64,000 nucleotides of DNA, from positions 251,344 to 315,343 of the forward strand of contig JAENYE010000002.1 in the NCBI GenBank assembly GCA_016841955.1, written 5' to 3'. The DNA comes from Methanobacteriota archaeon (lineage in GTDB: Archaea > Halobacteriota > Methanomicrobia > Methanomicrobiales > Methanoculleaceae). Positions 1 to 64,000 of the stretch are shown here, piece after piece. A program made the translations under genes and the position numbers. The notes under the pieces were generated by a model that searched no databases, was not told the origin of the DNA, and was given only the letters and a program-made list of their open reading frames with translations. Positions within the stretch are counted from its first letter, which is position 1; the number at the start of each line of letters is the position of its first letter.

Positions 1-825
1 ATGGCGATCGCCACGAGGGACGTTGTTACGGCACAGCGGACCACAACGATCATCCAGGCGGTCGAGATCATGACCCGGGCAGGGTTCCGCAGGCTGCCGG
101 TCGTCGATGCGGGAACGCACCGCCTCCGGGGGATCGTGACCGTCAGCGACATCATCGACTTCATGGGTGGCGGCGACAAGTTCAACCTCGTACAGGTGAA
201 GCATGGAGGGAACTTCCTCGCGGCCATCAACGAGGAACTCCGCGAGATCATGACCCCGCACCTGGTTACCATGCCCGTCGCCGGAAGCATCGCCGATGCG
301 GTCGATATCATCGTCGACAGGAACGTCGGCGGGATCCCCATCACCGACGCCGAAGGAGAACTGAAGGGTATCGTGACCGAGCGTGACGTGATGAGGGTGC
401 TCACCACCGAGCACTCGGGCCGCAGGGCGGAAGACGTCATGAAGTCATCGGTACGCGTCACCAGCCCCGACACCCCGATCGGCAACGTCTGCAAGGAGAT
501 GGTGAAATGCAGGTTCAGGCGGCTCCCGGTCGTTGTGGATGATGTTCTCTGCGGCATCGTTACCGCCACCGATATCATGAGTTATCTCGGGAAAGGCAAG
601 GCCTTCGAGCAGCTGACGACCGGGGACTCCGCCGAGGTTATGGGGGCGCCGGTACGGTCGCTCCTCTCCGGGGAACTTCACACCACCACACCGGACCGGA
701 ATATCCACGACATCGCCCTCGAGATGATCCAGCGGCATGTCGGGGCGTTCCCTGTCATAGAGGATTCACGCCTTGTCGGACTTGTGACGGAATACGACCT
801 TGTGAAGGCATTTGCAGAGGGGTGA
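1..825 (+). CDS. Four-CBS-domain protein (probably 5'-truncated by the window edge)
   Basis: A 274-residue reading frame made of four CBS modules, at roughly residues 5-60, 78-135, 140-195 and 212-274. Each has the GIVT-x-x-D-V/I pattern that ends a CBS unit (GIVTVSDI, GIVTERDV, GIVTATDI, GLVTEYDL). CBS pairs normally form Bateman modules that bind adenine nucleotides or S-adenosylmethionine; no catalytic domain is attached here. The first CBS unit lacks its usual beginning, so the true start may lie just before the window. The stop is 7 bases before the next gene's start, and two paralogous CBS genes follow on the same strand, so the three are likely one operon. The ligand is unknown. Confidence 0.85.
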   Translation: MAIATRDVVTAQRTTTIIQAVEIMTRAGFRRLPVVDAGTHRLRGIVTVSDIIDFMGGGDKFNLVQVKHGGNFLAAINEELREIMTPHLVTMPVAGSIADAVDIIVDRNVGGIPITDAEGELKGIVTERDVMRVLTTEHSGRRAEDVMKSSVRVTSPDTPIGNVCKEMVKCRFRRLPVVVDDVLCGIVTATDIMSYLGKGKAFEQLTTGDSAEVMGAPVRSLLSGELHTTTPDRNIHDIALEMIQRHVGAFPVIEDSRLVGLVTEYDLVKAFAEG

Positions 826-832
826 AAAGAGC

Positions 833-1672
833 ATGCGTGCCATTGATGTGATGTCCACTCCGGTGTACGTCGTTGCGCCGGCCGATAACGTCGCCTATGC
901 GCGAAACCTTATGCTGAAGCACCACGTGTCGAGACTCCCCGTCATGGAAGGGGACGAACTCCGGGGCATCCTTACCAAGAAAGATATCGCCTACCGGCTC
1001 AGGCAGACGGAACCGATGTGGCGGCGGCGCCCGATCGACCGGATCCCGGTCAGTATTCTGATGGCACAGAACCCGATTACCGTAGCACCGGAGGCCAGCA
1101 TCCGCGATATCGCAGCCATAATGCTTGATAGGGATATATCCGGACTGCCTGTGGTCGATAACGGCAAGATGATCGGCATCGTGACCAAACTGGATGTTAT
1201 GCGTTCGGCCCGTGTACGCGGGCTCTCTACCCGGGTCGGCGATATTATGGAGGATGCGGTCACGGTCAACCGGTACCACTCGCTGGACCATGTCATCGAC
1301 ACGATAAAGGGAAAAAACGATAAACTTATTGTCGTTAACGACAATGGAAGCCTTGCCGGCATTATTACGGAGAGTAACCTCGCATTTTATGAGTATCAGG
1401 ACGAGCGGACGAACCTGCCCAGAAAAGACGTTACACACCTTCGGAAAGAGGAGCCGGCAGGGCAGAAACGCTTCAGATACGTCGTCGAGGTATCGGCAGT
1501 TGCAGAGGACATCATGAGCCGCCCGGTCATTACCGTCCCCCCTGATGCATCACTCCAGGATGCTGTCGGGTTGATGCTTGCAAACCAGATCAACAGCCTC
1601 GTTGTCGTGGAGGACGATGAGGTCCGGGGTATGCTCAAGAGAGATGATATCATCAAGGAAGTGGCAAAATGA
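833..1672 (+). CDS. Four-CBS-domain protein, second of three
   Basis: Encodes 279 residues. The ATG at 833 is chosen over a TTG at 812 because GGTGA (821-825) sits just upstream, and the protein then begins MRAIDVMSTPVYVV, a normal CBS beginning. Four CBS units lie near residues 1-55, 70-125, 140-192 and 222-279, with a charged linker (about residues 192-222) before the last. No enzymatic or DNA-binding domain is visible. It overlaps the next CBS gene by 4 bases (ATGA). Tandem, translationally coupled paralogues suggest products that assemble together, which is inference. Likely a nucleotide-sensing regulatory protein. Confidence 0.88.
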   Translation: MRAIDVMSTPVYVVAPADNVAYARNLMLKHHVSRLPVMEGDELRGILTKKDIAYRLRQTEPMWRRRPIDRIPVSILMAQNPITVAPEASIRDIAAIMLDRDISGLPVVDNGKMIGIVTKLDVMRSARVRGLSTRVGDIMEDAVTVNRYHSLDHVIDTIKGKNDKLIVVNDNGSLAGIITESNLAFYEYQDERTNLPRKDVTHLRKEEPAGQKRFRYVVEVSAVAEDIMSRPVITVPPDASLQDAVGLMLANQINSLVVVEDDEVRGMLKRDDIIKEVAK

Positions 1673-2451
1673 GCGACAGATTTCAGGTACTCGTTAAAGA
1701 CGTGATGGCAAAACCGATCACTATCGCGAAGTCCGCCTTTGTCAGCGAAGCGCTCGAAAAGATGCTCGGTGAAGGCGTCGACCCGCTCATCGTGACCAAC
1801 AACGGCACGGTCATCGGCACGACATCCCGGGCGGCGATCGCCGAGACGCTCGGGAGCAGGAAGACTCACGCGCTGAAGGCCACATCCATCCATGTCGCGA
1901 ACACGGTCGAGGAGAACTTCACCTCCGCATACCCGGACCAGAGCATCGATGTTCTGGTGCCGCTGCTCCAGCACTACAAGCTGATCGTGGTCTTCGATGC
2001 CGAGCACCGCCTCATCGGGCAGGTGACGGCAGGGGACATCCTGAAGGTGCTCCGGCCGGCGGGCGGCATCCTGGACGTCATGGAACCGGCACACACCATC
2101 CAGGGCGAGGAGCGGGCCGTCCACCTCCGCCGGAGGATGCTTGACGGCGAGATCGACCGGTTCATCGTCGAGGACGGGGACACCGTTCTCGGTATCGTCA
2201 CGGAGACCGATGTCGCAAAGGCGCTTCACGCACTCAAGGATCTCGTGGAGGGGACCCACCAGGACTACCGGCTCAGGAACCTTCTCGTGCGGGACATCAT
2301 GACCACGCCCCTGATCTCGGTGGACGCGGATACGGACGTCTCGGATGTCATCGACCTGATGCTCAAAAAGAACATCAGTTCCGTCCCGGTCAAGCGGAAC
2401 GGTAAGATCACGGGCGTCGTGACCCGGTCCTCACTCGTCCAGGCCCTGTGA
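1669..2451 (+). CDS. Four-CBS-domain protein, third of three
   Basis: Encodes 260 residues starting at an ATG that overlaps the stop of the preceding gene (ATGA). Two clear CBS units lie at the C-terminal side (about residues 130-185, GIVTETDVAK; and 202-260, GVVTRSSLVQ). Two more divergent ones are N-terminal (KDVMAKPITI at residues 9-18; GQVTAGDILKV near residue 118). As in its neighbours, nothing but CBS modules is present. It closes the predicted operon; a short T-run follows the stop. Its ligand and partner are not evident from sequence. Confidence 0.87.
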   Translation: MSDRFQVLVKDVMAKPITIAKSAFVSEALEKMLGEGVDPLIVTNNGTVIGTTSRAAIAETLGSRKTHALKATSIHVANTVEENFTSAYPDQSIDVLVPLLQHYKLIVVFDAEHRLIGQVTAGDILKVLRPAGGILDVMEPAHTIQGEERAVHLRRRMLDGEIDRFIVEDGDTVLGIVTETDVAKALHALKDLVEGTHQDYRLRNLLVRDIMTTPLISVDADTDVSDVIDLMLKKNISSVPVKRNGKITGVVTRSSLVQAL

Positions 2452-2471
2452 AGGGGACCTGACACCAACTC

Positions 2472-2476
2472 TTTTT
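2472..2476 (+). terminator. T-run after the CBS operon
   Basis: Five consecutive T about 20 bases past the stop of the last CBS gene. Archaeal RNA polymerase terminates at short T-rich stretches without needing a hairpin, so this is a plausible but weak terminator. Confidence 0.35.
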
Positions 2477-2639
2477 CGGCGGAGGCCAGCCGCGGGTTTA
2501 ATCTGAGAACTTTGACTTGCAGGGACCCACCGGGCCCTGCTGATTGGCCGGGCAGAACTCGCACCGGGAGGAGCTGAAACTCCCTTTCGGCCGCATTCCG
2601 TCGGTTTTGCAGATCACCTTTGCCTAAATGGCGCATGAG

Positions 2640-3110
2640 TGCTCAAGATGCGAGGACAAAACCCCGTACACTGGACCGTGGGGGTATCGCCATGACTGCC
2701 CCGCCCCCGGGGCGGGGAACGAATGCCGGAACGGCAGGAGTTTGAGCACCGCAGGTGCGAATGACGACTTCCCCGAAGGGGAAGGAGGCCGAGCACCGTC
2801 AGGTGCGAGTGAGGAGCGCGAAGCGCGGGTGGGGTGGGGGCAACAGTGCTCAGATTCGGATCTTGAGCACCTGGGGTGCGAGCTGGAGACAGGGGAGGGG
2901 GGCGAGCCCCCCTCGCACCTATCGGTGCTCAAGCTCGCTGCGCTCGCACTCCCCGTCAGCCCCACCTCGCACCTTCGGTGCTCGAACTCCGCTCCTGCGG
3001 AGCGTCGTTCCCCCAACGGCGATATCCCCTTGAAATCCGTGCACAGGGTGTCTCCAACCCGGACTTTCGGTGCTCAGGCTCGCTACGGGCGCACTCTGCA
3101 TCCCCACCGC
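2640..3110. repeat. Hairpin-rich repeat element between the CBS operon and dhs
   Basis: The 776-base gap 2452-3227 has no convincing gene. It holds an array of small inverted repeats. GAGCACC-x-GGTGCGA modules lie at 2744-2760, 2791-2808 and 2865-2882, the reverse orientation (TCGCACC..GGTGCTC) at 2913-2930 and 2967-2984, CTTCCCC-GAA-GGGGAAG at 2768-2784, and GCGC-GAA-GCGC at about 2816-2826. The left and right halves are inverted relative to each other. Outer parts (about 2668-2692 and 3017-3050, GTRCAC..GGGGRTATCGCC) also match imperfectly in inverted orientation, so the whole region could fold into one large structure. Open frames across it are compositional artefacts. The same modules recur near 24.0, 45.0 and 59.2 kb. 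Confidence 0.75.
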
Positions 3111-3227
3111 GACCCGCCCCTCCGGATCACCATATAAGATAGTGCCAAAACCCCCATCCGCCCCGTTTCGCCGGATCGGTGCCAATCATTAATACTCCAC
3201 AGCCAGAAACGGTATCAGGATATTTCC

Positions 3228-4193
3228 ATGAAACCAACGCAGCCAGTCAAACCGAACAGGGATGTAACGGCCCTCCTTGAGTCCATGAGCAAGACCGGCT
3301 TCCAGGGAAGAAAACTCGGGGAGTCGCTCGGCGTCTGGACCAGGATGGTCAGGGATCCGGACTGCACGATATTCATGGGACTCTCAGGCGCGATGATCCC
3401 GGCAGGCATGCAGAACATACTCATCGAACTCGTCAGGCACCGTTACATCGACGTCCTCGTCTCCACGGGTGCGAACATCTTCCACGACACCTGCGAGCAC
3501 CTCGGCGTCCGGCACTACCTCGGCCACCACCACGCAGACGACACGGCGCTCTTCGAGGAGGGGATCGACCGCATCTACGACGTCTTCGCGTACGAAGAGG
3601 AGTTCCGGGGCATCGACGCGGAGATCGCCCGGTTCGCCGACGGAATCGCACCGTTCCGGGGTTCGTCGCGGGAGTTCATCCGGCTCCTGGGGGAGTGGCT
3701 CCGCGAGCACAGGCCGGAGGGACGGTCGCTCATCGCCACATGTGCCGAGCACGGCGTCCCGATATTCATCCCCGCCCTCGGCGACTCATCCATCGGCATC
3801 GGCCTCGTGATGGCGCGCCGGCGCGGGGTCGAGATCGATATCGATCAGCTCGCCGATACAGACGAGATCACGCGTATGGTCGAAGAGTCGCAGAAGACCG
3901 GCGTCATCTACGTCGGCGGCGGCGTGCCGAAGAACTTCATCCAGCAGACCCAGGTCATCGCCTCGATCCACGAACAGCACCTCGGCGGGCACGCCTACGC
4001 CGTCCAGTACACCACCGACGCCCCCCACTGGGGCGGACTCTCGGGGTGCACGTTCGAGGAGGCGATCAGCTGGGGCAAGGAAGCACCGGAATCACCACGT
4101 GTCCAGTGCTTCTGCGACGCCACGATTGCGCTCCCCATCGTCGCCTCGGGGCTGATCGGGAGCGGGGTCGAGCGGGCTCGCCGCTCCCCCTGA
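3228..4193 (+). CDS. dys: Deoxyhypusine synthase
   Basis: Encodes 321 residues, the usual length for archaeal deoxyhypusine synthase. The enzyme uses NAD and spermidine (or a related polyamine) to transfer a 4-aminobutyl group to a lysine of translation factor aIF5A, the first step of hypusine formation, in the cytosol. The signature GCTFEEAISWGKE contains the catalytic lysine (residue 284), and the NAD-binding elements VSTGANIFHD (near residue 78) and IYVGGGVPKNF (near residue 226) are visible. It stands alone between the hairpin-rich region and the ribosomal block. AT-rich promoter-like sequence (about 3185-3225) precedes the start. Confidence 0.95.
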   Translation: MKPTQPVKPNRDVTALLESMSKTGFQGRKLGESLGVWTRMVRDPDCTIFMGLSGAMIPAGMQNILIELVRHRYIDVLVSTGANIFHDTCEHLGVRHYLGHHHADDTALFEEGIDRIYDVFAYEEEFRGIDAEIARFADGIAPFRGSSREFIRLLGEWLREHRPEGRSLIATCAEHGVPIFIPALGDSSIGIGLVMARRRGVEIDIDQLADTDEITRMVEESQKTGVIYVGGGVPKNFIQQTQVIASIHEQHLGGHAYAVQYTTDAPHWGGLSGCTFEEAISWGKEAPESPRVQCFCDATIALPIVASGLIGSGVERARRSP

Positions 4194-4262
4194 GCACCAC
4201 AATTATTATTAGGCAATCATACCAAAATTAATAGGCACAAGTCATAGAATGCTGTGTCTGGA

Positions 4263-4281
4263 GCAACACCCTGCGTGTTGC
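4263..4281 (+). other. Hairpin in the leader before tRNA-Ser
   Basis: GCAACAC (4263-4269) and GTGTTGC (4275-4281) form a perfect 7-bp stem with a 5-base loop, 26 bases before the mature tRNA-Ser 5' end. It sits downstream of an AT-rich promoter-like stretch (about 4200-4235), so it would be transcribed. It may be a processing or stability element of the tRNA-ribosomal protein transcript; that role is inference. Confidence 0.4.
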
Positions 4282-4307
4282 GAGTATCGAAAGATGCGAA
4301 GTTCTAT

Positions 4308-4392
4308 GTTGAGGTAGCCAAGCCTGGTATGGCGCAGGTTTGCTAAACCTGTGTCCCCCTGGGACTCGAGGGTTCAAATCCCTCCCTCAGCG
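4308..4392 (+). tRNA. tRNA-Ser (GCT anticodon)
   Basis: An 85-base type II tRNA. The acceptor stem GTTGAGG pairs with CCTCAGC and the discriminator base is G, as expected for serine tRNAs. The anticodon arm CAGGT-TTGCTAA-ACCTG presents GCT, reading AGC/AGU serine codons. A long variable arm (GTCCC/GGGAC) and the T arm GAGGG-TTCAAAT-CCCTC complete the fold. No CCA is encoded and no intron is seen. Only 34 bases separate it from rps13, so it may be cut from the same primary transcript. Confidence 0.95.
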
Positions 4393-4426
4393 CTTTCACC
4401 GACAACGTCGATGATGAGGCGATCAC

Positions 4427-4876
4427 ATGGATGATGAAGAGATAAAGTACTTTGTTCGAGTCAGGAACACTGATCTCGACGGCACCAAGGCAGTGCACAT
4501 CGCACTGACAGGGATCAAGGGCATCGGTCCGCACACGTCGCGCACCATCACCGCCCTTGCCGGCGTGGATCCTCATGCCGTGCTCGGCAAACTGGACGAC
4601 GGATCGGTCGAGCGGATTGCAAACGCCGTCGACACGTACACCGAACAGGTGCCCGACTGGATGGTAAACCGCCCGAAAGACGTCTACACTGGAGAGATCC
4701 GTCACCTCCTCGGGACCGATCTCACCATGATGAATGACGATGACGTCAACCGCATGCGCAAGATGCGCAGCTACCGGGGTATCAGGCACGAGACCGGACA
4801 GAAGGTCCGCGGCCAGCGTACCAAGTCTACCGGAAGAACGGGCACGACCGTCGGCGTCAAGAGAAAGAAAGATTGA
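4427..4876 (+). CDS. rps13: 30S ribosomal protein S13 (uS13)
   Basis: Encodes 149 residues, typical of archaeal uS13, which is longer than the bacterial protein. The N-terminal helix-two-turns-helix part contains [16 protein letters not shown]. The basic C-terminal tail ([19 protein letters not shown], near residues 107-125) reaches toward the tRNAs in the small-subunit head. It opens the ribosomal/RNA-polymerase block, and rps4 starts 12 bases after its stop. Confidence 0.97.
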
Positions 4877-4887
4877 GCGGTGATTGA

Positions 4888-5436
4888 ATGGGATATCCAG
4901 GAAAAAACCACAAGCAATACGCGACGCCCAAGCGGCGGTTCGAGAAGACCAGACTTGAGGACGAAAAGCGGCTTATCATCGACTACGGGCTCCGGAACAA
5001 GCGCGAACTCTGGAAAGCCCAGAGTGTGCTGCGAAAATACCGCGCCGGCGCCCGCGAGCTGGTGGCACTGCGCTCAGGTGGCCTCAGCACGGAGGACTAC
5101 CAGAAGAAGAGAGACGAGCTCATCAACCACCTTTACCGCTACGGTCTCGTCGGCGAGAGCGCCGATGTCGGTGACGTTCTCGCGCTGAAAGTCGAGCAGC
5201 AACTCGACCGCCGCCTCCAGACGCTGGTCCTCCGCAAGGGGTTCGCACGCTCCCCCAAGCAGGCCCGCCAGTTCATCACCCACGGCCACATCGCGATCTC
5301 CGGTCGCCGGGTGACCGTGCCGAGCTACCGGGTCGCGAGAGCCGAAGAGCTTGAGATCAGTTACTACGGCCCCTCCCCGTTCATGAACGAGGTTCATCCC
5401 GAGAGAAGCCGCATCGCCCGCACAGGAATGAGGTAA
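4888..5436 (+). CDS. rps4: 30S ribosomal protein S4 (uS4)
   Basis: Encodes 182 residues in the archaeal/eukaryotic (S9e-like) form. An S4 RNA-binding domain spans roughly residues 104-165 ([17 protein letters not shown], then [17 protein letters not shown]). uS4 is a primary 16S rRNA-binding protein that nucleates small-subunit assembly. The start ATG at 4888 follows a GGTGATT ribosome-binding-like stretch. The gene order S13-S4-S11-RpoD is the standard archaeal alpha-operon order, and rps11 follows after 4 bases. Confidence 0.97.
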
Positions 5437-5440
5437 CATA

Positions 5441-5830
5441 ATGGCAGAAGAGAAATGGGGCATTGCACACATCTTTGCCTCCTTTAACAACACCATCATC
5501 ACCGTCACCGACCTCTCCGGAGCGGAGACGGTCACCAAGAGCAGCGGCGGCATGGTCGTGAAGCAGGACAGGAACGAGAGCTCCCCTTATGCAGCCATGC
5601 AGATGGCAATCCAGGTCGCACAGAACGCACGCGACAAGGGGATCACCGGCGTTCACGTGAAGGTTCGTGCACCGGGACGGGGCAAACAGCGGAGCCCGGG
5701 TCCCGGCGCCCAGGCAGCGATCCGCGCCCTTGCCCGTGCAGGGATGAGGATTGGCCGCATCGAAGACGTCACTCCCGTGCCCCATGACGGCATCCGCGGT
5801 AAAGGCGGCCGGAGAGGAAGGAGAGTGTAA
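5441..5830 (+). CDS. rps11: 30S ribosomal protein S11 (uS11)
   Basis: Encodes 129 residues, full length for archaeal uS11. It begins [20 protein letters not shown], a uS11 hallmark. It ends in the conserved basic tail [14 protein letters not shown], which contacts rRNA of the platform near the E-site mRNA channel. The last base of its stop codon is the first base of rpoD (TAATG), so the two are translationally coupled. Confidence 0.97.
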
Positions 5831-6660
5831 TGGAGATAGCGTTTTCTCGACTGGACGAGAGAGTCGCCAAATTCACCCTCAGCGGCGTTTCCACATCGTT
5901 CGCCAATATGTTCAGGCGGGCGATGGTCAGCGAAGTGCCGACGCTCGCCATCGAAGAGGTCCGGGTCTACGACAACACAAGCGTCCTCTTCGATGAGATG
6001 CTGACGCACCGGCTGGGGCTCATCCCCCTGCGGACCGACCTGAAACGCTACAAACCGCGTAGCGAATGCACCTGTGACGGCGTCGGGTGCCCGGTCTGCA
6101 CCGCGACCTACACGCTCTCCGTCGAGGGGCCGAAGACGGTCTACTCAGACGACCTGATACCCCAGGATCCCGACGCCGCACCGGCAGAGGAGAAGATCCC
6201 CATCATCGACCTCGAGCGAGACCAGAAGGTCGTGCTCGAAGCACAGGCAATCGTCAGCACCGGAAGCGAACATGCCAAGTGGCAGGCGACGACCGCCTGC
6301 GGGTACAAGAACTACCCGGAGATTGCCATCGATGAGAGGTGCGACGGGTGCGGCATGTGCGTCGACGAATGTCCGCGCAACGTGCTCGAAGCAGCGCAGG
6401 GGAAAGTCCAGGTCATCGAAGGGCGGGAGGAGTTTTGTTCCCTTTGCAGGCTCTGCGAGCGGGCATGCCTCGCCGGCGGCATCGGAACCGAGGCGGCAAT
6501 CCATATCGGTGCCGACACGAACCGATTCATCTTCGTGGTGGAAGGCGACGGCTCAATGCCCGTCCGGGATATCATCGAGAGAGCGCTACAGTATATCCAG
6601 AAATCATCAGACGACCTGGTAGACGTGATGAACGAGATTACGGGAGAGGGGACTGAATGA
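5830..6660 (+). CDS. rpoD: DNA-directed RNA polymerase subunit D (Rpb3-like) with ferredoxin domain
   Basis: Encodes 276 residues. RpoD forms the assembly platform of archaeal RNA polymerase with RpoL and is homologous to bacterial alpha and eukaryotic Rpb3. An insertion contains two ferredoxin-like cysteine clusters: CDGCGMCVDECP (about residues 173-184) and CSLCRLCERAC (about 204-214). A further CTCDGVGCPVC (about 80-90) lies upstream. Two complete four-cysteine sets indicate two [4Fe-4S] sites, as in the methanogen-type RpoD; some other archaea have lost one. The stop overlaps the rpl18e start (ATGA). Confidence 0.97.
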   Translation: MEIAFSRLDERVAKFTLSGVSTSFANMFRRAMVSEVPTLAIEEVRVYDNTSVLFDEMLTHRLGLIPLRTDLKRYKPRSECTCDGVGCPVCTATYTLSVEGPKTVYSDDLIPQDPDAAPAEEKIPIIDLERDQKVVLEAQAIVSTGSEHAKWQATTACGYKNYPEIAIDERCDGCGMCVDECPRNVLEAAQGKVQVIEGREEFCSLCRLCERACLAGGIGTEAAIHIGADTNRFIFVVEGDGSMPVRDIIERALQYIQKSSDDLVDVMNEITGEGTE

Positions 6661-7025
6661 AGAAGACAACCGAGAATAAATCGAACCCCCGGCTGACCGC
6701 CCTCATCGTGACGCTGAAGGATGCGTCGCGCGTACATGAGGCGAACATCTGGCGCGAGATTGCAAAGAGGCTGGATGCACCCCGGAAGAACTACGCTGAG
6801 GTAAATCTCAGCAAGATCGACCGGTACGCGAATGAAGGCGAGACGATCCTGGTGCCGGGCAAGGTGCTCGGCAGCGGCGTGCTCAGCCTGCCGGTGAAGA
6901 TCGCCGCCCTGGACTTCTCCGAGGCTGCGATGAGCAAGATCACCGGTGCCAACGGGACGTGCATGACTATCGAAGACCTCGTTCGGGATAACCCGAAAGG
7001 GAGCAGGGTACGGATCCTCAGGTGA
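6657..7025 (+). CDS. rpl18e: 50S ribosomal protein L18e (eL18)
   Basis: Encodes 122 residues, matching archaeal eL18, a large-subunit protein shared with eukaryotes. Recognisable segments are [16 protein letters not shown] at the N terminus and [12 protein letters not shown] in the middle. It overlaps rpoD by 4 bases. Its own final GGTGA doubles as the ribosome-binding site of rpl13. Confidence 0.96.
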
Positions 7026-7030
7026 GACGA

Positions 7031-7453
7031 ATGGTTACAGTTATCGATGCAGACGGATTACTGCTCGGAAGGATGGCCAGCATCGTCGCGCAGCGTGCGC
7101 TCGCCGGCGAGGAGATTGCCATCGTAAACGTGGAGAAGGCTATCGTCTCCGGAAACCGGGCGCATGTGCTCGCGAACTACACCACAAAGCGCGAGCGGGG
7201 GTCCCGTGAGGGCGGCCCGTTCTTCCCGCGCAGGCCCGACCATATCGTCAAGCGCACCATCCGGGGCATGCTTCCGTACAAGCGCGAGCGCGGTATCGCC
7301 GCATTCAAGCGGGTCAAGACCTATGTCGGGGTTCCGGTGGAGTTCTCCGGGATGGAGACCGAATCACCGGAAGCGGCCCACATCGACCGGCTGAGCAGCC
7401 CAAGGTATATAACAATCGGGGCGATAAGCACCAACCTCGGAGCAAAATACTAA
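7031..7453 (+). CDS. rpl13: 50S ribosomal protein L13 (uL13)
   Basis: Encodes 140 residues. The ATG at 7031 is preferred over an in-frame GTG at 7022 because GGTGA (7021-7025) lies 5 bases before it and the family begins [14 protein letters not shown]. The core motif [14 protein letters not shown] near residues 75-88 is typical of uL13. The gene lies 13 bases ahead of rps9; the L13-S9 pair is conserved in all domains. Confidence 0.96.
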
Positions 7454-7466
7454 ATGAGGTGATGGA

Positions 7467-7868
7467 ATGGCAAAGATCATCAATACAAGCGGTAAGAGAA
7501 AGACGGCAATCGCCCGGGCGACCCTGAAACCCGGGAGCGGGCGGGTCCGCATCAACTCCGTACCCCTGGAGGTCTACGGGACCGAGCTGATTCGCATGAA
7601 GATCGCCGAACCGCTGCTGCTGGCTCCGGCCGCACTCGACGGTGTCGATGCGGCAATCGATGTTTCCGGCGGCGGTACGATGGGCCAGGCCGAGGCAGTC
7701 CGGACGGCACTTGCGCGCGGCATCGTGGAGTGGCATAACGACCCACAGATTAAGGATGCTTTCCTCGCGTACGACCGTACTCTGCTCGTGAACGACTCGC
7801 GGCAGAAGGAAACCAAGAAACCGCACGGCTCCGGCGCACGGGCAAAGTTCCAGAAGTCCTACAGGTGA
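7467..7868 (+). CDS. rps9: 30S ribosomal protein S9 (uS9)
   Basis: Encodes 133 residues of uS9. The N-terminal [16 protein letters not shown] and the C-terminal [11 protein letters not shown] tail are diagnostic. The final arginine reaches the P-site tRNA anticodon in known ribosome structures. It has a clear ribosome-binding stretch (GAGGTGATGG) before the ATG and is followed 34 bases later by rpoN. Confidence 0.97.
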
Positions 7869-7902
7869 GGAAAAGAGATATAAGGAATGCAGGACCATTA
7901 TT

Positions 7903-8091
7903 ATGATACCAGTACGATGTTTTACATGCGGTAAAGTCATCTCTACAGCTTGGAAGGAGTTCGAGGAGCGGCGGGATGCGGGCGAGGATCCGAAACGGAT
8001 CCTCGACGATCTCGGCCTGGAGCGTTACTGTTGCAGGCGGATGCTGCTGACGCACAAGGTAGTAGTGGAGGACCTGAATCCGTACCAATGA
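7903..8091 (+). CDS. rpoN: DNA-directed RNA polymerase subunit N (Rpb10-like)
   Basis: Encodes 62 residues, the normal size of RpoN. Its zinc site is the CFTCGK motif at residues 6-11 plus the paired cysteines CCRR near residues 43-46. RpoN packs against RpoD/RpoL in the polymerase assembly platform. The stop codon ends at 8091 and the mature tRNA-Pro starts at 8092, so there is no spacer. Confidence 0.97.
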
Positions 8092-8165
8092 GGGGTCGTG
8101 GGGTAGCCTGGCCATCCTATGGCGTTCGGGATGCTGTGACCTGAGTTCAAATCTCAGCGACCCCA
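8092..8165 (+). tRNA. tRNA-Pro (CGG anticodon)
   Basis: A 74-base tRNA. The acceptor stem GGGGTCG pairs with CGACCCC, the discriminator is A, and the T arm is CTGAG-TTCAAAT-CTCAG. The anticodon loop TTCGGGA presents CGG. The anticodon stem (TGGCG/TGCTG) is unusually weak, with three G-T pairs. It lies between rpoN and rpoK on the same strand with no room for a promoter, so it is probably released from the operon transcript by RNase P and tRNase Z. No intron is seen and CCA is not encoded. Confidence 0.9.
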
Positions 8166-8195
8166 TTTTATCATTAATGATTTTGAGGCTACACG

Positions 8196-8363
8196 ATGGA
8201 ATCGTATACCCGATATGAACGAGCACGAATTATAGGGGCTCGTGCTCTTCAGATATCGATGGGTGCACCGGTTTTGGTCAAAACGCCAAAAACAGAGCCA
8301 CTCGAGATCGCACTTGAAGAGTTCGATCGAGACGTGATCCCTATAACGGTGAAGAGAAAGTAG
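8196..8363 (+). CDS. rpoK: DNA-directed RNA polymerase subunit K (Rpb6/omega-like)
   Basis: A 55-residue gene easily missed because it is so short. It begins [20 protein letters not shown] and continues [11 protein letters not shown], the conserved core of the Rpb6/omega family, in which the RxxxxGxRALQI segment clamps the C-terminal part of the largest subunit. It ends [10 protein letters not shown], also typical of RpoK. It sits between tRNA-Pro and eno, the usual euryarchaeal position, and its stop is 7 bases before the enolase start. Confidence 0.96.
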
Positions 8364-8370
8364 TGATCTG

Positions 8371-9558
8371 ATGACGGCCATCGAACAGATTATCTTGAGA
8401 ACGATCCTTGACAGCCGTGGAAACGAGACCGTCGAGGCTGAAATCCACACGGGTTGCGGCTTCGGGCGGGCTGCGGCACCCAGCGGTGCCAGCACCGGAA
8501 CTTATGAGGCCAGGGTGCGGCCACCGCGCGAAGCTGTCGAGGACGCACGAAAAAACCTGATTCCATCGCTCATCGGTGAGGACACCCGCGATCAGATCAC
8601 GTTCGACGCACTGCTCCGGGAGAACGACGGAACACCCGACTTCAGTTCAATCGGCGCAAACGTCGCCGTAGCACTCTCGCTTGCGTGTGCAAAGGCGGCT
8701 GCATCGTCTCTCGACCTTGAACTCTTCCGCTACCTGGGCGGCGCATTTGCCGGCGAGACGCCCCTGCCCCTGGGCAACGTCATCGGCGGAGGCGCGCATG
8801 CCCCGAATGCCACATCGATCCAGGAATTCCTGGTGGTTCCCACCGGGGCTTCCGGCGCAACTGAGGGGGTCTTCGTAAACGCTGCCGTCCATGGGGCGGT
8901 GAAGAAGATCCTGCAGAAGCAGGGCAGACTCTCCGGTAAAGGGGATGAAGGTGCCTGGGCTCCCGCCATAACCGACACCGAGGCATTCGAGATCATCGGC
9001 GAAGCAATCGGAACCGTCTCCGATGAGATGAACGTCGAGGTCCGGATGGGCATCGACGTGGCGGCAAGCGAACTCTGGGACGGCGAGCGCTATCGCTACA
9101 AGGATGCCGCACGGACCCGGGAAGAGCAGATCGCCTACATGGCGGATCTGGTCGACCGCTACAACCTCATCTACATCGAGGACCCCCTCTTCGAGGAAGA
9201 CTTCGATGCGTTCGCCGACCTGACCGGACAGGTCGGGGACCGCTGCCTGATCTGCGGAGACGACCTCTTCGTGACCAACGTCGAGCGGATCACGAAGGGC
9301 ACCGAGACGTGCGCGACTAACAGTGTGCTGATCAAACCAAACCAGATCGGAACGCTCACCGACACCTTCGAGGCGATACACCTCGCCCAGGAGAACGGAA
9401 TGGAGACCGTCATGAGCCACCGGTCAGGGGAGACCACCGACGCGACGATCGCGCACCTTGCAACCGCGTTTGAGTGCATCTTCCTCAAGACCGGCGTGGT
9501 CGGCGGAGAGCGGATAGCCAAACTGAACGAACTGATTCGTATAGAGGAGCTGATCTAA
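8371..9558 (+). CDS. eno: Enolase (phosphopyruvate hydratase)
   Basis: Encodes 395 residues, slightly shorter than the usual 410-430. It catalyses 2-phosphoglycerate to phosphoenolpyruvate with Mg2+ in glycolysis/gluconeogenesis. Visible family elements are the N-terminal [11 protein letters not shown], the substrate loop [11 protein letters not shown] (near residues 37-47), metal ligands in [11 protein letters not shown] (near 269), the catalytic lysine segment [15 protein letters not shown] (near 316) and SHRSGETTD (near 350). Location within the ribosomal/RNA polymerase block is normal for euryarchaea. Confidence 0.96.
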
Positions 9559-9559
9559 T

Positions 9560-10168
9560 TTGACTGGAAACGAACTTGGAATCGAACTGAAAGAACCACT
9601 GATACCCGTTGAAGAGTACCTCGCGGCAGGCGTGCATATCGGCACCCAGCAGAAGAGCAAGGACATGATGAAGTTCATCTACCGCGTGCGTGGAGATGGG
9701 CTGTACATTCTGGATATCCAGGCAACCGACGAGCGGGTCAAGGTCGCTGCGGAGTTCCTCGCACGCTACGAGCCTGCGAAGATCCTGGTAGTCACCTCCC
9801 GGCAGTACGGCCAGTACCCGGCGAAGAAGTTCGCCGACGCCATCGGCGGCATGGCGGTCATCGGGCGCTTCATCCCCGGGATGCTCACCAACCAGCGCCT
9901 GAACAAATACGTCGAGCCCGACGTGGTCGTGGTGACCGACCCCATCGGGGACTCCCAGGCGATCACAGAGGCAGTCCAGGCAGGTATCCCGATCGTCGCT
10001 CTCTGCGACACCAACAACATGACGAAGCACGTCGATGTGGTCATCCCCACCAACAACAAGGGCAGAAAGGCACTCTCGGTGATCTACTTCCTCCTGACAA
10101 AGGAACTGCTCCGCATGCGCGGTGTGACCACATCACTTACTCCCGAAGACTTTGAGACAGAGTTATAA
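9560..10168 (+). CDS. rps2: 30S ribosomal protein S2 (uS2)
   Basis: Encodes 202 residues of archaeal uS2. It includes [17 protein letters not shown] near the N terminus and [15 protein letters not shown] and [11 protein letters not shown] in the middle. The best start is TTG at 9560, just after the eno stop, with GAGGAG at 9545-9550 as ribosome-binding site; no in-frame ATG lies nearby. The protein sits at the junction of head and body of the small subunit. Confidence 0.95.
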
Positions 10169-10195
10169 GATCCGAAGCACAAGAGCTCAACCTTG

Positions 10196-10984
10196 ATGGA
10201 TATGCGCCCATGCAGTGTAGCGGGAATGTTCTATCCTGCCGAGCCCAGGCATCTGGAGCAACTGCTGGAAACATTCTTCCGGAACAGGGCCCCGGACATA
10301 GATGCCCGGGGCATCGTTTCTCCCCATGCAGGCTACGTCTATTCGGGGGAGGTCGGAGCCTGTGCTTTCTCTACCATACCGCCTGATTTTGACGGCACAT
10401 TCGTTGTTATCGGTCCGAGCCACCGGGGATACATGACCTGTGTCTCCGCCGTACCGTGGGAGACGCCTCTCGGGATCGTCGATGTCGATAAGGAGTTTGT
10501 CGACGCGCTGGATATCGAGACGGATGAGCTATCGCACCGGAGCGAGCACTCTATCGAGGTGCAGATGCCGTTCATCAAATACCGGTTCCCGAGAGCAAGG
10601 GTTGCGCCCGTTCTCATGGGAGAACAGAGTTATGAGGCGGCGACGAGCCTCGCGGAGCGTCTGCTCCGGGCTACCGAGCACACGGAACGAAACGTGCGGA
10701 TCGTCGCCTCAAGCGACTTCTCTCATTACGTCCCGGACGAGGTGGCCCGCCGGCAGGACCTGCACGTGATCGATGCGCTCAAAACCCTGGACATACCGGA
10801 GTTTTATCACCGGCTCCGGGAGACCGGCGCTACGGTGTGCGGCTACGGCCCGATCGCAACGATGTGCATCGCATGCCGGTCGCTCGGTGCAGAGAGGGGA
10901 GAACTCCTGCGGTATACAACCAGCGGCGATGTGACGGAGGACTTTGATCAGGTTGTGGGGTATGCGGCGATAGCGGTGGTGTAA
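10196..10984 (+). CDS. MEMO1 family protein
   Basis: Encodes 262 residues, full length for the MEMO family (AmmeMemoRadiSam system protein B in many genomes). The fold resembles nonheme-iron dioxygenases; archaeal members have no settled biochemical role. Conserved histidine-bearing motifs are CSVAGMFYPAEP, SPHAGYVYSGEV (near residue 43), GPSHRG, HSIEVQMPF and SSDFSHYVP. A TTG at 10193 directly precedes the chosen ATG, and another ATG lies at 10202, so the start may shift by one to three codons. Conserved placement between rps2 and mevalonate kinase is typical of methanogens. Confidence 0.9.
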   Translation: MDMRPCSVAGMFYPAEPRHLEQLLETFFRNRAPDIDARGIVSPHAGYVYSGEVGACAFSTIPPDFDGTFVVIGPSHRGYMTCVSAVPWETPLGIVDVDKEFVDALDIETDELSHRSEHSIEVQMPFIKYRFPRARVAPVLMGEQSYEAATSLAERLLRATEHTERNVRIVASSDFSHYVPDEVARRQDLHVIDALKTLDIPEFYHRLRETGATVCGYGPIATMCIACRSLGAERGELLRYTTSGDVTEDFDQVVGYAAIAVV

Positions 10985-11854
10985 TTGGCAACGTGGAGCG
11001 CGCCGGGCAAGATATTCCTGTTCGGCGAGCATGCAGTGGTCTACGGAAAGCCGGGAGTCGCGATGGCGATCAAGCCCCGTGTCTTTGTCACGGTGAGGAA
11101 ATCCCGCAACCCGACCCGTGCGAAGTCACCCTACATCGATGAGTGTTTCAAGTTGATGGGGGTCCGGGGCAGCGTCTACGTCCACTCACAACTTCAGAGT
11201 TCATCCGGGCTCGGGTCATCGGCCGCGGTGACGGTGGCGACGCTCTCCGCGATCAACGACGAGTTCGGTCTCGGGCGCACACGCGAGTATATCGCCGATG
11301 CTGCGTTCGCCATAGAAAAGAAGGTCCAGAAAGGGAGGGCAAGCCCCACCGACACCTACGTCTCCGCAAACGGGGGAATGGTGCTCATCACCGGGAACTC
11401 CAAGCGAAGACTTCCCCCCGAGAGCCTGCAGGTCGTCGTGGGGAATACCCTGGTGCCGCACAGCACCGCGAGAATGGTGGAACAGGTCGGGAACCTGCAA
11501 CGGAAGCATCCCGATATCGCAAACCCGATCCTGGATGCCATCGGGGCCGTGACGCTTGCCGCCCTCCATAACATCAGCAACCCAAAGGAACTCGGGCAAT
11601 ACATGGACATGAACAACGCCCTCCTGGAGGCACTCGGCGTGGGACACCCGGTAAGCAGCAAACTTGTGCTTGCGGCGAGGGCGAGCGGCGCTTACGGGGC
11701 GAAGATCACGGGAGCAGGAGGCGGCGGGTGCATCATCGCCCTCTGCCCCCGGCGCGCAAAGAGCCGGGTTGCCGGGGCCATCGAGGCCTGCGAAGGGAAA
11801 GCAATCATCACCACCATAGACACAGACGGCGCGAGAAAAGAGAAGCATGACTGA
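10985..11854 (+). CDS. mvk: Mevalonate kinase
   Basis: Encodes 289 residues of the GHMP kinase family. It phosphorylates mevalonate in archaeal isoprenoid lipid synthesis. The three GHMP motifs are present: PGKIFLFGEHAVVYG (residues 6-20), the ATP-binding SSGLGSSAAVTVA (near 72-84) and KITGAGGGGCIIAL (near 239-252). The start is TTG at 10985, the base right after the MEMO stop; the family beginning W-S-A-P-G-K supports it. The stop overlaps the isopentenyl phosphate kinase start by 8 bases. Confidence 0.95.
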   Translation: MATWSAPGKIFLFGEHAVVYGKPGVAMAIKPRVFVTVRKSRNPTRAKSPYIDECFKLMGVRGSVYVHSQLQSSSGLGSSAAVTVATLSAINDEFGLGRTREYIADAAFAIEKKVQKGRASPTDTYVSANGGMVLITGNSKRRLPPESLQVVVGNTLVPHSTARMVEQVGNLQRKHPDIANPILDAIGAVTLAALHNISNPKELGQYMDMNNALLEALGVGHPVSSKLVLAARASGAYGAKITGAGGGGCIIALCPRRAKSRVAGAIEACEGKAIITTIDTDGARKEKHD

Positions 11855-12611
11855 GACCGTGGTACTGAAACTGGGAGGGAGCGTGATCACCGACAAGTCG
11901 GGAGAATGCGCTATCGATCACGCTCGCCTGCGCGAGGTTGCGGAGGAGCTCGCCGTACAGAGAGACCCCGCACTCGTGCTCGTCCATGGTGCAGGGTCAT
12001 GCGGGCACCCGGAGGCCCGGCGCTACCGCATCAACGACGGCCTCACCGGGGAGAACGTCCCCGGCGTCTATGAGACGCACACGGCCGTCTCAAGCCTGAA
12101 CGCCGCGGTCGTCGATGCCCTGCGGGATGCAGGGGTCGAGGCAATCGGCATCCACCCCCTCGATCTGGCTCTCGCCGAAGACGGACGCCTGGTCTCGTTC
12201 GAGACCCGTCATATCGCCGAGATGACAGAACACGGCATTGTGCCCGTGCTGCACGGCGACGTGGTGATGGACCGGCTGCGGGGATCCTGCATCGTATCGG
12301 GCGACCAGCTGGTGACCCGCCTTGCCGCTGCTCTCGCGAGCCGGTGTGTGGGCCTTGCAACGGACGTCCCCGGCGTGCTGCAGAACGGATCGGTCGTCCC
12401 GCGCATCGACCGGAGTATCGTGAAGACGCTTGACATCGGCGGATCGGGAAACACCGACGTGACCGGAGGCATGCAGGGCAAGATTGCAGAGCTCCTGACA
12501 CTGGCCGATGCCGGCATCGATTCACATATCTTCCATGTCTCGAAGATCGGCCGGTTCCTGGACGGCACCGGGCATGGCGGAACAATAATAACCGAAAGGG
12601 GTATGCCATGA
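11847..12611 (+). CDS. ipk: Isopentenyl phosphate kinase
   Basis: Encodes 254 residues of the amino-acid-kinase fold. It converts isopentenyl phosphate to isopentenyl diphosphate, the last step of the archaeal modified mevalonate route. LKLGGSVITDKSG at the N terminus binds phosphate. The histidine in VHGAGSCGH (near residue 54) corresponds to the catalytic histidine that distinguishes IPK from other kinases of this fold. The C-terminal GGMQGKIAELLTLA is also typical. It overlaps mvk by 8 bases and the isomerase gene by 4, so the three steps appear translationally coupled. Confidence 0.95.
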   Translation: MTETVVLKLGGSVITDKSGECAIDHARLREVAEELAVQRDPALVLVHGAGSCGHPEARRYRINDGLTGENVPGVYETHTAVSSLNAAVVDALRDAGVEAIGIHPLDLALAEDGRLVSFETRHIAEMTEHGIVPVLHGDVVMDRLRGSCIVSGDQLVTRLAAALASRCVGLATDVPGVLQNGSVVPRIDRSIVKTLDIGGSGNTDVTGGMQGKIAELLTLADAGIDSHIFHVSKIGRFLDGTGHGGTIITERGMP

Positions 12612-13660
12612 AGAAAGAGACTGTCACATCCTCAAGAAAACGGGACCACCTGGTAATCTGCTGTGAACAACCCGTTGAGGCCGGCGACGCCGGCTTCGGT
12701 GATGTGCGGCTGGTCCACAACGCTCTTCCCGAGTGCAACATGGATGCGATCGAGACCGAAACCCGGTTCCTCGGTAGAGTACTCGGCTCACCCCTCTTCA
12801 TTGCAGCGATGACCGGAGGACACCCGGACACCCTCGAGGTAAACCGGCGGCTCGCACGCGCCGCCGATCGGTATAACCTCGGTATGGGTGTCGGTTCTCA
12901 GCGAGCGGCACTGGAAAAGCCCGAACTGGAGGAGAGTTTCACTGTCGTGCGGGAGGAAGCGCCGCGTGCCTTCCTCTGTGCGAACCTTGGAATCATCCAG
13001 CTCCGCGACCATGGCATCGAGTGGGCGGAACGGGCTGTCGAGATGATCGATGCACAAGCGATCGCCATCCACGTCAATTCGCTCCAGGAAGCGATTCAGC
13101 CGGAAGGCGATCATAACGCAGAGGGGAGCCTTGAAGCGCTCCGAAACCTCTGCGAAGAGTTCTCCTACCCGGTCATCGTGAAGGAGACCGGTTCCGGCAT
13201 ATCGGCCGGGACTGCAAGGGTTATCCGGGGGGCGGGAGCGAGCGCCATCGATATCGGCGGCTACGGAGGCACGTCGTGGGCGAAGATCGAACGCCTGCGG
13301 GCGAACGACTCCTGCCTCGCCGATCTCGGGGAAGCATTCCTCTCCTGGGGCATACCGACGGTGGTAAGCCTCTGTGAGGTGCGGACGGCAGGAGGCCCGA
13401 TCATCGCGACGGGCGGACTGCGTTCAGGAATCGATATCGCGAAATCTGTCGCCCTCGGGGCGGATCTCGGGGGCATGGCGCTCCCACTCTTGAAACCGGC
13501 CATGGAGAGCGAGGAAGCTCTCTTTGCAGCCGTCGAGGCGATGCACCGCGAACTCCGCGTGGCAATGTTTCTGACGGGATCCCGGTCGATACGGGATCTT
13601 CGGCACGCCCGGACGTATATAACCGGTCTAACCCGGCAAATGATTGGAACCAGCGACTAA
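12608..13660 (+). CDS. fni: Type 2 isopentenyl-diphosphate delta-isomerase
   Basis: Encodes 350 residues with a flavin-binding TIM-barrel. The enzyme needs FMN and reduced pyridine nucleotide and interconverts IPP and dimethylallyl diphosphate. Family motifs are the N-terminal SSRKRDHL, IAAMTGGHPDT, GMGVGSQRAALE, the HVNSLQEAIQPEGD active-site segment (near residue 156), VKETGSGIS and IATGGLRSGIDIAK. It overlaps the kinase by 4 bases and precedes RNase J by about 30 bases. Confidence 0.96.
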   Translation: MKKETVTSSRKRDHLVICCEQPVEAGDAGFGDVRLVHNALPECNMDAIETETRFLGRVLGSPLFIAAMTGGHPDTLEVNRRLARAADRYNLGMGVGSQRAALEKPELEESFTVVREEAPRAFLCANLGIIQLRDHGIEWAERAVEMIDAQAIAIHVNSLQEAIQPEGDHNAEGSLEALRNLCEEFSYPVIVKETGSGISAGTARVIRGAGASAIDIGGYGGTSWAKIERLRANDSCLADLGEAFLSWGIPTVVSLCEVRTAGGPIIATGGLRSGIDIAKSVALGADLGGMALPLLKPAMESEEALFAAVEAMHRELRVAMFLTGSRSIRDLRHARTYITGLTRQMIGTSD

Positions 13661-13691
13661 CCACAAAAACATCCTTACAAGGAGAGGCTAC

Positions 13692-15029
13692 ATGGATATT
13701 GAGATTATAGCAGTGGGCGGATATAACGAAGTCGGCAGAAATATGACCGCCGTCCGCTGCGGAAAAGAGATTGTCATCTTTGATATGGGTCTGCGTCTGG
13801 ACCAGGTGATGATCCACGAGGATGCTGATATTGAGAATATGCATTCCCTGGACCTGATCGAGATGAAAGCCATTCCTGATGATACCATCATGAATGCGGC
13901 AGAGGGGAGCGTCAAGGCGATCGTCTGTTCGCACGGGCACCTGGACCATATCGGTGCAATACCGAAACTTGCGCACCGCTACAACGCCCCGATCATCAGC
14001 ACGCCGTATACCTCGGAACTGATCAGACAGCAGATTGCAGGCGAACAGAAGTTCGGAGTGAACAATAAACTCTTCGCCCTGAAAGCAGGACAGCGCTACA
14101 CGATCTCCCCGCACCTCACGCTTGAGTTCGTGCAGGCCCAGCACTCGATCATCGATACGGTCTTCCCGGTCCTGCACACGCCAAGAGGCGCGGTCGTCTA
14201 TGCAAACGACTTCAAACTGGACCGGACACCGGTGCTCGGGGCGCCCCCGGACTTTGCCCGGCTGCGGCAGATCGGGAAGGAGGGTGTCATCGCCCTCATT
14301 ACGGAGAGCGTCAACATCGCCGATAACGGCCGGTGCCCGAGCGAGAGGATCGCGCGGGACCTCGTACGGGATACCATCACGAGTTACGAGGACGACAAGG
14401 GCGCCCTGTTCGTCTCGACGTTCTCGTCGCATATCTCCCGTGTCAAGGCCATCGCCGAATGCGCCCACGAGATCGGCAGAAAACCGGTCCTGCTCGGGCG
14501 GTCGATGGAGCGCTACAGCTCGGCGGCCGAACAGCTGAAACTGGTCGGGTTCCCCGAGTCCCTCTCCATGTTCGGCAACCGCCGGACCGTTGATAGGACG
14601 CTGCGGCGGATCATGAAGACCGGGAAGGACAAGTTCCTCCCGATCGTCACCGGCCACCAGGGAGAGACAGGCGCCATCCTGACGAGGATCGTGATGGGGG
14701 ATACCCCCTACAAACTGGAGAAGGGCGACAAGATCCTCTTCTCCGCAAAGGTGATCCCGAACCCGATGAACTACGGGCAGCGTTACCTGGTCGAGGCCCG
14801 TGCCAAGATGGCGGGCGTGCGGATCTTCGATGAACTGCACGTCTCGGGTCACGCCTACAAAGAGGACCACTATGAGTTCCTGCATCTCTTAAATCCCCAG
14901 CATATCGTCCCGTCGCACGGCGACATCAGCATGACCGGCGGCTACGCGAGGTTCGCAGAGGAGATCGGGTATACGCTCGGCAACGACCTCCATATCCTCC
15001 GGAACGGGGGCAGACTGCTGATAAAGTAG
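13692..15029 (+). CDS. rnj: Ribonuclease J-like metallo-beta-lactamase exonuclease
   Basis: Encodes 445 residues. The ATG at 13692 is preferred over an upstream in-frame start at 13644 because AAGGAGAG (13679-13686) precedes it and homologues begin MDIEIIAVGGYNEVGRNM. Metallo-beta-lactamase motifs include CSHGHLDHIGAIP (zinc ligands, near residue 80) and an RNA-processing beta-CASP domain (FVSTFSSHISRVK; VTGHQGETGA). Archaeal RNase J is a 5'-to-3' exoribonuclease. Its position between IPP isomerase and the prenyl synthase is conserved in many euryarchaea. Confidence 0.93.
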   Translation: MDIEIIAVGGYNEVGRNMTAVRCGKEIVIFDMGLRLDQVMIHEDADIENMHSLDLIEMKAIPDDTIMNAAEGSVKAIVCSHGHLDHIGAIPKLAHRYNAPIISTPYTSELIRQQIAGEQKFGVNNKLFALKAGQRYTISPHLTLEFVQAQHSIIDTVFPVLHTPRGAVVYANDFKLDRTPVLGAPPDFARLRQIGKEGVIALITESVNIADNGRCPSERIARDLVRDTITSYEDDKGALFVSTFSSHISRVKAIAECAHEIGRKPVLLGRSMERYSSAAEQLKLVGFPESLSMFGNRRTVDRTLRRIMKTGKDKFLPIVTGHQGETGAILTRIVMGDTPYKLEKGDKILFSAKVIPNPMNYGQRYLVEARAKMAGVRIFDELHVSGHAYKEDHYEFLHLLNPQHIVPSHGDISMTGGYARFAEEIGYTLGNDLHILRNGGRLLIK

Positions 15030-15039
15030 GAGACAATGC

Positions 15040-16005
15040 ATGACGACGCTTGAAGACTACCTGGAGACAAATGCCGAGCGGATCGACAAGGTGATCCACC
15101 GCTACTTCGGAGATGTCCACGGCGACCTCTTCCGGGCGAGCGCCCACCTGCTGCTTGCAGGGGGCAAAAGGCTCCGCCCGGCAGTCGTCATACTCGCTGC
15201 GGATGCAGTAAAGAAAGGAAGTTCGGACGACCTGATCCCTGCAGCGCTCGCGCTTGAACTGACCCACAACTTCACCCTCATCCATGACGATATCATGGAC
15301 GGCGACGTCGTGCGGCGCGGCGTTCCGACGGTGCACAACGTCTGGGACGAGCCGACGGCAATCCTTGCGGGGGATGTGCTCTACGCGAAGGCGTTCGAGT
15401 TCATCTGCCTCTCGGATGCCGATAACCTCGCCAAAATCCGGGCGGTGAAGATGCTCGCCCGGACATGCACCGAGATCTGCGAGGGGCAGAGCATGGATAT
15501 GGCGTTCGAGGCCCAACTGGACGTCTCGGAGTTCGATTACCTGGAGATGGTCAGCAAGAAGACCGGCGTGCTCTACGGCGCGTCTGCCGCCATCGGCGGA
15601 ATCCTTGCGGGTGCGACCCCGGTTCAGGCCGATGCCCTCTACCTGTTCGGGGTGAACAGCGGCGTTGCCTTCCAGATACAGGACGACCTCATCGACCTTC
15701 TTGCAAGCACCGAGAAGAGCGGCAAGGACCGCGCGTCGGATATCCGTGAAGGGAAGCAGACCCTGATAGCGATCATGGCGCGCGAGAAGGGGCTCGACCT
15801 TGCCCCGTACCGGAGGGAACTTACGGGCGCCGAGATCGACGACCTGATCGCCCAATTGCAGGATGCGGGCATCATCGAAGAAGTTCGTGCCGTTGCCGTC
15901 GAGCGGGCGGCCGTCGCAAAACAGGCGCTCTCTATCCTCCCGGACTCGGAGGAGAAGCGTCTCCTTGCGGAGATCGCCGATTACTTCATAGACCGGGGAT
16001 TCTGA
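15040..16005 (+). CDS. idsA: Short-chain trans-prenyl diphosphate synthase (farnesyl/geranylgeranyl type)
   Basis: Encodes 321 residues of the all-alpha prenyltransferase family that builds C15/C20 chains for archaeal ether lipids. Both aspartate-rich motifs are intact: HDDIMDGD near residue 84 and QDDLIDLL near residue 214. GGKRLRPA (near residue 42) binds diphosphate. The side chains before the first motif (FTLI) govern chain length, but product length cannot be fixed from sequence alone. It follows RNase J by 10 bases and precedes gltX by 4. Confidence 0.94.
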   Translation: MTTLEDYLETNAERIDKVIHRYFGDVHGDLFRASAHLLLAGGKRLRPAVVILAADAVKKGSSDDLIPAALALELTHNFTLIHDDIMDGDVVRRGVPTVHNVWDEPTAILAGDVLYAKAFEFICLSDADNLAKIRAVKMLARTCTEICEGQSMDMAFEAQLDVSEFDYLEMVSKKTGVLYGASAAIGGILAGATPVQADALYLFGVNSGVAFQIQDDLIDLLASTEKSGKDRASDIREGKQTLIAIMAREKGLDLAPYRRELTGAEIDDLIAQLQDAGIIEEVRAVAVERAAVAKQALSILPDSEEKRLLAEIADYFIDRGF

Positions 16006-16009
16006 CATC

Positions 16010-17695
16010 ATGGACACCGATATCGAGCATCTGCTCTTTATCTACGCCCTGCAGAACGCGGTGAAGCACGATGCGGCCCCGAAGAGTGGAACGGTCATCG
16101 GCACGGTGCTCGGCAAGCACCCCGAGTTCCGGAGCCGGGCCCGGGAGATTGGCCCTCTCGCAGGGAAGGTGATCGCGGAGGTGGCGGCGATGAGCCAGTC
16201 CGACCGGAAGAGCCGGCTTCTCGCGATCGCTCCCGAACTCCTCGCCGAACTTACCGAGACGCACGAACGCTCCCGGGAACTGCCTGCCCTTGAGGGCGCC
16301 GAGAACGGTGTGGTGATGCGGTTCGCACCGAACCCGAGCGGACCGCTGCACCTCGGGCATGCCCGGGCCTCTATCCTGAACGACTACTATGTCCGACGCT
16401 ACGGCGGCCGGTACGTCCTCCGTATCGAGGACACCGATCCGAGGAGGGTCGATCCCGAGGCATATGCAATGGTGCAGGAGGATATCGCGTGGCTGGGGCT
16501 CGGGATCACCGATATCGTCTACCAGAGCGACAGGCTCGATATCTACTACGACTGGTGCAGGAAACTCATCGAGCTTGGCGGCGCCTATGTCTGTGTCTGT
16601 GACGCAGAACGCTTCCGGGAACTCAAACTCAAGGGGAAGGCGTGCCCCTGCCGGGACCAGACGGTGGAGGAGAACCTGGAGCTCTGGCAGCAGATGCTTG
16701 ACGGGGAGTTCTACGAGGGCGACGCGACCGTCCGGGTGAAGACGGAGCTCGCCCACCCCGACCCGGCCATGCGGGACTACTCCGCGATGCGGATCGTGAA
16801 CGCACCCCTCCACCCGAGAGTGGACGCCACGGTCTTTCCGCTGATGAATTTCTCGGTCGCGGTGGACGACCACCTGCTCGGGATCACCCACGTGATCCGC
16901 GGGAAGGACCACATCGCAAACACGAGACGGCAGCGTTTCATCTTCGACTACTTCGGCTGGAAGCCGCCGGTCTACCGCCATTACGGCCGGATGGGGATAT
17001 CGGGCGTCGTCCTCTCGACGTCGGGGATGCGCGAGGGAATCAACAGCGGCATCTACACGGGCTGGGACGACATCCACCTGGGGACGATGCGGGCGATCGC
17101 ACGCCGGGGTATCGAGCCCGAAGCGGTCCGGAACGCCATGGTCGATATCGGTATCGGGGAGACCGATATCTCGTTCTCGTGGGAGAACCTTTATGCCCGG
17201 AACAAGGAACTCGTCGACCCGAAGGCGAACCGGTACTTCTTCGTGCCCGACCCGGTCGAGGTCGTCGTCGCAGGCGCTCCTCTTCACGAGGCTCGGGCGG
17301 CCCTGCACCCGAACGACCCCTCCCGGGGAGTCCGCACCCTCGTCACCGCCGGGAGAGTGTTCCTCCCGAGAGCAGATATCGAGGGCAGGAGCATGGTCCG
17401 CCTAAAAGACCTCTACAACGTCAGGATCGAGTGGGACGTGGATGAACCGCATCTCTCCTACGCAGGCGACGCGCTCGAGGATGCCCGGCGCGAGAAGGCG
17501 CCGATCATCCAGTGGCTGCCGGCGGACGCGAAACTCCCCTGTATTCTCCACCGGCAGGACGGGGACGTCGAGGGGTTCTGCGAACCGCTGGTCGCCGGAG
17601 AAGTGGACAGCGTCGTCCAGTTCGAGCGGATCGGGTTTGCCCGGATCGACTCGGCGGACGGCGGCCGGGTGAGCGCGTACTTCGCGCACCGGTGA
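16010..17695 (+). CDS. gltX: Glutamyl-tRNA synthetase
   Basis: Encodes 561 residues, the archaeal/eukaryotic class Ib GluRS with an N-terminal extension and a beta-barrel anticodon-binding C-terminal half. The HIGH-type motif is in APNPSGPLHLGHARAS (near residues 105-120), followed by LRIEDTDPRR. The KMSKS equivalent is VVLSTSGM (near residue 338), as expected for archaeal enzymes. It charges tRNA-Glu and, in methanogens, also supplies glutamyl-tRNA for tetrapyrrole synthesis. It is the last gene of the long plus-strand block. Confidence 0.96.
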   Translation: MDTDIEHLLFIYALQNAVKHDAAPKSGTVIGTVLGKHPEFRSRAREIGPLAGKVIAEVAAMSQSDRKSRLLAIAPELLAELTETHERSRELPALEGAENGVVMRFAPNPSGPLHLGHARASILNDYYVRRYGGRYVLRIEDTDPRRVDPEAYAMVQEDIAWLGLGITDIVYQSDRLDIYYDWCRKLIELGGAYVCVCDAERFRELKLKGKACPCRDQTVEENLELWQQMLDGEFYEGDATVRVKTELAHPDPAMRDYSAMRIVNAPLHPRVDATVFPLMNFSVAVDDHLLGITHVIRGKDHIANTRRQRFIFDYFGWKPPVYRHYGRMGISGVVLSTSGMREGINSGIYTGWDDIHLGTMRAIARRGIEPEAVRNAMVDIGIGETDISFSWENLYARNKELVDPKANRYFFVPDPVEVVVAGAPLHEARAALHPNDPSRGVRTLVTAGRVFLPRADIEGRSMVRLKDLYNVRIEWDVDEPHLSYAGDALEDARREKAPIIQWLPADAKLPCILHRQDGDVEGFCEPLVAGEVDSVVQFERIGFARIDSADGGRVSAYFAHR

Positions 17696-17749
17696 GGCTG
17701 ATTCGCCGGACGTGGTGGAGGGACGGACATGCCCCCTCTTCACACGACC

Positions 17750-17818
17750 TTTTTTGAGACGAACGGACGGCGATAAAGGGGGATACCGGAGTCCTCCGGG
17801 TTTTTAATCCAAAAAAAA
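17750..17818. terminator. Convergent termination region between gltX and the XRE regulator
   Basis: A T6 run (17750-17755) serves the plus-strand gltX transcript. An A8 run (17811-17818) is a T8 run for the minus-strand regulator transcript. A small GGAG/CTCC hairpin lies between them. The arrangement fits two back-to-back archaeal terminators in the 205-base gap, which contains no gene. Confidence 0.55.
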
Positions 17819-17900
17819 GCGTGTCTCTCGAGACGTATCGATACATGCCTGATGCTCCGCTCCGTCACCGGAGCCGCTATCCCCGGATGGGCCCCGGGGA

Positions 17901-18110
17901 TTACTTCCGCTCTGCCGTATCGCCGTAGAGGAAGATATCCTCGATCGTGACGCCGAAGAACCTGGCGATCTTGAAGGCGAGGTCGAGCGACGGGTCGTAC
18001 TTCCCCTTCTCGATGGCGAGGATGGTCTGCCGGGTGACCCCGAGCTCGTTCGCGAGCCCCTCCTGGGTCAGGTCGTGCATCGCCCGGTAGACCTTAATCC
18101 TGTTCTTCAT
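17901..18110 (-). CDS. XRE-family helix-turn-helix regulator
   Basis: Encodes 69 residues beginning MKNRIKVYRAMHDLTQEGLA; the whole protein is one Cro/C1-type HTH (recognition region VTRQTILAIEKGKYDPS, residues 24-40) plus a short tail. A longer in-frame start at 18161 is rejected because it adds non-homologous residues inside the upstream gene. It overlaps the preceding membrane-protein gene by 17 bases. Small XRE regulators of this type are commonly paired with DUF2178-like membrane proteins in archaea; the target genes are unknown. Confidence 0.9.
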   Translation of the reverse strand: MKNRIKVYRAMHDLTQEGLANELGVTRQTILAIEKGKYDPSLDLAFKIARFFGVTIEDIFLYGDTAERK

Positions 18111-18591
18111 CGGTATCCCATTCTCCGTACTTGCGGGCGTAGTACACCCGGAACCCGACATACAGGAATATCATCAGGCAGAGGAGGACCAGCTGGCCGA
18201 CGGCAAACCTGCCGAAGAGATCGAAAGGCAGGACGTCGGGCTCCGTTATCCGTAATATCAGTGTATGGGTAGTGTTAGGGTCCGGTGGAGGGGGAGGACG
18301 CAGCCCGAGCGGTCTCGAAAACGCAGCGACCGCACTCCCGAGGCTGACCACAAAGAAGACCACCCAGAAGACCTCCAGCGTCCGGAGCGCCGCCTTCTGA
18401 GTGATCATTGCCGTCCGCTCGTCCTCGACCCTGTCTTCGACCATCCTTCGCGCCCCGTAGATCAGGAGGACGCCGAGGACGAACGCAATCTGGATCAGGA
18501 TCGGCCTCTCGATCTCCACCGATAGCCAGAAGATGGCGACCTCGGCGAGCGCGATAATACCGGCCAGAAGATAGAACGTGTTTCGCTTCAT
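18094..18591 (-). CDS. DUF2178-like four-helix membrane protein
   Basis: Encodes 165 residues. Two hydrophobic helices lie at the N terminus (about residues 6-22 and 31-45), then the charged motif MVEDRVEDERTAMITQKAA (49-67). A third helix follows (about 73-92) and a fourth after a proline-rich loop (about 128-147). The layout resembles the DUF2178 family. The downstream XRE regulator overlaps its 3' end, so the pair is probably co-expressed and may act as a membrane protein plus regulator unit. The function is unknown. Confidence 0.8.
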   Translation of the reverse strand: MKRNTFYLLAGIIALAEVAIFWLSVEIERPILIQIAFVLGVLLIYGARRMVEDRVEDERTAMITQKAALRTLEVFWVVFFVVSLGSAVAAFSRPLGLRPPPPPDPNTTHTLILRITEPDVLPFDLFGRFAVGQLVLLCLMIFLYVGFRVYYARKYGEWDTDEEQD

Positions 18592-18954
18592 ACGCAGCCG
18601 TTGTATATGATCTTGAACATTTTGTTATTAATGTGTAACCCGGCGAACGGCATGAGGCGGGGCGGTGGGTGAAGGCCCCGCCTTGCCGAGAGGTCGAACC
18701 GGATTGCCGGCAACCCGGACGATTGTCAAGTCAACCCCCCATTATGTTTGATTTTACAGGCAATTGGTAACCTATAAATAACAATATGTAAAATTTAGCT
18801 TACATTGTCGGCGGCTCTTCCCGCAGATTCCGGGAAGGACGCGACATCAGAGCAGCAGATTCAAAGTGAGTGAAAAGACCATGAAACCTGCCAGAACGAT
18901 ACCAGAGCAGCACCGATGCCGTGCAGGAACCGCCATGTGCCGGAGGCAGAGCCG
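18592..18954 (+). promoter_or_regulatory. Intergenic promoter region of the CARDB-like gene with an inverted repeat
   Basis: A 363-base divergent gap without a gene. The AT-rich part (about 18745-18805) holds a TATA-like CTATAAATAA (about 18772-18781). Just after it lies the inverted repeat TGTAA-N8-TTACA (18787-18804), at the expected transcription start, where a repressor could bind. The leader before the coding start would be about 150 bases long, unusual for this organism. These assignments are by inspection only. Confidence 0.45.
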
Positions 18955-20202
18955 ATGAAGCATAAATTATGCATCCTGCTCCTTCTCCTGTCGGCAATCG
19001 TGGGTGCCGCTGCGGCGGCCGATACGTCCTCGGCGGAGGAGCGGATCGCGGTCACCGGGGTCACCGTCAATCCCGACGCGCTCATGCGCGGGGATACGGG
19101 CACGGTGACGGTCGAGATCAAGAACACCGGGGAGACGGGCGTTGCCATCAGCAGGGCGGAACTCTATCCCAACGGGATTGCCGTCATTAACGACAAGACC
19201 TACGATGCGGTGGGCACCATCGGCCCCGGGAACACCATGTCGTTCACGTTCACCGTGAGGGCCGATACCGCGGACGGCATGTACTACCCGGTCTTCTACC
19301 TGGACCTCCGGGACAGCGGGAGCATCCGCTACTCCGTTCCGGTGACGGTTGAGAGCACCGAGATTCAGGTCAACGTCGTCGACGCCCCGGAGACCTATCC
19401 GGCAAACAGCGAAGATACCATCGTTCTCTCCGTCGGGAACCCCCGCGAGAGCAGCGTGAACGGCGTAACCGTCACCCCGACCGGCGAAGGCGTCAGGAGT
19501 ACCCAGACGGCCGTCTTCCTCGGAGCCCTGGCACCAGACGAGGAGAAGAACGCCTCGTTCCGGATCCTGGCATCGCAGTCGACCGACCTCACCTTCGACG
19601 TCTCCTACCGGAACGGGATCAACGAGCACCACACCACCCTGACCGTTCCCGTCGAGATCGGCGAGCGGGTGGTCGAACCGGATATGGTGGTCAATAACAT
19701 CGAGGTGTCGCAGAACGGCGGCACGATCACGCTGACCGGGGACGTGACCAACGCCGGCCTGAAAGACGCGTATTCCGTCAAGGTCACCGTCGATGACCCC
19801 GCGGCCCCGACGGACCCCTACCCGGTCTACGTTGTCGGCGGGCTGGAGTCTGACGACTTTTCGAGCTTCGAAGTCACGTGCAACGCACAGGGCGCATCTT
19901 CCATCCCGCTCGTCGTCCAGTACAAAGATGAGAACGGCAAAACATACAGCGAGACCGTGACAGTCTCCCTCTCATCCGCAGGACAGGCATCGGAGCCGGG
20001 TACGGGCGGCGAGATCCAGGCCGGCTTCACCGGTGGCCCCCAGGGTGGAAGAGGAGGTATGGGCATGTTCGGATCGTTCGGCAGCGGGTTTGCTCAGATC
20101 CCGGTAGCCGAGATCCTCCTCGTGATCGTGGGGGGCGTGGCTGTCGCCGTCGCGTGGCGGAAGGGGTACTTAGGGAAGATCCGTGACCGGTTCCGCAAAT
20201 AA
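18955..20202 (+). CDS. Secreted, membrane-anchored protein with CARDB-like repeats
   Basis: Encodes 415 residues. The ATG at 18955 starts a clean signal peptide (MKHKLCILLLLLSAIVGAAAAA); an upstream in-frame start at 18916 would bury it. The body has repeated immunoglobulin-like/CARDB-type beta domains, each with a GDTGTVTVEIKNTGE-like segment (near residues 45-60, 155-180, 250-275). A Gly-rich linker (about 345-375) and one membrane helix with a basic tail (about 380-415) follow. The exported domain probably faces outside. An ABC transporter pair follows directly (18-base gap), so the protein may be its extracytoplasmic partner. Confidence 0.82.
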   Translation: MKHKLCILLLLLSAIVGAAAAADTSSAEERIAVTGVTVNPDALMRGDTGTVTVEIKNTGETGVAISRAELYPNGIAVINDKTYDAVGTIGPGNTMSFTFTVRADTADGMYYPVFYLDLRDSGSIRYSVPVTVESTEIQVNVVDAPETYPANSEDTIVLSVGNPRESSVNGVTVTPTGEGVRSTQTAVFLGALAPDEEKNASFRILASQSTDLTFDVSYRNGINEHHTTLTVPVEIGERVVEPDMVVNNIEVSQNGGTITLTGDVTNAGLKDAYSVKVTVDDPAAPTDPYPVYVVGGLESDDFSSFEVTCNAQGASSIPLVVQYKDENGKTYSETVTVSLSSAGQASEPGTGGEIQAGFTGGPQGGRGGMGMFGSFGSGFAQIPVAEILLVIVGGVAVAVAWRKGYLGKIRDRFRK

Positions 20203-20220
20203 TCCGGAGGAGGAAGACGC

Positions 20221-20892
20221 ATGAGCAGTCCGGTTATCGAACTCGACGACGTCACGAAGGTCTATCCCCTCCCTGCGGGCGACGTTGTGGCGCTGAACGG
20301 AATATCCCTCATCATCGACGAGGGGGAGTTCGTCGCCATCATGGGGCCGTCGGGGTCGGGGAAATCAACCCTCCTCAACCAGATCGGGTGCCTTGACCGT
20401 CCCACGTCCGGCAACCTCTTCCTCGACGGGAAGAACATCAGGGAGATGGACGACCGGGAACTGACCGATCTCCGGCTCTCTTCCATAGGCTACATCTTCC
20501 AGAAGTTCAATCTCATTCCGCTTCTCTCCGCCTACGAGAACGTCGAGTACCCCTACATCATGAAACATCGCAAAAACGACGATACCGGAAGGGTGCGGGA
20601 CCTCCTCGCCCTCGTCGGGATCGACGAAAACCTCTCGACCCATAAACCGAACGAACTCTCGGGCGGCCAGCAGCAGCGGATCGCGATCGCCCGGGCGCTC
20701 GTGAACGACCCGGCGATCCTCCTCTGCGACGAACCGACCGGAAACCTGGACTCCCAGACCGGCGCCCAGATCATGGAGGCACTCTCGGAGCTCCACAAAA
20801 AAGGCCGGACGATCGTCATGGTAACCCATGAATCCGAGATTGCGGCATATGCAGAACGGACGATCGTAATCCGGGACGGGAGGGTGGCATGA
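20221..20892 (+). CDS. ABC transporter ATP-binding protein (MacB/LolD type)
   Basis: Encodes 223 residues. Walker A is GPSGSGKST (near residues 42-50), the signature motif LSGGQQQRIAIARAL (near 146-160) and Walker B ILLCDEPTGNLD (near 165-176). The sequence type (IELDDVTKVYPL, NQIGCLDRPT) belongs to the MacB/LolD/FtsE group, which usually works as a mechanotransmission machine rather than an importer. Its stop overlaps the permease gene start by 4 bases. Confidence 0.95.
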   Translation: MSSPVIELDDVTKVYPLPAGDVVALNGISLIIDEGEFVAIMGPSGSGKSTLLNQIGCLDRPTSGNLFLDGKNIREMDDRELTDLRLSSIGYIFQKFNLIPLLSAYENVEYPYIMKHRKNDDTGRVRDLLALVGIDENLSTHKPNELSGGQQQRIAIARALVNDPAILLCDEPTGNLDSQTGAQIMEALSELHKKGRTIVMVTHESEIAAYAERTIVIRDGRVA

Positions 20893-22115
20893 TCGGAAAA
20901 GACATCATCCTTGCGCTCTCGGCAAGAAGCGTCCGGCTTCACTTCCTCCGATCGGTCCTTGCCGCCCTCGGCATCGTCATCGGCGTCGTCGCCATCGCCT
21001 CGATCGGGATGATGGGGGCGAACATGACGCTCTCGGTCACGGAAGAACTCTCCGACATGGCAAACAAACTCACCGTCACCCCGTACACCGGGGGCGGTGG
21101 CGGCATGATGGCGGGGCCGGGGGGAGGCGGAGGCGGCAGCGATCCCGACGACGACGAAGACCTGATCACCGAGGACCAGTTCCGGGATATCGAGCGCATC
21201 GTCGCGAAGTACGGGACCGCTTACACCGTCAGGTCCGAGTCCGATGTGATCGAGGTCGGGTCGGAGACCGGGAGGGCGACCATCTACGGCCTTGATGCGG
21301 ATATCATGCGCGAGATCCTCACCGTCGAGGAAGGGGAGTACTCGAAGAGCACGACCTCGGTGGTCGTCGGGCCTACGCTCGCCGAACGGCTCGACCTCAA
21401 GATCGGGAGCAAGATCGATATCGGCGACCCCGACGAGGGGTCCACCACAACCGTCCGGGTCGTCGGCATCCTCGAGGAGCGTGGTATGTCGATGGACCTG
21501 AATACGGATATGGCGATCGTCGGAGGCGACAAACTCTTCACCGGTATCTACGGCGGTGAGGGCGAGTACGACCAGGTCAACGTCGTCATGGACGACTTAA
21601 ACGAGATCGATACGGTCAAGGCGGCGATCGAAGACGAACTCAACAGGAAAGAGGACGAAGTCACCGTCCAGGACAGCAGCCGCATGACGGAGAGCATCAC
21701 CTCGACTGTCTCCACGATGACGACGTTCGTGATGGCGATTGCGGGGATATCGCTCCTCGTTGCCGCAGTCTCGATCTTCAACGTGATGATGATGTCGGTG
21801 AACGAACGGGTGCGGGAGATCGGAATCCTCCGCTCCATCGGGACGCAGCGGACCGAGATCCTGCGGATGTTCATCTACGAGGCGGGGATCCTCGGGCTCG
21901 TCGGGGCGGCCATCGGTGCCGTCGGGAGCATCGTCATCGGCTACATCGTCGTCTTCGGCATGGTCGGCACAGCCGAGTACTTCTTCACGCCCGGGAGTAT
22001 CGTCTACGTTCCGATGGCCATGGCCGTCGGCGCCGCGATCTGCATCGTCACCGGCGTCTACCCGGCGTGGCGGGCGTCGAACCTCGACCCGATCGAGGCG
22101 TTGCGGGCCGAATAG
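20889..22115 (+). CDS. MacB/FtsX-type ABC transporter permease
   Basis: Encodes 408 residues. One N-terminal membrane helix (about residues 20-45) is followed by a large external MacB-like domain (about 55-265). Three C-terminal helices form the FtsX domain (about 277-300, 325-355, 375-395), with NERVREIGILRSIGTQRTEI between them. Near residues 65-90 there is a Gly-rich, then Asp-rich low-complexity insert (GGGGGGSDPDDDEDL). With the upstream ATPase and CARDB-like protein it forms a three-gene unit, probably an exporter or envelope-remodelling complex; the substrate is unknown. Confidence 0.92.
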   Translation: MIGKDIILALSARSVRLHFLRSVLAALGIVIGVVAIASIGMMGANMTLSVTEELSDMANKLTVTPYTGGGGGMMAGPGGGGGGSDPDDDEDLITEDQFRDIERIVAKYGTAYTVRSESDVIEVGSETGRATIYGLDADIMREILTVEEGEYSKSTTSVVVGPTLAERLDLKIGSKIDIGDPDEGSTTTVRVVGILEERGMSMDLNTDMAIVGGDKLFTGIYGGEGEYDQVNVVMDDLNEIDTVKAAIEDELNRKEDEVTVQDSSRMTESITSTVSTMTTFVMAIAGISLLVAAVSIFNVMMMSVNERVREIGILRSIGTQRTEILRMFIYEAGILGLVGAAIGAVGSIVIGYIVVFGMVGTAEYFFTPGSIVYVPMAMAVGAAICIVTGVYPAWRASNLDPIEALRAE

Positions 22116-22136
22116 TGTGTGGACTGGAGAAAAACC

Positions 22137-22206
22137 TTTTTTTACCGGAATATGTGTCGTAAAAACGGATTGGATGTTGGGCTCGGACTTCACGCCTTCG
22201 CGTGAA
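22137..22206. terminator. T-run and hairpin between convergent permease and TPR genes
   Basis: A T7 run (22137-22143) after the permease stop is a probable plus-strand terminator. Farther on, TTCACGC-CTTC-GCGTGAA (22189-22206) forms a perfect 7-bp stem. The hairpin resembles the ACGCGAAG-type arms of the repeat elements near 25.4 and 45.0 kb and may be a solitary member of that family. Confidence 0.5.
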
Positions 22207-22248
22207 TCTACGGTGTAACTCACTCCGGCAGCAGCCGTACCCGAACAC

Positions 22249-22890
22249 TCACGGGCGGTGAACCGCCACCGTCTCCGCCTGCCCGACCAGTTCCCGGAGC
22301 ACCGCCCGTGCCAGGCCGATGTTGCCGTAGTCCCGCTCGGTCACCACGTCCCGGATGCAGGCCGGCACCTCGACGAACCGCTCCGCCTCCCGGATCTCGG
22401 ATGCGAGCGCCTCAAGGTTCCTCTTCTCCCGGATCCGGTCCCGGTGCCAGGCCGCTGATCCCCGCTCGGGGTCGATTGCGAGGACCGCCTCGTAGCAGTC
22501 CGCCGCCTCATCATACCGGCACATGACCCCGAGCACCCACCCCCTGCTCTGCCAGGCGAGGACATGCTGCGGGTCCAGCGTGAGCGCCCGATCACAGCAG
22601 GCGATGGCGCCGTTGTGCTCCCCGAGGCGTGCGAGAGCGTATCCCTTTCTCTGCCAGGCCGTCGCATCCTCCGGATCGAGAGAGAGAGCCCGGTCAAAGC
22701 AGGCGGCCGCCTCGTCATAGCGGCCGGCTTTGATGAGAGTAAAACCTTTCCGCCTCCATAGAACCGGGTCGTCGGGGGAGAGTTCAAGGGCCTTATCGTA
22801 ACAGACGACCGCCTGGTTGTAGTTCCTGGTGCTGCAGAAAGCCTGACCTCTGTGGTACCATACTCCGGCACCCTCTTCTCTAGTCGCCAT
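22249..22890 (-). CDS. Tetratricopeptide-repeat protein
   Basis: Encodes 213 residues from the ATG at 22890 (MATREEGAGVWYHRGQAF). Four consecutive 34-residue TPR units lie at about 9-42, 43-76, 77-110 and 111-144, each ending in an A-L-x-L-x-P pattern (ALELSPDDP, ALSLDPEDA, ALTLDPQHV, VLAIDPERG). A 65-residue helical tail follows. TPRs mediate protein-protein contacts; the partner is unknown. An open frame extends to 23529 but those residues lie opposite the flavodoxin-like gene and are rejected. Confidence 0.9.
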   Translation of the reverse strand: MATREEGAGVWYHRGQAFCSTRNYNQAVVCYDKALELSPDDPVLWRRKGFTLIKAGRYDEAAACFDRALSLDPEDATAWQRKGYALARLGEHNGAIACCDRALTLDPQHVLAWQSRGWVLGVMCRYDEAADCYEAVLAIDPERGSAAWHRDRIREKRNLEALASEIREAERFVEVPACIRDVVTERDYGNIGLARAVLRELVGQAETVAVHRP

Positions 22891-22977
22891 CGGGTCTCTT
22901 GGGGAGACCAACCCATAAGAACCTAACCCGTACCTCCCGCAACGAATAAGACCGGTCGAACGAGAAATACCTGTATT

Positions 22978-23484
22978 ATGGCAGACAGGATTCTTGTTGC
23001 CTATGCCACCCGCTACGGCTCGACCGCAGAGGTGGCGGAGGCGATCGGCGATGAACTCCGGAAGGCAGGCGTTGCGGTCGATGTGCGGCCGGTGAACGAA
23101 GTCCGGGACCTCTCCCCGTACCGGGCGGTCGTCATCGGGAGCCCGATCTACGTAGGGAAATGGCTCCCGGAATCGCAGGTATTCATCGAGCGGCACCAGC
23201 AGCACCTGCGCACCATCCCGGTCGCCTACTTTGCCGTGGGGCTCACGGTCGCAGACGGGGGGGCCGAGATCCTCAGGAAAGCGGAAGCATCGATGGACCA
23301 GGTCAGGATGCTCGTAAATCCGGTGGAAATCGGCATCTTTCCGGGGAGGCTGGAGAGCGGCGGCCTCTCGTTCGCGGACCGTACCGTCATCAAGCTCATC
23401 CGGGCGAAAACTGGTGATTTCCGTAACTGGGAGGCCGTCCGCGCCTGGGCGCAGGCGGTGCGCTCGAAACTTGTCCCGGCGTAA
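22978..23484 (+). CDS. Flavodoxin-domain protein (protoporphyrinogen oxidase HemG-like)
   Basis: Encodes 168 residues. The FMN phosphate loop is in VAYATRYGSTAEVAEAIGDEL (residues 7-27). VVIGSPIYVGKWLPE (near 44-58) is the second flavin-contact region of the flavodoxin_5/HemG group. The family includes menaquinone-dependent protoporphyrinogen oxidases, but a role in heme synthesis in this methanogen is not demonstrable. It stands alone; the AT-rich stretch just upstream of 22978 is the likely promoter. Confidence 0.85.
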   Translation: MADRILVAYATRYGSTAEVAEAIGDELRKAGVAVDVRPVNEVRDLSPYRAVVIGSPIYVGKWLPESQVFIERHQQHLRTIPVAYFAVGLTVADGGAEILRKAEASMDQVRMLVNPVEIGIFPGRLESGGLSFADRTVIKLIRAKTGDFRNWEAVRAWAQAVRSKLVPA

Positions 23485-23604
23485 CGGCACCGGAGCCCCA
23501 GGGCATGCATCAAACCCCCGATTTCTCATTTCACCTCCCAGGATCGCGGGAAAAGGCGCTTATATGACAAACACCAAGTTATAAAGCATTATCAGGTGAA
23601 CCGG

Positions 23605-25311
23605 GTGAATAAATACTCCTTCGTCACCAGGGTGCCCGACGAACCGGGCTCGTTGCACCGCGCGGCCGAGATCATCAAGTCGCACTCCGGCAACATCAAC
23701 CGTATCCAGTTCGACCGCAGGATCGATCCCTTGACCGTCTTCTTCGAGGTGACCGCCACACCGGAGGGTTACTCCCAGATGAAGGAAGACCTCCACGCGA
23801 TCGGCTACCTCCAGGAATCGCTGCCTACGCTCGGATTTCTCAGGTTTTCGGTATACGTCCCTCACGAACCCGGATCCCTCTTCGAACTCCTCACCTACAT
23901 CACCGGGGCGGGGGCAAACATCGCCTACATCGACTTCGACGACCGGCGGTGCGGCTTGGGATGGTTCGAAGCGCGACTGGCCGAAGGGCAGGAGCGTGAG
24001 CACCGAAGGTGCGAGGAACCGGAGCAGGAGCACCAAAGAACGATGTTCCATCAGGATGCGACGGTTCGTGAGAACCGGAGCTGGAGAGACCCTTCCGGGT
24101 TTCGAGAACGGAGTTCGAGCACCGAAGGTGCGAGGTGCGACTCCGGCAGGGTCACCATCAGCCTGAACATCGAGGAGACCGCTATCGTGGAGAGCCTGCT
24201 CGACCGGTTGAAGTCACAATATCGTCTCGAGATCCTCGAGTACGACACGACCGGCGAGAAGCTCGACGACACCGTCTTTTACGTCAGGTTCGCCCAGGCG
24301 GTGCGGGGGCTGATCGGGACGGCCGAGGATGAGTTCCTGCTCTCCCTCCTGCAGGACGTCAACCACATCGTCCAGGAACTCAACAGCCTCGGCCAGGACC
24401 CGAAGGAAGTCTTCGAGTGCATCCTGCTCACGGGAAGGACGCTCCGGAACACCACGAAAGATCGGTTTTACACGGAAGTCCAGCGTATCCCCCTCAGCGA
24501 CGACGTCGAGGTCTTCTGTTTCCAGATGCCGGGCGGCGGGAACATCTTCCTGCTCCGCACCCCGGACGAGACCGTCATGATCGACACCGGATACGGGATC
24601 TACCACCAGGACGCCGTGCGGATGTTCCAGCACTACGGTCTCGGGGATCCCGGGAAGATCCGCAGGATCTACATCACCCACGCCGATGCGGATCACTGCG
24701 GGGCGGGCGGGCTCTTCGCTGCAAAAGCGTATACGCACACCGGGTCGCTCGAGATCATCCGCCGGGCGAACCGCGCCTACGGCTCGCGCAGCGAGTCCTC
24801 GATCCTCGAAGAGGTCTACACGACCGTCATCAACCTCTTCTCGCACTTCACTCCGCCGGAGAACCCCGAGATCTTCCCGGCAGAGAGGATCGGCACACGG
24901 TCGATCTTTCCCGTCATTGCACGCTTTGCGGTCCACGACCTCGAGTTCGAGGTCCTCGAGTCCCTGGGCGGGCACATGCACGGCCAGGTCTACTTCTTCT
25001 GTCCGGGGCACGGGATCATCTTCACCGCCGATACCCTGATCAACTTCGGGAGCCTCGATGAGGAGCGGAAACGCTACAACTCGCTGGCCGACTTCCTGGT
25101 GACGTCGGTCAATGTCGACAGCGACTGTGCACGCCGGGAGCGTACGGCGTTGCTTGAGCTGATCCGGAACCTGGACGATGAGCTCGCCCCGGCCGGCCGC
25201 CGGTGCCTAGTCGCATGCGGCCACGGCGCCGTCTCCGTTCTGAAAGATGGAAGACTGGAAGCGGCCGGACCGGTCGAGCACTACCGGGCCGGAGAGTCGA
25301 GAGAGAGTTAG
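23605..25311 (+). CDS. Two-ACT-domain / metallo-beta-lactamase fold protein with in-frame repeat insertion
   Basis: Encodes 568 residues. GTG at 23605 is preferred because AGGTGA (23594-23599) precedes it; a GTG at 23596 is possible. ACT domain 1 spans residues 1-70 (VPDEPGSLHRAAEII). ACT domain 2 (VPHEPGSLFELLTYI) begins near 85 and should form a beta2-beta3 hairpin after IAYIDFDDR. Instead about 66 charged residues (roughly 116-181, bases 23950-24148) intervene before RVTISLNI resumes the fold. The C-terminal half is a metallo-beta-lactamase domain with THADADHCGAGG (near 359) and GHMHGQVYFF. ACT domains suggest amino-acid control of a hydrolase; the substrate is unknown. Confidence 0.88.
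   Translation: MNKYSFVTRVPDEPGSLHRAAEIIKSHSGNINRIQFDRRIDPLTVFFEVTATPEGYSQMKEDLHAIGYLQESLPTLGFLRFSVYVPHEPGSLFELLTYITGAGANIAYIDFDDRRCGLGWFEARLAEGQEREHRRCEEPEQEHQRTMFHQDATVRENRSWRDPSGFRERSSSTEGARCDSGRVTISLNIEETAIVESLLDRLKSQYRLEILEYDTTGEKLDDTVFYVRFAQAVRGLIGTAEDEFLLSLLQDVNHIVQELNSLGQDPKEVFECILLTGRTLRNTTKDRFYTEVQRIPLSDDVEVFCFQMPGGGNIFLLRTPDETVMIDTGYGIYHQDAVRMFQHYGLGDPGKIRRIYITHADADHCGAGGLFAAKAYTHTGSLEIIRRANRAYGSRSESSILEEVYTTVINLFSHFTPPENPEIFPAERIGTRSIFPVIARFAVHDLEFEVLESLGGHMHGQVYFFCPGHGIIFTADTLINFGSLDEERKRYNSLADFLVTSVNVDSDCARRERTALLELIRNLDDELAPAGRRCLVACGHGAVSVLKDGRLEAAGPVEHYRAGESRES
23950..24148 (+). repeat. Palindromic repeat insertion inside a coding sequence
   Basis: About 200 bases inside the ACT/metallo-beta-lactamase gene are built from the same hairpin modules seen between genes elsewhere. 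GAGCACC-GAA-GGTGCGAGG occurs at 23998-24016 and again at 24117-24135, with GAAC-GAT-GTTC, GGTTC-GTGA-GAACC and ACCC-TTCC-GGGT hairpins between them. The two identical copies are 119 bases apart, so they are read in different frames (REHRRCEE versus SSSTEGARC). This points to DNA or RNA structure rather than protein sequence as the conserved feature. The reading frame stays open. Boundaries are estimated from where ACT homology breaks off and resumes. Confidence 0.8.
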
Positions 25312-25402
25312 GCGGCGGCCCGGGAGGTTTCTGGTTCATCGAAACCCGACCACCTTTCTCCCCTTCCCTTCGCGATTTCGAAGAGCGAAGATCTTCTCAA
25401 AT

Positions 25403-25494
25403 GACTGTCCTGCGGACAGTCGTTCTTCGCGGCTTCGCGGCTTCGCGTGAGGTGTCATAGGGCTAGCAACTAAGTCTCACGCGAAGCCGCGAAG
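25403..25494. repeat. Two perfect hairpins downstream of the ACT/MBL gene
   Basis: GACTGTCC-TGC-GGACAGTC (25403-25421) is a perfect 8-bp stem with a 3-base loop. A perfect 19-base inverted repeat follows: CTTCGCGGCTTCGCGTGAG at 25433-25451 and its complement at 25476-25494, with a 24-base loop. The gap 25312-25561 lies between two genes that converge, so termination is possible, but the 19-bp arms match the terminal arms of the element at 44.94-45.21 kb. It is therefore more likely a reduced copy of that repeat family. Confidence 0.75.
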
Positions 25495-25561
25495 TCCATG
25501 GGTTGTTGGCACGAGACCGTGTCGACATGATGGTGGAAAAAAAGGAGGTTACAGGGGAACT

Positions 25562-26443
25562 TCAGTCAACCCGGACGAATCCCTCTCCCTCGACGATTGC
25601 CTGGCCGTCGGGGCTGAGGATGAAGTCGATGTATGCCTTTGCGAGACCGGTTGCTTCGCCCTTCGTGAACATGAACACTTCACGCGAGATCGGATAGGTT
25701 CCGGCCTTCACGTTCTCGATCGTGGGTAGAACGGCATCCCCGTTCACATCGATGGAGAGTGCCTTCACCGACTCGTCGAGGTAACCGAGCCCGACGTACC
25801 CGACGGCACCCGGAGTCTGGGCGATGGTCTGCGCCACGGCACCGTTCGAGTTCTTCTCGAGCTGGGTATCGACGAAGTCCTCCTTCTGCATCACGGCTTC
25901 CTGGAAATACTCGCGGGTTCCCGAAGCGCTGTCACGGCCGACGACGACGATCTGCTGGTTCGACCCGCCGACCTGGTCCCAGTTGGTGTAGGTGCCGTTG
26001 TAGACGCCCCGTATCTGGTCCAGCGTCAACCGTTCAACGGTGTTTTGCGGGTTGACGACAACCGCGATGCCGTCGATGGCAACGGTGTGCCCGACAAGGT
26101 CGGGGTACTTCTCCCTCTCGGCATCCTTCAGGTCACGGGAAGCCATACCGATACCTGCGGTGCCCTCGCCGACGGCCTGGACACCGACACTGGATCCGCC
26201 GCCGCTGACCCGGATATCGGCACAGGAGTTTTCAGCCATGAACGTCTCGGCGGTCAACTGGGCAATGGGGAGGACGGTCGTCGAGCCGGTGACCGAGAGG
26301 GTTCCGGAGACCCCGTCCCCCTGAGTGGAGGTCTCATTTTCCGTACCTGCCGTGCATCCGGCAACGAGCGTTAAGGCGACGGCAAGAAGCGCGAGAACCA
26401 CGAGGAGCGCTCCGCCACGCCTGACAGAAGATTGGCCTGTCAT
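25562..26443 (-). CDS. pstS: Phosphate-binding lipoprotein PstS
   Basis: Encodes 293 residues. A signal peptide ends in the lipobox LVAGC, with the lipidated cysteine at residue 30. The mature protein has PstS-type features: GTLSVTGSTTVLPIAQLTAE (near 46-65), the phosphate-contacting SGGGSSVGVQAV (near 79-90) and GRDSASGTREYF (near 170). It would bind phosphate outside the cell for a PstCAB importer. No pstC, pstA, pstB or phoU lies within this window next to it, which is unusual. AT-rich promoter-like sequence lies at about 26465-26510. Confidence 0.92.
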   Translation of the reverse strand: MTGQSSVRRGGALLVVLALLAVALTLVAGCTAGTENETSTQGDGVSGTLSVTGSTTVLPIAQLTAETFMAENSCADIRVSGGGSSVGVQAVGEGTAGIGMASRDLKDAEREKYPDLVGHTVAIDGIAVVVNPQNTVERLTLDQIRGVYNGTYTNWDQVGGSNQQIVVVGRDSASGTREYFQEAVMQKEDFVDTQLEKNSNGAVAQTIAQTPGAVGYVGLGYLDESVKALSIDVNGDAVLPTIENVKAGTYPISREVFMFTKGEATGLAKAYIDFILSPDGQAIVEGEGFVRVD

Positions 26444-26516
26444 GATACTGGTGAGGGAGCGGGGAAATATAGGGTTTATCGAAATTAATCATGGTGAAAT
26501 ATAGTAAATCCATAGA

Positions 26517-27869
26517 CTATTGGGAGCCTGACAATCTTCCACCGGCACGCTGTTCCCCGACCAGTGCAATCCCCGCACCGAGAACGACCAGGAACCCGCC
26601 GACCAGCAGCACCAGGGAGTCCAGCTGGACAAGGAGGAAGAGGCTTGAGATGATGCCGACGACCGGGATGACCGGCAGGAACCCGATACTGCCCGGGATC
26701 CGGAAAGGCCGCACCGCATCCGGCGCACGGTACCGGAGCAGGATCACGGACGCGTTGATGACGACGAATGTCACAAAGAGCGTGAAGTTCGTGACGTTCG
26801 CAACGAAATCGATCTCGCCGGCAAAGAGGAAGACTATGGAGGCGAGTGCAACGGCGACGATGGCCGTCCAGGGCGTCCGCGTCCGGTGGTGCACCCGGGC
26901 GAAGACCGTCGGGAGCGAGAAGGAGGAAGCCATGCCGTAGATGATCCGGGACGACGCCATCATCATCAGGAGCGCGGTGTTTGCTGTAGCAAAGAGGGCG
27001 ATGACGGAGATGAGGGTGAACGCCGCAGGGCCGAGAGCGATGGACGCGACGTCGGCGAAGGGTGCCCGCGAGGCGGCGAGCTGCTCGGAGCCGACGACCG
27101 AGACGGCGGCGAGGGATACCAGGATGTAGAGGAAGACGGAGATGGCAAGCGCGATAATCAGGGCGATGGGGATGGTCCGCTCCGGGTTTCTGGTCTCTTC
27201 GGAGAGTTTCACCATCTCCTCAAACCCCATGTAGGCAAAGAAGACGAGTGCGGACGCCTGCAGGAGGCCCGGGACTCCGAGGGGCATATCGAGGTAGTCC
27301 ACCCGCCCGAGGTGCGGGAGGCCGATCAGGATGACCATGACGATGCCCCCGACCTCGATGAGGGTCAGGGCGATGGCGACCCGGGCGGTCTCCTTGATAC
27401 CGGCAAACAGGATTCCGGCGAGGAAGAGGATGATCAGGATCGCGGAGGGGATGACCGGAAAGCCGACGAGGTCCGAGAAGTAGCCGGCAAACCCGAGCGA
27501 GACGGTTGCGGCGCCGAGGATGCCGGAGAAGATGATCAGCCACCCTATGACGAACGCAAGCTTCCTCCCGAAGGCGTTCGAGACGTACTCGAACTCGGCG
27601 CTCGCACGGGGATACATCGATGAGAGCTCGGCGTAGCTCAGGGCGCTGAACGCGGCGATGGTGGCGGCGATGGCAAACGTCAGCCAGACGGCGTTGCCGG
27701 CCATGCCGGCCGCTTCCCCGAGCAGGGCGTAGATACCGGCCCCGAGGATGATCCCCACACCCGAGAGGGTGACCGCAGGCAGCCCGAGTTCACGCCTGAG
27801 CTTCGCGCCGGGATTCGGGCCGTCCGATTCCTCTTCCAGCATACGTACAATCCTATGTGCCTGCACCAT
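26517..27869 (-). CDS. APC-superfamily amino acid permease
   Basis: Encodes 450 residues with about twelve hydrophobic helices. The N-terminal helix has GVGIILGAGIYALLGEAAG (near 37-55), the broken substrate-binding helix of the APC fold, and FFAYMGFEEMVKLSEETRNPERTIP near 215-240 is the helix 6 region typical of LAT/CAT-type permeases. It probably imports or exchanges amino acids across the membrane. An ATG at 27842 (MLEEESDG) is an alternative start; neither has a strong ribosome-binding site. Confidence 0.9.
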   Translation of the reverse strand: MVQAHRIVRMLEEESDGPNPGAKLRRELGLPAVTLSGVGIILGAGIYALLGEAAGMAGNAVWLTFAIAATIAAFSALSYAELSSMYPRASAEFEYVSNAFGRKLAFVIGWLIIFSGILGAATVSLGFAGYFSDLVGFPVIPSAILIILFLAGILFAGIKETARVAIALTLIEVGGIVMVILIGLPHLGRVDYLDMPLGVPGLLQASALVFFAYMGFEEMVKLSEETRNPERTIPIALIIALAISVFLYILVSLAAVSVVGSEQLAASRAPFADVASIALGPAAFTLISVIALFATANTALLMMMASSRIIYGMASSFSLPTVFARVHHRTRTPWTAIVAVALASIVFLFAGEIDFVANVTNFTLFVTFVVINASVILLRYRAPDAVRPFRIPGSIGFLPVIPVVGIISSLFLLVQLDSLVLLVGGFLVVLGAGIALVGEQRAGGRLSGSQ

Positions 27870-28070
27870 TTATGGATATCCGGCGACGGCCGTCAGGCCT
27901 GCAGCGCGGATGAGACTCATCGAGGCCGGGAGCCGGGCCGAAGGTGGACGACGCTCTCCTCCCGCATACCGGCGACCGGTTCGGGGAGGCGAAGGAGGAC
28001 GGCCCCCCTGTGACCGCCCGGGCGATTCCCGTGGTCTCCCGGGCGAGTGCCGGGATGGAGAGGCTACGGT

Positions 28071-28104
28071 CCGGATTCCGAATCCGGGCACAATCCATAT
28101 ATAC
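28071..28104 (+). promoter_or_regulatory. Promoter of the first hemerythrin gene with adjacent palindrome
   Basis: CCATATATAC (28095-28104) is a good archaeal TATA box, 50 bases before the coding start. The perfect palindrome CCGGATT-CCG-AATCCGG (28071-28087) ends 7 bases upstream of it, where an activator or repressor could sit against TBP/TFB. The rest of the divergent gap 27870-28153 shows no gene. Confidence 0.5.
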
Positions 28105-28153
28105 TGGACCCATCCATGCGGGCCTCCCTGCAGAGTGAGGGGGAAGTGATCGG

Positions 28154-28603
28154 ATGGCGCAGAACGTTATCGATATCCTGAAACAGGAGCACCAGATGGT
28201 GCTCTCGCAGTTCTCGGAACTCTCGAGCAAGGGCACGAGCAACCGGGAGCAGAAATACAACTCCTTAAAGGAGAACCTCATGCCGCACATGATCGGGGAG
28301 GAGCAGACCGTATACCCGAAACTCATGGAGTCGGGGATGACGGATATGGCCCTTGAGGCGATCGAGGAGCACAACGCGGTCAAGACGCTGCTTTCCCAGC
28401 TCGACGGCGCGTCCACATCGCAGGAGGATGTCTGGGTGGCGAAACTGACGGTGATCCAGGAGAACGTGAAGCACCACATCGGCGAGGAGGAGGAGAAGAT
28501 CTTCCCGCAGATGCAGCAGAAGATGGGCAGCGACGAGCTCTCGAACCTTGGCAGCCGCTATCAGGAGGCAAAGAGAAGCGCGATGCCGGTTGCGGCACGC
28601 TGA
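28154..28603 (+). CDS. Hemerythrin-domain protein
   Basis: Encodes 149 residues, one four-helix hemerythrin HHE-type domain. Iron-ligand patterns are visible: EHQMVLSQF (His near 13), HMIGEEQTVYPKL (near 52), EEHNAVKTLL (near 75) and HHIGEEEEKIFPQ (near 107). Such proteins bind O2 or other small molecules at a diiron site. In an anaerobic methanogen they plausibly serve O2 or oxidative-stress handling, which is inference. A second hemerythrin gene follows 143 bases later. Confidence 0.92.
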   Translation: MAQNVIDILKQEHQMVLSQFSELSSKGTSNREQKYNSLKENLMPHMIGEEQTVYPKLMESGMTDMALEAIEEHNAVKTLLSQLDGASTSQEDVWVAKLTVIQENVKHHIGEEEEKIFPQMQQKMGSDELSNLGSRYQEAKRSAMPVAAR

Positions 28604-28746
28604 ACGATCGGACGTTATCGATGCGGGCAGGTGCGCAAGCATCGATGCCCCTATTTTTCCCCGGCCGGGATCTCCCGGGGCGGGTAGAATCCGGCGAAAT
28701 CGTTAAGTACCGCATCTCCTATTGTTCATTCGGATGGAGAACAAAT

Positions 28747-29184
28747 ATGCCGCAGATTCTTGAATTGATCAGGGACGACCACGACTTCATCAGGGGTCTC
28801 TTCGACGAGCTCGAGAGCAATCCCGAGACCCGGGATGTCCGGTGCATTACGCTCCGCCGCGAGCTGCCGGGGCACATATACGCGGAAGAAGCCACACTCT
28901 ATGCGCGGCTCCGGGACATGGTGCCGGAGGAGATCCGGCGGTCGCTTGACGAGCATACCGATATTCGTGAAACACTTGCCCGGTTTGAGATGATCCCTCT
29001 CAGGGACGACGCCTGGATGCCGGCGCTCGTCGACCTGAGGGAACGGGTCGAGGCGCATTTCACCTCGGAAGAGAAGGAGGTCTTCACCCTGACGGAGCAT
29101 CATCTCAGCCCGGCCGAACTCTTCGGACTGGGGGAGATGTTCGAACAGGAAAAACAGAAAGCGGCAAAATTCGCTGTAGTATAG
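28747..29184 (+). CDS. Hemerythrin-domain protein, second copy
   Basis: Encodes 145 residues. The ATG at 28747 is chosen because GGAGA (28735-28739) precedes it and the protein then begins MPQILELIRDDHDFIRGLFDEL like its family; an in-frame start at 28621 is less likely. Ligand motifs are DDHDFIRGLF, HIYAEEATLYARL (near 43), DEHTDIRETL (near 68) and HFTSEEKEVF (near 99). It is divergent from the adjacent copy, so the pair is not a recent duplication. Confidence 0.9.
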   Translation: MPQILELIRDDHDFIRGLFDELESNPETRDVRCITLRRELPGHIYAEEATLYARLRDMVPEEIRRSLDEHTDIRETLARFEMIPLRDDAWMPALVDLRERVEAHFTSEEKEVFTLTEHHLSPAELFGLGEMFEQEKQKAAKFAVV

Positions 29185-29456
29185 CTGCCGGATCTATGGG
29201 GGTATAAGGACATATCGCCTGTCTTATACAGCCTATCCCGGAAATATTTCTGCGCGGATACGGAGTATAAGGAAACCGCAGGTGTTGGAGAGATACAGAC
29301 AGGAACAGCCCCGATGGGGCGGGAACCCGGATCAGAAAATCCTGCTTGAGAAGTATATCAAAGAAACGTGCGTTATCCGAAAACAGACGACCAGGAAGAA
29401 ACAGCGAACGCTCGCACAATAACAATTCAGAAAAGCAATCTTTCGTTGTAAAGGAA
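29185..29456. other. Gene-free gap between hemerythrin and 5S rRNA
   Basis: No open frame with recognisable content and no strong repeat was seen. On the minus strand this is the tail of the rRNA operon; a T-containing stretch (about 29420-29445) may terminate it, but no single clear site stands out. Confidence 0.4.
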
Positions 29457-29583
29457 GGTAATAGCAGCGAGCCGGGCTTCCCGAGGGCTCGCGCACCTCA
29501 GTACAACACAGCACGTGAGAGGGCTTAACTTCTGGGTTCGGAATGGGTCCAGGTGTTTCCCCTCTGCTATGGCCGCTATTACC
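29457..29583 (-). rRNA. rrf: 5S ribosomal RNA
   Basis: Read on the minus strand, the ends GGTAATAGCGGC and GCTGCTATTACC pair as the 5S terminal helix. Between them are the conserved CCCATTCCGAACCCAGAAGTTAAGC region (loop B/C area) and the loop E/D segment. The length is about 127 bases. Ends are placed by the helix and may be off by a few bases. Confidence 0.95.
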
Positions 29584-29667
29584 AGTTACATCCGGGTGTG
29601 AGGGGTCAATCGAGTCGAAAACCCCATAGGGTTTTCTCCCCCATCGGCCGCTACGCGCCCGAATGGA

Positions 29668-29739
29668 AGCCAAGGCCCGGACTTGAACCGGGGTGTAGTT
29701 GATCTGCAGTCAACCGCGTGGCCGCTCCGCCACCTTGGC
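29668..29739 (-). tRNA. tRNA-Cys (GCA anticodon)
   Basis: On the minus strand the acceptor stem GCCAAGG pairs with CCTTGGC and the discriminator is T, as expected for cysteine. The anticodon arm GTTGA-CTGCAGA-TCAAC gives GCA. The T arm is CCCGG-TTCAAGT-CCGGG. It lies between 23S and 5S in the rRNA operon, the common euryarchaeal location for tRNA-Cys. It has 72 bases, with no encoded CCA and no intron. Confidence 0.96.
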
Positions 29740-29824
29740 AAGCTGTGTTACCTCTATAGTTTAGTTCTCCTTTTTATTTAAGGATTACTCACTCGAGGTG
29801 TTTTACGGTGCGTACTCCGGATTT

Positions 29825-32755
<2,931 letters not shown>

Positions 32756-32935
32756 CCAGTAAGCGTCCAGTATACAGCACCTATACATGACTTCACACGC
32801 CGGCTTCCAGCTACGGAAGCAGACAATCCATCCTTCCCCGGCGATATCATTCGACGGGTGCATTGTGTATAATATGAATAGGGTTGAGGATCTGTCGGTT
32901 TTTCGGCCTCTGGCCGGTGGCAGTTTCTTTAGCTT

Positions 32936-34403
<1,468 letters not shown>

Positions 34404-34544
34404 TGGAAGTAATGCACACTACTAAACTTGGGAGGAATTAGCGGTTACTGAACAAATTTCCGCATTGCCAATGCCAACGTCAGAACCAACCCGCCCTTTG
34501 AGCGGTCACGTTGATTCCCCATCAACAGGAAAACAATGTTTATT

Positions 34545-35270
34545 TTGTGAGTATTTAAACATGTGTTTCCTGTATCGGATCCGAGTTTTGATGACTCGAA
34601 TCTTCATGTCCTTTTGAATTACAGGGAAACTTGGCCCGAATCAGACCGGACCATTTCACCTGTGCAGGAATTAACGTTTGCAACTCATTGCATATAAACG
34701 TTCTCATCCCGCTCCAGGATCCATTCCGGAAATCCAGACCGAATTTCCGGCCCAATCACAGAACCCGGCCAGAACCATGAGTCCTGGCCGCCCTGTTTCG
34801 CCCGTGCGAGAATTAATGTTTGTGATTGAACACATATAAACATTGTGTTCCCGCTTCAGGGCCCGGGCCGGGAATCCATCGCATATTCCCGGTCCGATCG
34901 TATCGGGACGCCCGTATTACGCGGGCGCCGATACATCTTGTGAGAATATCCGTTGAATCTCCGGACATATAAACATTGTCAACCCGCATCAGACCCAAGT
35001 CGATGCTTGGGCCCTCACAACGGTTGAAGGGGCACGGACCAGACCACCCGTTCCGGGCTGCACGATCCGAGGCCCTGACAACACAGCCTTACAATGTTGT
35101 CGTCAATGTTATATATACATTCCCCTGCTTCGTCGGGTCCAAGCCAGCTGCTTGGACCCCCATATTCGTTGGAAGTATCGGGCATTCTGCACCTGAATGC
35201 AGAATCGAGCACGAAATTTGCTTCCAACTTGACTATTACATGTTGCTGCCAGAGGTATTTAAACATTTAC
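34545..35270 (-). promoter_or_regulatory. Six-module tandem promoter array upstream of the rRNA operon
   Basis: Six TATA boxes read toward 16S on the minus strand: GTTTAAATAC at 35255-35266, TATATATAAC at 35109-35120, and GTTTATATG at 34965-34974, 34832-34841 and 34690-34700, then GTTTAAATAC at 34551-34563. Spacing is 138, 141, 134, 144 and 146 bases. Five of six have A(C/G)AA(T/C)G or AATG just upstream as a BRE-like block, and GCGGG or a close variant about ten bases farther up. Modules 4 and 5 also share CAAAC(A/G)TTAATTC downstream of TATA. The last box is about 150 bases before the 16S 5' end. The 1045-base gap 34404-35448 contains no gene. Confidence 0.75.
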
Positions 35271-35448
35271 CCCGCACCCATACAAAAAACGGCATCCCAC
35301 CATAGAACAGCCCGGAGTTGCCGCCCGGAGGACTATAACGGACACCCGGAGCGCGGGGAGTATTGCCACGCGCGCAATATCACGGATCCCGAATACGGCA
35401 GGACATTTAACAAAACAGCAGAATCAACTACACCGGATCCGGCCGCGC

Positions 35449-36216
35449 TCACCGGGCCGGGGATGACGCGCCGTGGGGACTCTCTTCGGCGCCACTCTCG
35501 GGGATCCGGTCGCCGACATAGATCTCACCGAAGAACTCGTCCTGCCAGAGCGCGAGTTTGCCCTCGAGCATAAGGAACAGGAGCGGGATGTAGACCTCGC
35601 GGCGGCTCCGCCCCATTGCCCCGGAAAGGTCACCGAGCGTCAGGGCATCCCCGTTCCGGGCGGCCCGCCGGAATTCCTCCATCACGACCGAGACCGCATT
35701 CTGGTATCCCTCGTCGTGCGCTACCCCCACCACGTCTCCGGCTTTGAGGTCGAGATCCGGTTCCCGGACGACAGATACCCGTCTCCGCTGCTTCCGGCGC
35801 TGCTCCTTCTCCGCCGTCTTCAACTGCTTGATGAGTTCGTAGAGCGTGACCGGCGGGCGTTTCCGCAGGCTCTTTCGTCCCAGGCGACGCTGGATCTCCC
35901 GCTCCAGGCGGCCAATCGGCTCAAGCTCACCGGCCGACTCGAAGTCGAACCCGAGATCCGCAAAAGACTCGTCTTCGTCGTCCGCAAAAGATTCGTCGTC
36001 CTCATCGCCGTCCCACCCGTCGAGATAATCCGACTTCAGGCGCAACAGGCACGCAGCGTAGAAGAGCGTCCTCCCCGAAACCCGCAGGTCCAGTTCCTTG
36101 CGGCGGTCGAGTTCAGCGAGGAACCGGTCCGTCACATCCACGATATCGATGTTCCAGGGATCGACTTCTCCCCGCTCGGCCATGCCCGCCAGGATCTCGA
36201 CAGGTTCTTCATCCAT
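35449..36216 (-). CDS. scpA: Segregation and condensation protein A
   Basis: Encodes 255 residues of the kleisin ScpA, which bridges the SMC head domains in chromosome condensation and segregation. It begins MDEEPVEILAGMAERGEVDPWNIDI, the conserved N-terminal kleisin segment, followed by FYAACLLRLKSDYL. An acidic linker (about 70-95) comes next, and a C-terminal winged-helix region ends near ALWQDEFFGEIYVG. The ATG at 36216 overlaps the smc stop as ATGGATGA. No scpB is found nearby. Confidence 0.94.
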   Translation of the reverse strand: MDEEPVEILAGMAERGEVDPWNIDIVDVTDRFLAELDRRKELDLRVSGRTLFYAACLLRLKSDYLDGWDGDEDDESFADDEDESFADLGFDFESAGELEPIGRLEREIQRRLGRKSLRKRPPVTLYELIKQLKTAEKEQRRKQRRRVSVVREPDLDLKAGDVVGVAHDEGYQNAVSVVMEEFRRAARNGDALTLGDLSGAMGRSRREVYIPLLFLMLEGKLALWQDEFFGEIYVGDRIPESGAEESPHGASSPAR

Positions 36217-39200
36217 TGTTCTGCACACCGGTCACGTACGTGCTCTTGTCGGCGCGGATCGTCACGCCCACGATGCGGTCGGCACGCTCGATCATGGGCT
36301 TTCTGAGCGAGACGATGATCGACTGCGCGTTTCCCGAGAGTTCGTTCATCATGGCGGCAATCCGGCCGACGTTGCTCCCGTCGAGGAACATATCCACCTC
36401 GTCGAGCGCGTAGAACGGCGCGGGCATGTACTGCTGGATGGAGAAGATGAACGCGAGCGTGGTAAGCGACTTCTCGCCCCCGGAGAGCGAAGAGAGGAGG
36501 TGGACCTTCTTGTCGCGCGGCTGCACCGCAAACGTCATGCCGCCGGAGAACGGGTCATCCTCGTTATCGAGGATCAGCCTCCCGCTCCCATCGGTCAGCC
36601 GCGCGAAGATATCCCGGAAGTTCGTATCGATCGCGGTAAAAGCGGTCATGAAGGCGTCGTACTTCATCTTCTCGTACTTCTCGATCCGCTCAAGAAGCAT
36701 CATCCGCTCACGCGAGAGCACCTCTTTCTTTGCGCTCCTCTCCTCGACGCGCAGAGCGACCCGATCGCACTCCTCGATCGCGAGCATGTTCACCGCGCCG
36801 ATCTTTTTGAGCGCGCGCTCGGCCTCTGCAATCCCGGCATCGATGGCAGCGAGGTCAAGGTCGGTTTCCACGTCACCGGCCTGCTCCCGGAGCACCTCGA
36901 GTTCCGCGAGCAGCGAGCGTTCCCGCTCCGCGAGGGCCTCGATCTGCATCCGGATCCGTTCCGCCGCACCCGAGAGTTCGAGAGCCTGCTGGTCCAGCAC
37001 CCGGATCTCGCCGAGGATGCGGTCCCGCTCTTCGTGCAGGCCGGCAAGCTCGTCGGAGAACTCCTTCTGGCGCGCCTCGAACTGCACGATCAGGCGGTGC
37101 TGGTTCTCGATCTGCTCCTCTGTGGCCGTGATCTCGCCGTCGATCTCCAGGTTCTTTGCCTCCAGGCGGCCCCGCTCAGCGGCGAGCTCCTCGATGCGGT
37201 TTGCGAAGTGCTGCCGCTCGCGTTTGGCGTCGGTGATGTCGGCATCCTTATTCCGGAGCCGGCGCTCGATATCCTCGACGGACTTCCGGTAACTCTCGTA
37301 CTGCTCGGTGAGAACGGGAACCTCGGTATCGTCGAGTTTCTTCTTGAGGTCGTCGACATCCGCCGAGAGCCGCGCGATCTCACCGGCAGTCCGCTCCAGA
37401 TCGGTTTCAAGCCGCGCAAGCTCCTCGCCGCCGGTCTTCGCGCTCTCGAGCATCTCCTGCAGAGTCTGCTCAAGAGTCTGCTTCTCTCCGGCGAGCACTT
37501 CGGTGCGCTTCTGGAACTCCTCCACGAGCATGCGGTAGCGCGCAACCTGTTCGTCGACCGCACTCCGCTCCGCCCGTTTTGCCTCCGCAGCCGCAGCAAG
37601 GCGGCCGATAGACGCATCGATCTCCCCCGCCTCCGCCTCGAGGCCGGCGAGCGTCGCACGGACCCGCGCGATCTCGTCGTCGACCGCCACCCCGAACCCG
37701 CGGACTTTCTTTACCTGGGAGCCGCCGGTCATGGCGCCGCTCTTCTCGACGAAATCCCCGTCCAGGGTGACCATTTTGTACCGGCCCATCAGCCGCCGCG
37801 CCCGCTCGAGGGTATCCACCACCACCGTCGCGCCGAAGACGACCCGGAAGGCACGGTCGAACGCCGGGTCGAACTCCAGGAGGTCGACCGCGTAGCCGAC
37901 GATACCCGGGTCAGCCTCCAGCGGCGAGAGGATCGGGGGCCGGAGTCTGTTGAGCGGCAGGAACGTGACCCGCCCGAGACGGTTCTCCTTTAAGTAGCGG
38001 ATCGCGTCGGCTGCTACCGCATCGGTATCGACGATCGCCCAGCGGAGCCGGCCCATCGCCGCCACATCGAGCGCGGTCGCGTACTCCGGCGGCGCCCGCC
38101 CGAGCTGCGCAACGGTGCCGTGGACGCCCTCCATGCCGAGGACGACATCCATCGCCTTCCCGCCGGCGTCGCCATGCGCCTGCTGCTGCGCTTCGTAGCG
38201 CATCAGGCTCTGCTCGTTCTCCCGGATCTCTTTCTTCAATCGGTCAAGTGCCGACCGCCGCGCAAAGAGCGTACTCTCGGCCTCTGAGAGGTCGCGCTCG
38301 ATCTGGCGCTTCTGTGCCTCGCAGTCGGCCATGCAGGAAGAATAATCCGCGACCTGCGCCTGCTTGTTCTCCAGTTCCTCCTCGACCTGGCGGATGCGCG
38401 CATCAAGGCGTTCCCGCTCCGACGTCCGCATCCGGCTCTTCTCGATGAAGATATCCTGTTCGCGGAGGATCTTCGCCCGGAGTTCCTTCTGGCTCTCGAG
38501 GTCCTGCAGCCGGGCGAAGAGCTGGTTCTTTATTCCCTCGACCTCCTTGCTCTCACTTGCTATACGCGCCTCGACCGCCGCGAGTTGCTCGCGCTGCGTC
38601 GAGAGTTCCATAGCAAGGTTCGCCCGGTCGATCGAGAGGTTGCGGATCTGCCCGGCGCATTCCTCGACCTTGGCCTCGGCGCGCCTGCTGTCCATGTAGA
38701 CCCGCTGGACCGCCTCGAGGTTCTCGTCCCGGCTGACCTTCAGCCGCTCGATGGTCTTCTCACCGAGCTTGATCCCGCCCCGCGCCTCTTCGAGCCGCCC
38801 GACGAGTTCGAGGTACTCGGGGCCGCTCTTGCGGTTTATCTCTTCATCGACGGCATGCTGGCGCTCGCGCGCCTCCTCGAGGCTGGCTTCGACTGCCCTG
38901 ACCTCGCCGGCGTTTCGCTCGAGCGCCGCCTGCTGATCGTGCATCAGGCTATGAAGGGTGCCGATCTCCTGCTCCTTCTGCCGGACGAGCGCCGCCCCCC
39001 GGCACTGCCCGAGGTGTTCCAGCTCATCCTGCCACCGCCGGTACTCCACAGCCTGCTCGCGCTCGTGCTGGAGCGCATCCAGCCTCGCCACGAGCTCGTT
39101 TAGGAGGATCTCCTCACGCTCGAGCCGCTCACGCACCACTTCAAGCTCCGAGAACGCCTGTCCGCGCTTGTGATCGAACTCGGCGACACCCGCTATCTCG

Positions 39201-39652
39201 TCGACGATCTTGCGCCGCTCTGTGTCGCTCATCTCCATGATGCGGGTGATATCACCCTGCATCACGACGTTGTAGCCTTCCGGTTTGATCCCGAGCTTCG
39301 TAAGGAACTCGATGACCTCGCCCTGCTTGCAGAGGCGGTTGTTTAAGTAGTTGTAACTGTAGTAGCCCGTCGGCGTCCGCTTGATCCGGCGGCGGATAGT
39401 CGTGCCGTCCGAGAACGTGACCGTTACCTCGGCGGTGTTCTTCCCGGAGTTGACGTTGATCAGGTCGGTCAACTTCTCGGCCCGCAGCCCCCGCGCACCC
39501 GAGAGGGCCAGGACGAAGAGGATGCTGTCGATGATGTTGCTCTTTCCGGATCCGTTCGGGCCTGAAACGACAGTGAATCCTTCAAAAAAAGGAATTTTCG
39601 TCTTTCTGGCGAAAGACTTGAAGTTGTCTATCTCAAGCTGCGTGATGTACAA
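36209..39652 (-). CDS. smc: Chromosome segregation protein SMC
   Basis: Encodes 1147 residues, full length. The Walker A motif GPNGSGKSNIIDS is near residues 33-45. Two long coiled coils (about 170-500 and 665-1000) flank a hinge (about 510-640; GMEGVHGTVAQL). The C-terminal half-ATPase has the signature LSGGEKSLTTLAF (near 1055) and Walker B FYALDEVDMFLD (near 1083). SMC dimers with ScpA form a DNA-loop-extruding ring. It is preceded by a small coiled-coil gene and followed by scpA with overlap, so the three form one operon. Confidence 0.97.
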   Translation of the reverse strand: MYITQLEIDNFKSFARKTKIPFFEGFTVVSGPNGSGKSNIIDSILFVLALSGARGLRAEKLTDLINVNSGKNTAEVTVTFSDGTTIRRRIKRTPTGYYSYNYLNNRLCKQGEVIEFLTKLGIKPEGYNVVMQGDITRIMEMSDTERRKIVDEIAGVAEFDHKRGQAFSELEVVRERLEREEILLNELVARLDALQHEREQAVEYRRWQDELEHLGQCRGAALVRQKEQEIGTLHSLMHDQQAALERNAGEVRAVEASLEEARERQHAVDEEINRKSGPEYLELVGRLEEARGGIKLGEKTIERLKVSRDENLEAVQRVYMDSRRAEAKVEECAGQIRNLSIDRANLAMELSTQREQLAAVEARIASESKEVEGIKNQLFARLQDLESQKELRAKILREQDIFIEKSRMRTSERERLDARIRQVEEELENKQAQVADYSSCMADCEAQKRQIERDLSEAESTLFARRSALDRLKKEIRENEQSLMRYEAQQQAHGDAGGKAMDVVLGMEGVHGTVAQLGRAPPEYATALDVAAMGRLRWAIVDTDAVAADAIRYLKENRLGRVTFLPLNRLRPPILSPLEADPGIVGYAVDLLEFDPAFDRAFRVVFGATVVVDTLERARRLMGRYKMVTLDGDFVEKSGAMTGGSQVKKVRGFGVAVDDEIARVRATLAGLEAEAGEIDASIGRLAAAAEAKRAERSAVDEQVARYRMLVEEFQKRTEVLAGEKQTLEQTLQEMLESAKTGGEELARLETDLERTAGEIARLSADVDDLKKKLDDTEVPVLTEQYESYRKSVEDIERRLRNKDADITDAKRERQHFANRIEELAAERGRLEAKNLEIDGEITATEEQIENQHRLIVQFEARQKEFSDELAGLHEERDRILGEIRVLDQQALELSGAAERIRMQIEALAERERSLLAELEVLREQAGDVETDLDLAAIDAGIAEAERALKKIGAVNMLAIEECDRVALRVEERSAKKEVLSRERMMLLERIEKYEKMKYDAFMTAFTAIDTNFRDIFARLTDGSGRLILDNEDDPFSGGMTFAVQPRDKKVHLLSSLSGGEKSLTTLAFIFSIQQYMPAPFYALDEVDMFLDGSNVGRIAAMMNELSGNAQSIIVSLRKPMIERADRIVGVTIRADKSTYVTGVQNNG

Positions 39653-39669
39653 GGACCAGGCTCCCTTCG

Positions 39670-40287
39670 CTACCGATCAAGGTCGACCGTGTCGTCCTCT
39701 TCAGCATGGATGACGTCGTCAACCGGACGTTTCTTCTGCTCGACGAAGAGGGTCCGTTCGGACGGCTTGCCGCCTTTCCCCCGGCCCTTCGCCGGGGCGC
39801 TCCGGGATCCGGTGCTGGCGACGATGTACTCCGAGGTTCTCCTCGACTCCGGCTTCAGCGTCCCGTCGTTCTGCATGATGAGTTCCAGATCCTTGTCTTC
39901 CGGAGCGGGGGTGGGCGGCCGCTTCTCTGCCGTACGCGCGGGGCTCCGGGGTTCGGCGGCACGCACGGGCTGGGACTCGGCGCCGGCGCGGGGCTCTGCC
40001 TGGAGCGTGGCCCCGGCCTTCCTCTCCCCGGTCACCGCCGGCTTTTTCCTGCGCTCCTCGACGTCCCGGGAGAGTTTCATCGCCACAGACTTGACGTCCA
40101 GGATCTCTTCCGTCAGGCCTTTCACCAGGGCCTCGAGCTCTCGCACCTTCCGCTCCAGATTGCGCAGGCGTTCATCTCCCGTTTCCGATACCGGCGGCTG
40201 TACATGCTCTTTCATCGTCTCCATCTCCTTCTCGCGCTCCGCAAGTTCTCGCTCAAGAAACCGTATCCTCGCATCTTTTTGAGCCAT
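39670..40287 (-). CDS. Coiled-coil protein of unknown function upstream of smc
   Basis: Encodes 205 residues. The ATG at 40287 has a GGGAG ribosome-binding site; a longer start at 40299 is less likely. The N-terminal helical part is strongly coiled-coil (MAQKDARIRFLERELAERE, then LRNLERKVRELEALVKGLTEE; residues 1-85). A basic, Pro/Ala-rich disordered stretch (about 85-140) and a charged tail ending EEDDTVDLDR follow. No known domain is recognised. The stop lies 17 bases before the smc start, so it is almost certainly co-transcribed with smc and scpA. A role as an SMC accessory factor is inference. Confidence 0.85.
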   Translation of the reverse strand: MAQKDARIRFLERELAEREKEMETMKEHVQPPVSETGDERLRNLERKVRELEALVKGLTEEILDVKSVAMKLSRDVEERRKKPAVTGERKAGATLQAEPRAGAESQPVRAAEPRSPARTAEKRPPTPAPEDKDLELIMQNDGTLKPESRRTSEYIVASTGSRSAPAKGRGKGGKPSERTLFVEQKKRPVDDVIHAEEDDTVDLDR

Positions 40288-40476
40288 TATCTCCCTCAAA
40301 CTAATCCTTGATAATAATTACGTAATAATATTACTATAGATTGCCCAAAAGAAGAATTATTACATTTTATCCGGAATGCAGCTGCGGAAAAACAGGCAGC
40401 CACCGGACAGGCAGCCGCCATGAACAAACACGTATAAAAGAAAGAATATTACCTCACCGGAGCAACCTTTTTCTGC
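40288..40476. promoter_or_regulatory. Divergent promoter region of the smc operon and glyA
   Basis: CGTATAAAAG (40431-40440) is a clear plus-strand TATA box 37-46 bases before the glyA start, giving a very short leader. Toward the smc side the sequence is AT-rich (about 40300-40370), with the small inverted repeat GTAAT-AAT-ATTAC (40322-40334), a candidate operator or minus-strand promoter element. Confidence 0.55.
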
Positions 40477-41748
40477 ATGTCTAGTCTGGCAAACTTCGAT
40501 CCAGAAGTCGCGGGCCTCATCGAGAAAGAGCGCCTGCGTCAGATCAATGGGTTGGAATTGATTGCCTCCGAGAACGTCGTCAGCAACGCGGTCCTCGAGG
40601 CGATGGGTTCTATCATGACCAATAAGTATGCCGAGGGGTATCCCGGCAAGCGCTACTACGGGGGCTGCGAGTTCCACGACGTCGTGGAGAACCTGGCGCG
40701 CGACCGGATGTGTGAGCTCTTCGGAGCGGAACACGCGAATGTCCAGCCGCACTCGGGGAGCCAGGCAAACCAGGCGGTCTACTTTGCCTACCTCGCCTAC
40801 AAGGACAAGATCATGAGCCAGAGCCTCACCCAGGGCGGCCACCTCTCCCACGGCTCGCCGGTCAACATCACCGGACGCTGGTACTCCATCTTCCATTACG
40901 GCGTCGACCCCGAGACGGAGACGCTCGACTACGCGGTCATCGAGGAGATGGCGCGGATCGTCAAGCCGCAGATGATCGTCTGCGGTGCAAGCGCCTACTC
41001 GCGCGAGATCGACTTCAAGGCGTTCCAGGAGATTGCCGACACCGTCGGCGCGCGATGCATGGCCGATATCGCCCACATCGCCGGACTCTGCGCGACCGGA
41101 TACCACAACTCCCCGGTCGGGGTCGTCGACATCGTGACGACGACGACGCACAAGACCCTGCGCGGCCCCCGCGGCGGCGCCATCATGTGCGGCAAGGAGG
41201 ATGCTGCCGCCATCGACAAGTCCATCTTCCCGGGCATGCAGGGCGGTCCGCTGATGCACACCATCGCCGCAAAGGCGGTCTGCTTCAAGGAAGCGCTGAC
41301 CCCCGCGTACAGGGACTACTGCGGGCAGGTCGTCAAGAACGCACGCACGCTCGCCGATGTCCTCGGTCAGGAAGGGCTCGACCTCGTCTCCGGCGGCACC
41401 GATAACCACCTCATCCTGCTCGACCTGACCGGGGTCTCCACGAACGGCGAACACCTCACCGGCCTTGCGGCCGAGACCGCGCTCGGCGAGGCGGGCATCA
41501 CCGTGAACAAGAACACCATCCCCCGCGAACAACTCAGCCCCTTCGTGACGAGCGGTCTCCGCATCGGCACGCCGGCCGTCACCTCCCGCGGCATGAAAGA
41601 GGAGGAGATGAAACAGATCGCCTACTGGATCGCCCGGGTCGTAAAGGACATCGCGAGGGACAAGACCTCGAAGAAGGCGATCACCGAAGTGAGAGAAGAG
41701 GTTATTGCTCTCGCGAGCAAGTATCCCCTTTATCCTGACGTAGCATGA
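40477..41748 (+). CDS. glyA: Serine hydroxymethyltransferase
   Basis: Encodes 423 residues, full length. A pyridoxal-phosphate enzyme interconverting serine and glycine with a tetrahydropterin C1 carrier. The PLP-binding lysine is in [14 protein letters not shown] (residue 226). [13 protein letters not shown] near the N terminus, the substrate-binding [12 protein letters not shown] and [15 protein letters not shown] near the C terminus are all present. Whether it uses tetrahydrofolate or tetrahydromethanopterin cannot be read from sequence, but the overlapping folD favours tetrahydrofolate. Its stop overlaps folD by 4 bases. Confidence 0.97.
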
Positions 41749-42578
41749 TACTCGACGGCAAAGCGGTCTCGGAGAAGAGGCTTGAGCTCCTCAAGGAGGA
41801 GATAGAGGAGTCCGGGCTCTACCCGCGCCTCGCGACCGTCATCGTGGGCGAGGACCCGGCATCGCAGATGTACGTCCGCATGAAGCACCGGGCGTGCGAG
41901 TGTGTCGGGATCGGGTCGGTCGGAATCGAGCTCCCGGAGGACGCCTCCACCGAGCAGGTGCTCGAAGCGGTCACGCGCCTTAACAACGACCCTGACATCA
42001 ACGGCATCCTGGTCCAGCTGCCGCTCCCGTCCCAGATAGATACCACCCGCGTGATCGATGCGGTCGCGCCCGGAAAGGACGTGGACGGGTTCCACCCCTA
42101 CAACCTCGGCAGGCTGCTTGCCGGAAACCCGGTATTTGCCCCCTGCACCCCGCAGGGGATCATGACGATCCTCGAGGAGTATAAAATCCCGACCGACGGC
42201 CGGCGGGCGGTCGTCGTCGGCCGGAGCATCGACGTGGGCAGGCCCATGGCCGTCCTGCTCCTGAACGCCGACGCAACCGTCACCGTCTGCCACTCGAAGA
42301 CGAGAAACCTCGAAGACGAGATGAGAGACGCCGATATCCTGGTCAGCGCGGTCGGAAAAGCGAAGTTTGTCGGACCGGACATGGTCAAGGCCGGAGCGAC
42401 GGTCATCGACGTCGGGATCAACTACGACGAGCAGGGCAAACTCTGCGGCGATGTCAACTTCGAGGCGGTCCGCGAGCGGGCGGGAGCGATAACCCCGGTC
42501 CCCGGCGGCGTCGGCCCCATGACGATCGCGACGCTGATGGAAAACACCTTCAGGGCGGCCAAGTTGAGGACATGCTAA
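41745..42578 (+). CDS. folD: Bifunctional methylene-tetrahydrofolate dehydrogenase/cyclohydrolase
   Basis: Encodes 277 residues. FolD oxidises 5,10-methylene-tetrahydrofolate and hydrolyses the methenyl form to 10-formyl-tetrahydrofolate. The catalytic lysine is in [14 protein letters not shown] (residue near 46). [27 protein letters not shown] (Rossmann dinucleotide site, near 158-175) and [19 protein letters not shown] are family signatures. Finding folD in a methanogen implies some tetrahydrofolate-linked C1 chemistry beside methanopterin. It overlaps glyA by 4 bases and the next gene by 7. Confidence 0.95.
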
Positions 42579-43387
42579 AACAATACTGTACGATAAATCA
42601 CCTCCGGATCGGCGGCGGCGCTCCGGTTCGCCTGATGGGCGTCATCAACTGCAGCCCCGAGTCGTTCTACCGGGGCTCCTACACCCCGGCCGGGCGGATC
42701 TACGACCGGGCCCTTGCGATGCACGCTGAGGGCGCCGATCTGATCGACCTCGGGGCACGGAGCACGGCCCCGGGCTCTCCTCCCATCACCGTCACTGAAG
42801 AAGCGGCACGGATGGATGCGGCGCTCTCGGAACTTGACGGGACCGGGCTCACCGTCTCGGTGGACACCCGGCACCCGGAGGTGCTCGAAGTCTGCCTCCG
42901 CCACGACATCCATGCGGTGAACGACATCTCCGGGCTTGCCGACGAGCGCTACGCGCGGACTGTCGCCGACTCCGGGCTGCCGGTATTCGCGATGGCAAGT
43001 TTCAGGGAGCCCGGCGACGCCGTCGGCCTTGCCGCAACGCGGGAAGCGCTCGGGATGGTCGTGACCCGGTGCGCTCGTCTCGGGATCGACGAGTACGTCC
43101 TCGACCCCGCGGTCGGGAGATGGGTCCCGGAGCGGACGAGCGAGGACGACTGGGAGATCTGCCGGAACTTCGGGTCGTTCTCGGCCTTCGGCCGCCCGGT
43201 GCTCGCCGCGATCTCCCGGAAGTCGTTCATCGGGGACCTGCTCGCGAGAGTTCCCGAAGAGCGGCTCGCAGGCACCCTCGCGCTCACGACGATGCTCGTC
43301 GGGGCGGGAGCAGCCGTGGTGCGGAGCCACGATGTCGGGGAGACCGCCGACCTCCTGCGTGTTTATGAAAAGATGAGGCAGATATGA
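42572..43387 (+). CDS. Dihydropteroate synthase-like protein
   Basis: Encodes 271 residues of the pterin-binding TIM-barrel family. [18 protein letters not shown] (near 18-35) matches the DHPS N-terminal signature, with [16 protein letters not shown] (near 55-70) and [12 protein letters not shown] (near 93) following. [12 protein letters not shown] (near 211) corresponds to the pterin/diphosphate loop. It could make the pterin-arylamine bond of folate or methanopterin; archaeal members are biochemically poorly defined, so no symbol is given. Its location after glyA-folD supports a pterin cofactor role. Confidence 0.86.
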
Positions 43388-44190
43388 CGACACCATCGTT
43401 CTCTGTTTACGGCCTTGCGACCCCTCTGATCCGGGCCGGCGACGACGTCGCGGCGCACCTTCTTTCGGCCGCCGAACGCTCGGAGTGCCGGGGCTTCAGG
43501 GACGGGGATATCGTGGTCGTTGCGGAGTCGGCCGTGGCCACCGCCGAAGGGCGGGTCGTGAGACTGGCCGATATCGAGCCGTCGGCAAAAGCCCTCCGGG
43601 TCGCCGAAGAATACCATATGGACCCTCGACACGTCGAGGTGGTGCTCCGGGAGAGCGACCGGGTCGTCGGGGGCATCCCGGGGTTCCTGCTCTGCATGAA
43701 GAACGGGACGCTCCTTCCGAACGCGGGGATCGACGCCTCCAACGCCCCTCCCGGCTCCGTCGTCCTCCTCCCCCTCGACCCGGACGCATCCGCGGCGCGT
43801 ATCCGCGCCGCAATCGCGGAGCGAACCGGGGCCGACGTCGGCGTCATCGTCGTCGATTCCCGGACGCACGCGATGCGCCTCGGGTGCAGCGGGGTCGCCA
43901 TCGGGTGTTCGGGCATCCCCTCGGTGGTCGACGAGCGCGGGAAAAAAGATCTCTTCGGCCGCGAACTCGAGGTCACGAAGCGGGCGGTGGCGGACTGCAT
44001 CGCATCGGCCGCCGAACTGGTGATGGGAGAGACAAACGAGTGCGTCCCCGCAGCCGTAGTGCGGGGGATCGGACTTCCCGTCGGCGACTACGCCGGGGTC
44101 GCCACCATCGACGCTTCAGAGTGTCTCTTCATGGGGGTCGCGCTGCACGCCGACCCGTCCCTTCTCGTCGATGACGAGAGAGAACCCTGA
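43384..44190 (+). CDS. cofE: Coenzyme F420-0:L-glutamate ligase
   Basis: Encodes 268 residues, usual for archaeal CofE. The enzyme adds L-glutamates to F420-0 using GTP to make F420-2. Family features are the beginning YGLATPLIRAGDDVA, RDGDIVVVAESAVATAEGR (near 38-56), LLCMKNGTLLPNAGIDASN (near 101-119) and IVVDSRTHAMRLGCSGVAIG (near 156-175). It overlaps the preceding gene by 4 bases. Its last 75 bases overlap, tail to tail, the end of cofC on the opposite strand. Confidence 0.94.
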   Translation: MTTPSFSVYGLATPLIRAGDDVAAHLLSAAERSECRGFRDGDIVVVAESAVATAEGRVVRLADIEPSAKALRVAEEYHMDPRHVEVVLRESDRVVGGIPGFLLCMKNGTLLPNAGIDASNAPPGSVVLLPLDPDASAARIRAAIAERTGADVGVIVVDSRTHAMRLGCSGVAIGCSGIPSVVDERGKKDLFGRELEVTKRAVADCIASAAELVMGETNECVPAAVVRGIGLPVGDYAGVATIDASECLFMGVALHADPSLLVDDEREP

Positions 44191-44763
44191 ACTCTCCAGG
44201 AACTCCCTGCTCTTTCTTCCTTTTCCGTGAATGAGGATCTCGACCAGGTCTTCCTTCTCGTCGACATCGGTCGACATCCGAAACGAGTCGATCACCTCGA
44301 CGGAGAAGCCGCACTCCCCTGCGACCCGCAGGTGGTCGAGGAAACTTGCGCCGTAGAAGTCGGCACGGAAGCACTGCGGCTTTTTTAAGAATATGACGTT
44401 CGTCCCGCCGCCGCGGCCCGGCACGATGGCCATATCCTTCTCGGTGCGGATCAGCCGCTGGATATCCCCGGCCGTCACCAGGGGGAGGTCGGCCATGATG
44501 ATGAGCGCCGGGCAGTGGAACTGCCCGAGCGCCCAGTTGATCGCTTCGTTCAACGACTCCTTCCTGACGGCGATGAGTGCGTTCTCGTGTTTGAAGGGGT
44601 GGGTGCAGAGGAGGGTGGCGCTGCACCCGGACTTCTGCACGGAAGCGATCACGTCTTCAAGCATAGCCCGGGCGAACGCCTCCCGCTCTTCCTGGTTGAG
44701 GATACAGGAGAGGCGTGTCTTGGGGTTCGTAGGCTTAAAGGGAATGAGCGCGTGAAAGTACAT
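44116..44763 (-). CDS. cofC: 2-phospho-L-lactate guanylyltransferase
   Basis: Encodes 215 residues of the nucleotidyltransferase fold. CofC activates 2-phospholactate (or a related three-carbon acid) with GTP for F420 side-chain assembly. The N terminus FHALIPFKPTNPKTRLSCIL is the family signature, with LIIMADLPLVTAGDIQRLI (near 89-107) holding the metal-binding aspartate and PGRGGGTNVIFLKKP (near 120) following. Convergent with cofE, sharing 75 bases at their 3' ends; both enzymes act in the same pathway. Confidence 0.94.
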   Translation of the reverse strand: MYFHALIPFKPTNPKTRLSCILNQEEREAFARAMLEDVIASVQKSGCSATLLCTHPFKHENALIAVRKESLNEAINWALGQFHCPALIIMADLPLVTAGDIQRLIRTEKDMAIVPGRGGGTNVIFLKKPQCFRADFYGASFLDHLRVAGECGFSVEVIDSFRMSTDVDEKEDLVEILIHGKGRKSREFLESSGFSLVIDEKGRVGVQRDPHEETL

Positions 44764-44940
44764 CGTGAAACGGTTGTCGGGGCAGCATCAAAAATGCATC
44801 GTTTCCAGTGCGGCGGGGATAGGCCGGCCCGGGTTAAATAGAAAGCCGCTCATCGGGTCATATTGCCTCCCCCCATTGGCACCCGGGTATTCATCGGGGA
44901 GGTTGCAGAGCACTTCCGGAGAGCCATCTATACACCGGCA

Positions 44941-45214
44941 ACTCACGCGAAGGCGCGAAGGCCGCGAAGTGCGACGGATGGAACATCCGGAGCTTGAGAA
45001 GACCGAAGGTCTTCGGAGAACGACGGGCCGAAGGGAGCGACGGACGGTGTCCGGAGCTTGAGAAGACCAGAGGTCTTCGAGTCCGGAGTTCGAGCACCGT
45101 CAGGTGCGAAGTGCGACTTCCCCGCAGGGGAAGGAGCATGAGCACCGAAGGTGCGAAGGGACGTTGCTAATACCCATCTACCGGTCTTCGCGCTCTTCGC
45201 GTCTTCGCGTGTGA
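44941..45214. repeat. Repeat element with terminal inverted arms and five or more internal hairpins
   Basis: The 609-base gap between cofC and cofG (44764-45372) contains no gene. The left arm ACTCACGCGAAGGCGCGAAG (from 44941) is matched in inverted orientation by CTTCGCGTCTTCGCGTGTGA (to about 45214). Inside are GGATG-GAA-CATCC (about 44976-44988), GAAGACC-GAA-GGTCTTC (44998-45014), GAAGACC-AGA-GGTCTTC (45062-45078), GCACC-GTCA-GGTGC (within 45092-45107), CTTCCCC-GCA-GGGGAAG (45117-45133) and GCACC-GAA-GGTGC (within 45140-45156). No transposase frame is inside, so a non-autonomous mobile or structural element is possible. Confidence 0.78.
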
Positions 45215-45372
45215 CTGCATTGCTCCCCTAACACCATTGCCTCATCACTACTCCGGCAGAGTCCATGCCACCAGCCTCCGCCAAAAACCGGTAAGTTTCC
45301 GGGGCTGCATGAAGCATCTCCAGAGAGAGCCCGGTCCCGAAGGTTCATGTGGGGAGGTGCCGAAATATACCC

Positions 45373-46368
45373 ATGCACCGCCGCGTGATCACCTTTTCAA
45401 GGAACGCATTCCTCCCCCTGACAACGGTCTGCATAAATCGTTGCGGCTACTGCTGTTTCCGCACATCGGTGCGGGAGGGGTGCATCATGCCTCCCGGCGA
45501 AGCGATCCGGACCCTGGAAGCGGGTGCCGACCTTGGCTGCACGGAGGCGCTCTTCACCTTCGGGGAACGGCCGGGCGCGGTGCCCGGGTTCACTGAAATG
45601 CTCGGGCGGATCGGCTACGCGGATATCCTCGACTACGTCTACGACCTCTCTCTTGCCGCCATAAGAAGGGGGCTCCTGCCGCACACCAACGCCGGCATCC
45701 TCACCTACGAGGAACTCGACCGGCTCCGCGAGGTGAACGCGAGCATGGGGCTGATGCTCGAGACGACCGCGGACGTCGCCGCACACCGGGACTCTCCGGG
45801 AAAAGATCCGGCGGTCCGGATCGAGATGATCGAGAACGCCGGGAAACTCTCGATCCCGTTCACGACCGGCATCCTGGTCGGGATCGGCGAGACGATGGAT
45901 GACCGCGAGGAGTCGCTCCGGGTCATCCGGGACCTCCATTCGCGATTCGGCCACATCCAGGAGGTGATCGTGCAGAACTTCTGTCCGAAGCCGGGGACAC
46001 CGATGGAAGACTTCCTGGTGCCCGATACCGAAGAACTGTGTGCGACGATAACCCTCGCCCGGGAGGTCCTCCCGGCGGATGTGGCGGTGCAGATACCCCC
46101 GAACCTCGTGGACGCAAGCTACCTGGTCGGGTGCGGCGTGGACGACCTCGGCGGGGTCTCCCCGCTCACCATCGACTACGTCAACCCGGAGCATCCCTGG
46201 CCGCAGATCGAGGAACTCAAGAGGGTGGCCGGGGATGCCGACCTCTCCGAACGGCTCTGCATCTACCCGCAGTACATCGAGAAGGGCTGGTATTCCCCCC
46301 TGCTCGAGCCCCTGGTCCGGCAGCTCGCGGAGAGGATTGCGGCCCCGGCCCGGGGTCGCGGTGCATAA
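45373..46368 (+). CDS. cofG: 7,8-didemethyl-8-hydroxy-5-deazariboflavin synthase, CofG subunit
   Basis: Encodes 331 residues of the radical-SAM family. The cluster motif CINRCGYC lies near residues 21-28, right after the family beginning VITFSRNAFLPLT. Downstream GILVGIGETMDDREESL (near 164) and VIVQNFCPKPGTPM are typical of CofG. With CofH it builds the F420 deazaflavin (Fo) core from tyrosine and a pyrimidine precursor. The ATG at 45373 is preferred; a GTG at 45349 is possible. The purC gene starts 42 bases after its stop. Confidence 0.93.
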   Translation: MHRRVITFSRNAFLPLTTVCINRCGYCCFRTSVREGCIMPPGEAIRTLEAGADLGCTEALFTFGERPGAVPGFTEMLGRIGYADILDYVYDLSLAAIRRGLLPHTNAGILTYEELDRLREVNASMGLMLETTADVAAHRDSPGKDPAVRIEMIENAGKLSIPFTTGILVGIGETMDDREESLRVIRDLHSRFGHIQEVIVQNFCPKPGTPMEDFLVPDTEELCATITLAREVLPADVAVQIPPNLVDASYLVGCGVDDLGGVSPLTIDYVNPEHPWPQIEELKRVAGDADLSERLCIYPQYIEKGWYSPLLEPLVRQLAERIAAPARGRGA

Positions 46369-46410
46369 CCTCATCATTTATCCCGACAACACATATCAGG
46401 AGATTTGGCC

Positions 46411-47127
46411 ATGAAACAGGTTGACCTCCTCTACACAGGGAAGGCTAAGTCCGTCTATCGGACCGACGACCCGGAAATATATATCATGAAGTTCCGGGAC
46501 GACATCACGGCGTTCGACGGCGAGAAGAAGGATAGCCTGGCCGGCAAGGGGAGATATAACGCAGAGGTTTCGTCATTCCTCTTCAGGTACCTGGAAGACC
46601 ACGGGATCCGGACCCACTACCTCGCAAGCGTCGAGCCCGCCGTCATTGCCGTGCGGAGCCTCACGATGATCCCGCTTGAGGTGATCGTCAGGAACGTCGC
46701 GGCCGGATCCGTCGTGCGTCGATACCCGTTCAGGGAAGGGGAACCGCTCGACCCGCCGGTGATCGTCATCGACTACAAGAGCGACGCTCACCACGACCCG
46801 ATGTTGAACGACGACCTGATCTACGCCCTGGGCCTTGCCACACCCGAGGAACTCGACCAGATCAAGGCCATGGCACTCGCGGTGAACGAAGTGCTCTCGG
46901 ACTATCTTGACCTGCGCGGCATCACACTGGTCGATTTCAAACTCGAGTTCGGCCGTTACGATTCCGAGATCGTCGTCGGCGACGAGATCAGCATGGACTC
47001 GATGCGGCTCTGGGATAAAGAAACCGGGACGTCTCTCGACAAGGACGTTTACCGTTTCGGTAGGGGGGACGTCATAGAGACCTACGCAAGCGTCGCGAAA
47101 CGAATACTCTCCCCACCCTGGGAGTGA
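46411..47127 (+). CDS. purC: Phosphoribosylaminoimidazole-succinocarboxamide synthase
   Basis: Encodes 238 residues. ATG at 46411 follows AGGAGA (46399-46404) at good spacing; a TTG at 46405 is rejected. SAICAR synthase joins aspartate to CAIR using ATP in purine synthesis. Motifs are LLYTGKAKSVYRTDDP (near residues 5-20), MIPLEVIVRNVAAGS (near 90) and LVDFKLEFGRYDSEIVVGDEISMDS (split near 170-195). It heads the operon purC-purS-purQ. Confidence 0.96.
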   Translation: MKQVDLLYTGKAKSVYRTDDPEIYIMKFRDDITAFDGEKKDSLAGKGRYNAEVSSFLFRYLEDHGIRTHYLASVEPAVIAVRSLTMIPLEVIVRNVAAGSVVRRYPFREGEPLDPPVIVIDYKSDAHHDPMLNDDLIYALGLATPEELDQIKAMALAVNEVLSDYLDLRGITLVDFKLEFGRYDSEIVVGDEISMDSMRLWDKETGTSLDKDVYRFGRGDVIETYASVAKRILSPPWE

Positions 47128-47133
47128 ATCTGC

Positions 47134-47376
47134 ATGAAATATGACGTAACCATCACCATTGGACTCAAAGAAGGAATGCTGAACCCTGAAGCGCGTGCCA
47201 TCCAGCACGCCCTCGCGAACCTGGGGTTCCCGACCGAGGACCTGAGCACGGCGCGGCTCTACCGGATCACGCTCGACGCAGCGGATGCAGCGGCAGCCCG
47301 GGCAGAGGCAGGACAGATGTGCGAGCGGCTCCTCGCAAACCCGGTCATCCACCACTACACGATTGAGGTCGAGTGA
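47134..47376 (+). CDS. purS: Phosphoribosylformylglycinamidine synthase subunit PurS
   Basis: Encodes 80 residues, the normal size of PurS, the small dimeric subunit that bridges PurQ and PurL. The pattern YDVTITIGLKEGMLNPEARA followed by IQHALANLGF is the family signature. It lies between purC and purQ with gaps of 6 and 3 bases. The large synthetase subunit purL is not in this window. Confidence 0.95.
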   Translation: MKYDVTITIGLKEGMLNPEARAIQHALANLGFPTEDLSTARLYRITLDAADAAAARAEAGQMCERLLANPVIHHYTIEVE

Positions 47377-47379
47377 GGC

Positions 47380-48096
47380 ATGAGATTTGCTGTGGTACAG
47401 TTCGGCGGCAGCAACTGTGACCGGGACACCCACCACGTCCTCTCGGACGTCTGCGGGGTCGAGACGGATCTCGTCTGGTACAAGGACGGGCTCCTCCGCT
47501 CCTACGATGCCGTGGTGCTCCCGGGCGGGTTCTCCTACGGCGACTACCTCCGGGCAGGGGCCATCGCCGCCCGGACCCCGATCATGGCCGAACTCATCAG
47601 GCACGCGAAGAGCGGGGGACTTGTCCTCGGGATCTGCAACGGCGCGCAGATCGGCTCGGAGGCCGGGCTGGTCCCGGGCACCTTCACGCTGAACGCCTAC
47701 CCGAAGTTCATCTCGCGGCACGTCCACCTCCGCGTCGAGAACACCACGTCCCCGTTCACCGCGCTCTACCGGGAGGGGGAGGTGATCCGGGTGCCGATCG
47801 CTCATGCGGAGGGGCGCTACGTCGCCCCCGACGAGGTGCTCGCACGGCTGAACCGCGAAGGAAGGGTCGCGTTCCGGTTCTGCGACGAGCACGGCAACAC
47901 GACCCCGGAGAGCAACCCGAACGGATCTGCGGAGAACATCACCGGCGTCCTCTCGGAGGCCGGAAACGTGCTCGCGATGATGCCGCATCCCGAGCGGGCG
48001 AGTGAGCCTGTGCTCGGATCGGAGGACGGGGTCAAAATCTTTAACTCGATGATAGCCTATATCGAAGAGCACGGGCGTCGGAGACCCACGCAATAG
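47380..48096 (+). CDS. purQ: Phosphoribosylformylglycinamidine synthase subunit PurQ
   Basis: Encodes 238 residues, a class I glutamine amidotransferase that supplies ammonia to PurL. The nucleophile cysteine is in LVLGICNGAQIGSEAGL (residue near 87), and the partner histidine and glutamate are in MPHPERASEP (near 207). FGGSNCDRDTHH at the N terminus is typical of PurQ. Last purine gene of the cluster; 10 bases before the FTR-like gene. Confidence 0.95.
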   Translation: MRFAVVQFGGSNCDRDTHHVLSDVCGVETDLVWYKDGLLRSYDAVVLPGGFSYGDYLRAGAIAARTPIMAELIRHAKSGGLVLGICNGAQIGSEAGLVPGTFTLNAYPKFISRHVHLRVENTTSPFTALYREGEVIRVPIAHAEGRYVAPDEVLARLNREGRVAFRFCDEHGNTTPESNPNGSAENITGVLSEAGNVLAMMPHPERASEPVLGSEDGVKIFNSMIAYIEEHGRRRPTQ

Positions 48097-48106
48097 GAGT
48101 CCTGTC

Positions 48107-48388
48107 ATGACCGAAGAAGGGATCAAAGAGGCGCGAGCCAGGGTAAAGGAGTACGCGAAGGAGAAAGACTACGTATTGAACGTCGATGAGAAACAACTCT
48201 CGGCCGTCCTTCGCGGGCTCGCCCGGAACAAAGAGCGGTTCGGAGCGGCATACTGCCCCTGCAGGCTCCGGAGCGGGGACCCCGAGAAAGATCGCATCAT
48301 CATCTGCCCCTGCCTCTACCATGAAAAAGAGATCGAAGAGCAGGGAGCCTGCCACTGCAGGCTGTTCTTCAAGAAGAAGTCCGAGTAA
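48107..48388 (+). CDS. Ferredoxin:thioredoxin reductase catalytic subunit-like protein
   Basis: Encodes 93 residues. The diagnostic cysteine pattern is complete: CPC (near 49-51), then CPC 14 residues later, then CHC 12 residues later (AYCPCRLRSG; IIICPCLYH; GACHCRLFF). In FTR these hold a [4Fe-4S] cluster beside a redox-active disulfide that reduces thioredoxin using ferredoxin electrons. No variable subunit is nearby, as in other archaeal FTR homologues. It sits 10 bases after purQ, so it is likely co-transcribed. A T7 run follows the stop. Confidence 0.92.
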   Translation: MTEEGIKEARARVKEYAKEKDYVLNVDEKQLSAVLRGLARNKERFGAAYCPCRLRSGDPEKDRIIICPCLYHEKEIEEQGACHCRLFFKKKSE

Positions 48389-48389
48389 C

Positions 48390-48396
48390 TTTTTTT
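48390..48396 (+). terminator. T-run ending the pur/FTR operon
   Basis: Seven consecutive T start two bases after the stop codon of the FTR-like gene, a good archaeal terminator. Downstream (48400-48531) only GC-rich inverted repeats are present, and the next gene points the other way. Confidence 0.6.
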
Positions 48397-48531
48397 GACG
48401 GTTCTCCTCCCGGGTTCCGGGGGGAAGCAGCACCCGGAGACAGAGTGTACCCCGGGTCCGGCGACCCGGCCTCCGGGCCGCTGAGAGACACGCTCCCGGA
48501 TCTGCGCAGGGGGAGAACGGGGCTGCCTGTT

Positions 48532-50181
48532 TTACCGGCGAAGGGCGCGGCCATGCCTGAGGACATTGTAAATCGCGTAGAACCCGACAAGCAATGCAAT
48601 CACGTAACCCGCGGTTGCGAGATACACGACATACTGGGGTAAGGGGAGTTCCGCTATCCGGAGTATCAGCGACGAACCCACGACGATCGCGGCGACCACC
48701 AGCCCGACGACGATCTTGTCGCTGGTCCGGTCGATGACGCCGACGATCGCGGTGAGGTCGCGGTTTTCGAGTTCGATCGTGACGGTGCCCTCCGAGAGCG
48801 TCTTTAAGGTATCGTTCACGTTCCCGGGGATGGCAAGCAGATTCTCGCTCGCGTCTATCAGGGACCGCACCGCATCCGTCACGTTATCCGGGGATAACCG
48901 TTGCTGCGTAGCAATATCGGTCAGGTACGGCCGGATCCGCTGATCGAAGTTGAACTCGGGATCTAGCAGGGTGCCGAGATCCATCACCATGACGATCACC
49001 TTCATCATCAGCATCAGGGCGGACGGAACTCTGATGTGGTACCGGCGAAGGGTGTCGGTCAGGCCCCGGATTGCCATCGCGAAATTCACCCGTTCCAGTT
49101 TCATCTCCCGGTAGTCCAGCAGGACCAGGTAAAGTTCGTCCTTCACGGCATCGAGATCCGCCGGACTGATATGCACGTCGAGCTTCTCGAGCGCCGTGAT
49201 CACGCCGGCGACGTCCGTCCGGGTCATGGCGAGAAGAAGGTTGACGAAGACGCGGCGTCTCTCCGGGCGGAGAACGCCGACGATGCCGAAGTCGAGGAAG
49301 GCGATCTCGCCCTGGTCCGTCACCAGGAGGTTGCCCGGGTGGGGGTCCCCGTGAAAGAAACCGTCGGCGAAGATCTGCTGAACATAGGCGTGGAACCCGT
49401 TGTCGGCAACCTCCTCCGGGAAGAGGCCGAGGTTCCGGATGGCCTCCACGTCGTCGATCCGCACTCCTTCGACATAGTCCATGGCAAGCATGCGGGGGCC
49501 GGATATGCGCCAGTAGATGCGGGGGACCGTCACGCACGGGAGATTGTGCATGTTTCGTTTGAGCCGCTCCGCGTTCATCCCGTCCTGGGTAAAATCGAGT
49601 TCCCGCCGGATCTGAACCGAGAACTCGTCCACCATGCCCCGCAGGTTGTATACCCGCAGGTCCGGGAACATCGACTCCACCCGCACCACGAGCGACTGCA
49701 GGATCAGGAGGTCGGTCTCGATCAGGTCCACGATTCCCGGGCGTTGCACCTTGAGAGCGAGAACCCGGCCGTCTCTCGTCACCGCGCGGTGCACCTGGGA
49801 GAGGGAGGCCGCCGCGAACGGTTCCTCCTCGATGATATCGAAACACTCCTCGAGGTTCGGGCAGTGTTTCACGATCACCGGCCTGATCTCCGAGAACGGG
49901 ACCGGGGCAACCCGGTCCTGCAGGATCTGGAGTTCCGCGATGAGTTCGGGCGGGAGGAGCTCCCGGCGGGTGCTCATGATCTGGCCGAACTTGATGTAGG
50001 TGGGCCCCAGTTCCTCGATAGCAAGCCGGATACGCTCGTATACCGATCGTTTCTCTTCGAGGGGCTTGCGGAATACCCGTAGCCGCTCGGCCCCGGGAAA
50101 GACCTCCTCGACGAGGATCCCAAAACCGTACTTGACCAGCACATCCGCTATCTGCCGGTAGCGCTGGAACCGGGTGACCAT
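48532..50181 (-). CDS. ABC1/UbiB-family atypical kinase
   Basis: Encodes 549 residues. The ABC1 kinase-like domain spans roughly 60-450: YIKFGQIMSTRRELLPPEL holds the KxGQ motif (near 60-65), FAAASLSQVHRA (near 122) is the alanine-rich loop, and HGDPHPGNLLVTDQGEIAFLDFG (near 275-297) is the catalytic/metal region. Two membrane helices end the protein (about 490-510 and 520-540). In bacteria UbiB supports quinone synthesis; methanogens lack ubiquinone, so the role here is open. It may act on lipids or isoprenoid compounds (inference). Confidence 0.93.
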   Translation of the reverse strand: MVTRFQRYRQIADVLVKYGFGILVEEVFPGAERLRVFRKPLEEKRSVYERIRLAIEELGPTYIKFGQIMSTRRELLPPELIAELQILQDRVAPVPFSEIRPVIVKHCPNLEECFDIIEEEPFAAASLSQVHRAVTRDGRVLALKVQRPGIVDLIETDLLILQSLVVRVESMFPDLRVYNLRGMVDEFSVQIRRELDFTQDGMNAERLKRNMHNLPCVTVPRIYWRISGPRMLAMDYVEGVRIDDVEAIRNLGLFPEEVADNGFHAYVQQIFADGFFHGDPHPGNLLVTDQGEIAFLDFGIVGVLRPERRRVFVNLLLAMTRTDVAGVITALEKLDVHISPADLDAVKDELYLVLLDYREMKLERVNFAMAIRGLTDTLRRYHIRVPSALMLMMKVIVMVMDLGTLLDPEFNFDQRIRPYLTDIATQQRLSPDNVTDAVRSLIDASENLLAIPGNVNDTLKTLSEGTVTIELENRDLTAIVGVIDRTSDKIVVGLVVAAIVVGSSLILRIAELPLPQYVVYLATAGYVIALLVGFYAIYNVLRHGRALRR

Positions 50182-50226
50182 CGGGGATGAATCTGCACTC
50201 CCGGTACTTAAGGAGTTGGGGCCGGA

Positions 50227-51393
50227 TCATCCCCGGGATAGCCGGCGCCGCACGAGGGACTTCCAGGGATAGGGAACGACCAGGAAGAGCGGAACGGCGA
50301 GGACGATCGCGAGCGGGATCGTCATGAGGCCCAGCGTGAGCGAGGTCATATCGGCGATCCACCCGGTGACCGCGACCCCCATCCCGCCCACGCCGACCGC
50401 AAGCCCGAGCATCAGGCCGGAGACCATCCCGACGTTGCCGGGGGCTATTTCGTGGGCCATGGCGACGGTGACGGCGAAGGTCGACCAGAGGATGAACCCG
50501 AAGATCATCAGCGCGACGAGCGAGAGAATGCCGCCGGCGGTGAGGAATATGACGAACGGCGGGATGGCGGCAACAAGCCCGATGAGCGTGTACTCTTTAC
50601 GGCCGTAGCGGTCGGAGAGCGCACCGCCGACCACCTGCCCCACGACCCCGGCGATGAGCATGCCCGAGACCAGAAGGTTCGCGGTGACGAGGTCGATGCC
50701 CCGCAGGGTGAGGATGGTGGGGAGGTAGGCGACCGAGCCGAAGATGGCCCATGCCCGGAGACCCGAGGCCACAACCAGGAGACCGATCGCCCGATACGCG
50801 GGCCGGACAGTCGGGGCGGACGCTGCAGGGGCCGCGGCACGGTCGGGTGAGGGCAGGATCCGCCGGAGTACCACGGCCATCGCGAGGCCGGGGATGACGA
50901 GGATGACGAGGCCCGGAAGGCCCATGAGACCGACTGCGACGCCAGCGCAGATGGGGCCGATCGCGTAGCCCAGGTTGCCGCCGATGACGAAGTAGGAGGT
51001 GATCCGGCCCCGGTTCTCATCCCGAATCAGCCTGCTGACGGTCCCGAGCGCACTCGGGTGGAAGAAGGCGTGCCCCAGCGCCGCGAGGGCGACGGATGCG
51101 AGGACGAGGAAGTAGTTGTCGAGAAGGCCGATCACGGAGATGAAGATTGCGCTGAGAGCCACGCTCACGCTGATGTGGACGGCGAACCCCCGGGCATCGA
51201 AGAGCCAGCCGACGAACGGCTGCACGAGCGACGACGTGAGGTTGTAGACCGTGACGATCAGCCCGGCGAGGAAGAACGAGTAGCCCTGCTCCGCGATGAG
51301 GAGCGGCAGGACAGCGGGCAGGACCGGGGAGTAGAGATCGGTCACCAGGTGGGCAGCGGAGAGCCCCCAGACCGGTTTTGTATCGACAGTCAC
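50227..51393 (-). CDS. MFS transporter (fosmidomycin-resistance-like)
   Basis: Encodes 388 residues with about twelve membrane helices. HLVTDLYSPVLPAVLPLLI (near 16-34) and HAFFHPSALGTVSRL (near 108-122) resemble the fosmidomycin-resistance (Fsr) branch of the major facilitator superfamily. DRYGRKEYT (near 260) is the loop between halves of the fold. The substrate is unknown. It starts 4 bases before the end of the minus-strand methyltransferase gene, so it may be the last but one member of the ppsA-to-exporter run. Confidence 0.9.
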   Translation of the reverse strand: MTVDTKPVWGLSAAHLVTDLYSPVLPAVLPLLIAEQGYSFFLAGLIVTVYNLTSSLVQPFVGWLFDARGFAVHISVSVALSAIFISVIGLLDNYFLVLASVALAALGHAFFHPSALGTVSRLIRDENRGRITSYFVIGGNLGYAIGPICAGVAVGLMGLPGLVILVIPGLAMAVVLRRILPSPDRAAAPAASAPTVRPAYRAIGLLVVASGLRAWAIFGSVAYLPTILTLRGIDLVTANLLVSGMLIAGVVGQVVGGALSDRYGRKEYTLIGLVAAIPPFVIFLTAGGILSLVALMIFGFILWSTFAVTVAMAHEIAPGNVGMVSGLMLGLAVGVGGMGVAVTGWIADMTSLTLGLMTIPLAIVLAVPLFLVVPYPWKSLVRRRLSRG

Positions 51394-51397
51394 GGTG

Positions 51398-52009
51398 TCA
51401 GATCCGTCTTAAGTGTACGACTTCCACCGTGATATCCACTCGCTCTTTGCGGTGGTGGGCAAACGTCCGCCGCATCGGGAACGCACACCGGATAACCTCG
51501 TCGATCGCCGCCCGGCCTTCCGTATAGGCGGCCACGAACGGGGTCGAGCCCTCGTTGAAGATGCCGTAGACCTCGCCCGCGAGTTCGAGCGCCCGGTCGA
51601 TGAACGGCCGGTCGGCGTGCGCCTTCTGCGCCCCGAACGGCGGGTTCATCACGACGGTGTCGCAGGCGAGCCCGGACCAGTCGACGTCGGGGCTTCGGAT
51701 ATCGGCGACGAGGAACTCGACGGTGACGCCGAGCATCCCGGCGTTCCGCCGGGCCACGCTTATCGCGGCCGGGTCGATGTCCAGCCCGGCCACGGCGGAG
51801 GCGCCGAGGAGAGCCGCGCCACAGGCGAGGATCCCGGTCCCGCACCCGAGGTCGCAGACCTTACACCCCTCGATCGCCCCCTGCATGGCGGCATGGTGGA
51901 GAAGACGGGCCGCCACCGGCGCCGGGGTCTGGTACTGCTCGAGACGGGCCGTCGGCCGCTCAAAGCCCTCCAGGCGTTCGAGCCGCATCTCAAGCTGCCG
52001 CAGGTTCAT
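51398..52009 (-). CDS. METTL5-like RNA/DNA adenine methyltransferase
   Basis: Encodes 203 residues with a class I SAM-binding fold. VCDLGCGTGILACGAALLGA (near 51-70) is motif I, and VVMNPPFGAQKAHADRPFIDRA (split, near 119-140) carries the NPPF catalytic motif of N6-adenine methyltransferases. Size and motifs match the archaeal METTL5-like group, whose eukaryotic member methylates 18S rRNA; the archaeal target is not certain. It overlaps dph2 by 4 bases (ATGA). Confidence 0.9.
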   Translation of the reverse strand: MNLRQLEMRLERLEGFERPTARLEQYQTPAPVAARLLHHAAMQGAIEGCKVCDLGCGTGILACGAALLGASAVAGLDIDPAAISVARRNAGMLGVTVEFLVADIRSPDVDWSGLACDTVVMNPPFGAQKAHADRPFIDRALELAGEVYGIFNEGSTPFVAAYTEGRAAIDEVIRCAFPMRRTFAHHRKERVDITVEVVHLRRI

Positions 52010-52953
52010 GGTGCGAGGTACTCGTCGATGGCATAGTCGTCCCAGGCGCGGGCCCCGCAGAGGATCTCGAACTCCGGCGGCGTCAGCACCGGGACGGGGA
52101 ACCGGACCTGGTCGTCGTAGGCGAGCCGGGGACAGGCGGTGTTCACGTAGGCCCCAAACCCGAGGTCGAGCATCTCGGCGGGGGAGACTTCGCGCATTGC
52201 GACGAGGACGGCCTCATCAGAGAGGGCGACGAGCCGCCGGGCAAGGCTCATCCGCTGCTGCCCGCTCTTTGTGCTGACGATGATCCCGAAACTTGCAGCA
52301 TCCCGGGCCTTCTCCATCACCGCAGCGCGGCGGCGGACCAGGCGGGAAGCGTCCACCTCCTGCGCCTCGCGGGTGTATGGGTCGAGCGCCACCACCCGGG
52401 AGCGGGTGGCGAGCTGGATGCCGACCGGGTGGAAGACTCCGGTCCCGACGAAGAGGATCTCGTCCGCTCCCGTCGCCCGTGCTGCAGCGAAGTTGCACCC
52501 GAGCACCTGCCCGGGGATCGGCGTGCGCCCGTCGCCGGGAGCGACGACCGCCTCGATGCCGTGCTCGCGGAGGAACGCCGTCATCGCATCGAGCAGGTGA
52601 ACGTGCTGGACCGTGGTGACGAGGCCGATGCGGCGGGCACGAAGCAGCGGCAGGACCTTATCGAGCACGCCCACGTCGAAGTCGAAGCGGACGGGCTCGT
52701 AGATGACGTCCGGGCGCTCCTCGACCGGCGCGTGGCCGAAGTGCACCAGCACGTCGGCATACGCGAGGGCATCGAGCGCGAGGTCGCAGGCCCCGTAGCA
52801 GGGGTCGCCGCTGACGATCACCTCAAACCCCGCTTCCCGGAGTGCGGCGGCCACCCGCGGCGCCTGCCGCGCGAGTCCGGCGGGGAACTGGAGGGCGACG
52901 CTCCGCACCCCGCGCTCGCGGAGCCGGCGGATGAGGTCAGAGACAGGTATCAA
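52006..52953 (-). CDS. dph2: Diphthamide biosynthesis radical-SAM-like enzyme Dph2
   Basis: Encodes 315 residues. It transfers the 3-amino-3-carboxypropyl group of SAM to a histidine of elongation factor 2, the first step of diphthamide. Three separated cysteines that hold the noncanonical [4Fe-4S] cluster are visible in GDPCYGACDLA, VLGCNFAAA and NTACPRLAYDD. TTG at 52953 is proposed as start because AGGTG lies 7 bases before it; GTG at 52959 is also possible. A much longer open frame to 53094 is rejected, as it runs through hpt. It overlaps hpt by 17 bases. Confidence 0.92.
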   Translation of the reverse strand: MIPVSDLIRRLRERGVRSVALQFPAGLARQAPRVAAALREAGFEVIVSGDPCYGACDLALDALAYADVLVHFGHAPVEERPDVIYEPVRFDFDVGVLDKVLPLLRARRIGLVTTVQHVHLLDAMTAFLREHGIEAVVAPGDGRTPIPGQVLGCNFAAARATGADEILFVGTGVFHPVGIQLATRSRVVALDPYTREAQEVDASRLVRRRAAVMEKARDAASFGIIVSTKSGQQRMSLARRLVALSDEAVLVAMREVSPAEMLDLGFGAYVNTACPRLAYDDQVRFPVPVLTPPEFEILCGARAWDDYAIDEYLAP

Positions 52954-53488
52954 CGACACGCACCTGCGTCTCGGAGACCTCGATCCGAACCAGGGTTTTG
53001 AGCGGCCGGCCGATGTCCGCATCGCCCCGGCCGATGACCACGCAGATGTCGGCGATCTCGGCACCAACCTGCTCGATCGCGCTGATGAGGGCACGGAGCG
53101 TCCCCCCGGTGCTGCAGACGTCGTCGATGATCACGACCCGGTCGCCCGCACCGACACCGTTCAGGTAAAGTTCCCCCTTCGAGTAGCCCGTGGTCTGGTG
53201 CACCGCGACCTCCCCGGGCAGGTCGTAGGAGCGCTTCCTGACGACCACCAGCGGGATGTCGGTCATCATGGAGAAGGCGACACCGATGTGGATGCCCATC
53301 GCCTCGCAGACGACGATCTTGTCGACGCCCGTAAGATCGAGGATCCGCACCATGGCACACCCGATCTCGCGGAGGAGCGCGGGCTCGAGGAGCGGCACCC
53401 CGTCGGTGATCGGGTTGATAAAGTAGTTGTACTCCCCCCGCTTCATGACCGGGGAGGTTTCCAGTGAGTGTATCAGTCGTTCAAGCAT
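52937..53488 (-). CDS. hpt: Hypoxanthine/guanine phosphoribosyltransferase (archaeal type)
   Basis: Encodes 183 residues beginning MLERLIHSLETSPVMKRGEYN, as archaeal Hpt proteins do. The PRPP-binding motif VVIIDDVCSTGGTLRALI lies near residues 119-136; FINPITDGVPLLEP near 23-36 is family-specific. It salvages hypoxanthine or guanine with PRPP, though some members prefer adenine. ATG at 53488 overlaps the mfnA stop as ATGCTTGA. The 3' end overlaps the dph2 start. Confidence 0.92.
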   Translation of the reverse strand: MLERLIHSLETSPVMKRGEYNYFINPITDGVPLLEPALLREIGCAMVRILDLTGVDKIVVCEAMGIHIGVAFSMMTDIPLVVVRKRSYDLPGEVAVHQTTGYSKGELYLNGVGAGDRVVIIDDVCSTGGTLRALISAIEQVGAEIADICVVIGRGDADIGRPLKTLVRIEVSETQVRVVDTCL

Positions 53489-54578
53489 TCGTATCACTCA
53501 TATCTTTCAGGAACTGCTCGATCACGTCGCGGGTGACGTGGGGCATGCAGACGATCCGCATGTGCCCGTTCCGTGTCGTCGAGACCCGCCAGCCGGCAGG
53601 CACGCGGTCGCAGACGAACGTCGCCACGTTGACGTCCGGGGTCACTGCCCGCGGGTACCCGAGCGTCTCCATCCCTTCGATCAGCCTTCGAGCGTTCTCC
53701 ATGCACCCGGCGACCATCGCCCGCATGCCGTCCATCCCCAGGTATTCGAGGACGGCGACGGCAGCGGCCACCGACGCCCCGGGCCGGGTGCCGGCGAGCG
53801 TACACTCCCGCTTCACCGTCAGGTAGGGGGTATCGACGTTGAGGCACGAGAAACACGCCGGGTCCCGGGTAAGGAGGCAGCCTGCCGGGATGGTGCTCAT
53901 CCCCATCTTGTGGGGGTCGACGGAGATGGCGTCGACACCGGGGAGCCGGAAGTCGAACGGGACCGGCCGGTCGAGGAACGGGACCACCATTCCGCCGAAC
54001 GCGGCGTCGACGTGAAGGAAGACATCCCGGTCCGCGGCAACCTCGGAGAGGCGGGCGATGGGGTCGACCATGCCGTACTCCGTCGTCCCGACGACACCGA
54101 CGATGCAGACCGTGTTTCTGTCGACGAGACCGTCGACCGCCTCCGTGTCCATCCGGAACTGCGCATCAAGCGGCACCGTCCGTATCTCAAGCCCCAGGAT
54201 GTCGCAGGCCTTCTGGAACGAGAAGTGGCTCGACGCCGGGAAGACCACGTTCGGGGACTTCACCGGCTTCTGCTTCTTTGCGATCCGGAACGCCTGGATG
54301 TTGGACTCCGTCCCGCCGCTTGTCGCGTAGCCTCCGGCGTCCGGAAGGTGCATCAGGGTGCCGAGTCTCTCGACGAGGAGCTCCTCGAGCGCAGCCGTCC
54401 CGGGGAAGAGCCCGGGGTCCCCGAGGTTGGTCTCGAGGAACATGGCGTGCGCCCGTGCCGCGACCGGATGGGGCGGCGTGCACATCGAACTCAAAATATT
54501 CCGGTAGCCGATGTCCTCCCGCCGTTTTGACGAGAGGAAGGAGAAAAGGTCTTCCTCAGAGCATCCAACTTCACGCAT
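53481..54578 (-). CDS. mfnA: L-tyrosine/L-aspartate decarboxylase
   Basis: Encodes 365 residues, a PLP-dependent group II decarboxylase. It makes tyramine for methanofuran and can make beta-alanine for coenzyme A in archaea. The PLP lysine is in VDPHKMGMSTIPAGC (near residue 225). TSGGTESNIQAFRIAKK (near 87) and HVDAAFGGMVVPFL (near 192) complete the cofactor site. ATG at 54578 overlaps the ppsA stop as ATGCGTGA; a start at 54596 is less likely. Confidence 0.94.
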   Translation of the reverse strand: MREVGCSEEDLFSFLSSKRREDIGYRNILSSMCTPPHPVAARAHAMFLETNLGDPGLFPGTAALEELLVERLGTLMHLPDAGGYATSGGTESNIQAFRIAKKQKPVKSPNVVFPASSHFSFQKACDILGLEIRTVPLDAQFRMDTEAVDGLVDRNTVCIVGVVGTTEYGMVDPIARLSEVAADRDVFLHVDAAFGGMVVPFLDRPVPFDFRLPGVDAISVDPHKMGMSTIPAGCLLTRDPACFSCLNVDTPYLTVKRECTLAGTRPGASVAAAVAVLEYLGMDGMRAMVAGCMENARRLIEGMETLGYPRAVTPDVNVATFVCDRVPAGWRVSTTRNGHMRIVCMPHVTRDVIEQFLKDMSDTNA

Positions 54579-56865
54579 TTCTTCTCGCCGCATCAAGGAG
54601 GATCTGCCGCTCTTTCCGCGCTACGGCCTCACGGATGCGGGGAACCGCATCGATGTTTGCGGAGACGCTGTTGATGCCGTGCCCGACGAGCCACGTAACC
54701 ATGTCGGGGTCGGAGCCGGCCTGACCGCAGATGGAGCACTCGACATCGTGCTCCCGGCAGGCGTTGATCGCGTAGTCGATCAGCCGGAGCACGGCAGGGT
54801 GCTTGGGCTGGTACATATCGGCGACGTGCTCGTTGTTCCGGTCGATGGCGAGCGTATACTGGATGAGGTCGTTCGTCCCGAACGAGGCGAACCGGATCCC
54901 GGCCCTGATGAAGTCCTCGATGAGGATGGCGCTGCTCGGGACCTCGATCATGACGCCGATGGTCGCGTTCTCCACGTCGACCCCCCATTCCTTCATCATC
55001 GCCCGGGCCTTGACGAACTCGTCGGGGTGGTTGACCATGGGAAACATCACGCCGAGGTTGCCGTAGCCCGCGGCCCAGAGCCTTTTAAACGCCTCCACCT
55101 GCAGGCGGAACTGTTCGGGGCTCCGGAGGTCCCGGCGGATGCCGCGCCAGCCGAGCATCGGGTTGTGCTCGATCGGCTCGTCTTCGCCGCCTTCCATGTT
55201 CCGGAACTCGTCGGTCGGGGCGTCCAGGGTCCGGACCCAGACGGGCCTGCCCGGGAACGCGTCGAGCACCGTCTTGATGCCGCCGTAGAGCTCGGCGATG
55301 AACTCTTCCTCCGCGCCGTGCTCGATGTACCAGCCGGGAGTCTTGGCGAGGCCGAGGATGAGGTGCTCGATCCGGAGAAGGCCGACACCGTCCGCTCCGG
55401 TGGCGGCGGCCCGCTTTGCGGCTTCGGGGAGGGAGACGTTCACTTTGACGAGCGTGCCGGTGATGACCGGGGCGGACGCTGCCGCCGCCGGTGCGGCTGC
55501 GGGTGCCGCCGCTGCCGGCGCCTCGACCGCTCCCTCGTAGATGATGCCCTTCTCACCGTCGACGGTGACGATCTGTCCGTCTTTGAGCAGTTTCGTCGCT
55601 TTCTTGGTCCCGACGACCGCGGGGGTCCCGAGTTCCCGGCTCACGATGGCTGCGTGGCAGGTCATGCCGCCTTCGTCGGTGACGATGGCGCTGACCCGCC
55701 GCATTGCCGGAACCATATCGGGGTTGGTCATTTTGGTGACCAGGATATCGCCCTTCTTGACGGCGCTCGTGTCCTTGACGTCCCGCACGATCACGACCCG
55801 GCCGCTCGCGACGCCGGGGGAAGCGCCCTGGCCTTCCACCAGCATCACGCCGAGCGCGCCTTTGGGCCGCTCTCCCGGTTCGGCTTCGCCGCGGGGGATC
55901 TCCGGGCGTTTGATCGTCGTTATGGGCCGGGACTGGAGGATGAAGACCTCGTCGCCTACGATCGCCCACTCGACGTCCTGCGGGACGCCGTAGTGGTCTT
56001 CGGCGATCTTGCCGAGCATGGCGAGACGCGCCACTTCCGCGTCGGAGAGGACCGGGGCGGTGCGCTGTTTCCCGGAGAGCTCGACGATCTTCGTCCCGTG
56101 CTCGCCCTCCGGCACGATCATGATCTCCTTCTCTGCGATCAGGCGGTCGACCACCCGCTCGGAGCGCAGGTCAAAGACGTAGTTATCCGGGGAAACGCTG
56201 CCCGAGACGACGGCTTCGCCGAGCCCCCAGGAGCCCTCGACGATCGTCAGGGGCTCGCCGGTGACTGGATGGGAGGTGAACATGACGCCGGACTTCTCCG
56301 ACCGGATGAGTTCCTGCACGACGACGGCGATGTTCACGCTCCGGTCGTCGAACCCCTGCTTTGCCCGGTAGTAGATGGCCCGCGCGCCATACAGCGAAGC
56401 CCAGCATCGCTGGACCGCATCAAGGAGGTCAACTTCCCCGAGAATATTGAGAAACGTCTCCTGCTGGCCGGCAAAACTGGCATCGGGCAGGTCTTCGGCG
56501 GTGGCGCTCGACCGGACGGCGACGACCGTCCCGTCAGCCCCCATCCGGGTGTATGCATCGGTGATCTCCTCTTTGATTTGATCGGGCATCTCGACGCTCA
56601 GGACGAGGTCCTGCGCATCCCTGGAGACCGATTCCAGCGCTCCGTTGTCATCGACGTCTAGGCGCTCCAGCCTGCGGAAGAGCGTATCTTCGATCCCGGC
56701 CTCTACAAGAAACCTTCGGAACGCCTGGGCGGTCACCACAAACGCCTTCGGCACGGGAAGGCCGATTGAAGTCATCTCCCCAAGAGAGGCCCCCTTTCCA
56801 CCTACGGAGATGATATCTTCCTTTTTTATTTCTTCGAGCCACAGAACGTTGGGCATTTCTTTCAT
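54571..56865 (-). CDS. ppsA: Phosphoenolpyruvate synthase
   Basis: Encodes 764 residues. It makes PEP from pyruvate, ATP and water, the entry to gluconeogenesis in methanogens. The N-terminal ATP-grasp domain contains VGGKGASLGEMT (near 19-30). The phosphohistidine is in GGMTCHAAIVSRELG (near 420). The PEP-binding barrel has SFGTNDLIQYTLAIDR (near 675) and CSICGQAGSDPDMV (near 725). A short Ala/Pro linker (near 450-470) joins the swivel and barrel domains. ATG at 56865 has GGTG upstream; 56880 is a weaker alternative. It heads the minus-strand operon. Confidence 0.96.
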   Translation of the reverse strand: MKEMPNVLWLEEIKKEDIISVGGKGASLGEMTSIGLPVPKAFVVTAQAFRRFLVEAGIEDTLFRRLERLDVDDNGALESVSRDAQDLVLSVEMPDQIKEEITDAYTRMGADGTVVAVRSSATAEDLPDASFAGQQETFLNILGEVDLLDAVQRCWASLYGARAIYYRAKQGFDDRSVNIAVVVQELIRSEKSGVMFTSHPVTGEPLTIVEGSWGLGEAVVSGSVSPDNYVFDLRSERVVDRLIAEKEIMIVPEGEHGTKIVELSGKQRTAPVLSDAEVARLAMLGKIAEDHYGVPQDVEWAIVGDEVFILQSRPITTIKRPEIPRGEAEPGERPKGALGVMLVEGQGASPGVASGRVVIVRDVKDTSAVKKGDILVTKMTNPDMVPAMRRVSAIVTDEGGMTCHAAIVSRELGTPAVVGTKKATKLLKDGQIVTVDGEKGIIYEGAVEAPAAAAPAAAPAAAASAPVITGTLVKVNVSLPEAAKRAAATGADGVGLLRIEHLILGLAKTPGWYIEHGAEEEFIAELYGGIKTVLDAFPGRPVWVRTLDAPTDEFRNMEGGEDEPIEHNPMLGWRGIRRDLRSPEQFRLQVEAFKRLWAAGYGNLGVMFPMVNHPDEFVKARAMMKEWGVDVENATIGVMIEVPSSAILIEDFIRAGIRFASFGTNDLIQYTLAIDRNNEHVADMYQPKHPAVLRLIDYAINACREHDVECSICGQAGSDPDMVTWLVGHGINSVSANIDAVPRIREAVARKERQILLDAARRNA

Positions 56866-56959
56866 GCTCGCACCACACATATACTTCTCACCATTACATA
56901 AAAGATTTCGGAGGAAAAAGCATCAATACATATGATGTTGAACTAGTATGGGTTGAACC
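56866..56959. promoter_or_regulatory. Divergent promoter region of ppsA and serA
   Basis: An AT-rich 94-base gap between two divergent genes. AATACATATGATG (about 56925-56937) is a possible TATA area for one direction and the complement of TTACATAAAAGA (about 56894-56905) for the other. Elements are only suggestive. Confidence 0.35.
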
Positions 56960-58543
56960 GTGAAATATAGAGTGCTGGTCAGCGACCCGCTGGCAGAGGA
57001 AGGGATTGACATCCTGAAAGAATTCTGCGACGTGGATGTCAATACCGGGCTGACCGAGGATCAGCTTGTCGCTATTATCGGAGACTACGATGCCCTGCTG
57101 GTGCGCTCGGGCACCGAGGTGACGGCGGGGGTCATCGACGCGGGAGCGAAACTCAAGTTCATCGGCCGTGCCGGCGCCGGGGTCGACAATATCGATACGG
57201 AGGCGGCGACGCGCAGGGGCATCGTCGTCGCGAACGCCCCGGAAGGAAATACCCTGGCGGCCACGGAGCACACGATGGCAATGATGCTCTCGCTCGCCCG
57301 CAATATTCCCCAGGCGACCGCATCGCTCAGGAAGGGCGAGTGGAAGCGCTCGAAGTTCATGGGTGTCGAACTCAACGACAAAGTCCTCGGCATCATGGGA
57401 TTCGGGCGTATCGGGCGCGAGGTGGCAAAGCGTGCACAGGCAATGCAGATGAAGTGCATCGCTTACGACCCCTTCATCACCAAGGAGCGTGCTGCAAGCC
57501 TCGGCGTGGAGATGGTGCCGCTCGACGAGCTCTTCCGGCGGGCGGACGTGATCACGGTCCATACGCCGCTGATCAAGGAGACCCGCCACGTGATCAATGA
57601 AAAGACGATCGCCACCATGAAGGACGGTGTCCGGATGATCAACTGCGCACGCGGCGGGATCATCGACGAGAAGGCTCTCGCGGACGGGGTTGCGAGCGGC
57701 AAGATCGCCGGTGCGGCGCTGGACGTCTTCGAGACGGAACCGCCGGCGGACTCCCCGCTCCTCGGGCTCGACAGGGTTATCGTCACCCCGCATCTCGGGG
57801 CGAGCACGGTCGAGGCGCAGAAGAACGTCGCCGTCTCGGTGGCGAACCAGTGCATCAGCGTTCTTTCGGGCGGTGCGGCGAAATACGTGGTGAACGCGCC
57901 GATGATCCCCGCGGAGCAGCAGGCGCTGGTCGAGCCCTACGCGATGCTTGCACAGAAGATGGGCAGCCTCCTCATCCAGCTCATCGAAGGAAGGCTCGAG
58001 TCGCTCGAGATCACCTACGGGGGCGAGGCCGCGGCGCTGCCGAACACGAAGTTCGTCACCCGCGTCATCTTAAAGGGCCTCCTCGACCCGATCCTGCAGG
58101 TGCCGATCAACATCGTGAACGCGGAGTTCGTGGCAAAAGAGCGCGGCATCCGGATGAGCGAGACGACGACGGAGGAAGCGCAGGGATTCCGGAACATCAT
58201 CAGCATCACCGCGAAGACCGACAAAATGACCGAGTCGGTGAGCGGCAGCGTCTCCGGCCCGAACCGCGCGCGGATCGTGAGCATCGGCGGATACATGACC
58301 GACCTGACCCCGACCGGCCACGTGGTCATCTCCCGCCACACCGACAAGCCGGGCGTCATCGGCAAGGCCGCGACGATCCTCGGCCGGGTGAACGTGAACA
58401 TCGCGGGGATGCAGGTGGGACGCCACAAGCCCGGCGAAGAGGCGCTGATGGTCCTGACGGTCGATTCCGCGGTGCCGGCCGATGCGATGGACGAGATCAA
58501 GAAGATCGACGGCATCCACACGGCGAAGCACGCCGAGATCTGA
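56960..58543 (+). CDS. serA: D-3-phosphoglycerate dehydrogenase
   Basis: Encodes 527 residues starting at GTG 56960, with MKYRVLVSDPLAEEGIDIL as in homologues. It oxidises 3-phosphoglycerate with NAD, the first step of serine synthesis. The NAD site is GIMGFGRIGREVAKRA (near 143-158) and the catalytic region is GAALDVFETEPP (near 250) with HLGAST after it. An intervening (ASB) domain and a C-terminal ACT domain (VVISRHTDKPGVIGKAATIL, near 455-474) indicate feedback control by serine. The nearby glyA is a metabolic partner. Confidence 0.96.
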   Translation: MKYRVLVSDPLAEEGIDILKEFCDVDVNTGLTEDQLVAIIGDYDALLVRSGTEVTAGVIDAGAKLKFIGRAGAGVDNIDTEAATRRGIVVANAPEGNTLAATEHTMAMMLSLARNIPQATASLRKGEWKRSKFMGVELNDKVLGIMGFGRIGREVAKRAQAMQMKCIAYDPFITKERAASLGVEMVPLDELFRRADVITVHTPLIKETRHVINEKTIATMKDGVRMINCARGGIIDEKALADGVASGKIAGAALDVFETEPPADSPLLGLDRVIVTPHLGASTVEAQKNVAVSVANQCISVLSGGAAKYVVNAPMIPAEQQALVEPYAMLAQKMGSLLIQLIEGRLESLEITYGGEAAALPNTKFVTRVILKGLLDPILQVPINIVNAEFVAKERGIRMSETTTEEAQGFRNIISITAKTDKMTESVSGSVSGPNRARIVSIGGYMTDLTPTGHVVISRHTDKPGVIGKAATILGRVNVNIAGMQVGRHKPGEEALMVLTVDSAVPADAMDEIKKIDGIHTAKHAEI

Positions 58544-58630
58544 TCGGCCGGATCACCACCCCCTTTTGCACCGCATGCCGGCCCCCGATGCGGCGGAGCC
58601 GGCACGGAGCGGTTTTTGGCGCGTGGCAAT

Positions 58631-58640
58631 AATTTTATAC
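58631..58640 (+). promoter_or_regulatory. TATA box for tRNA-Val
   Basis: AATTTTATAC lies 37-46 bases before the mature tRNA 5' end, an appropriate distance for an archaeal promoter with a short leader. Confidence 0.55.
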
Positions 58641-58676
58641 CCGGAGCACCAACCTTATTGATCGTCGGGCAGACAC

Positions 58677-58750
58677 GGGCTCGTGGTCTAGCTGGTTATG
58701 ACGTCGCCTTGACATGGCGGAGGTCCTGAGTTCGAATCTCAGCGAGCCCA
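58677..58750 (+). tRNA. tRNA-Val (GAC anticodon)
   Basis: A 74-base tRNA. The acceptor stem GGGCTCG pairs with CGAGCCC and the discriminator is A. The anticodon arm TCGCC-TTGACAT-GGCGG gives GAC (valine codons GUC/GUU). The T arm is CTGAG-TTCGAAT-CTCAG. No intron and no encoded CCA. It borders the less conserved region that runs to about 62.2 kb, but no second copy of its 3' end, such as an integrase would leave, was found. Confidence 0.95.
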
Positions 58751-59089
58751 TCATTGTTTTTGAAACGATTGATTTTCTAAAATTATCTTTGAGGAGAGAT
58801 ATCTCCAGTACAGGAGGCGAAATCTAGATAGTTCGTGCAGCCGCTGTACGGACGAATGCACTTTTCTGAGACGCTACGCCCGATAGATTCCTTCTTCACA
58901 GGCGGCCTATGCTCGCCGTTTGGACGTGTTTTCCCACAGTTTCCATACATCCACGCCGTATCCGTTGCCCGGGGCCGGAGGAGCGGACGCCCGGACTTCG
59001 GGTGATAAGACCGGCGGATCGGGGTACGCTCCGGCTCGCGCACAGACGAGACCGGAGCCGGCACGCGACTCCGGATGGCCGCTCTTCCC
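58751..59089. other. Gene-poor stretch after tRNA-Val
   Basis: An open frame on the minus strand (58783-59064, 93 codons) is rich in Arg, Pro, Gly and Ser and matches nothing I recognise; it is probably not a gene. No clear promoter, repeat or attachment site was found. The stretch could be decayed DNA of an inserted element. Confidence 0.4.
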
Positions 59090-59392
59090 TCATCCTCCGC
59101 CGAGCACCTTCACCAGCACCCCGCCCACGACCCCACCGGCCCCGGCGCTGATCGTCGAAACTCTTCGTTCCTCCCCGGCCTTCTCCGCGCGCCAGCCCTC
59201 CAGCGCCCGGATCCGGGTCTCAAAATCCTCGCTCGAAGACCTTCGGTCTTCTCCCGCTCCCGCCCTGCGGCCGGTCGCGTCCCACTCCTCCATCTGCCGG
59301 AGCGCCCGGCAGATCCATTTTACGTCCCGGTTCGTCTCGTAGACGAGCTCCCGGTTATCGCGCATCATCACGCATTTATCGCGCATCAGCAC
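59090..59392 (-). CDS. Small hypothetical protein with an in-frame hairpin insertion
   Basis: Encodes 100 residues. The N-terminal half is charged and helical (MMRDNRELVYETNRDVKWI, CRALRQMEEWDA). IRALEGWRAEKAGEERRV (about 61-78) follows, then a small-residue hydrophobic C terminus (AGAGGVVGGVLVKVLGGG) that may enter a membrane. The layout resembles small proteins of archaeal and bacterial viruses or elements, but no family is named. Residues 41-56 (TGRRAGAGEDRRSSSE) coincide with the palindrome GAAGACC-TTC-GGTCTTC (59235-59251), which looks like an insertion between two natural halves. An ATG at 59386 region offers alternative starts. Confidence 0.55.
   Translation of the reverse strand: MLMRDKCVMMRDNRELVYETNRDVKWICRALRQMEEWDATGRRAGAGEDRRSSSEDFETRIRALEGWRAEKAGEERRVSTISAGAGGVVGGVLVKVLGGG
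59235..59251. repeat. GAAGACC hairpin inside the small hypothetical gene
   Basis: A perfect 7-bp stem GAAGACC/GGTCTTC with a 3-base loop (TTC here, GAA on the coding strand). It is the same module as at 44998-45014 in the intergenic element near 45 kb. Confidence 0.7.
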
Positions 59393-59398
59393 GCCTGT

Positions 59399-60784
59399 TC
59401 ACAGCAACTTCTCCAGCGCCCCGGGTGGAGCGAGAAGATAGTGGGTGTCACGCCGTGATCGGCCTCTCCTTTCAACGATGTGCTTCCTGACAAGATCGTT
59501 TAGATCGTTCAATGCGGTCCTTGCAGCAACGGCGTTGAGCTCCTGGTACTGATTGTTGGTAATTGTGCCATGAACTCGCAGGAAGGCAATGGCAGCAATC
59601 TGCCGCTCATTCAGTCCGAGTTTCTGCAGATACTCTCGGGTAAAGGGATCTTTGCGCATAGTGAGTGTGAATCCAAGCGGTGTGCTGGCGATCTCTGGCA
59701 ACGGCAGGCTCACCGCACTGAGGACGTTGATCATCCGCTCGATCCCTGAACCGTAGCGTTCGACAAGTCCGGCACGATAGAAGATCTCGGCGATCTTCGG
59801 GTTGCGGTGATAGGTGTAGTGCTCCTTCAGGATCGTCTCGAGGGTGATGCCTTCGGGGAGGTGGCCGGGGTTGTGGAAGCGAATATGGTCATCGAAGATC
59901 CTGACCTGTGTCTGGACCGTGTTGTTGAAGTAGTCGCGGTGGATGAGTGCATTCAGCAGGGCCTCGCGGATAGCCGGGAGGGGGTATTCCCAGACTTCCT
60001 TCCTCTGGAAGGATTCCTGCATCGCCTCCTCGGATATGTCGTAAATAACGCCGATATAATTCTTGATAATCCGCTCGGCCTCGTCGTACTGAGAAAAGAG
60101 GTTCCCCCTGATCTCGTGATCGCCTATAATGATGTCCGCTCGCCTAAACCTCCCGATCCTGAGTATACTGTTTGGGAAGTACTCCTGCGGGTCCCTGCCG
60201 AAGAGGATGATAGCCCCGTTCTTGATCCGCCCGTCCCTGATGAGATCAAGGCGCCGGAGGATGCTATCAATCGGCTCGGCGGGATCGATAGTGGTGAGAC
60301 GGCCTGCTGCCTTTGCAAGGGTAAGGAAACGCCTGACAGTCTCCTCGTCGATCAGGTCGGATGTGTATGGTCCGGTGGTACCGTCCCATTCGATGCTCTG
60401 CTGGAAGTACTCCCGGAGTTCATCGGGGAACATCTCGCGGGTAGTGTCACCAACGCGGGTGTAATATCGTCCATCATAGGCGACCGGGACGCGGCCCTGC
60501 TCAACGGCAACGGTAAGCACGTGCTTCCCGTCGATCTTATGAATCTCAATGATCGGGTGGATGCTGAGCCTGGCGGTTATGCTGTCTGCAAGGACCTTGA
60601 TTGTGTTGTTCCTGAGATCGATGCCGGTAACGGCATGGTCCCTATCTCTGACACCGAGAATGACTGTACCACCGGCGGTATTGGCGAAGGCGGAAAGGAG
60701 TTTGTAGAGATTGCTGCTTACCTCCTCCTTGAAGTCGATCCGCCGCCCTTCAAAGCGGGCAAGGAGCGCTTGGAGCTCATCCAT
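59399..60784 (-). CDS. AlbA/Schlafen-type ATP-binding regulator
   Basis: Encodes 461 residues from the ATG at 60784 (MDELQALLARFEGRRIDFK); 60799 is an alternative. The N-terminal AlbA_2/Schlafen-like DNA-binding domain has RIDFKEEVSSNLYKLLSAFANT and GGTVILGVRDRDHAVTG (residues 15-55). A C-terminal ATPase-like part contains REALLNALIHRDYFNN (near 280) and GLVERYGSGIERMI (near 345). A winged-helix end (LNERQIAAIAFLRVHG, near 408) follows. Such proteins are putative ATP-dependent transcription regulators, frequent in accessory DNA. The region is less GC-biased than neighbours by eye, consistent with transfer. Confidence 0.88.
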   Translation of the reverse strand: MDELQALLARFEGRRIDFKEEVSSNLYKLLSAFANTAGGTVILGVRDRDHAVTGIDLRNNTIKVLADSITARLSIHPIIEIHKIDGKHVLTVAVEQGRVPVAYDGRYYTRVGDTTREMFPDELREYFQQSIEWDGTTGPYTSDLIDEETVRRFLTLAKAAGRLTTIDPAEPIDSILRRLDLIRDGRIKNGAIILFGRDPQEYFPNSILRIGRFRRADIIIGDHEIRGNLFSQYDEAERIIKNYIGVIYDISEEAMQESFQRKEVWEYPLPAIREALLNALIHRDYFNNTVQTQVRIFDDHIRFHNPGHLPEGITLETILKEHYTYHRNPKIAEIFYRAGLVERYGSGIERMINVLSAVSLPLPEIASTPLGFTLTMRKDPFTREYLQKLGLNERQIAAIAFLRVHGTITNNQYQELNAVAARTALNDLNDLVRKHIVERRGRSRRDTHYLLAPPGALEKLL

Positions 60785-61655
60785 GAGACTTGCCCTCACA
60801 CCATGCCGAATGGGAGGGTCTTATCTCGACGCGATCCTGGATTGGCCGGCAGAAACTGGTACCCTTGAAGCGTGTATCCGCTCTAATCCCTTCAATTCTA
60901 ATCACAATTCTGATCATATCGCCTCTCGTGATTTGAGTGGTTGTCATTTTTATTGGTTTAAGCGATAGGGAGCGATGCCGGGAACGCCGACCTCAACGTA
61001 GCGTTGAACACCGTCCCCCGGATTGCCACTGGATACCACCCGTCCGCTTCCATCATCGTTATGCAGTCTTACCCACTATCTCCTAATAACCAAAGCCGCC
61101 GGGAGCCCCTGGCGGCATGTCATCTACTGTTCTGTACTAATTACGGTGGGGGAATGCTCATATCTCTTCTGTTCCGGCCCCGGATACCCGGGGTCGTTCA
61201 CCGGCGGCTAATGGCACCAGGCCACCCCGTGCGGGATCGGCGGACCGATCGGGAGGTGGCAAAGAGCCGGGTGCTCGGCGTGTTGCGGCAGCGAGCTGGC
61301 CGTGGAGAGATGGGGCTGTCTAACTCAGAGGGCAGGTATCGGGTAAGTCCGACTGATGCAGCAACTCCAGGAGGAAGAACCACAATTCAGCCTTGAGGGG
61401 AAAAGGAAGGAAAAGCAGGTAAACCACTTGACTGGAGTGTGAGTGCCGCATCTCTGTCACATTCTCCGGTCCGGGATGTGCGCAGATTGCGAGATCATCA
61501 TCTCATGACACTCCTTCGGTCACCCATGCCCACGATTGCCCCTCACCCCCCCCACCGAGCACCTTCATCAGCACCGCCACCACCCCAGGAGAACCCCAAG
61601 GCAGCCATCACCCCCGGGAAGCAGCCTCTTACCCCATGGAGATCCATAGTCGTCT
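60785..61655. other. Gene-free stretch with possible remnants
   Basis: About 870 bases without a convincing gene. The plus-strand frame 61004-61396 shows no recognisable domain. A minus-strand fragment at 61503-61583 reads VVAVLMKVLGGG, nearly the same as the C terminus of the small protein at 59090-59392 (VVGGVLVKVLGGG), without an intact upstream frame. This looks like the decayed end of a paralogous gene. The rest shows nothing definable. Confidence 0.45.
61503..61583 (-). pseudogene. Possible C-terminal remnant of a paralogue of the 59.1-kb small gene
   Basis: Read on the minus strand this fragment gives VVAVLMKVLGGGG and a 14-residue tail before a stop. The intact gene ends GGVVGGVLVKVLGGG. 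The DNA also matches (CACCGAGCACCTTCATCAGCACC versus the 59.1-kb copy, in parts). The match is short and low-complexity, so it is only suggestive. Confidence 0.3.
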
Positions 61656-61886
61656 ATGGTTACAACTATCCAGCTCCAGCCGGAGACCAGGGCCCGCCTG
61701 GATGCCGTGAAGGTGCACCCGCGGGAGACCTACGACGAAGCGCTGAACCGCCTCCTGGATATGGCATACGACCCGGAACCGCTCTCCGAGGAGACGCTGC
61801 AGAAGATCGAAGAGGGCATCGCCGACATCCGGGCAGGGCGGTGCCGGCCGTTTGATGAGGTCGTCCGGGAACAGGGCCTCGAATGA
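61656..61886 (+). CDS. Antitoxin of a RelE-type module (DUF7557-like)
   Basis: Encodes 76 residues. MVTTIQLQPETRARLDAVKV followed by RETYDEALNRLLDMA is a ribbon-helix-helix-like beginning used by small archaeal antitoxins to bind their own promoter. The acidic C-terminal part (about 45-76) would wrap the toxin. Its stop overlaps the toxin start by 4 bases, a typical toxin-antitoxin layout. Confidence 0.85.
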   Translation: MVTTIQLQPETRARLDAVKVHPRETYDEALNRLLDMAYDPEPLSEETLQKIEEGIADIRAGRCRPFDEVVREQGLE

Positions 61887-62149
61887 CCTGGCGGCTCGTC
61901 ATCGCCCCCGGCGCGGAACACGATTTTGCGAACCTCGACAGGGCCGACAAACAGTGGATCAAAGATGAACTCTACGCACTTGCCGACGAGCCACGAAAGC
62001 ACCTCAAGAAACTGAAAGGGAACCGGGATCTCCCGCTCTACTCCCTCCGGGTGGGGCGGTACCGCGTGATTCTCATCATCGAGGACGACGTGCTGGTGAT
62101 CTTCGTGATCGAGATCGGCAACCGGAGCAGCGTCTATCGGAATTACTGA
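61883..62149 (+). CDS. RelE/ParE-family toxin
   Basis: Encodes 88 residues. WRLVIAPGAEHDFANLDRADK at the N terminus and LYSLRVGRYRVILIIEDD (near 54-71) with a final VIEIGNRSSVYRNY are the RelE-type pattern. Basic residues in HLKKLKGNRD (near 39-48) are where RelE enzymes contact mRNA on the ribosome. It likely cleaves translated mRNA unless neutralised by the upstream antitoxin. The ending GNRSSVYRNY is complete, so the toxin appears intact. Confidence 0.88.
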   Translation: MTWRLVIAPGAEHDFANLDRADKQWIKDELYALADEPRKHLKKLKGNRDLPLYSLRVGRYRVILIIEDDVLVIFVIEIGNRSSVYRNY

Positions 62150-62215
62150 GCCATCCCGGCCACGTCCCGCAGCCATACAGCAAGCCTTAACCCCCAAACC
62201 CCCAAACGAAGGTTG

Positions 62216-62641
62216 ATGCCCCAAACAGGCAGGCTCCCCGACAGCATGGCCCCGTGCGGCGTCTACTGCGGAGCGTGCCCTTCGTTCGGGAAAGGGTGCC
62301 GGGGGTGCGGCTCGGAGAACCGCAAGCAGCGGCGCACCAGCAAGTGGAACTGCAAGATCCGCCGGTGCTGTTTCGAGGAGAAGGGCCTTGCACTCTGCTC
62401 GCAGTGCACGGAATTCCCCTGCAAACTGACCGACAAACTCCAGGGCTCCTACCCTGACAATGAGCGCTTCCGGTACCGCCACGAGATCTACAGAAATCTT
62501 CTGGAAATACAGAGACAGGGCCTCGATGCGTGGCTGCTTCGAGAGGAAGAGAAGTGGCGCTGTCCGATGTGCGGGAAAACGATCGTCTTCTACCATTACC
62601 GGTGCCCGGCATGCGGGTATGAGCCGGACAGGAAAGAGTGA
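62216..62641 (+). CDS. Cysteine-rich DUF3795-like protein
   Basis: Encodes 141 residues. It has many paired cysteines: APCGVYCGACPSFGKGCRGCG (split near 12-32), CKIRRCC (near 45-51), LCSQCTEFPC (near 60-69), and a C-terminal zinc ribbon CPMCGKTIVFYHYRCPACG (near 116-134). DUF3795 proteins likely bind metal or Fe-S; the function is not known. ATG at 62216 is preferred to the TTG at 62213. It stands alone. Confidence 0.85.
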   Translation: MPQTGRLPDSMAPCGVYCGACPSFGKGCRGCGSENRKQRRTSKWNCKIRRCCFEEKGLALCSQCTEFPCKLTDKLQGSYPDNERFRYRHEIYRNLLEIQRQGLDAWLLREEEKWRCPMCGKTIVFYHYRCPACGYEPDRKE

Positions 62642-62760
62642 AGGCAGCAGGTTCCGGGAGAGCGGCCGCGGAACTGCCGTCTCTTTCGGCTTGAGTGAAC
62701 CATTCAGAACCGTCCAAGCGATACAAACATGCATATGCGAGTGCGGTTATAGAAACGATC

Positions 62761-63126
62761 ATGCCGACAGTCGTGCACGTCGATATCCCGGCGGAGGAAC
62801 CCGACCGGGCCAGAGCGTTCTACGAGGCGCTCTTTCACTGGAAGTTCGAGGCACCCCCGGGTTACGCCGATTACTTCCTGTCTGAGGCGGCGGATGAACA
62901 GGGAAAGCCGGGTGTGGGACTCGGCCTCGGGAAGCGGGGAGCCCCGGACCAGAAGATCACGGTGTACTTCGATGTCGATTCGATCGCCGACTGCCTGCCC
63001 CTCGTAGAGCAGCTGGGCGGAAAGGTCGTGATGCCGCGTATGCCGGTCCCCGGCTACGGGGCGCTCGCGGTCTGCACGGATACCGAGAACAACACCTTCG
63101 GCCTCTGGGAGACGCACACCGATTGA
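62761..63126 (+). CDS. VOC-superfamily (glyoxalase-like) protein
   Basis: Encodes 121 residues. MPTVVHVDIPAEEPDRARAFYEALFHWKFE and VYFDVDSIADCLPLVEQLGGKV are the two beta-alpha-beta-beta-beta halves of the VOC fold, and the protein ends ENNTFGLWETH. His and Glu metal-ligand candidates are near residues 6 and 117. The start at 62761 is chosen because upstream in-frame codons (to 62695) have no homologous content. The substrate is unknown. Confidence 0.88.
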   Translation: MPTVVHVDIPAEEPDRARAFYEALFHWKFEAPPGYADYFLSEAADEQGKPGVGLGLGKRGAPDQKITVYFDVDSIADCLPLVEQLGGKVVMPRMPVPGYGALAVCTDTENNTFGLWETHTD

Positions 63127-63140
63127 GGGAGGAATCCTGC

Positions 63141-64000
63141 TTAATCCGTTTTTTGCGCCCTCGACTCCCCGAGCAGGTACCCGGCGTACGGCACCCCCGA
63201 CACTCCCCGCACCGCACCGTAGCTCGTCGCCGCCGTCACGAGGAAGAGCACCGGATAGGTCGGCCAGTCCGCCCACGACAGTCCGGTGAGGGAGGTCCAG
63301 GCGGCCGCACCGGCGGCGATGACGAGCGGGTGGACGAGGTAGATCCCGTAGGAGTGCTTCCCGAAGGACCGGGAGGCACCCGCAGGGCGGCCCTCTCTCC
63401 CTTCCAGCCGCCAGGCCGCGAGGACGAGCACGGCGATGACCGGGACGTAGTAGAGCGGTTCGAGGATCCGGTAGATACAGAAGACGGAGAGCGTTGCACC
63501 GGAGAGACTCCCGTAGTGGAGCACGGCCGCCGCCCACATGCCGCCGAGGAGGAGGGCGCCCGCACCGGCCGCGGCGAGGACCCCCGCAGGGGAGCGGGAC
63601 CGGAGCACCGACCGGAACCGGTCCGTATGCCGGGCGACGTGAATCCCGAGGACGAAGTAGAAGAGGTGCGACGGGAAGAAGCGGATCAGCACCGCATACC
63701 ACTCCGTGCCCGCAAACGCTCCGAGGCAGTGGGCGCCCACGTTCCAGAGGACCTGGAAGAAGAGGAGGGAGAGGAGGAGAAAGAGCGCCCCCCCGCCCCG
63801 GTCGAACCAATCGTAGCCTCTCGCGATCAGCGGGAAGAGAAGGTAAACCTGGATGATCAGCACGAAGAACCAGAGGTGGTAGGCGGCGGTCCCGAAGAGG
63901 AGGGCTTTTGCCACCGCATCGGGCGAAGGCATGCCGGCGAACCCAATCGTGCCCTCCACCACGACCAGGAGGTAGAGACCGGTAAAGAAGAAGTAGGGCA
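63141..64000 (-). CDS. Acyltransferase 3 family membrane protein (5' end outside the window)
   Basis: The open frame runs to the window edge, so the N terminus is missing; at least 280 residues are present. About eight hydrophobic helices are visible (e.g. AYHLWFFVLIIQVYLLFPLI, HLFYFVLGIHVARHTDRF, KHSYGIYLVHPLVIAAGAA). The pattern matches the acyltransferase_3/OafA-YrhL family, which acylates sugars or polymers at the membrane. A catalytic histidine would be in the missing part. An internal GTG at 63962 is not taken as the start because homologous hydrophobic sequence continues upstream. Confidence 0.85.
   Translation of the reverse strand, partial: PYFFFTGLYLLVVVEGTIGFAGMPSPDAVAKALLFGTAAYHLWFFVLIIQVYLLFPLIARGYDWFDRGGGALFLLLSLLFFQVLWNVGAHCLGAFAGTEWYAVLIRFFPSHLFYFVLGIHVARHTDRFRSVLRSRSPAGVLAAAGAGALLLGGMWAAAVLHYGSLSGATLSVFCIYRILEPLYYVPVIAVLVLAAWRLEGREGRPAGASRSFGKHSYGIYLVHPLVIAAGAAAWTSLTGLSWADWPTYPVLFLVTAATSYGAVRGVSGVPYAGYLLGESRAQKTD

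Follow-up and report, generated by a model that had tools for sequence, protein, structure and literature searches.

A probable nested cluster of mobile hairpin repeats lies in frame in an ACT-domain protein gene of Methanoculleus

A protein gene with ACT domains in the Methanoculleus genome studied here carries 186 bp of additional in-frame sequence, which is very probably a nested cluster of mobile hairpins kept by a functional gene as a tolerated loop. The gene and the features within it lie on the forward strand, the gene itself at positions 23596..25311 of the window, the stretch of 64,000 nucleotides that was analysed. Its open reading frame, Pfam matches and relatives define a protein of 571 aa with a GTG start, tandem ACT domains and a metallo-beta-lactamase domain (ACT 10-69, E 9e-8; Lactamase_B 312-491, E 6e-13); relatives were present in 77 of the 81 genomes searched. 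DNA and protein alignments place the insert at about 23954..24139, without counterpart in orthologues: insert-free Methanoculleus orthologues have an unbroken IAYIDFDDRRCDPGRVTISLN, whereas here RRC is separated from DSGRVTISLN by 62 residues. A sequence-only reading of this DNA had recognized the in-frame insert, its estimate of about 66 residues being slightly too high, and had expected orthologues to lack it. This is what we found in all other Methanoculleus orthologues aligned except one, the MAG of Methanoculleus sp. SM3-B2 (G012; loci L010/L039), a related genome that has a 180-bp version. A separate peculiarity was seen in the orthologue of UBA208 (G029; locus L040, 2001-3518), whose first ACT domain contains a TAG (GYL*ESL); this may reflect a sequencing error or gene decay.

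Within the insert stand two identical 19-base copies of GAGCACCGAAGGTGCGAGG, the A hairpin of the repeat described below, at 23998..24016 and 24117..24135. Counted from the GTG start, their offsets are 402 and 521, so that they are read in different frames (as EHRRCE and STEGAR), just as first reported. The RNA folding z-score of the insert is -3.95, and no known structured RNA family of Rfam matched at its coordinates. A PDB sequence search with the full-length host protein gave no match.

For an orthologue without the insert, AlphaFold gave a model of 160 residues (pLDDT 78) made up of two beta-alpha-beta-beta-alpha-beta units; ACT proteins, for example acetohydroxyacid synthase regulatory subunits and a glycine cleavage repressor, were its best matches in the PDB. 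Strands 108-114 and 123-130 flank the insertion site in this model. The model of the full-length protein has low confidence (pLDDT 54); in it residues 115-184 fall between the same strands, and confidence is lowest at the insert (pLDDT blocks 26-40). Taken with Pfam, the models support a predicted position in the loop that joins strands beta2 and beta3 of the second ACT domain. A palindromic repeat lying in frame in just such a loop was the central proposal of the sequence-only reading, and the empty-site orthologues, both models and the genus-wide repeat all agree with it.

The insert is built from a repeat that is dispersed through the genome. BLAST of the insert against its own genome gave 52 matches, and the A-hairpin pattern GAGCACC-G-N(1-3)-GGTGCGA has 87 exact matches there and 143 in SM3-B2, the reversed control giving 0. 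Some congeners have few exact matches or none, one further genus of the family has 15, and two single matches come from elsewhere in the order. The hairpin family reaches about 140 copies per genome in Methanoculleus; outside this genus, members of the order have it sporadically or not at all. Its structure was read from about 100 arrays, the own genome being read in stretches around repeats. Arrays alternate two hairpins, B (GCGAC-stem-loop-stem-GGAG) and A (GAG-stem-loop-stem-CGA), and a unit of about 41 nt comprises a B hairpin followed by an A hairpin (GAG-CACC-loop-GGTG-CGA). Units begin with GCGAC or ACGAC and finish with GGTGC-GAR, and their stems are short and GC-rich. No terminal inverted repeats were seen in the unit; a GAN trinucleotide is repeated at either end and, with this included, the insertion of one unit adds about 44-46 bp.

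The same modules had been noticed between genes at 2.7 and 45 kb, and sequence comparison of arrays found them at 2651..3042 (2.65-3.04 kb) and 44939..45214 (44.94-45.21 kb), both intergenic and given without strand; RNA folding of the latter yielded a z-score of -8.1. The first array lies inside a MITE-like carrier element, also present at many other loci of the genome, that has the ends GCACGGATTTCC...GGATATCGCCA and TGGCGATA...CCACGGTCCACTG and holds hairpin units. The second lies inside a carrier of another type, CTCACGCGAAG...CTTCGCGTGAG, which recurs across the genome. These carriers may be MITEs. The hairpin family itself is apparently undescribed so far. The accessible text of the satellite survey PMC6749651 and of other Methanoculleus papers makes no mention of it.

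Judged from its sequence, the best reading of the insert is a set of four double-hairpin units of about 45 bp, one inserted within another. Manual decomposition gives a primary unit N0 (23956..24138, net 45 bp) that nested units would split into pieces at 23956-23967, 24016-24034 and about 24134-24138. The nested unit N1 (23971..24015, net 45 bp) was identified in the B-hairpin loop of N0, in the context GGTTC-GAA[GC...GGTGC]GAG-GAACC. N2 (24038..24133; net 46 bp here, 45 in SM3-B2) would occupy the A-hairpin loop of N0, an arrangement that also occurs at loci L070, L133 and L148, and would itself contain N3 (24057..24106; net 50 bp here, 45 in SM3-B2), whose hairpin arms are wholly different in SM3-B2. 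The net lengths sum to 180 bp in SM3-B2 (4 x 45) and to 186 bp here (45, 45, 46 and 50).

Nesting was assessed across arrays by excising each GAR-flanked unit, whose flanks should re-form a hairpin if the unit sat in a loop. For 10 of 107 units a hairpin of 5 bp or more was re-formed, with 0.72 expected when right flanks were reshuffled, and an earlier, stricter version of the test found 5 cases of at least 6 bp with about 0.5 expected. These figures give statistical support to the view that units insert into loops of older copies. In the ACT-gene insert, the automatic test scored N1 only, N0, N2 and N3 being the result of manual parsing. An arm-shuffle analysis of covariation was noisy and mildly favourable only, and carries no weight in our argument. 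Net length is divisible by three in all five coding units and in one of nine noncoding nested units (p = 0.003), a post hoc comparison of few, partly related units; outside genes, a nested unit adds 44 or 46 bp, with one case of 63.

Comparison with SM3-B2 shows constraint on the host protein, dN/dS being 0.15 upstream of the insert and 0.21 downstream. In those parts of the insert that align without gaps, 10 changes are nonsynonymous and 2 are synonymous (Fisher p = 0.006 relative to the body), and differences in the larger of these parts fall 4, 3 and 1 by codon position, instead of mostly on the third. In the middle of the insert the two genomes have different hairpin arms, where indels sum to 6 nt so that the frame is restored. 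With purifying selection on the host and none at the protein level in the insert, the protein is maintained and the insert peptide is not, which makes the insert a tolerated passenger rather than a proven new module. Because selection has kept the frame and not the encoded peptide, the insert most likely forms a surface loop that is disordered and tolerated; it would be translated with the rest of the protein and is probably harmless. The first interpretation had left a choice between a tolerated insert and a new surface segment; dN/dS favours the former, and the latter fits less well. Adoption as a new functional surface segment of the ACT domain would explain why two lineages keep the insert with its frame intact while the hairpin modules changed, but given the lack of protein-level constraint, the complete replacement of the middle part and the minimum in model confidence at this very place, we regard it as improbable.

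A quite different possibility is that the protein is normal, the insert being spliced from the RNA as an archaeal intron. The insert RNA is indeed strongly structured, but its predicted fold does not pair the two ends with each other and no bulge-helix-bulge joins them; these ends are direct and not complementary repeats, which makes splicing unlikely, and a frame kept in both genomes would be needless if the insert were spliced. We consider an intron very improbable and retain the tolerated loop. Homogenisation or exchange may also have shaped the insert: N1 (window 23968-24015) is identical in the two genomes despite dS values of 0.24-0.51 in the flanking gene parts, which suggests homogenisation with other copies or exchange between lineages. 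Identity between the two genomes along the host gene is mosaic.

A second gene of the same genome, encoding a ThiS/MoaD protein (G000:C3:320047-320373; Pfam ThiS, E 3e-15), contains exactly 54 bp (18 aa) of the hairpin repeat, in frame, between LREV and LPAEH. This insert is common to the own genome and UBA208 only, and is absent from 11 others (G003, G005, G009, G012, G013, G015, G016, G017, G020, G025 and G027). The opposite pattern of sharing, with UBA208 and not SM3-B2 for this gene and with SM3-B2 and not UBA208 for the ACT gene, indicates separate events. The hairpin family has therefore entered at least two working genes without loss of frame, adding 62 and 18 amino acids in a predicted beta-hairpin loop.

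We envisage that a mobile, noncoding double-hairpin element of Methanoculleus entered a functional protein gene and became a nested cluster there. A first 45-bp unit would have entered at GGTGC-GAC, in the beta2-beta3 turn of the second ACT domain, either before the own and SM3-B2 lineages split or with later passage between them, and three further units would then have entered the loops of existing hairpins. The element most likely moved or was copied as the double hairpin of 41 nt, and its repeated GAN would be GAC in the ACT gene of SM3-B2 and GAA in moaD. Judged against the empty sites (GGTGC-GAC-CC), the left copy of the putative 3-nt target duplication is at 23953..23955 (GGC here, GAC in SM3-B2) and the right copy at 24139..24141 (GAC, part of the direct repeat GGTGCGAC in SM3-B2). 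Because the target GGTGCGAC matches the terminal sequence of the A hairpin, the cluster could possibly have arisen where template switching or recombination took place between short homologous stretches, such as the gene's own GGTGCGA, and not by transposition of units. Such an origin would be in keeping with the 8-bp length of the direct repeat in SM3-B2, with module differences between the two genomes that resemble ectopic gene conversion and with a copy number that correlates with no transposase. It accords poorly with a moaD target without GGTGC and with nested units that lie precisely in hairpin loops with GAR on both sides, and on balance we think it unlikely.

Candidate mobilisers for the transposition of units were also sought. 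The Y1 transposase (PF01797) was rejected, being absent from the repeat-richest genomes (G000, G003, G006, G012, G020, G029, G031 and G033); within the genus it occurs mainly in repeat-poor genomes, G010 excepted. Reverse transcriptase (PF00078) was rejected as well, as it is present in 3 of 35 genus genomes with no correlation with copy number; one such domain is encoded in the own genome at G000:C9:10365-10934. In the collections searched, viral contigs gave 0 exact matches to the hairpin repeat and plasmids gave no match. As a tentative generalization, the repeats could represent a new class of minimal mobile element: a double hairpin of about 45 bp, independent of Y1, that inserts into its own loops and occasionally into genes with duplication of GAN, and whose 45-bp variants accumulate stepwise in proteins.

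Rickettsia and Wolbachia are known to carry coding palindromes. The Methanoculleus family probably belongs with such coding palindromic elements, as it is dispersed in the noncoding DNA of its own genome and has in-frame copies in conserved genes whose orthologues are without them. Rickettsia palindromic elements are likewise intergenic palindromes found in frame within conserved protein genes, whose products tolerate them (RPE, Ogata et al. 2000; PMC2229807), but by description they are units of 105-146 bp in Rickettsia, whereas ours are nesting double hairpins of about 45 bp in an archaeon. The archaeal coding palindrome is not itself a first, and the sequence-only reading was mistaken in suggesting that it would be new: PMC2229807 and PMC2996958 both cite an earlier report, by Suyama et al. 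2005, of palindromic repetitive elements with coding potential in Methanocaldococcus jannaschii. As the citing papers describe them, these too are archaeal palindromes fused in frame into protein genes; they belong to another lineage, and the likeness is one of description.

GTAG/CGTC-tagged REPs, in the accessible text of Di Nocera et al. 2013 (PMC3733652), are bacterial families whose intragenic clusters encode 43 to 82 amino acids; they are defined there by a terminal GTAG or CGTC tag, the CGTC type having an 8-9 bp stem with AT pairs first. Short palindromes with intragenic clusters are common to both, but the Methanoculleus units have neither a GTAG tag nor a CGTC-type AT-first stem of 8-9 bp, which by that definition places them outside the REP superfamily, and the Y1 (TnpA-REP) transposase of the REP/RAYT system is missing from the repeat-richest genomes. 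Closest in mode of life are the GC42 clusters of yeast mitochondria, which, like the double hairpins of Allomyces mtDNA, are GC-rich hairpin elements comparable in size, duplicate only a very short target and have no known mobiliser (PMC4478555). Those elements are mitochondrial, and the likeness concerns mode only.

What appears to be new is the hairpin family, its nesting and its frame-compatible unit length. Archaeal coding palindromes are hereby extended to a genus with many sequenced species, whose orthologues let insertion, nesting, module exchange and selection on frame be read directly, and an apparently undescribed mobile hairpin family, for which the search described above found no mobilising enzyme, is brought to light. 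Selfish DNA, on this evidence, can lengthen proteins stepwise, in 15-codon units.

Genic copies are rare, with two among about 100 own-genome arrays. Nine other open frames across these arrays had no Pfam match and look spurious, and 60 loci of other genomes (G003, G012, G020 and G031) held no convincing further in-frame gene case. In G033 (locus L063, about 1470-1640), a nucleotidyltransferase-like gene is interrupted by an array that lies between GSFALGE and SDIDILIEF and introduces an in-frame TGA. Upstream of the isoleucyl-tRNA synthetase gene, a hairpin array is found in both the own genome and SM3-B2 (L109, L229).

Follow-up and report, generated by a model that had tools for sequence, protein, structure and literature searches.

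A composite of two independent Methanoculleus repeat families in the shared upstream region of cofC and cofG

The window analyzed here, a stretch of 64,000 nucleotides, corresponds to positions 251344-315343 of contig C8 in a 2.43-Mb genome (G000), probably of a Methanoculleus. It harbors the divergently placed genes cofC and cofG, whose shared upstream region is occupied by a composite of two independent Methanoculleus repeat families, here called A and B (44943-45214). A gap of 179 bp separates the composite from the start of cofC and one of 167 bp from that of cofG, the neighbor already named in the original prediction and one whose name passes the NCBIfam cut-off. The features of the locus are as follows.

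44116-44763, minus strand: cofC (2-phospho-L-lactate guanylyltransferase; TIGR03552, 172.5 bits, NCBIfam cut-off 105)
44943-44969, plus strand: family A left arm of CGCGAAG heptads, an inverted repeat with the right arm; the palindrome is restored on excision of the array
44970-45158, plus strand: family B hairpin array of 189 bp between GCGAAG copies at 44964-44969 and 45153-45158; its excision restores an 83-nt palindrome
44975-44989, plus strand: B hairpin of type II (CGGATG/CATCCG)
44998-45014, plus strand: B hairpin of type I (GAAGACC/GGTCTTC)
45024-45035, plus strand: imperfect B hairpin remnant of type II (CGGGCC gaa GGG)
45041-45053, plus strand: B hairpin of type II (CGGAC/GTCCG)
45062-45078, plus strand: B hairpin of type I (GAAGACC/GGTCTTC)
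45094-45107, plus strand: B hairpin of type I (GCACC/GGTGC)
45117-45133, plus strand: B hairpin of type II (CTTCCCC/GGGGAAG)
45142-45154, plus strand: B hairpin of type I (GCACC/GGTGC)
45159-45185, plus strand: family A centre, 27 nt
45186-45214, plus strand: family A right arm
45382-46368, plus strand: cofG (FO synthase subunit; TIGR03550, 427.9 bits, NCBIfam cut-off 213)

The inverted arms (44944-44981 and 45174-45211) are 38 nt each, 79% complementary and separated by 192 nt. The ends are complementary at 30 of 38 positions, a figure that no 268-bp segment among 20,000 drawn at random from the window attains; the highest is 25, with those lying within 300 bp of the element left out of account. 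Both strands of the region fold at a z score of about −8.2 relative to 200 dinucleotide shuffles, and between the arms, where at least six hairpins had been predicted, there are eight (seven perfect, one imperfect). As predicted, no transposase is encoded inside. The observation made in the original prediction is therefore confirmed; its interpretation is partly supported. The outer ends are indeed defined, but the palindrome proper consists of 44943-44969 plus 45159-45214 and the rest is insert. Excising 44970-45158 leaves a near-perfect 83-nt A palindrome with a folding energy of −46.1 kcal/mol, and the excised array carries three matches to the R1 model (45111-45156, 54.5 bits; 45035-45109, 51.0 bits; 44969-45006, 35.2 bits). 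Another such arrangement occurs at locus L318 of another genus member (G002), where a B module sits between the heptads of one A arm and its removal at GCGAAG restores the arm (by eye).

Family A is an 83-bp palindrome, each arm made of two or three CGCGAAG heptads, with a 27-bp centre and unit ends CTCACGCGAAG and CTTCGCGTGAG. It is found alone and in back-to-back pairs, whose spacer in C8 is exactly 26 nt in seven of nine cases and 24 and 25 nt in the others. Face-to-face A arms in C8 are 54 to 261 nt apart, and by eye three of the eight such pairs enclose B hairpins (starts 244663, 296285 and 321969), the one at 296285 being the composite. The A-arm pattern has 100 matches in G000, and a reversed control pattern has none in all 35 genus genomes. 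Beyond the genus A is rare: 16 of the 392 genomes in a phylum sample match, own genus included, with one other genus represented by G037 (10 matches) and G042 (12) and two further genomes holding one match each. In G001 several A arms follow one another at intervals of about 106 or 175 bp.

Family B is a module of about 45 bp with two alternating hairpins and no CGCGAAG-heptad arms. Of the 35 genus genomes, 28 contain the A-arm pattern and 33 match the B model, with A/B counts of 100/153 in G000, 345/29 in G001, 182/162 in G002, 5/159 in G010, 109/172 in G012, 1/147 in G025, 2/133 in G029 and 0/59 in G034; with 150 candidates scored per genome, high B counts are lower bounds (at least 153 in G000). 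The copy numbers of A and B are thus unlinked across the 35 genomes, so that the families are independent and the composite is not a single unit. Each family is found in places that lack the other, contrary to the proposal that the composite represents a full-length unit from which the sites at 24.0 and 59.2 kb were partial derivatives. Both of these sites hold B only, as the list of B sites elsewhere in the window records.

2717-3010, both strands: four B modules within another GC-rich repeat
23954-24133, plus strand (C8 275297-275476): B array alone, 180 bp or 60 codons in frame, in the gene at 23596-25311; delimited by empty-site comparison
59233-59280, minus strand: single B module (33.6 bits) without A arms

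Within G000, BLAST finds 114 matches to the composite, nearly all of them to pieces of it, and at 20 inspected match sites A and B are seen as separate things. Of 196 B modules standing first in an array, 28 directly follow CGCGAAG, a recurrence of the nesting seen in the composite; the remainder are mostly in other contexts, many within a further GC-rich repeat. Beyond the genus the main holder of B is G119, a member of the same family with 39 matches. B matches occur in 43 of 150 genomes of an order sample, own genus included, most outsiders having one to eight under stricter filters. An exact 17-mer scan of genome contigs returned at least 111 stretches. Among the 17-mer matches listed, the best B score at 34 loci with non-Methanoculleus titles is 27.8 bits. 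Good modules score 50-70 bits, and these 34 loci thus showed no B, even though all their scores are inflated, the loci having been chosen by a 17-mer that belongs to B.

These data bear on the reading of the composite as a single 270-bp MITE-like element with terminal inverted repeats, moved by a DDE transposase, with the other sites as decayed copies. Its discrete inverted ends, the many A units with identical ends (CTCACGCGAAG/CTTCGCGTGAG) and presence or absence at the species level are in keeping with such an element, but A and B are independent in both copy number and location, and the best BLAST match elsewhere in G000 spans only 169 of 285 bases. Furthermore, target duplication, which the original prediction proposed to look for at the edges, is absent from the 22 distinct A units with terminal inverted repeats CTCACGCGAAG / CTTCGCGTG[AC]G (these ends being also the search terms): 19 show none and three show 2 nt, compared with 18.5 and 3.5 for shuffled flanks. 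Boundaries that differ between copies, named beforehand as evidence against a mobile unit, are seen when the composite is taken as the unit and not when A is. We consider the MITE-like reading largely refuted for the whole composite, and very unlikely overall. In the available text of PMC10969869, MITEs are short, non-coding and bounded by inverted ends, and family A resembles them in all three respects; unlike MITEs so described, the 22 units lack target duplications and searches with PF01797 and PF00078 identify no parental transposon. A is thus not a MITE with target duplication.

The anatomy of B was derived from 28 aligned modules, which on one strand read y-GA-[stem II, 6 bp]-GA-x-GA-[stem I]-GA. 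The linkers x and y are 4 nt each and able to pair, so that stem II continues into a tandem GA/GA step, which may form sheared pairs, and then into a short outer stem. The GA flanks, a CGA before and a GAG after stem II, and stem I are invariant in the alignment, and GA flanks both sides of 136 of 173 GCACC hairpins that were found without a GA condition. Stem II is mostly CGTTCC, CGGGCC, CTGGCC, CGCTCC, CTTCCCC, CGGACG or CTGCCG, and stem I mostly GCACC, then GAAGACC, GAAGCC and GAAAACGC. At module junctions the sequence reads GGTGC-GA-AGTGC-GA, which places a GCGAAG within B itself. Near-identical steps of 45-47 bp in B arrays of several genomes are a sign of tandem growth.

The stems of B covary, including the outer stem across the GA/GA flanks. 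In the extended stem II, seven of ten base pairs vary in both partners. Pairing is found in 95.2% of 420 stem cells, where shuffles give 81.7% and slid registers 28-46%; these counts carry a selection for near-paired stems and GA flanks made in picking the seed modules. The fair test is therefore the outer x/y stem, which was not used in choosing: it is paired in 86.3% of cases versus 74.2% in shuffles over 202 modules, and in 83.7% versus 71.1% over 46 representatives less than 85% alike, with none of 5,000 shuffles reaching the observed value in either set. G.T pairs outnumber A.C pairs in all three helices (126 to 23 in x/y), an excess that would point to a single strand as the one that folds. 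With base composition controlled, the observed/expected ratios are 0.79 for G.T and 0.37 for A.C over all modules, and 0.91 and 0.56 over the representatives; much of the asymmetry is thus base composition, and the remaining effect is modest.

Comparison of C8 with contig C2 of G010 reveals clean one-sided gaps, among them two pure B arrays (C8 275297-275476 and C8 206601-206809). The first is the in-frame array of the window, inserted between the ACT-like and metallo-beta-lactamase parts of the gene at 23596-25311, whose protein is conserved. This site is empty in all three relatives covered (G010, G012 and G029), and in G000 GGTGCG stands at both edges of 23954-24133; the site at 206601-206809 shows no clear shared motif. 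The second gene with B encodes a HerA-like ATPase (PF01935; loci L330-L339), in which some species carry B hairpins in frame within an acidic linker. Five of the ten species read have them (G015, G031, G019, G025 and G010), with differing contents and hairpin numbers, and five do not (G000, G009, G012, G026 and G029). The coding strand of B here is opposite to that in the ACT gene. These two genes are the ones accepted from 161 arrays checked for open frames; 16 other array/ORF rows were dropped by eye as chance-like GC-rich frames or truncated ORFs.

As to how such repeats might spread, one candidate mechanism is that of REP/BIME-like elements moved as single strands by an HUH Y1 transposase (RAYT or IS200-IS605). 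Small palindromes occurring as singles, inverted pairs and clusters, A units without target duplications, the alternation of hairpins in B and a strand-specific wobble (G.T over A.C in three helices) all agree with it. The wobble excess, however, shrinks once base composition is controlled, and the Y1 domain (PF01797) gives no match in 28 of the 35 genus genomes, among them G000 and the B-rich G002, G003, G007, G010 and G012. PF01797 matches occur in G011, G018, G020, G023, G030, G032 (below cut-off) and G033, five of these seven being B-poor (0-8 matches). The 28 aligned modules contain no GTAG end tag and so lack the conserved tetranucleotide tag of REP-RAYT and REPIN elements. By the features tested, Y1 transposase and GTAG tag, B is not a REP-RAYT element, and mobilization by Y1 is unlikely, although an HUH enzyme from a different family, or one that these genomes no longer carry, may have acted.

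Two further observations concern the enzymes. The B-poor genomes G033 (19 Y1 matches), G011, G030, G020 and G023 carry Y1, and B and Y1 seem exclusive except in G018. A reverse transcriptase domain lies at positions 10365-10934 of contig C9 in G000, within an open frame of 583 codons. Spread by reverse transcription was rejected, as PF00078 is found in just three of the 35 genus genomes, G000 included.

Orientation relative to genes was surveyed for 33 arrays in two syntenic regions, with genes called as ORFs conserved between the two genomes. Eleven arrays lie in convergent and eight in divergent gaps, four are sense and four antisense in co-directional gaps, five were called inside ORFs and one was unclassified. 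Co-directional gaps make up 274 of the 451 gaps in these regions, as against the eight arrays they hold. One of the five inside ORFs is that in the ACT gene, and the arrays at C8 118728 and 405035 precede the ORF part that aligns to G010. Mixed orientation and a preference for places between genes outside operons fit insertion that is tolerated where least harmful.

The cofC-cofG region itself was compared between species, with one genome per species in the sample; 30 cofG loci were read, of which 27 also contain cofC. The intergenic lengths lie between 116 and 624 bp, except that G025 has 60 bp with N. Six of the 27 intergenic regions hold A and eight hold B, G000 being in both sets, and 10 are no longer than 205 bp and hold neither. 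By eye the gene-side blocks are alike in all species seen and the intergenic middle differs, which makes the middle a permissive place whose filling differs between lineages. In G002, the closest flank match at cofG, the flanks of the composite are present and the composite is absent; the sequence downstream is too diverged for a precise A-only empty site. Among the viral contigs searched, no cofG relative was confirmed. The suggestion of a discrete unit able to move or be copied is thus borne out as regards the many related copies and a locus filled or empty by species, but not as regards a single unit.

The same data address a functional role for the composite as a leader, terminator or riboswitch of cofG or cofC. 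Strong, covarying hairpins in sense orientation upstream of cofG are what such an RNA might look like, yet Rfam gives no match at E values up to 1 for 44800-45350, the composite is absent or different at this locus in most species, array orientation is mixed and opposite B strands are read in the two genes. We regard this as highly improbable, and a cofG leader RNA in particular was discarded on the unconserved locus and the mixed orientation.

We favor instead, with a probability of about 0.7, a nested pair of non-autonomous palindromic repeats, with B inside A, in which B enters at pieces of its own linker and grows in tandem. On this model, an A palindrome would first have become established in the middle, variable part of the cofC-cofG upstream region, and a B array would then have entered its left arm at a GCGAAG. 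B most likely enters where a linker piece already exists, GCGAAG in the A arms and GGTGCG in the ACT gene, perhaps by template switching or recombination at the short match, and would subsequently expand by tandem duplication of modules. GCGAAG belongs to both families, and hence a 6-bp target duplication is indistinguishable here from the use of shared sequence. At the cofC-cofG locus B is most likely tolerated without benefit to the host. It is quite unlikely that both families arose without mobility and spread only locally, chance palindromes being multiplied by slippage and by repair templated on hairpins. Tandem arrays with near-identical steps and the failure of the PF01797 and PF00078 searches to find a mobilizing enzyme would suit that explanation, but one set of discrete stem types and linkers turns up at more than 150 dispersed places in many genomes and clean empty sites exist, from which it follows that dispersal has happened. 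More tentatively, B could be an archaeal mobile hairpin module of an undescribed kind, with alternating GA/GA-flanked stems and a covarying outer stem. It would keep to one strand, spread by way of a single-stranded intermediate with the help of an enzyme that is neither Y1 HUH nor, in most hosts, a reverse transcriptase, and enter at pieces of its own linker, including those in other repeats and, in frame, in genes.

By behavior, B stands near two known groups of palindromic repeats. REP/BIME and GTAG- or CGTC-tagged repeats are described, in the portions of the sources available, as small bacterial palindromes present in hundreds of copies (PMC3733652, PMC2817692, PMC3116915), and the CGTC families as having no transposase-gene association and some intragenic units (PMC3733652); the accessible text of the latter does not contain the string ‘Methano’. 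As far as these descriptions go, the repeats studied here share with REP/BIME the hundreds of small palindromes arranged as singles, inverted dimers and clusters. They differ from GTAG/CGTC repeats in that the constants of B are its GA flanks and x/y outer stem, with no GTAG or CGTC tag as a defining part, and from REP/BIME in that two stem types alternate in B and most hosts are without Y1 transposase. Rickettsia palindromic elements (RPE) are about 150 bp long, frequent in genes and in frame in unrelated proteins, according to the available part of PMC10969869. Like RPE so described, B lies in frame in unrelated protein genes, the frame is left open and homologues without insertion exist; unlike RPE, B was found in two genes only and is mostly intergenic, as a module of about 45 bp in variable number. 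The likeness is one of behavior. In this sense B provides an archaeal parallel to the in-frame Rickettsia elements, with a HerA-like linker filled or empty by species.

In the excerpts retrieved from the open-licence literature there is no description of families A or B in Methanoculleus, and those for the bare CGCGAAG heptad hold primer-like matches only. The accessible part of ‘Satellites in the prokaryote world’ (PMC6749651) lists 45-nt and 51-nt satellite families for Methanoculleus marisnigri, treated as tandem repeats. The genus is the same, and 45 is the tandem step of B and 51 the length of longer-stem B modules; in contrast to satellites as treated there, B consists of dispersed hairpin modules. 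As a guess, the two may be identical. Methanoculleus harbors two or more palindrome families that are independent and strongly amplified, with none to hundreds of copies per species. What looks like one element, tidy inverted ends included, can prove to be a pair of unrelated repeats nested one within the other. Copy numbers that swing between species with no obvious mobilizing enzyme make the spread of such repeats testable in this genus.

Two minor observations concern the remainder of the window. A 666-bp stretch at 47253-47918 (C8 298596-299261) is missing in G010; it covers the end of the ORF at 47134-47376 and the start of that at 47380-48096, the latter glutamine-amidotransferase-like by eye. 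A third GC-rich repeat, at 2440-3110, contains pieces such as TATCGCCATNGGGG, GGGGCTGACGGGGAGGGGGG and CCCGCCCCNNGGGGCGGGG; it also flanks many B modules and recurs across the genus, often holding B modules.
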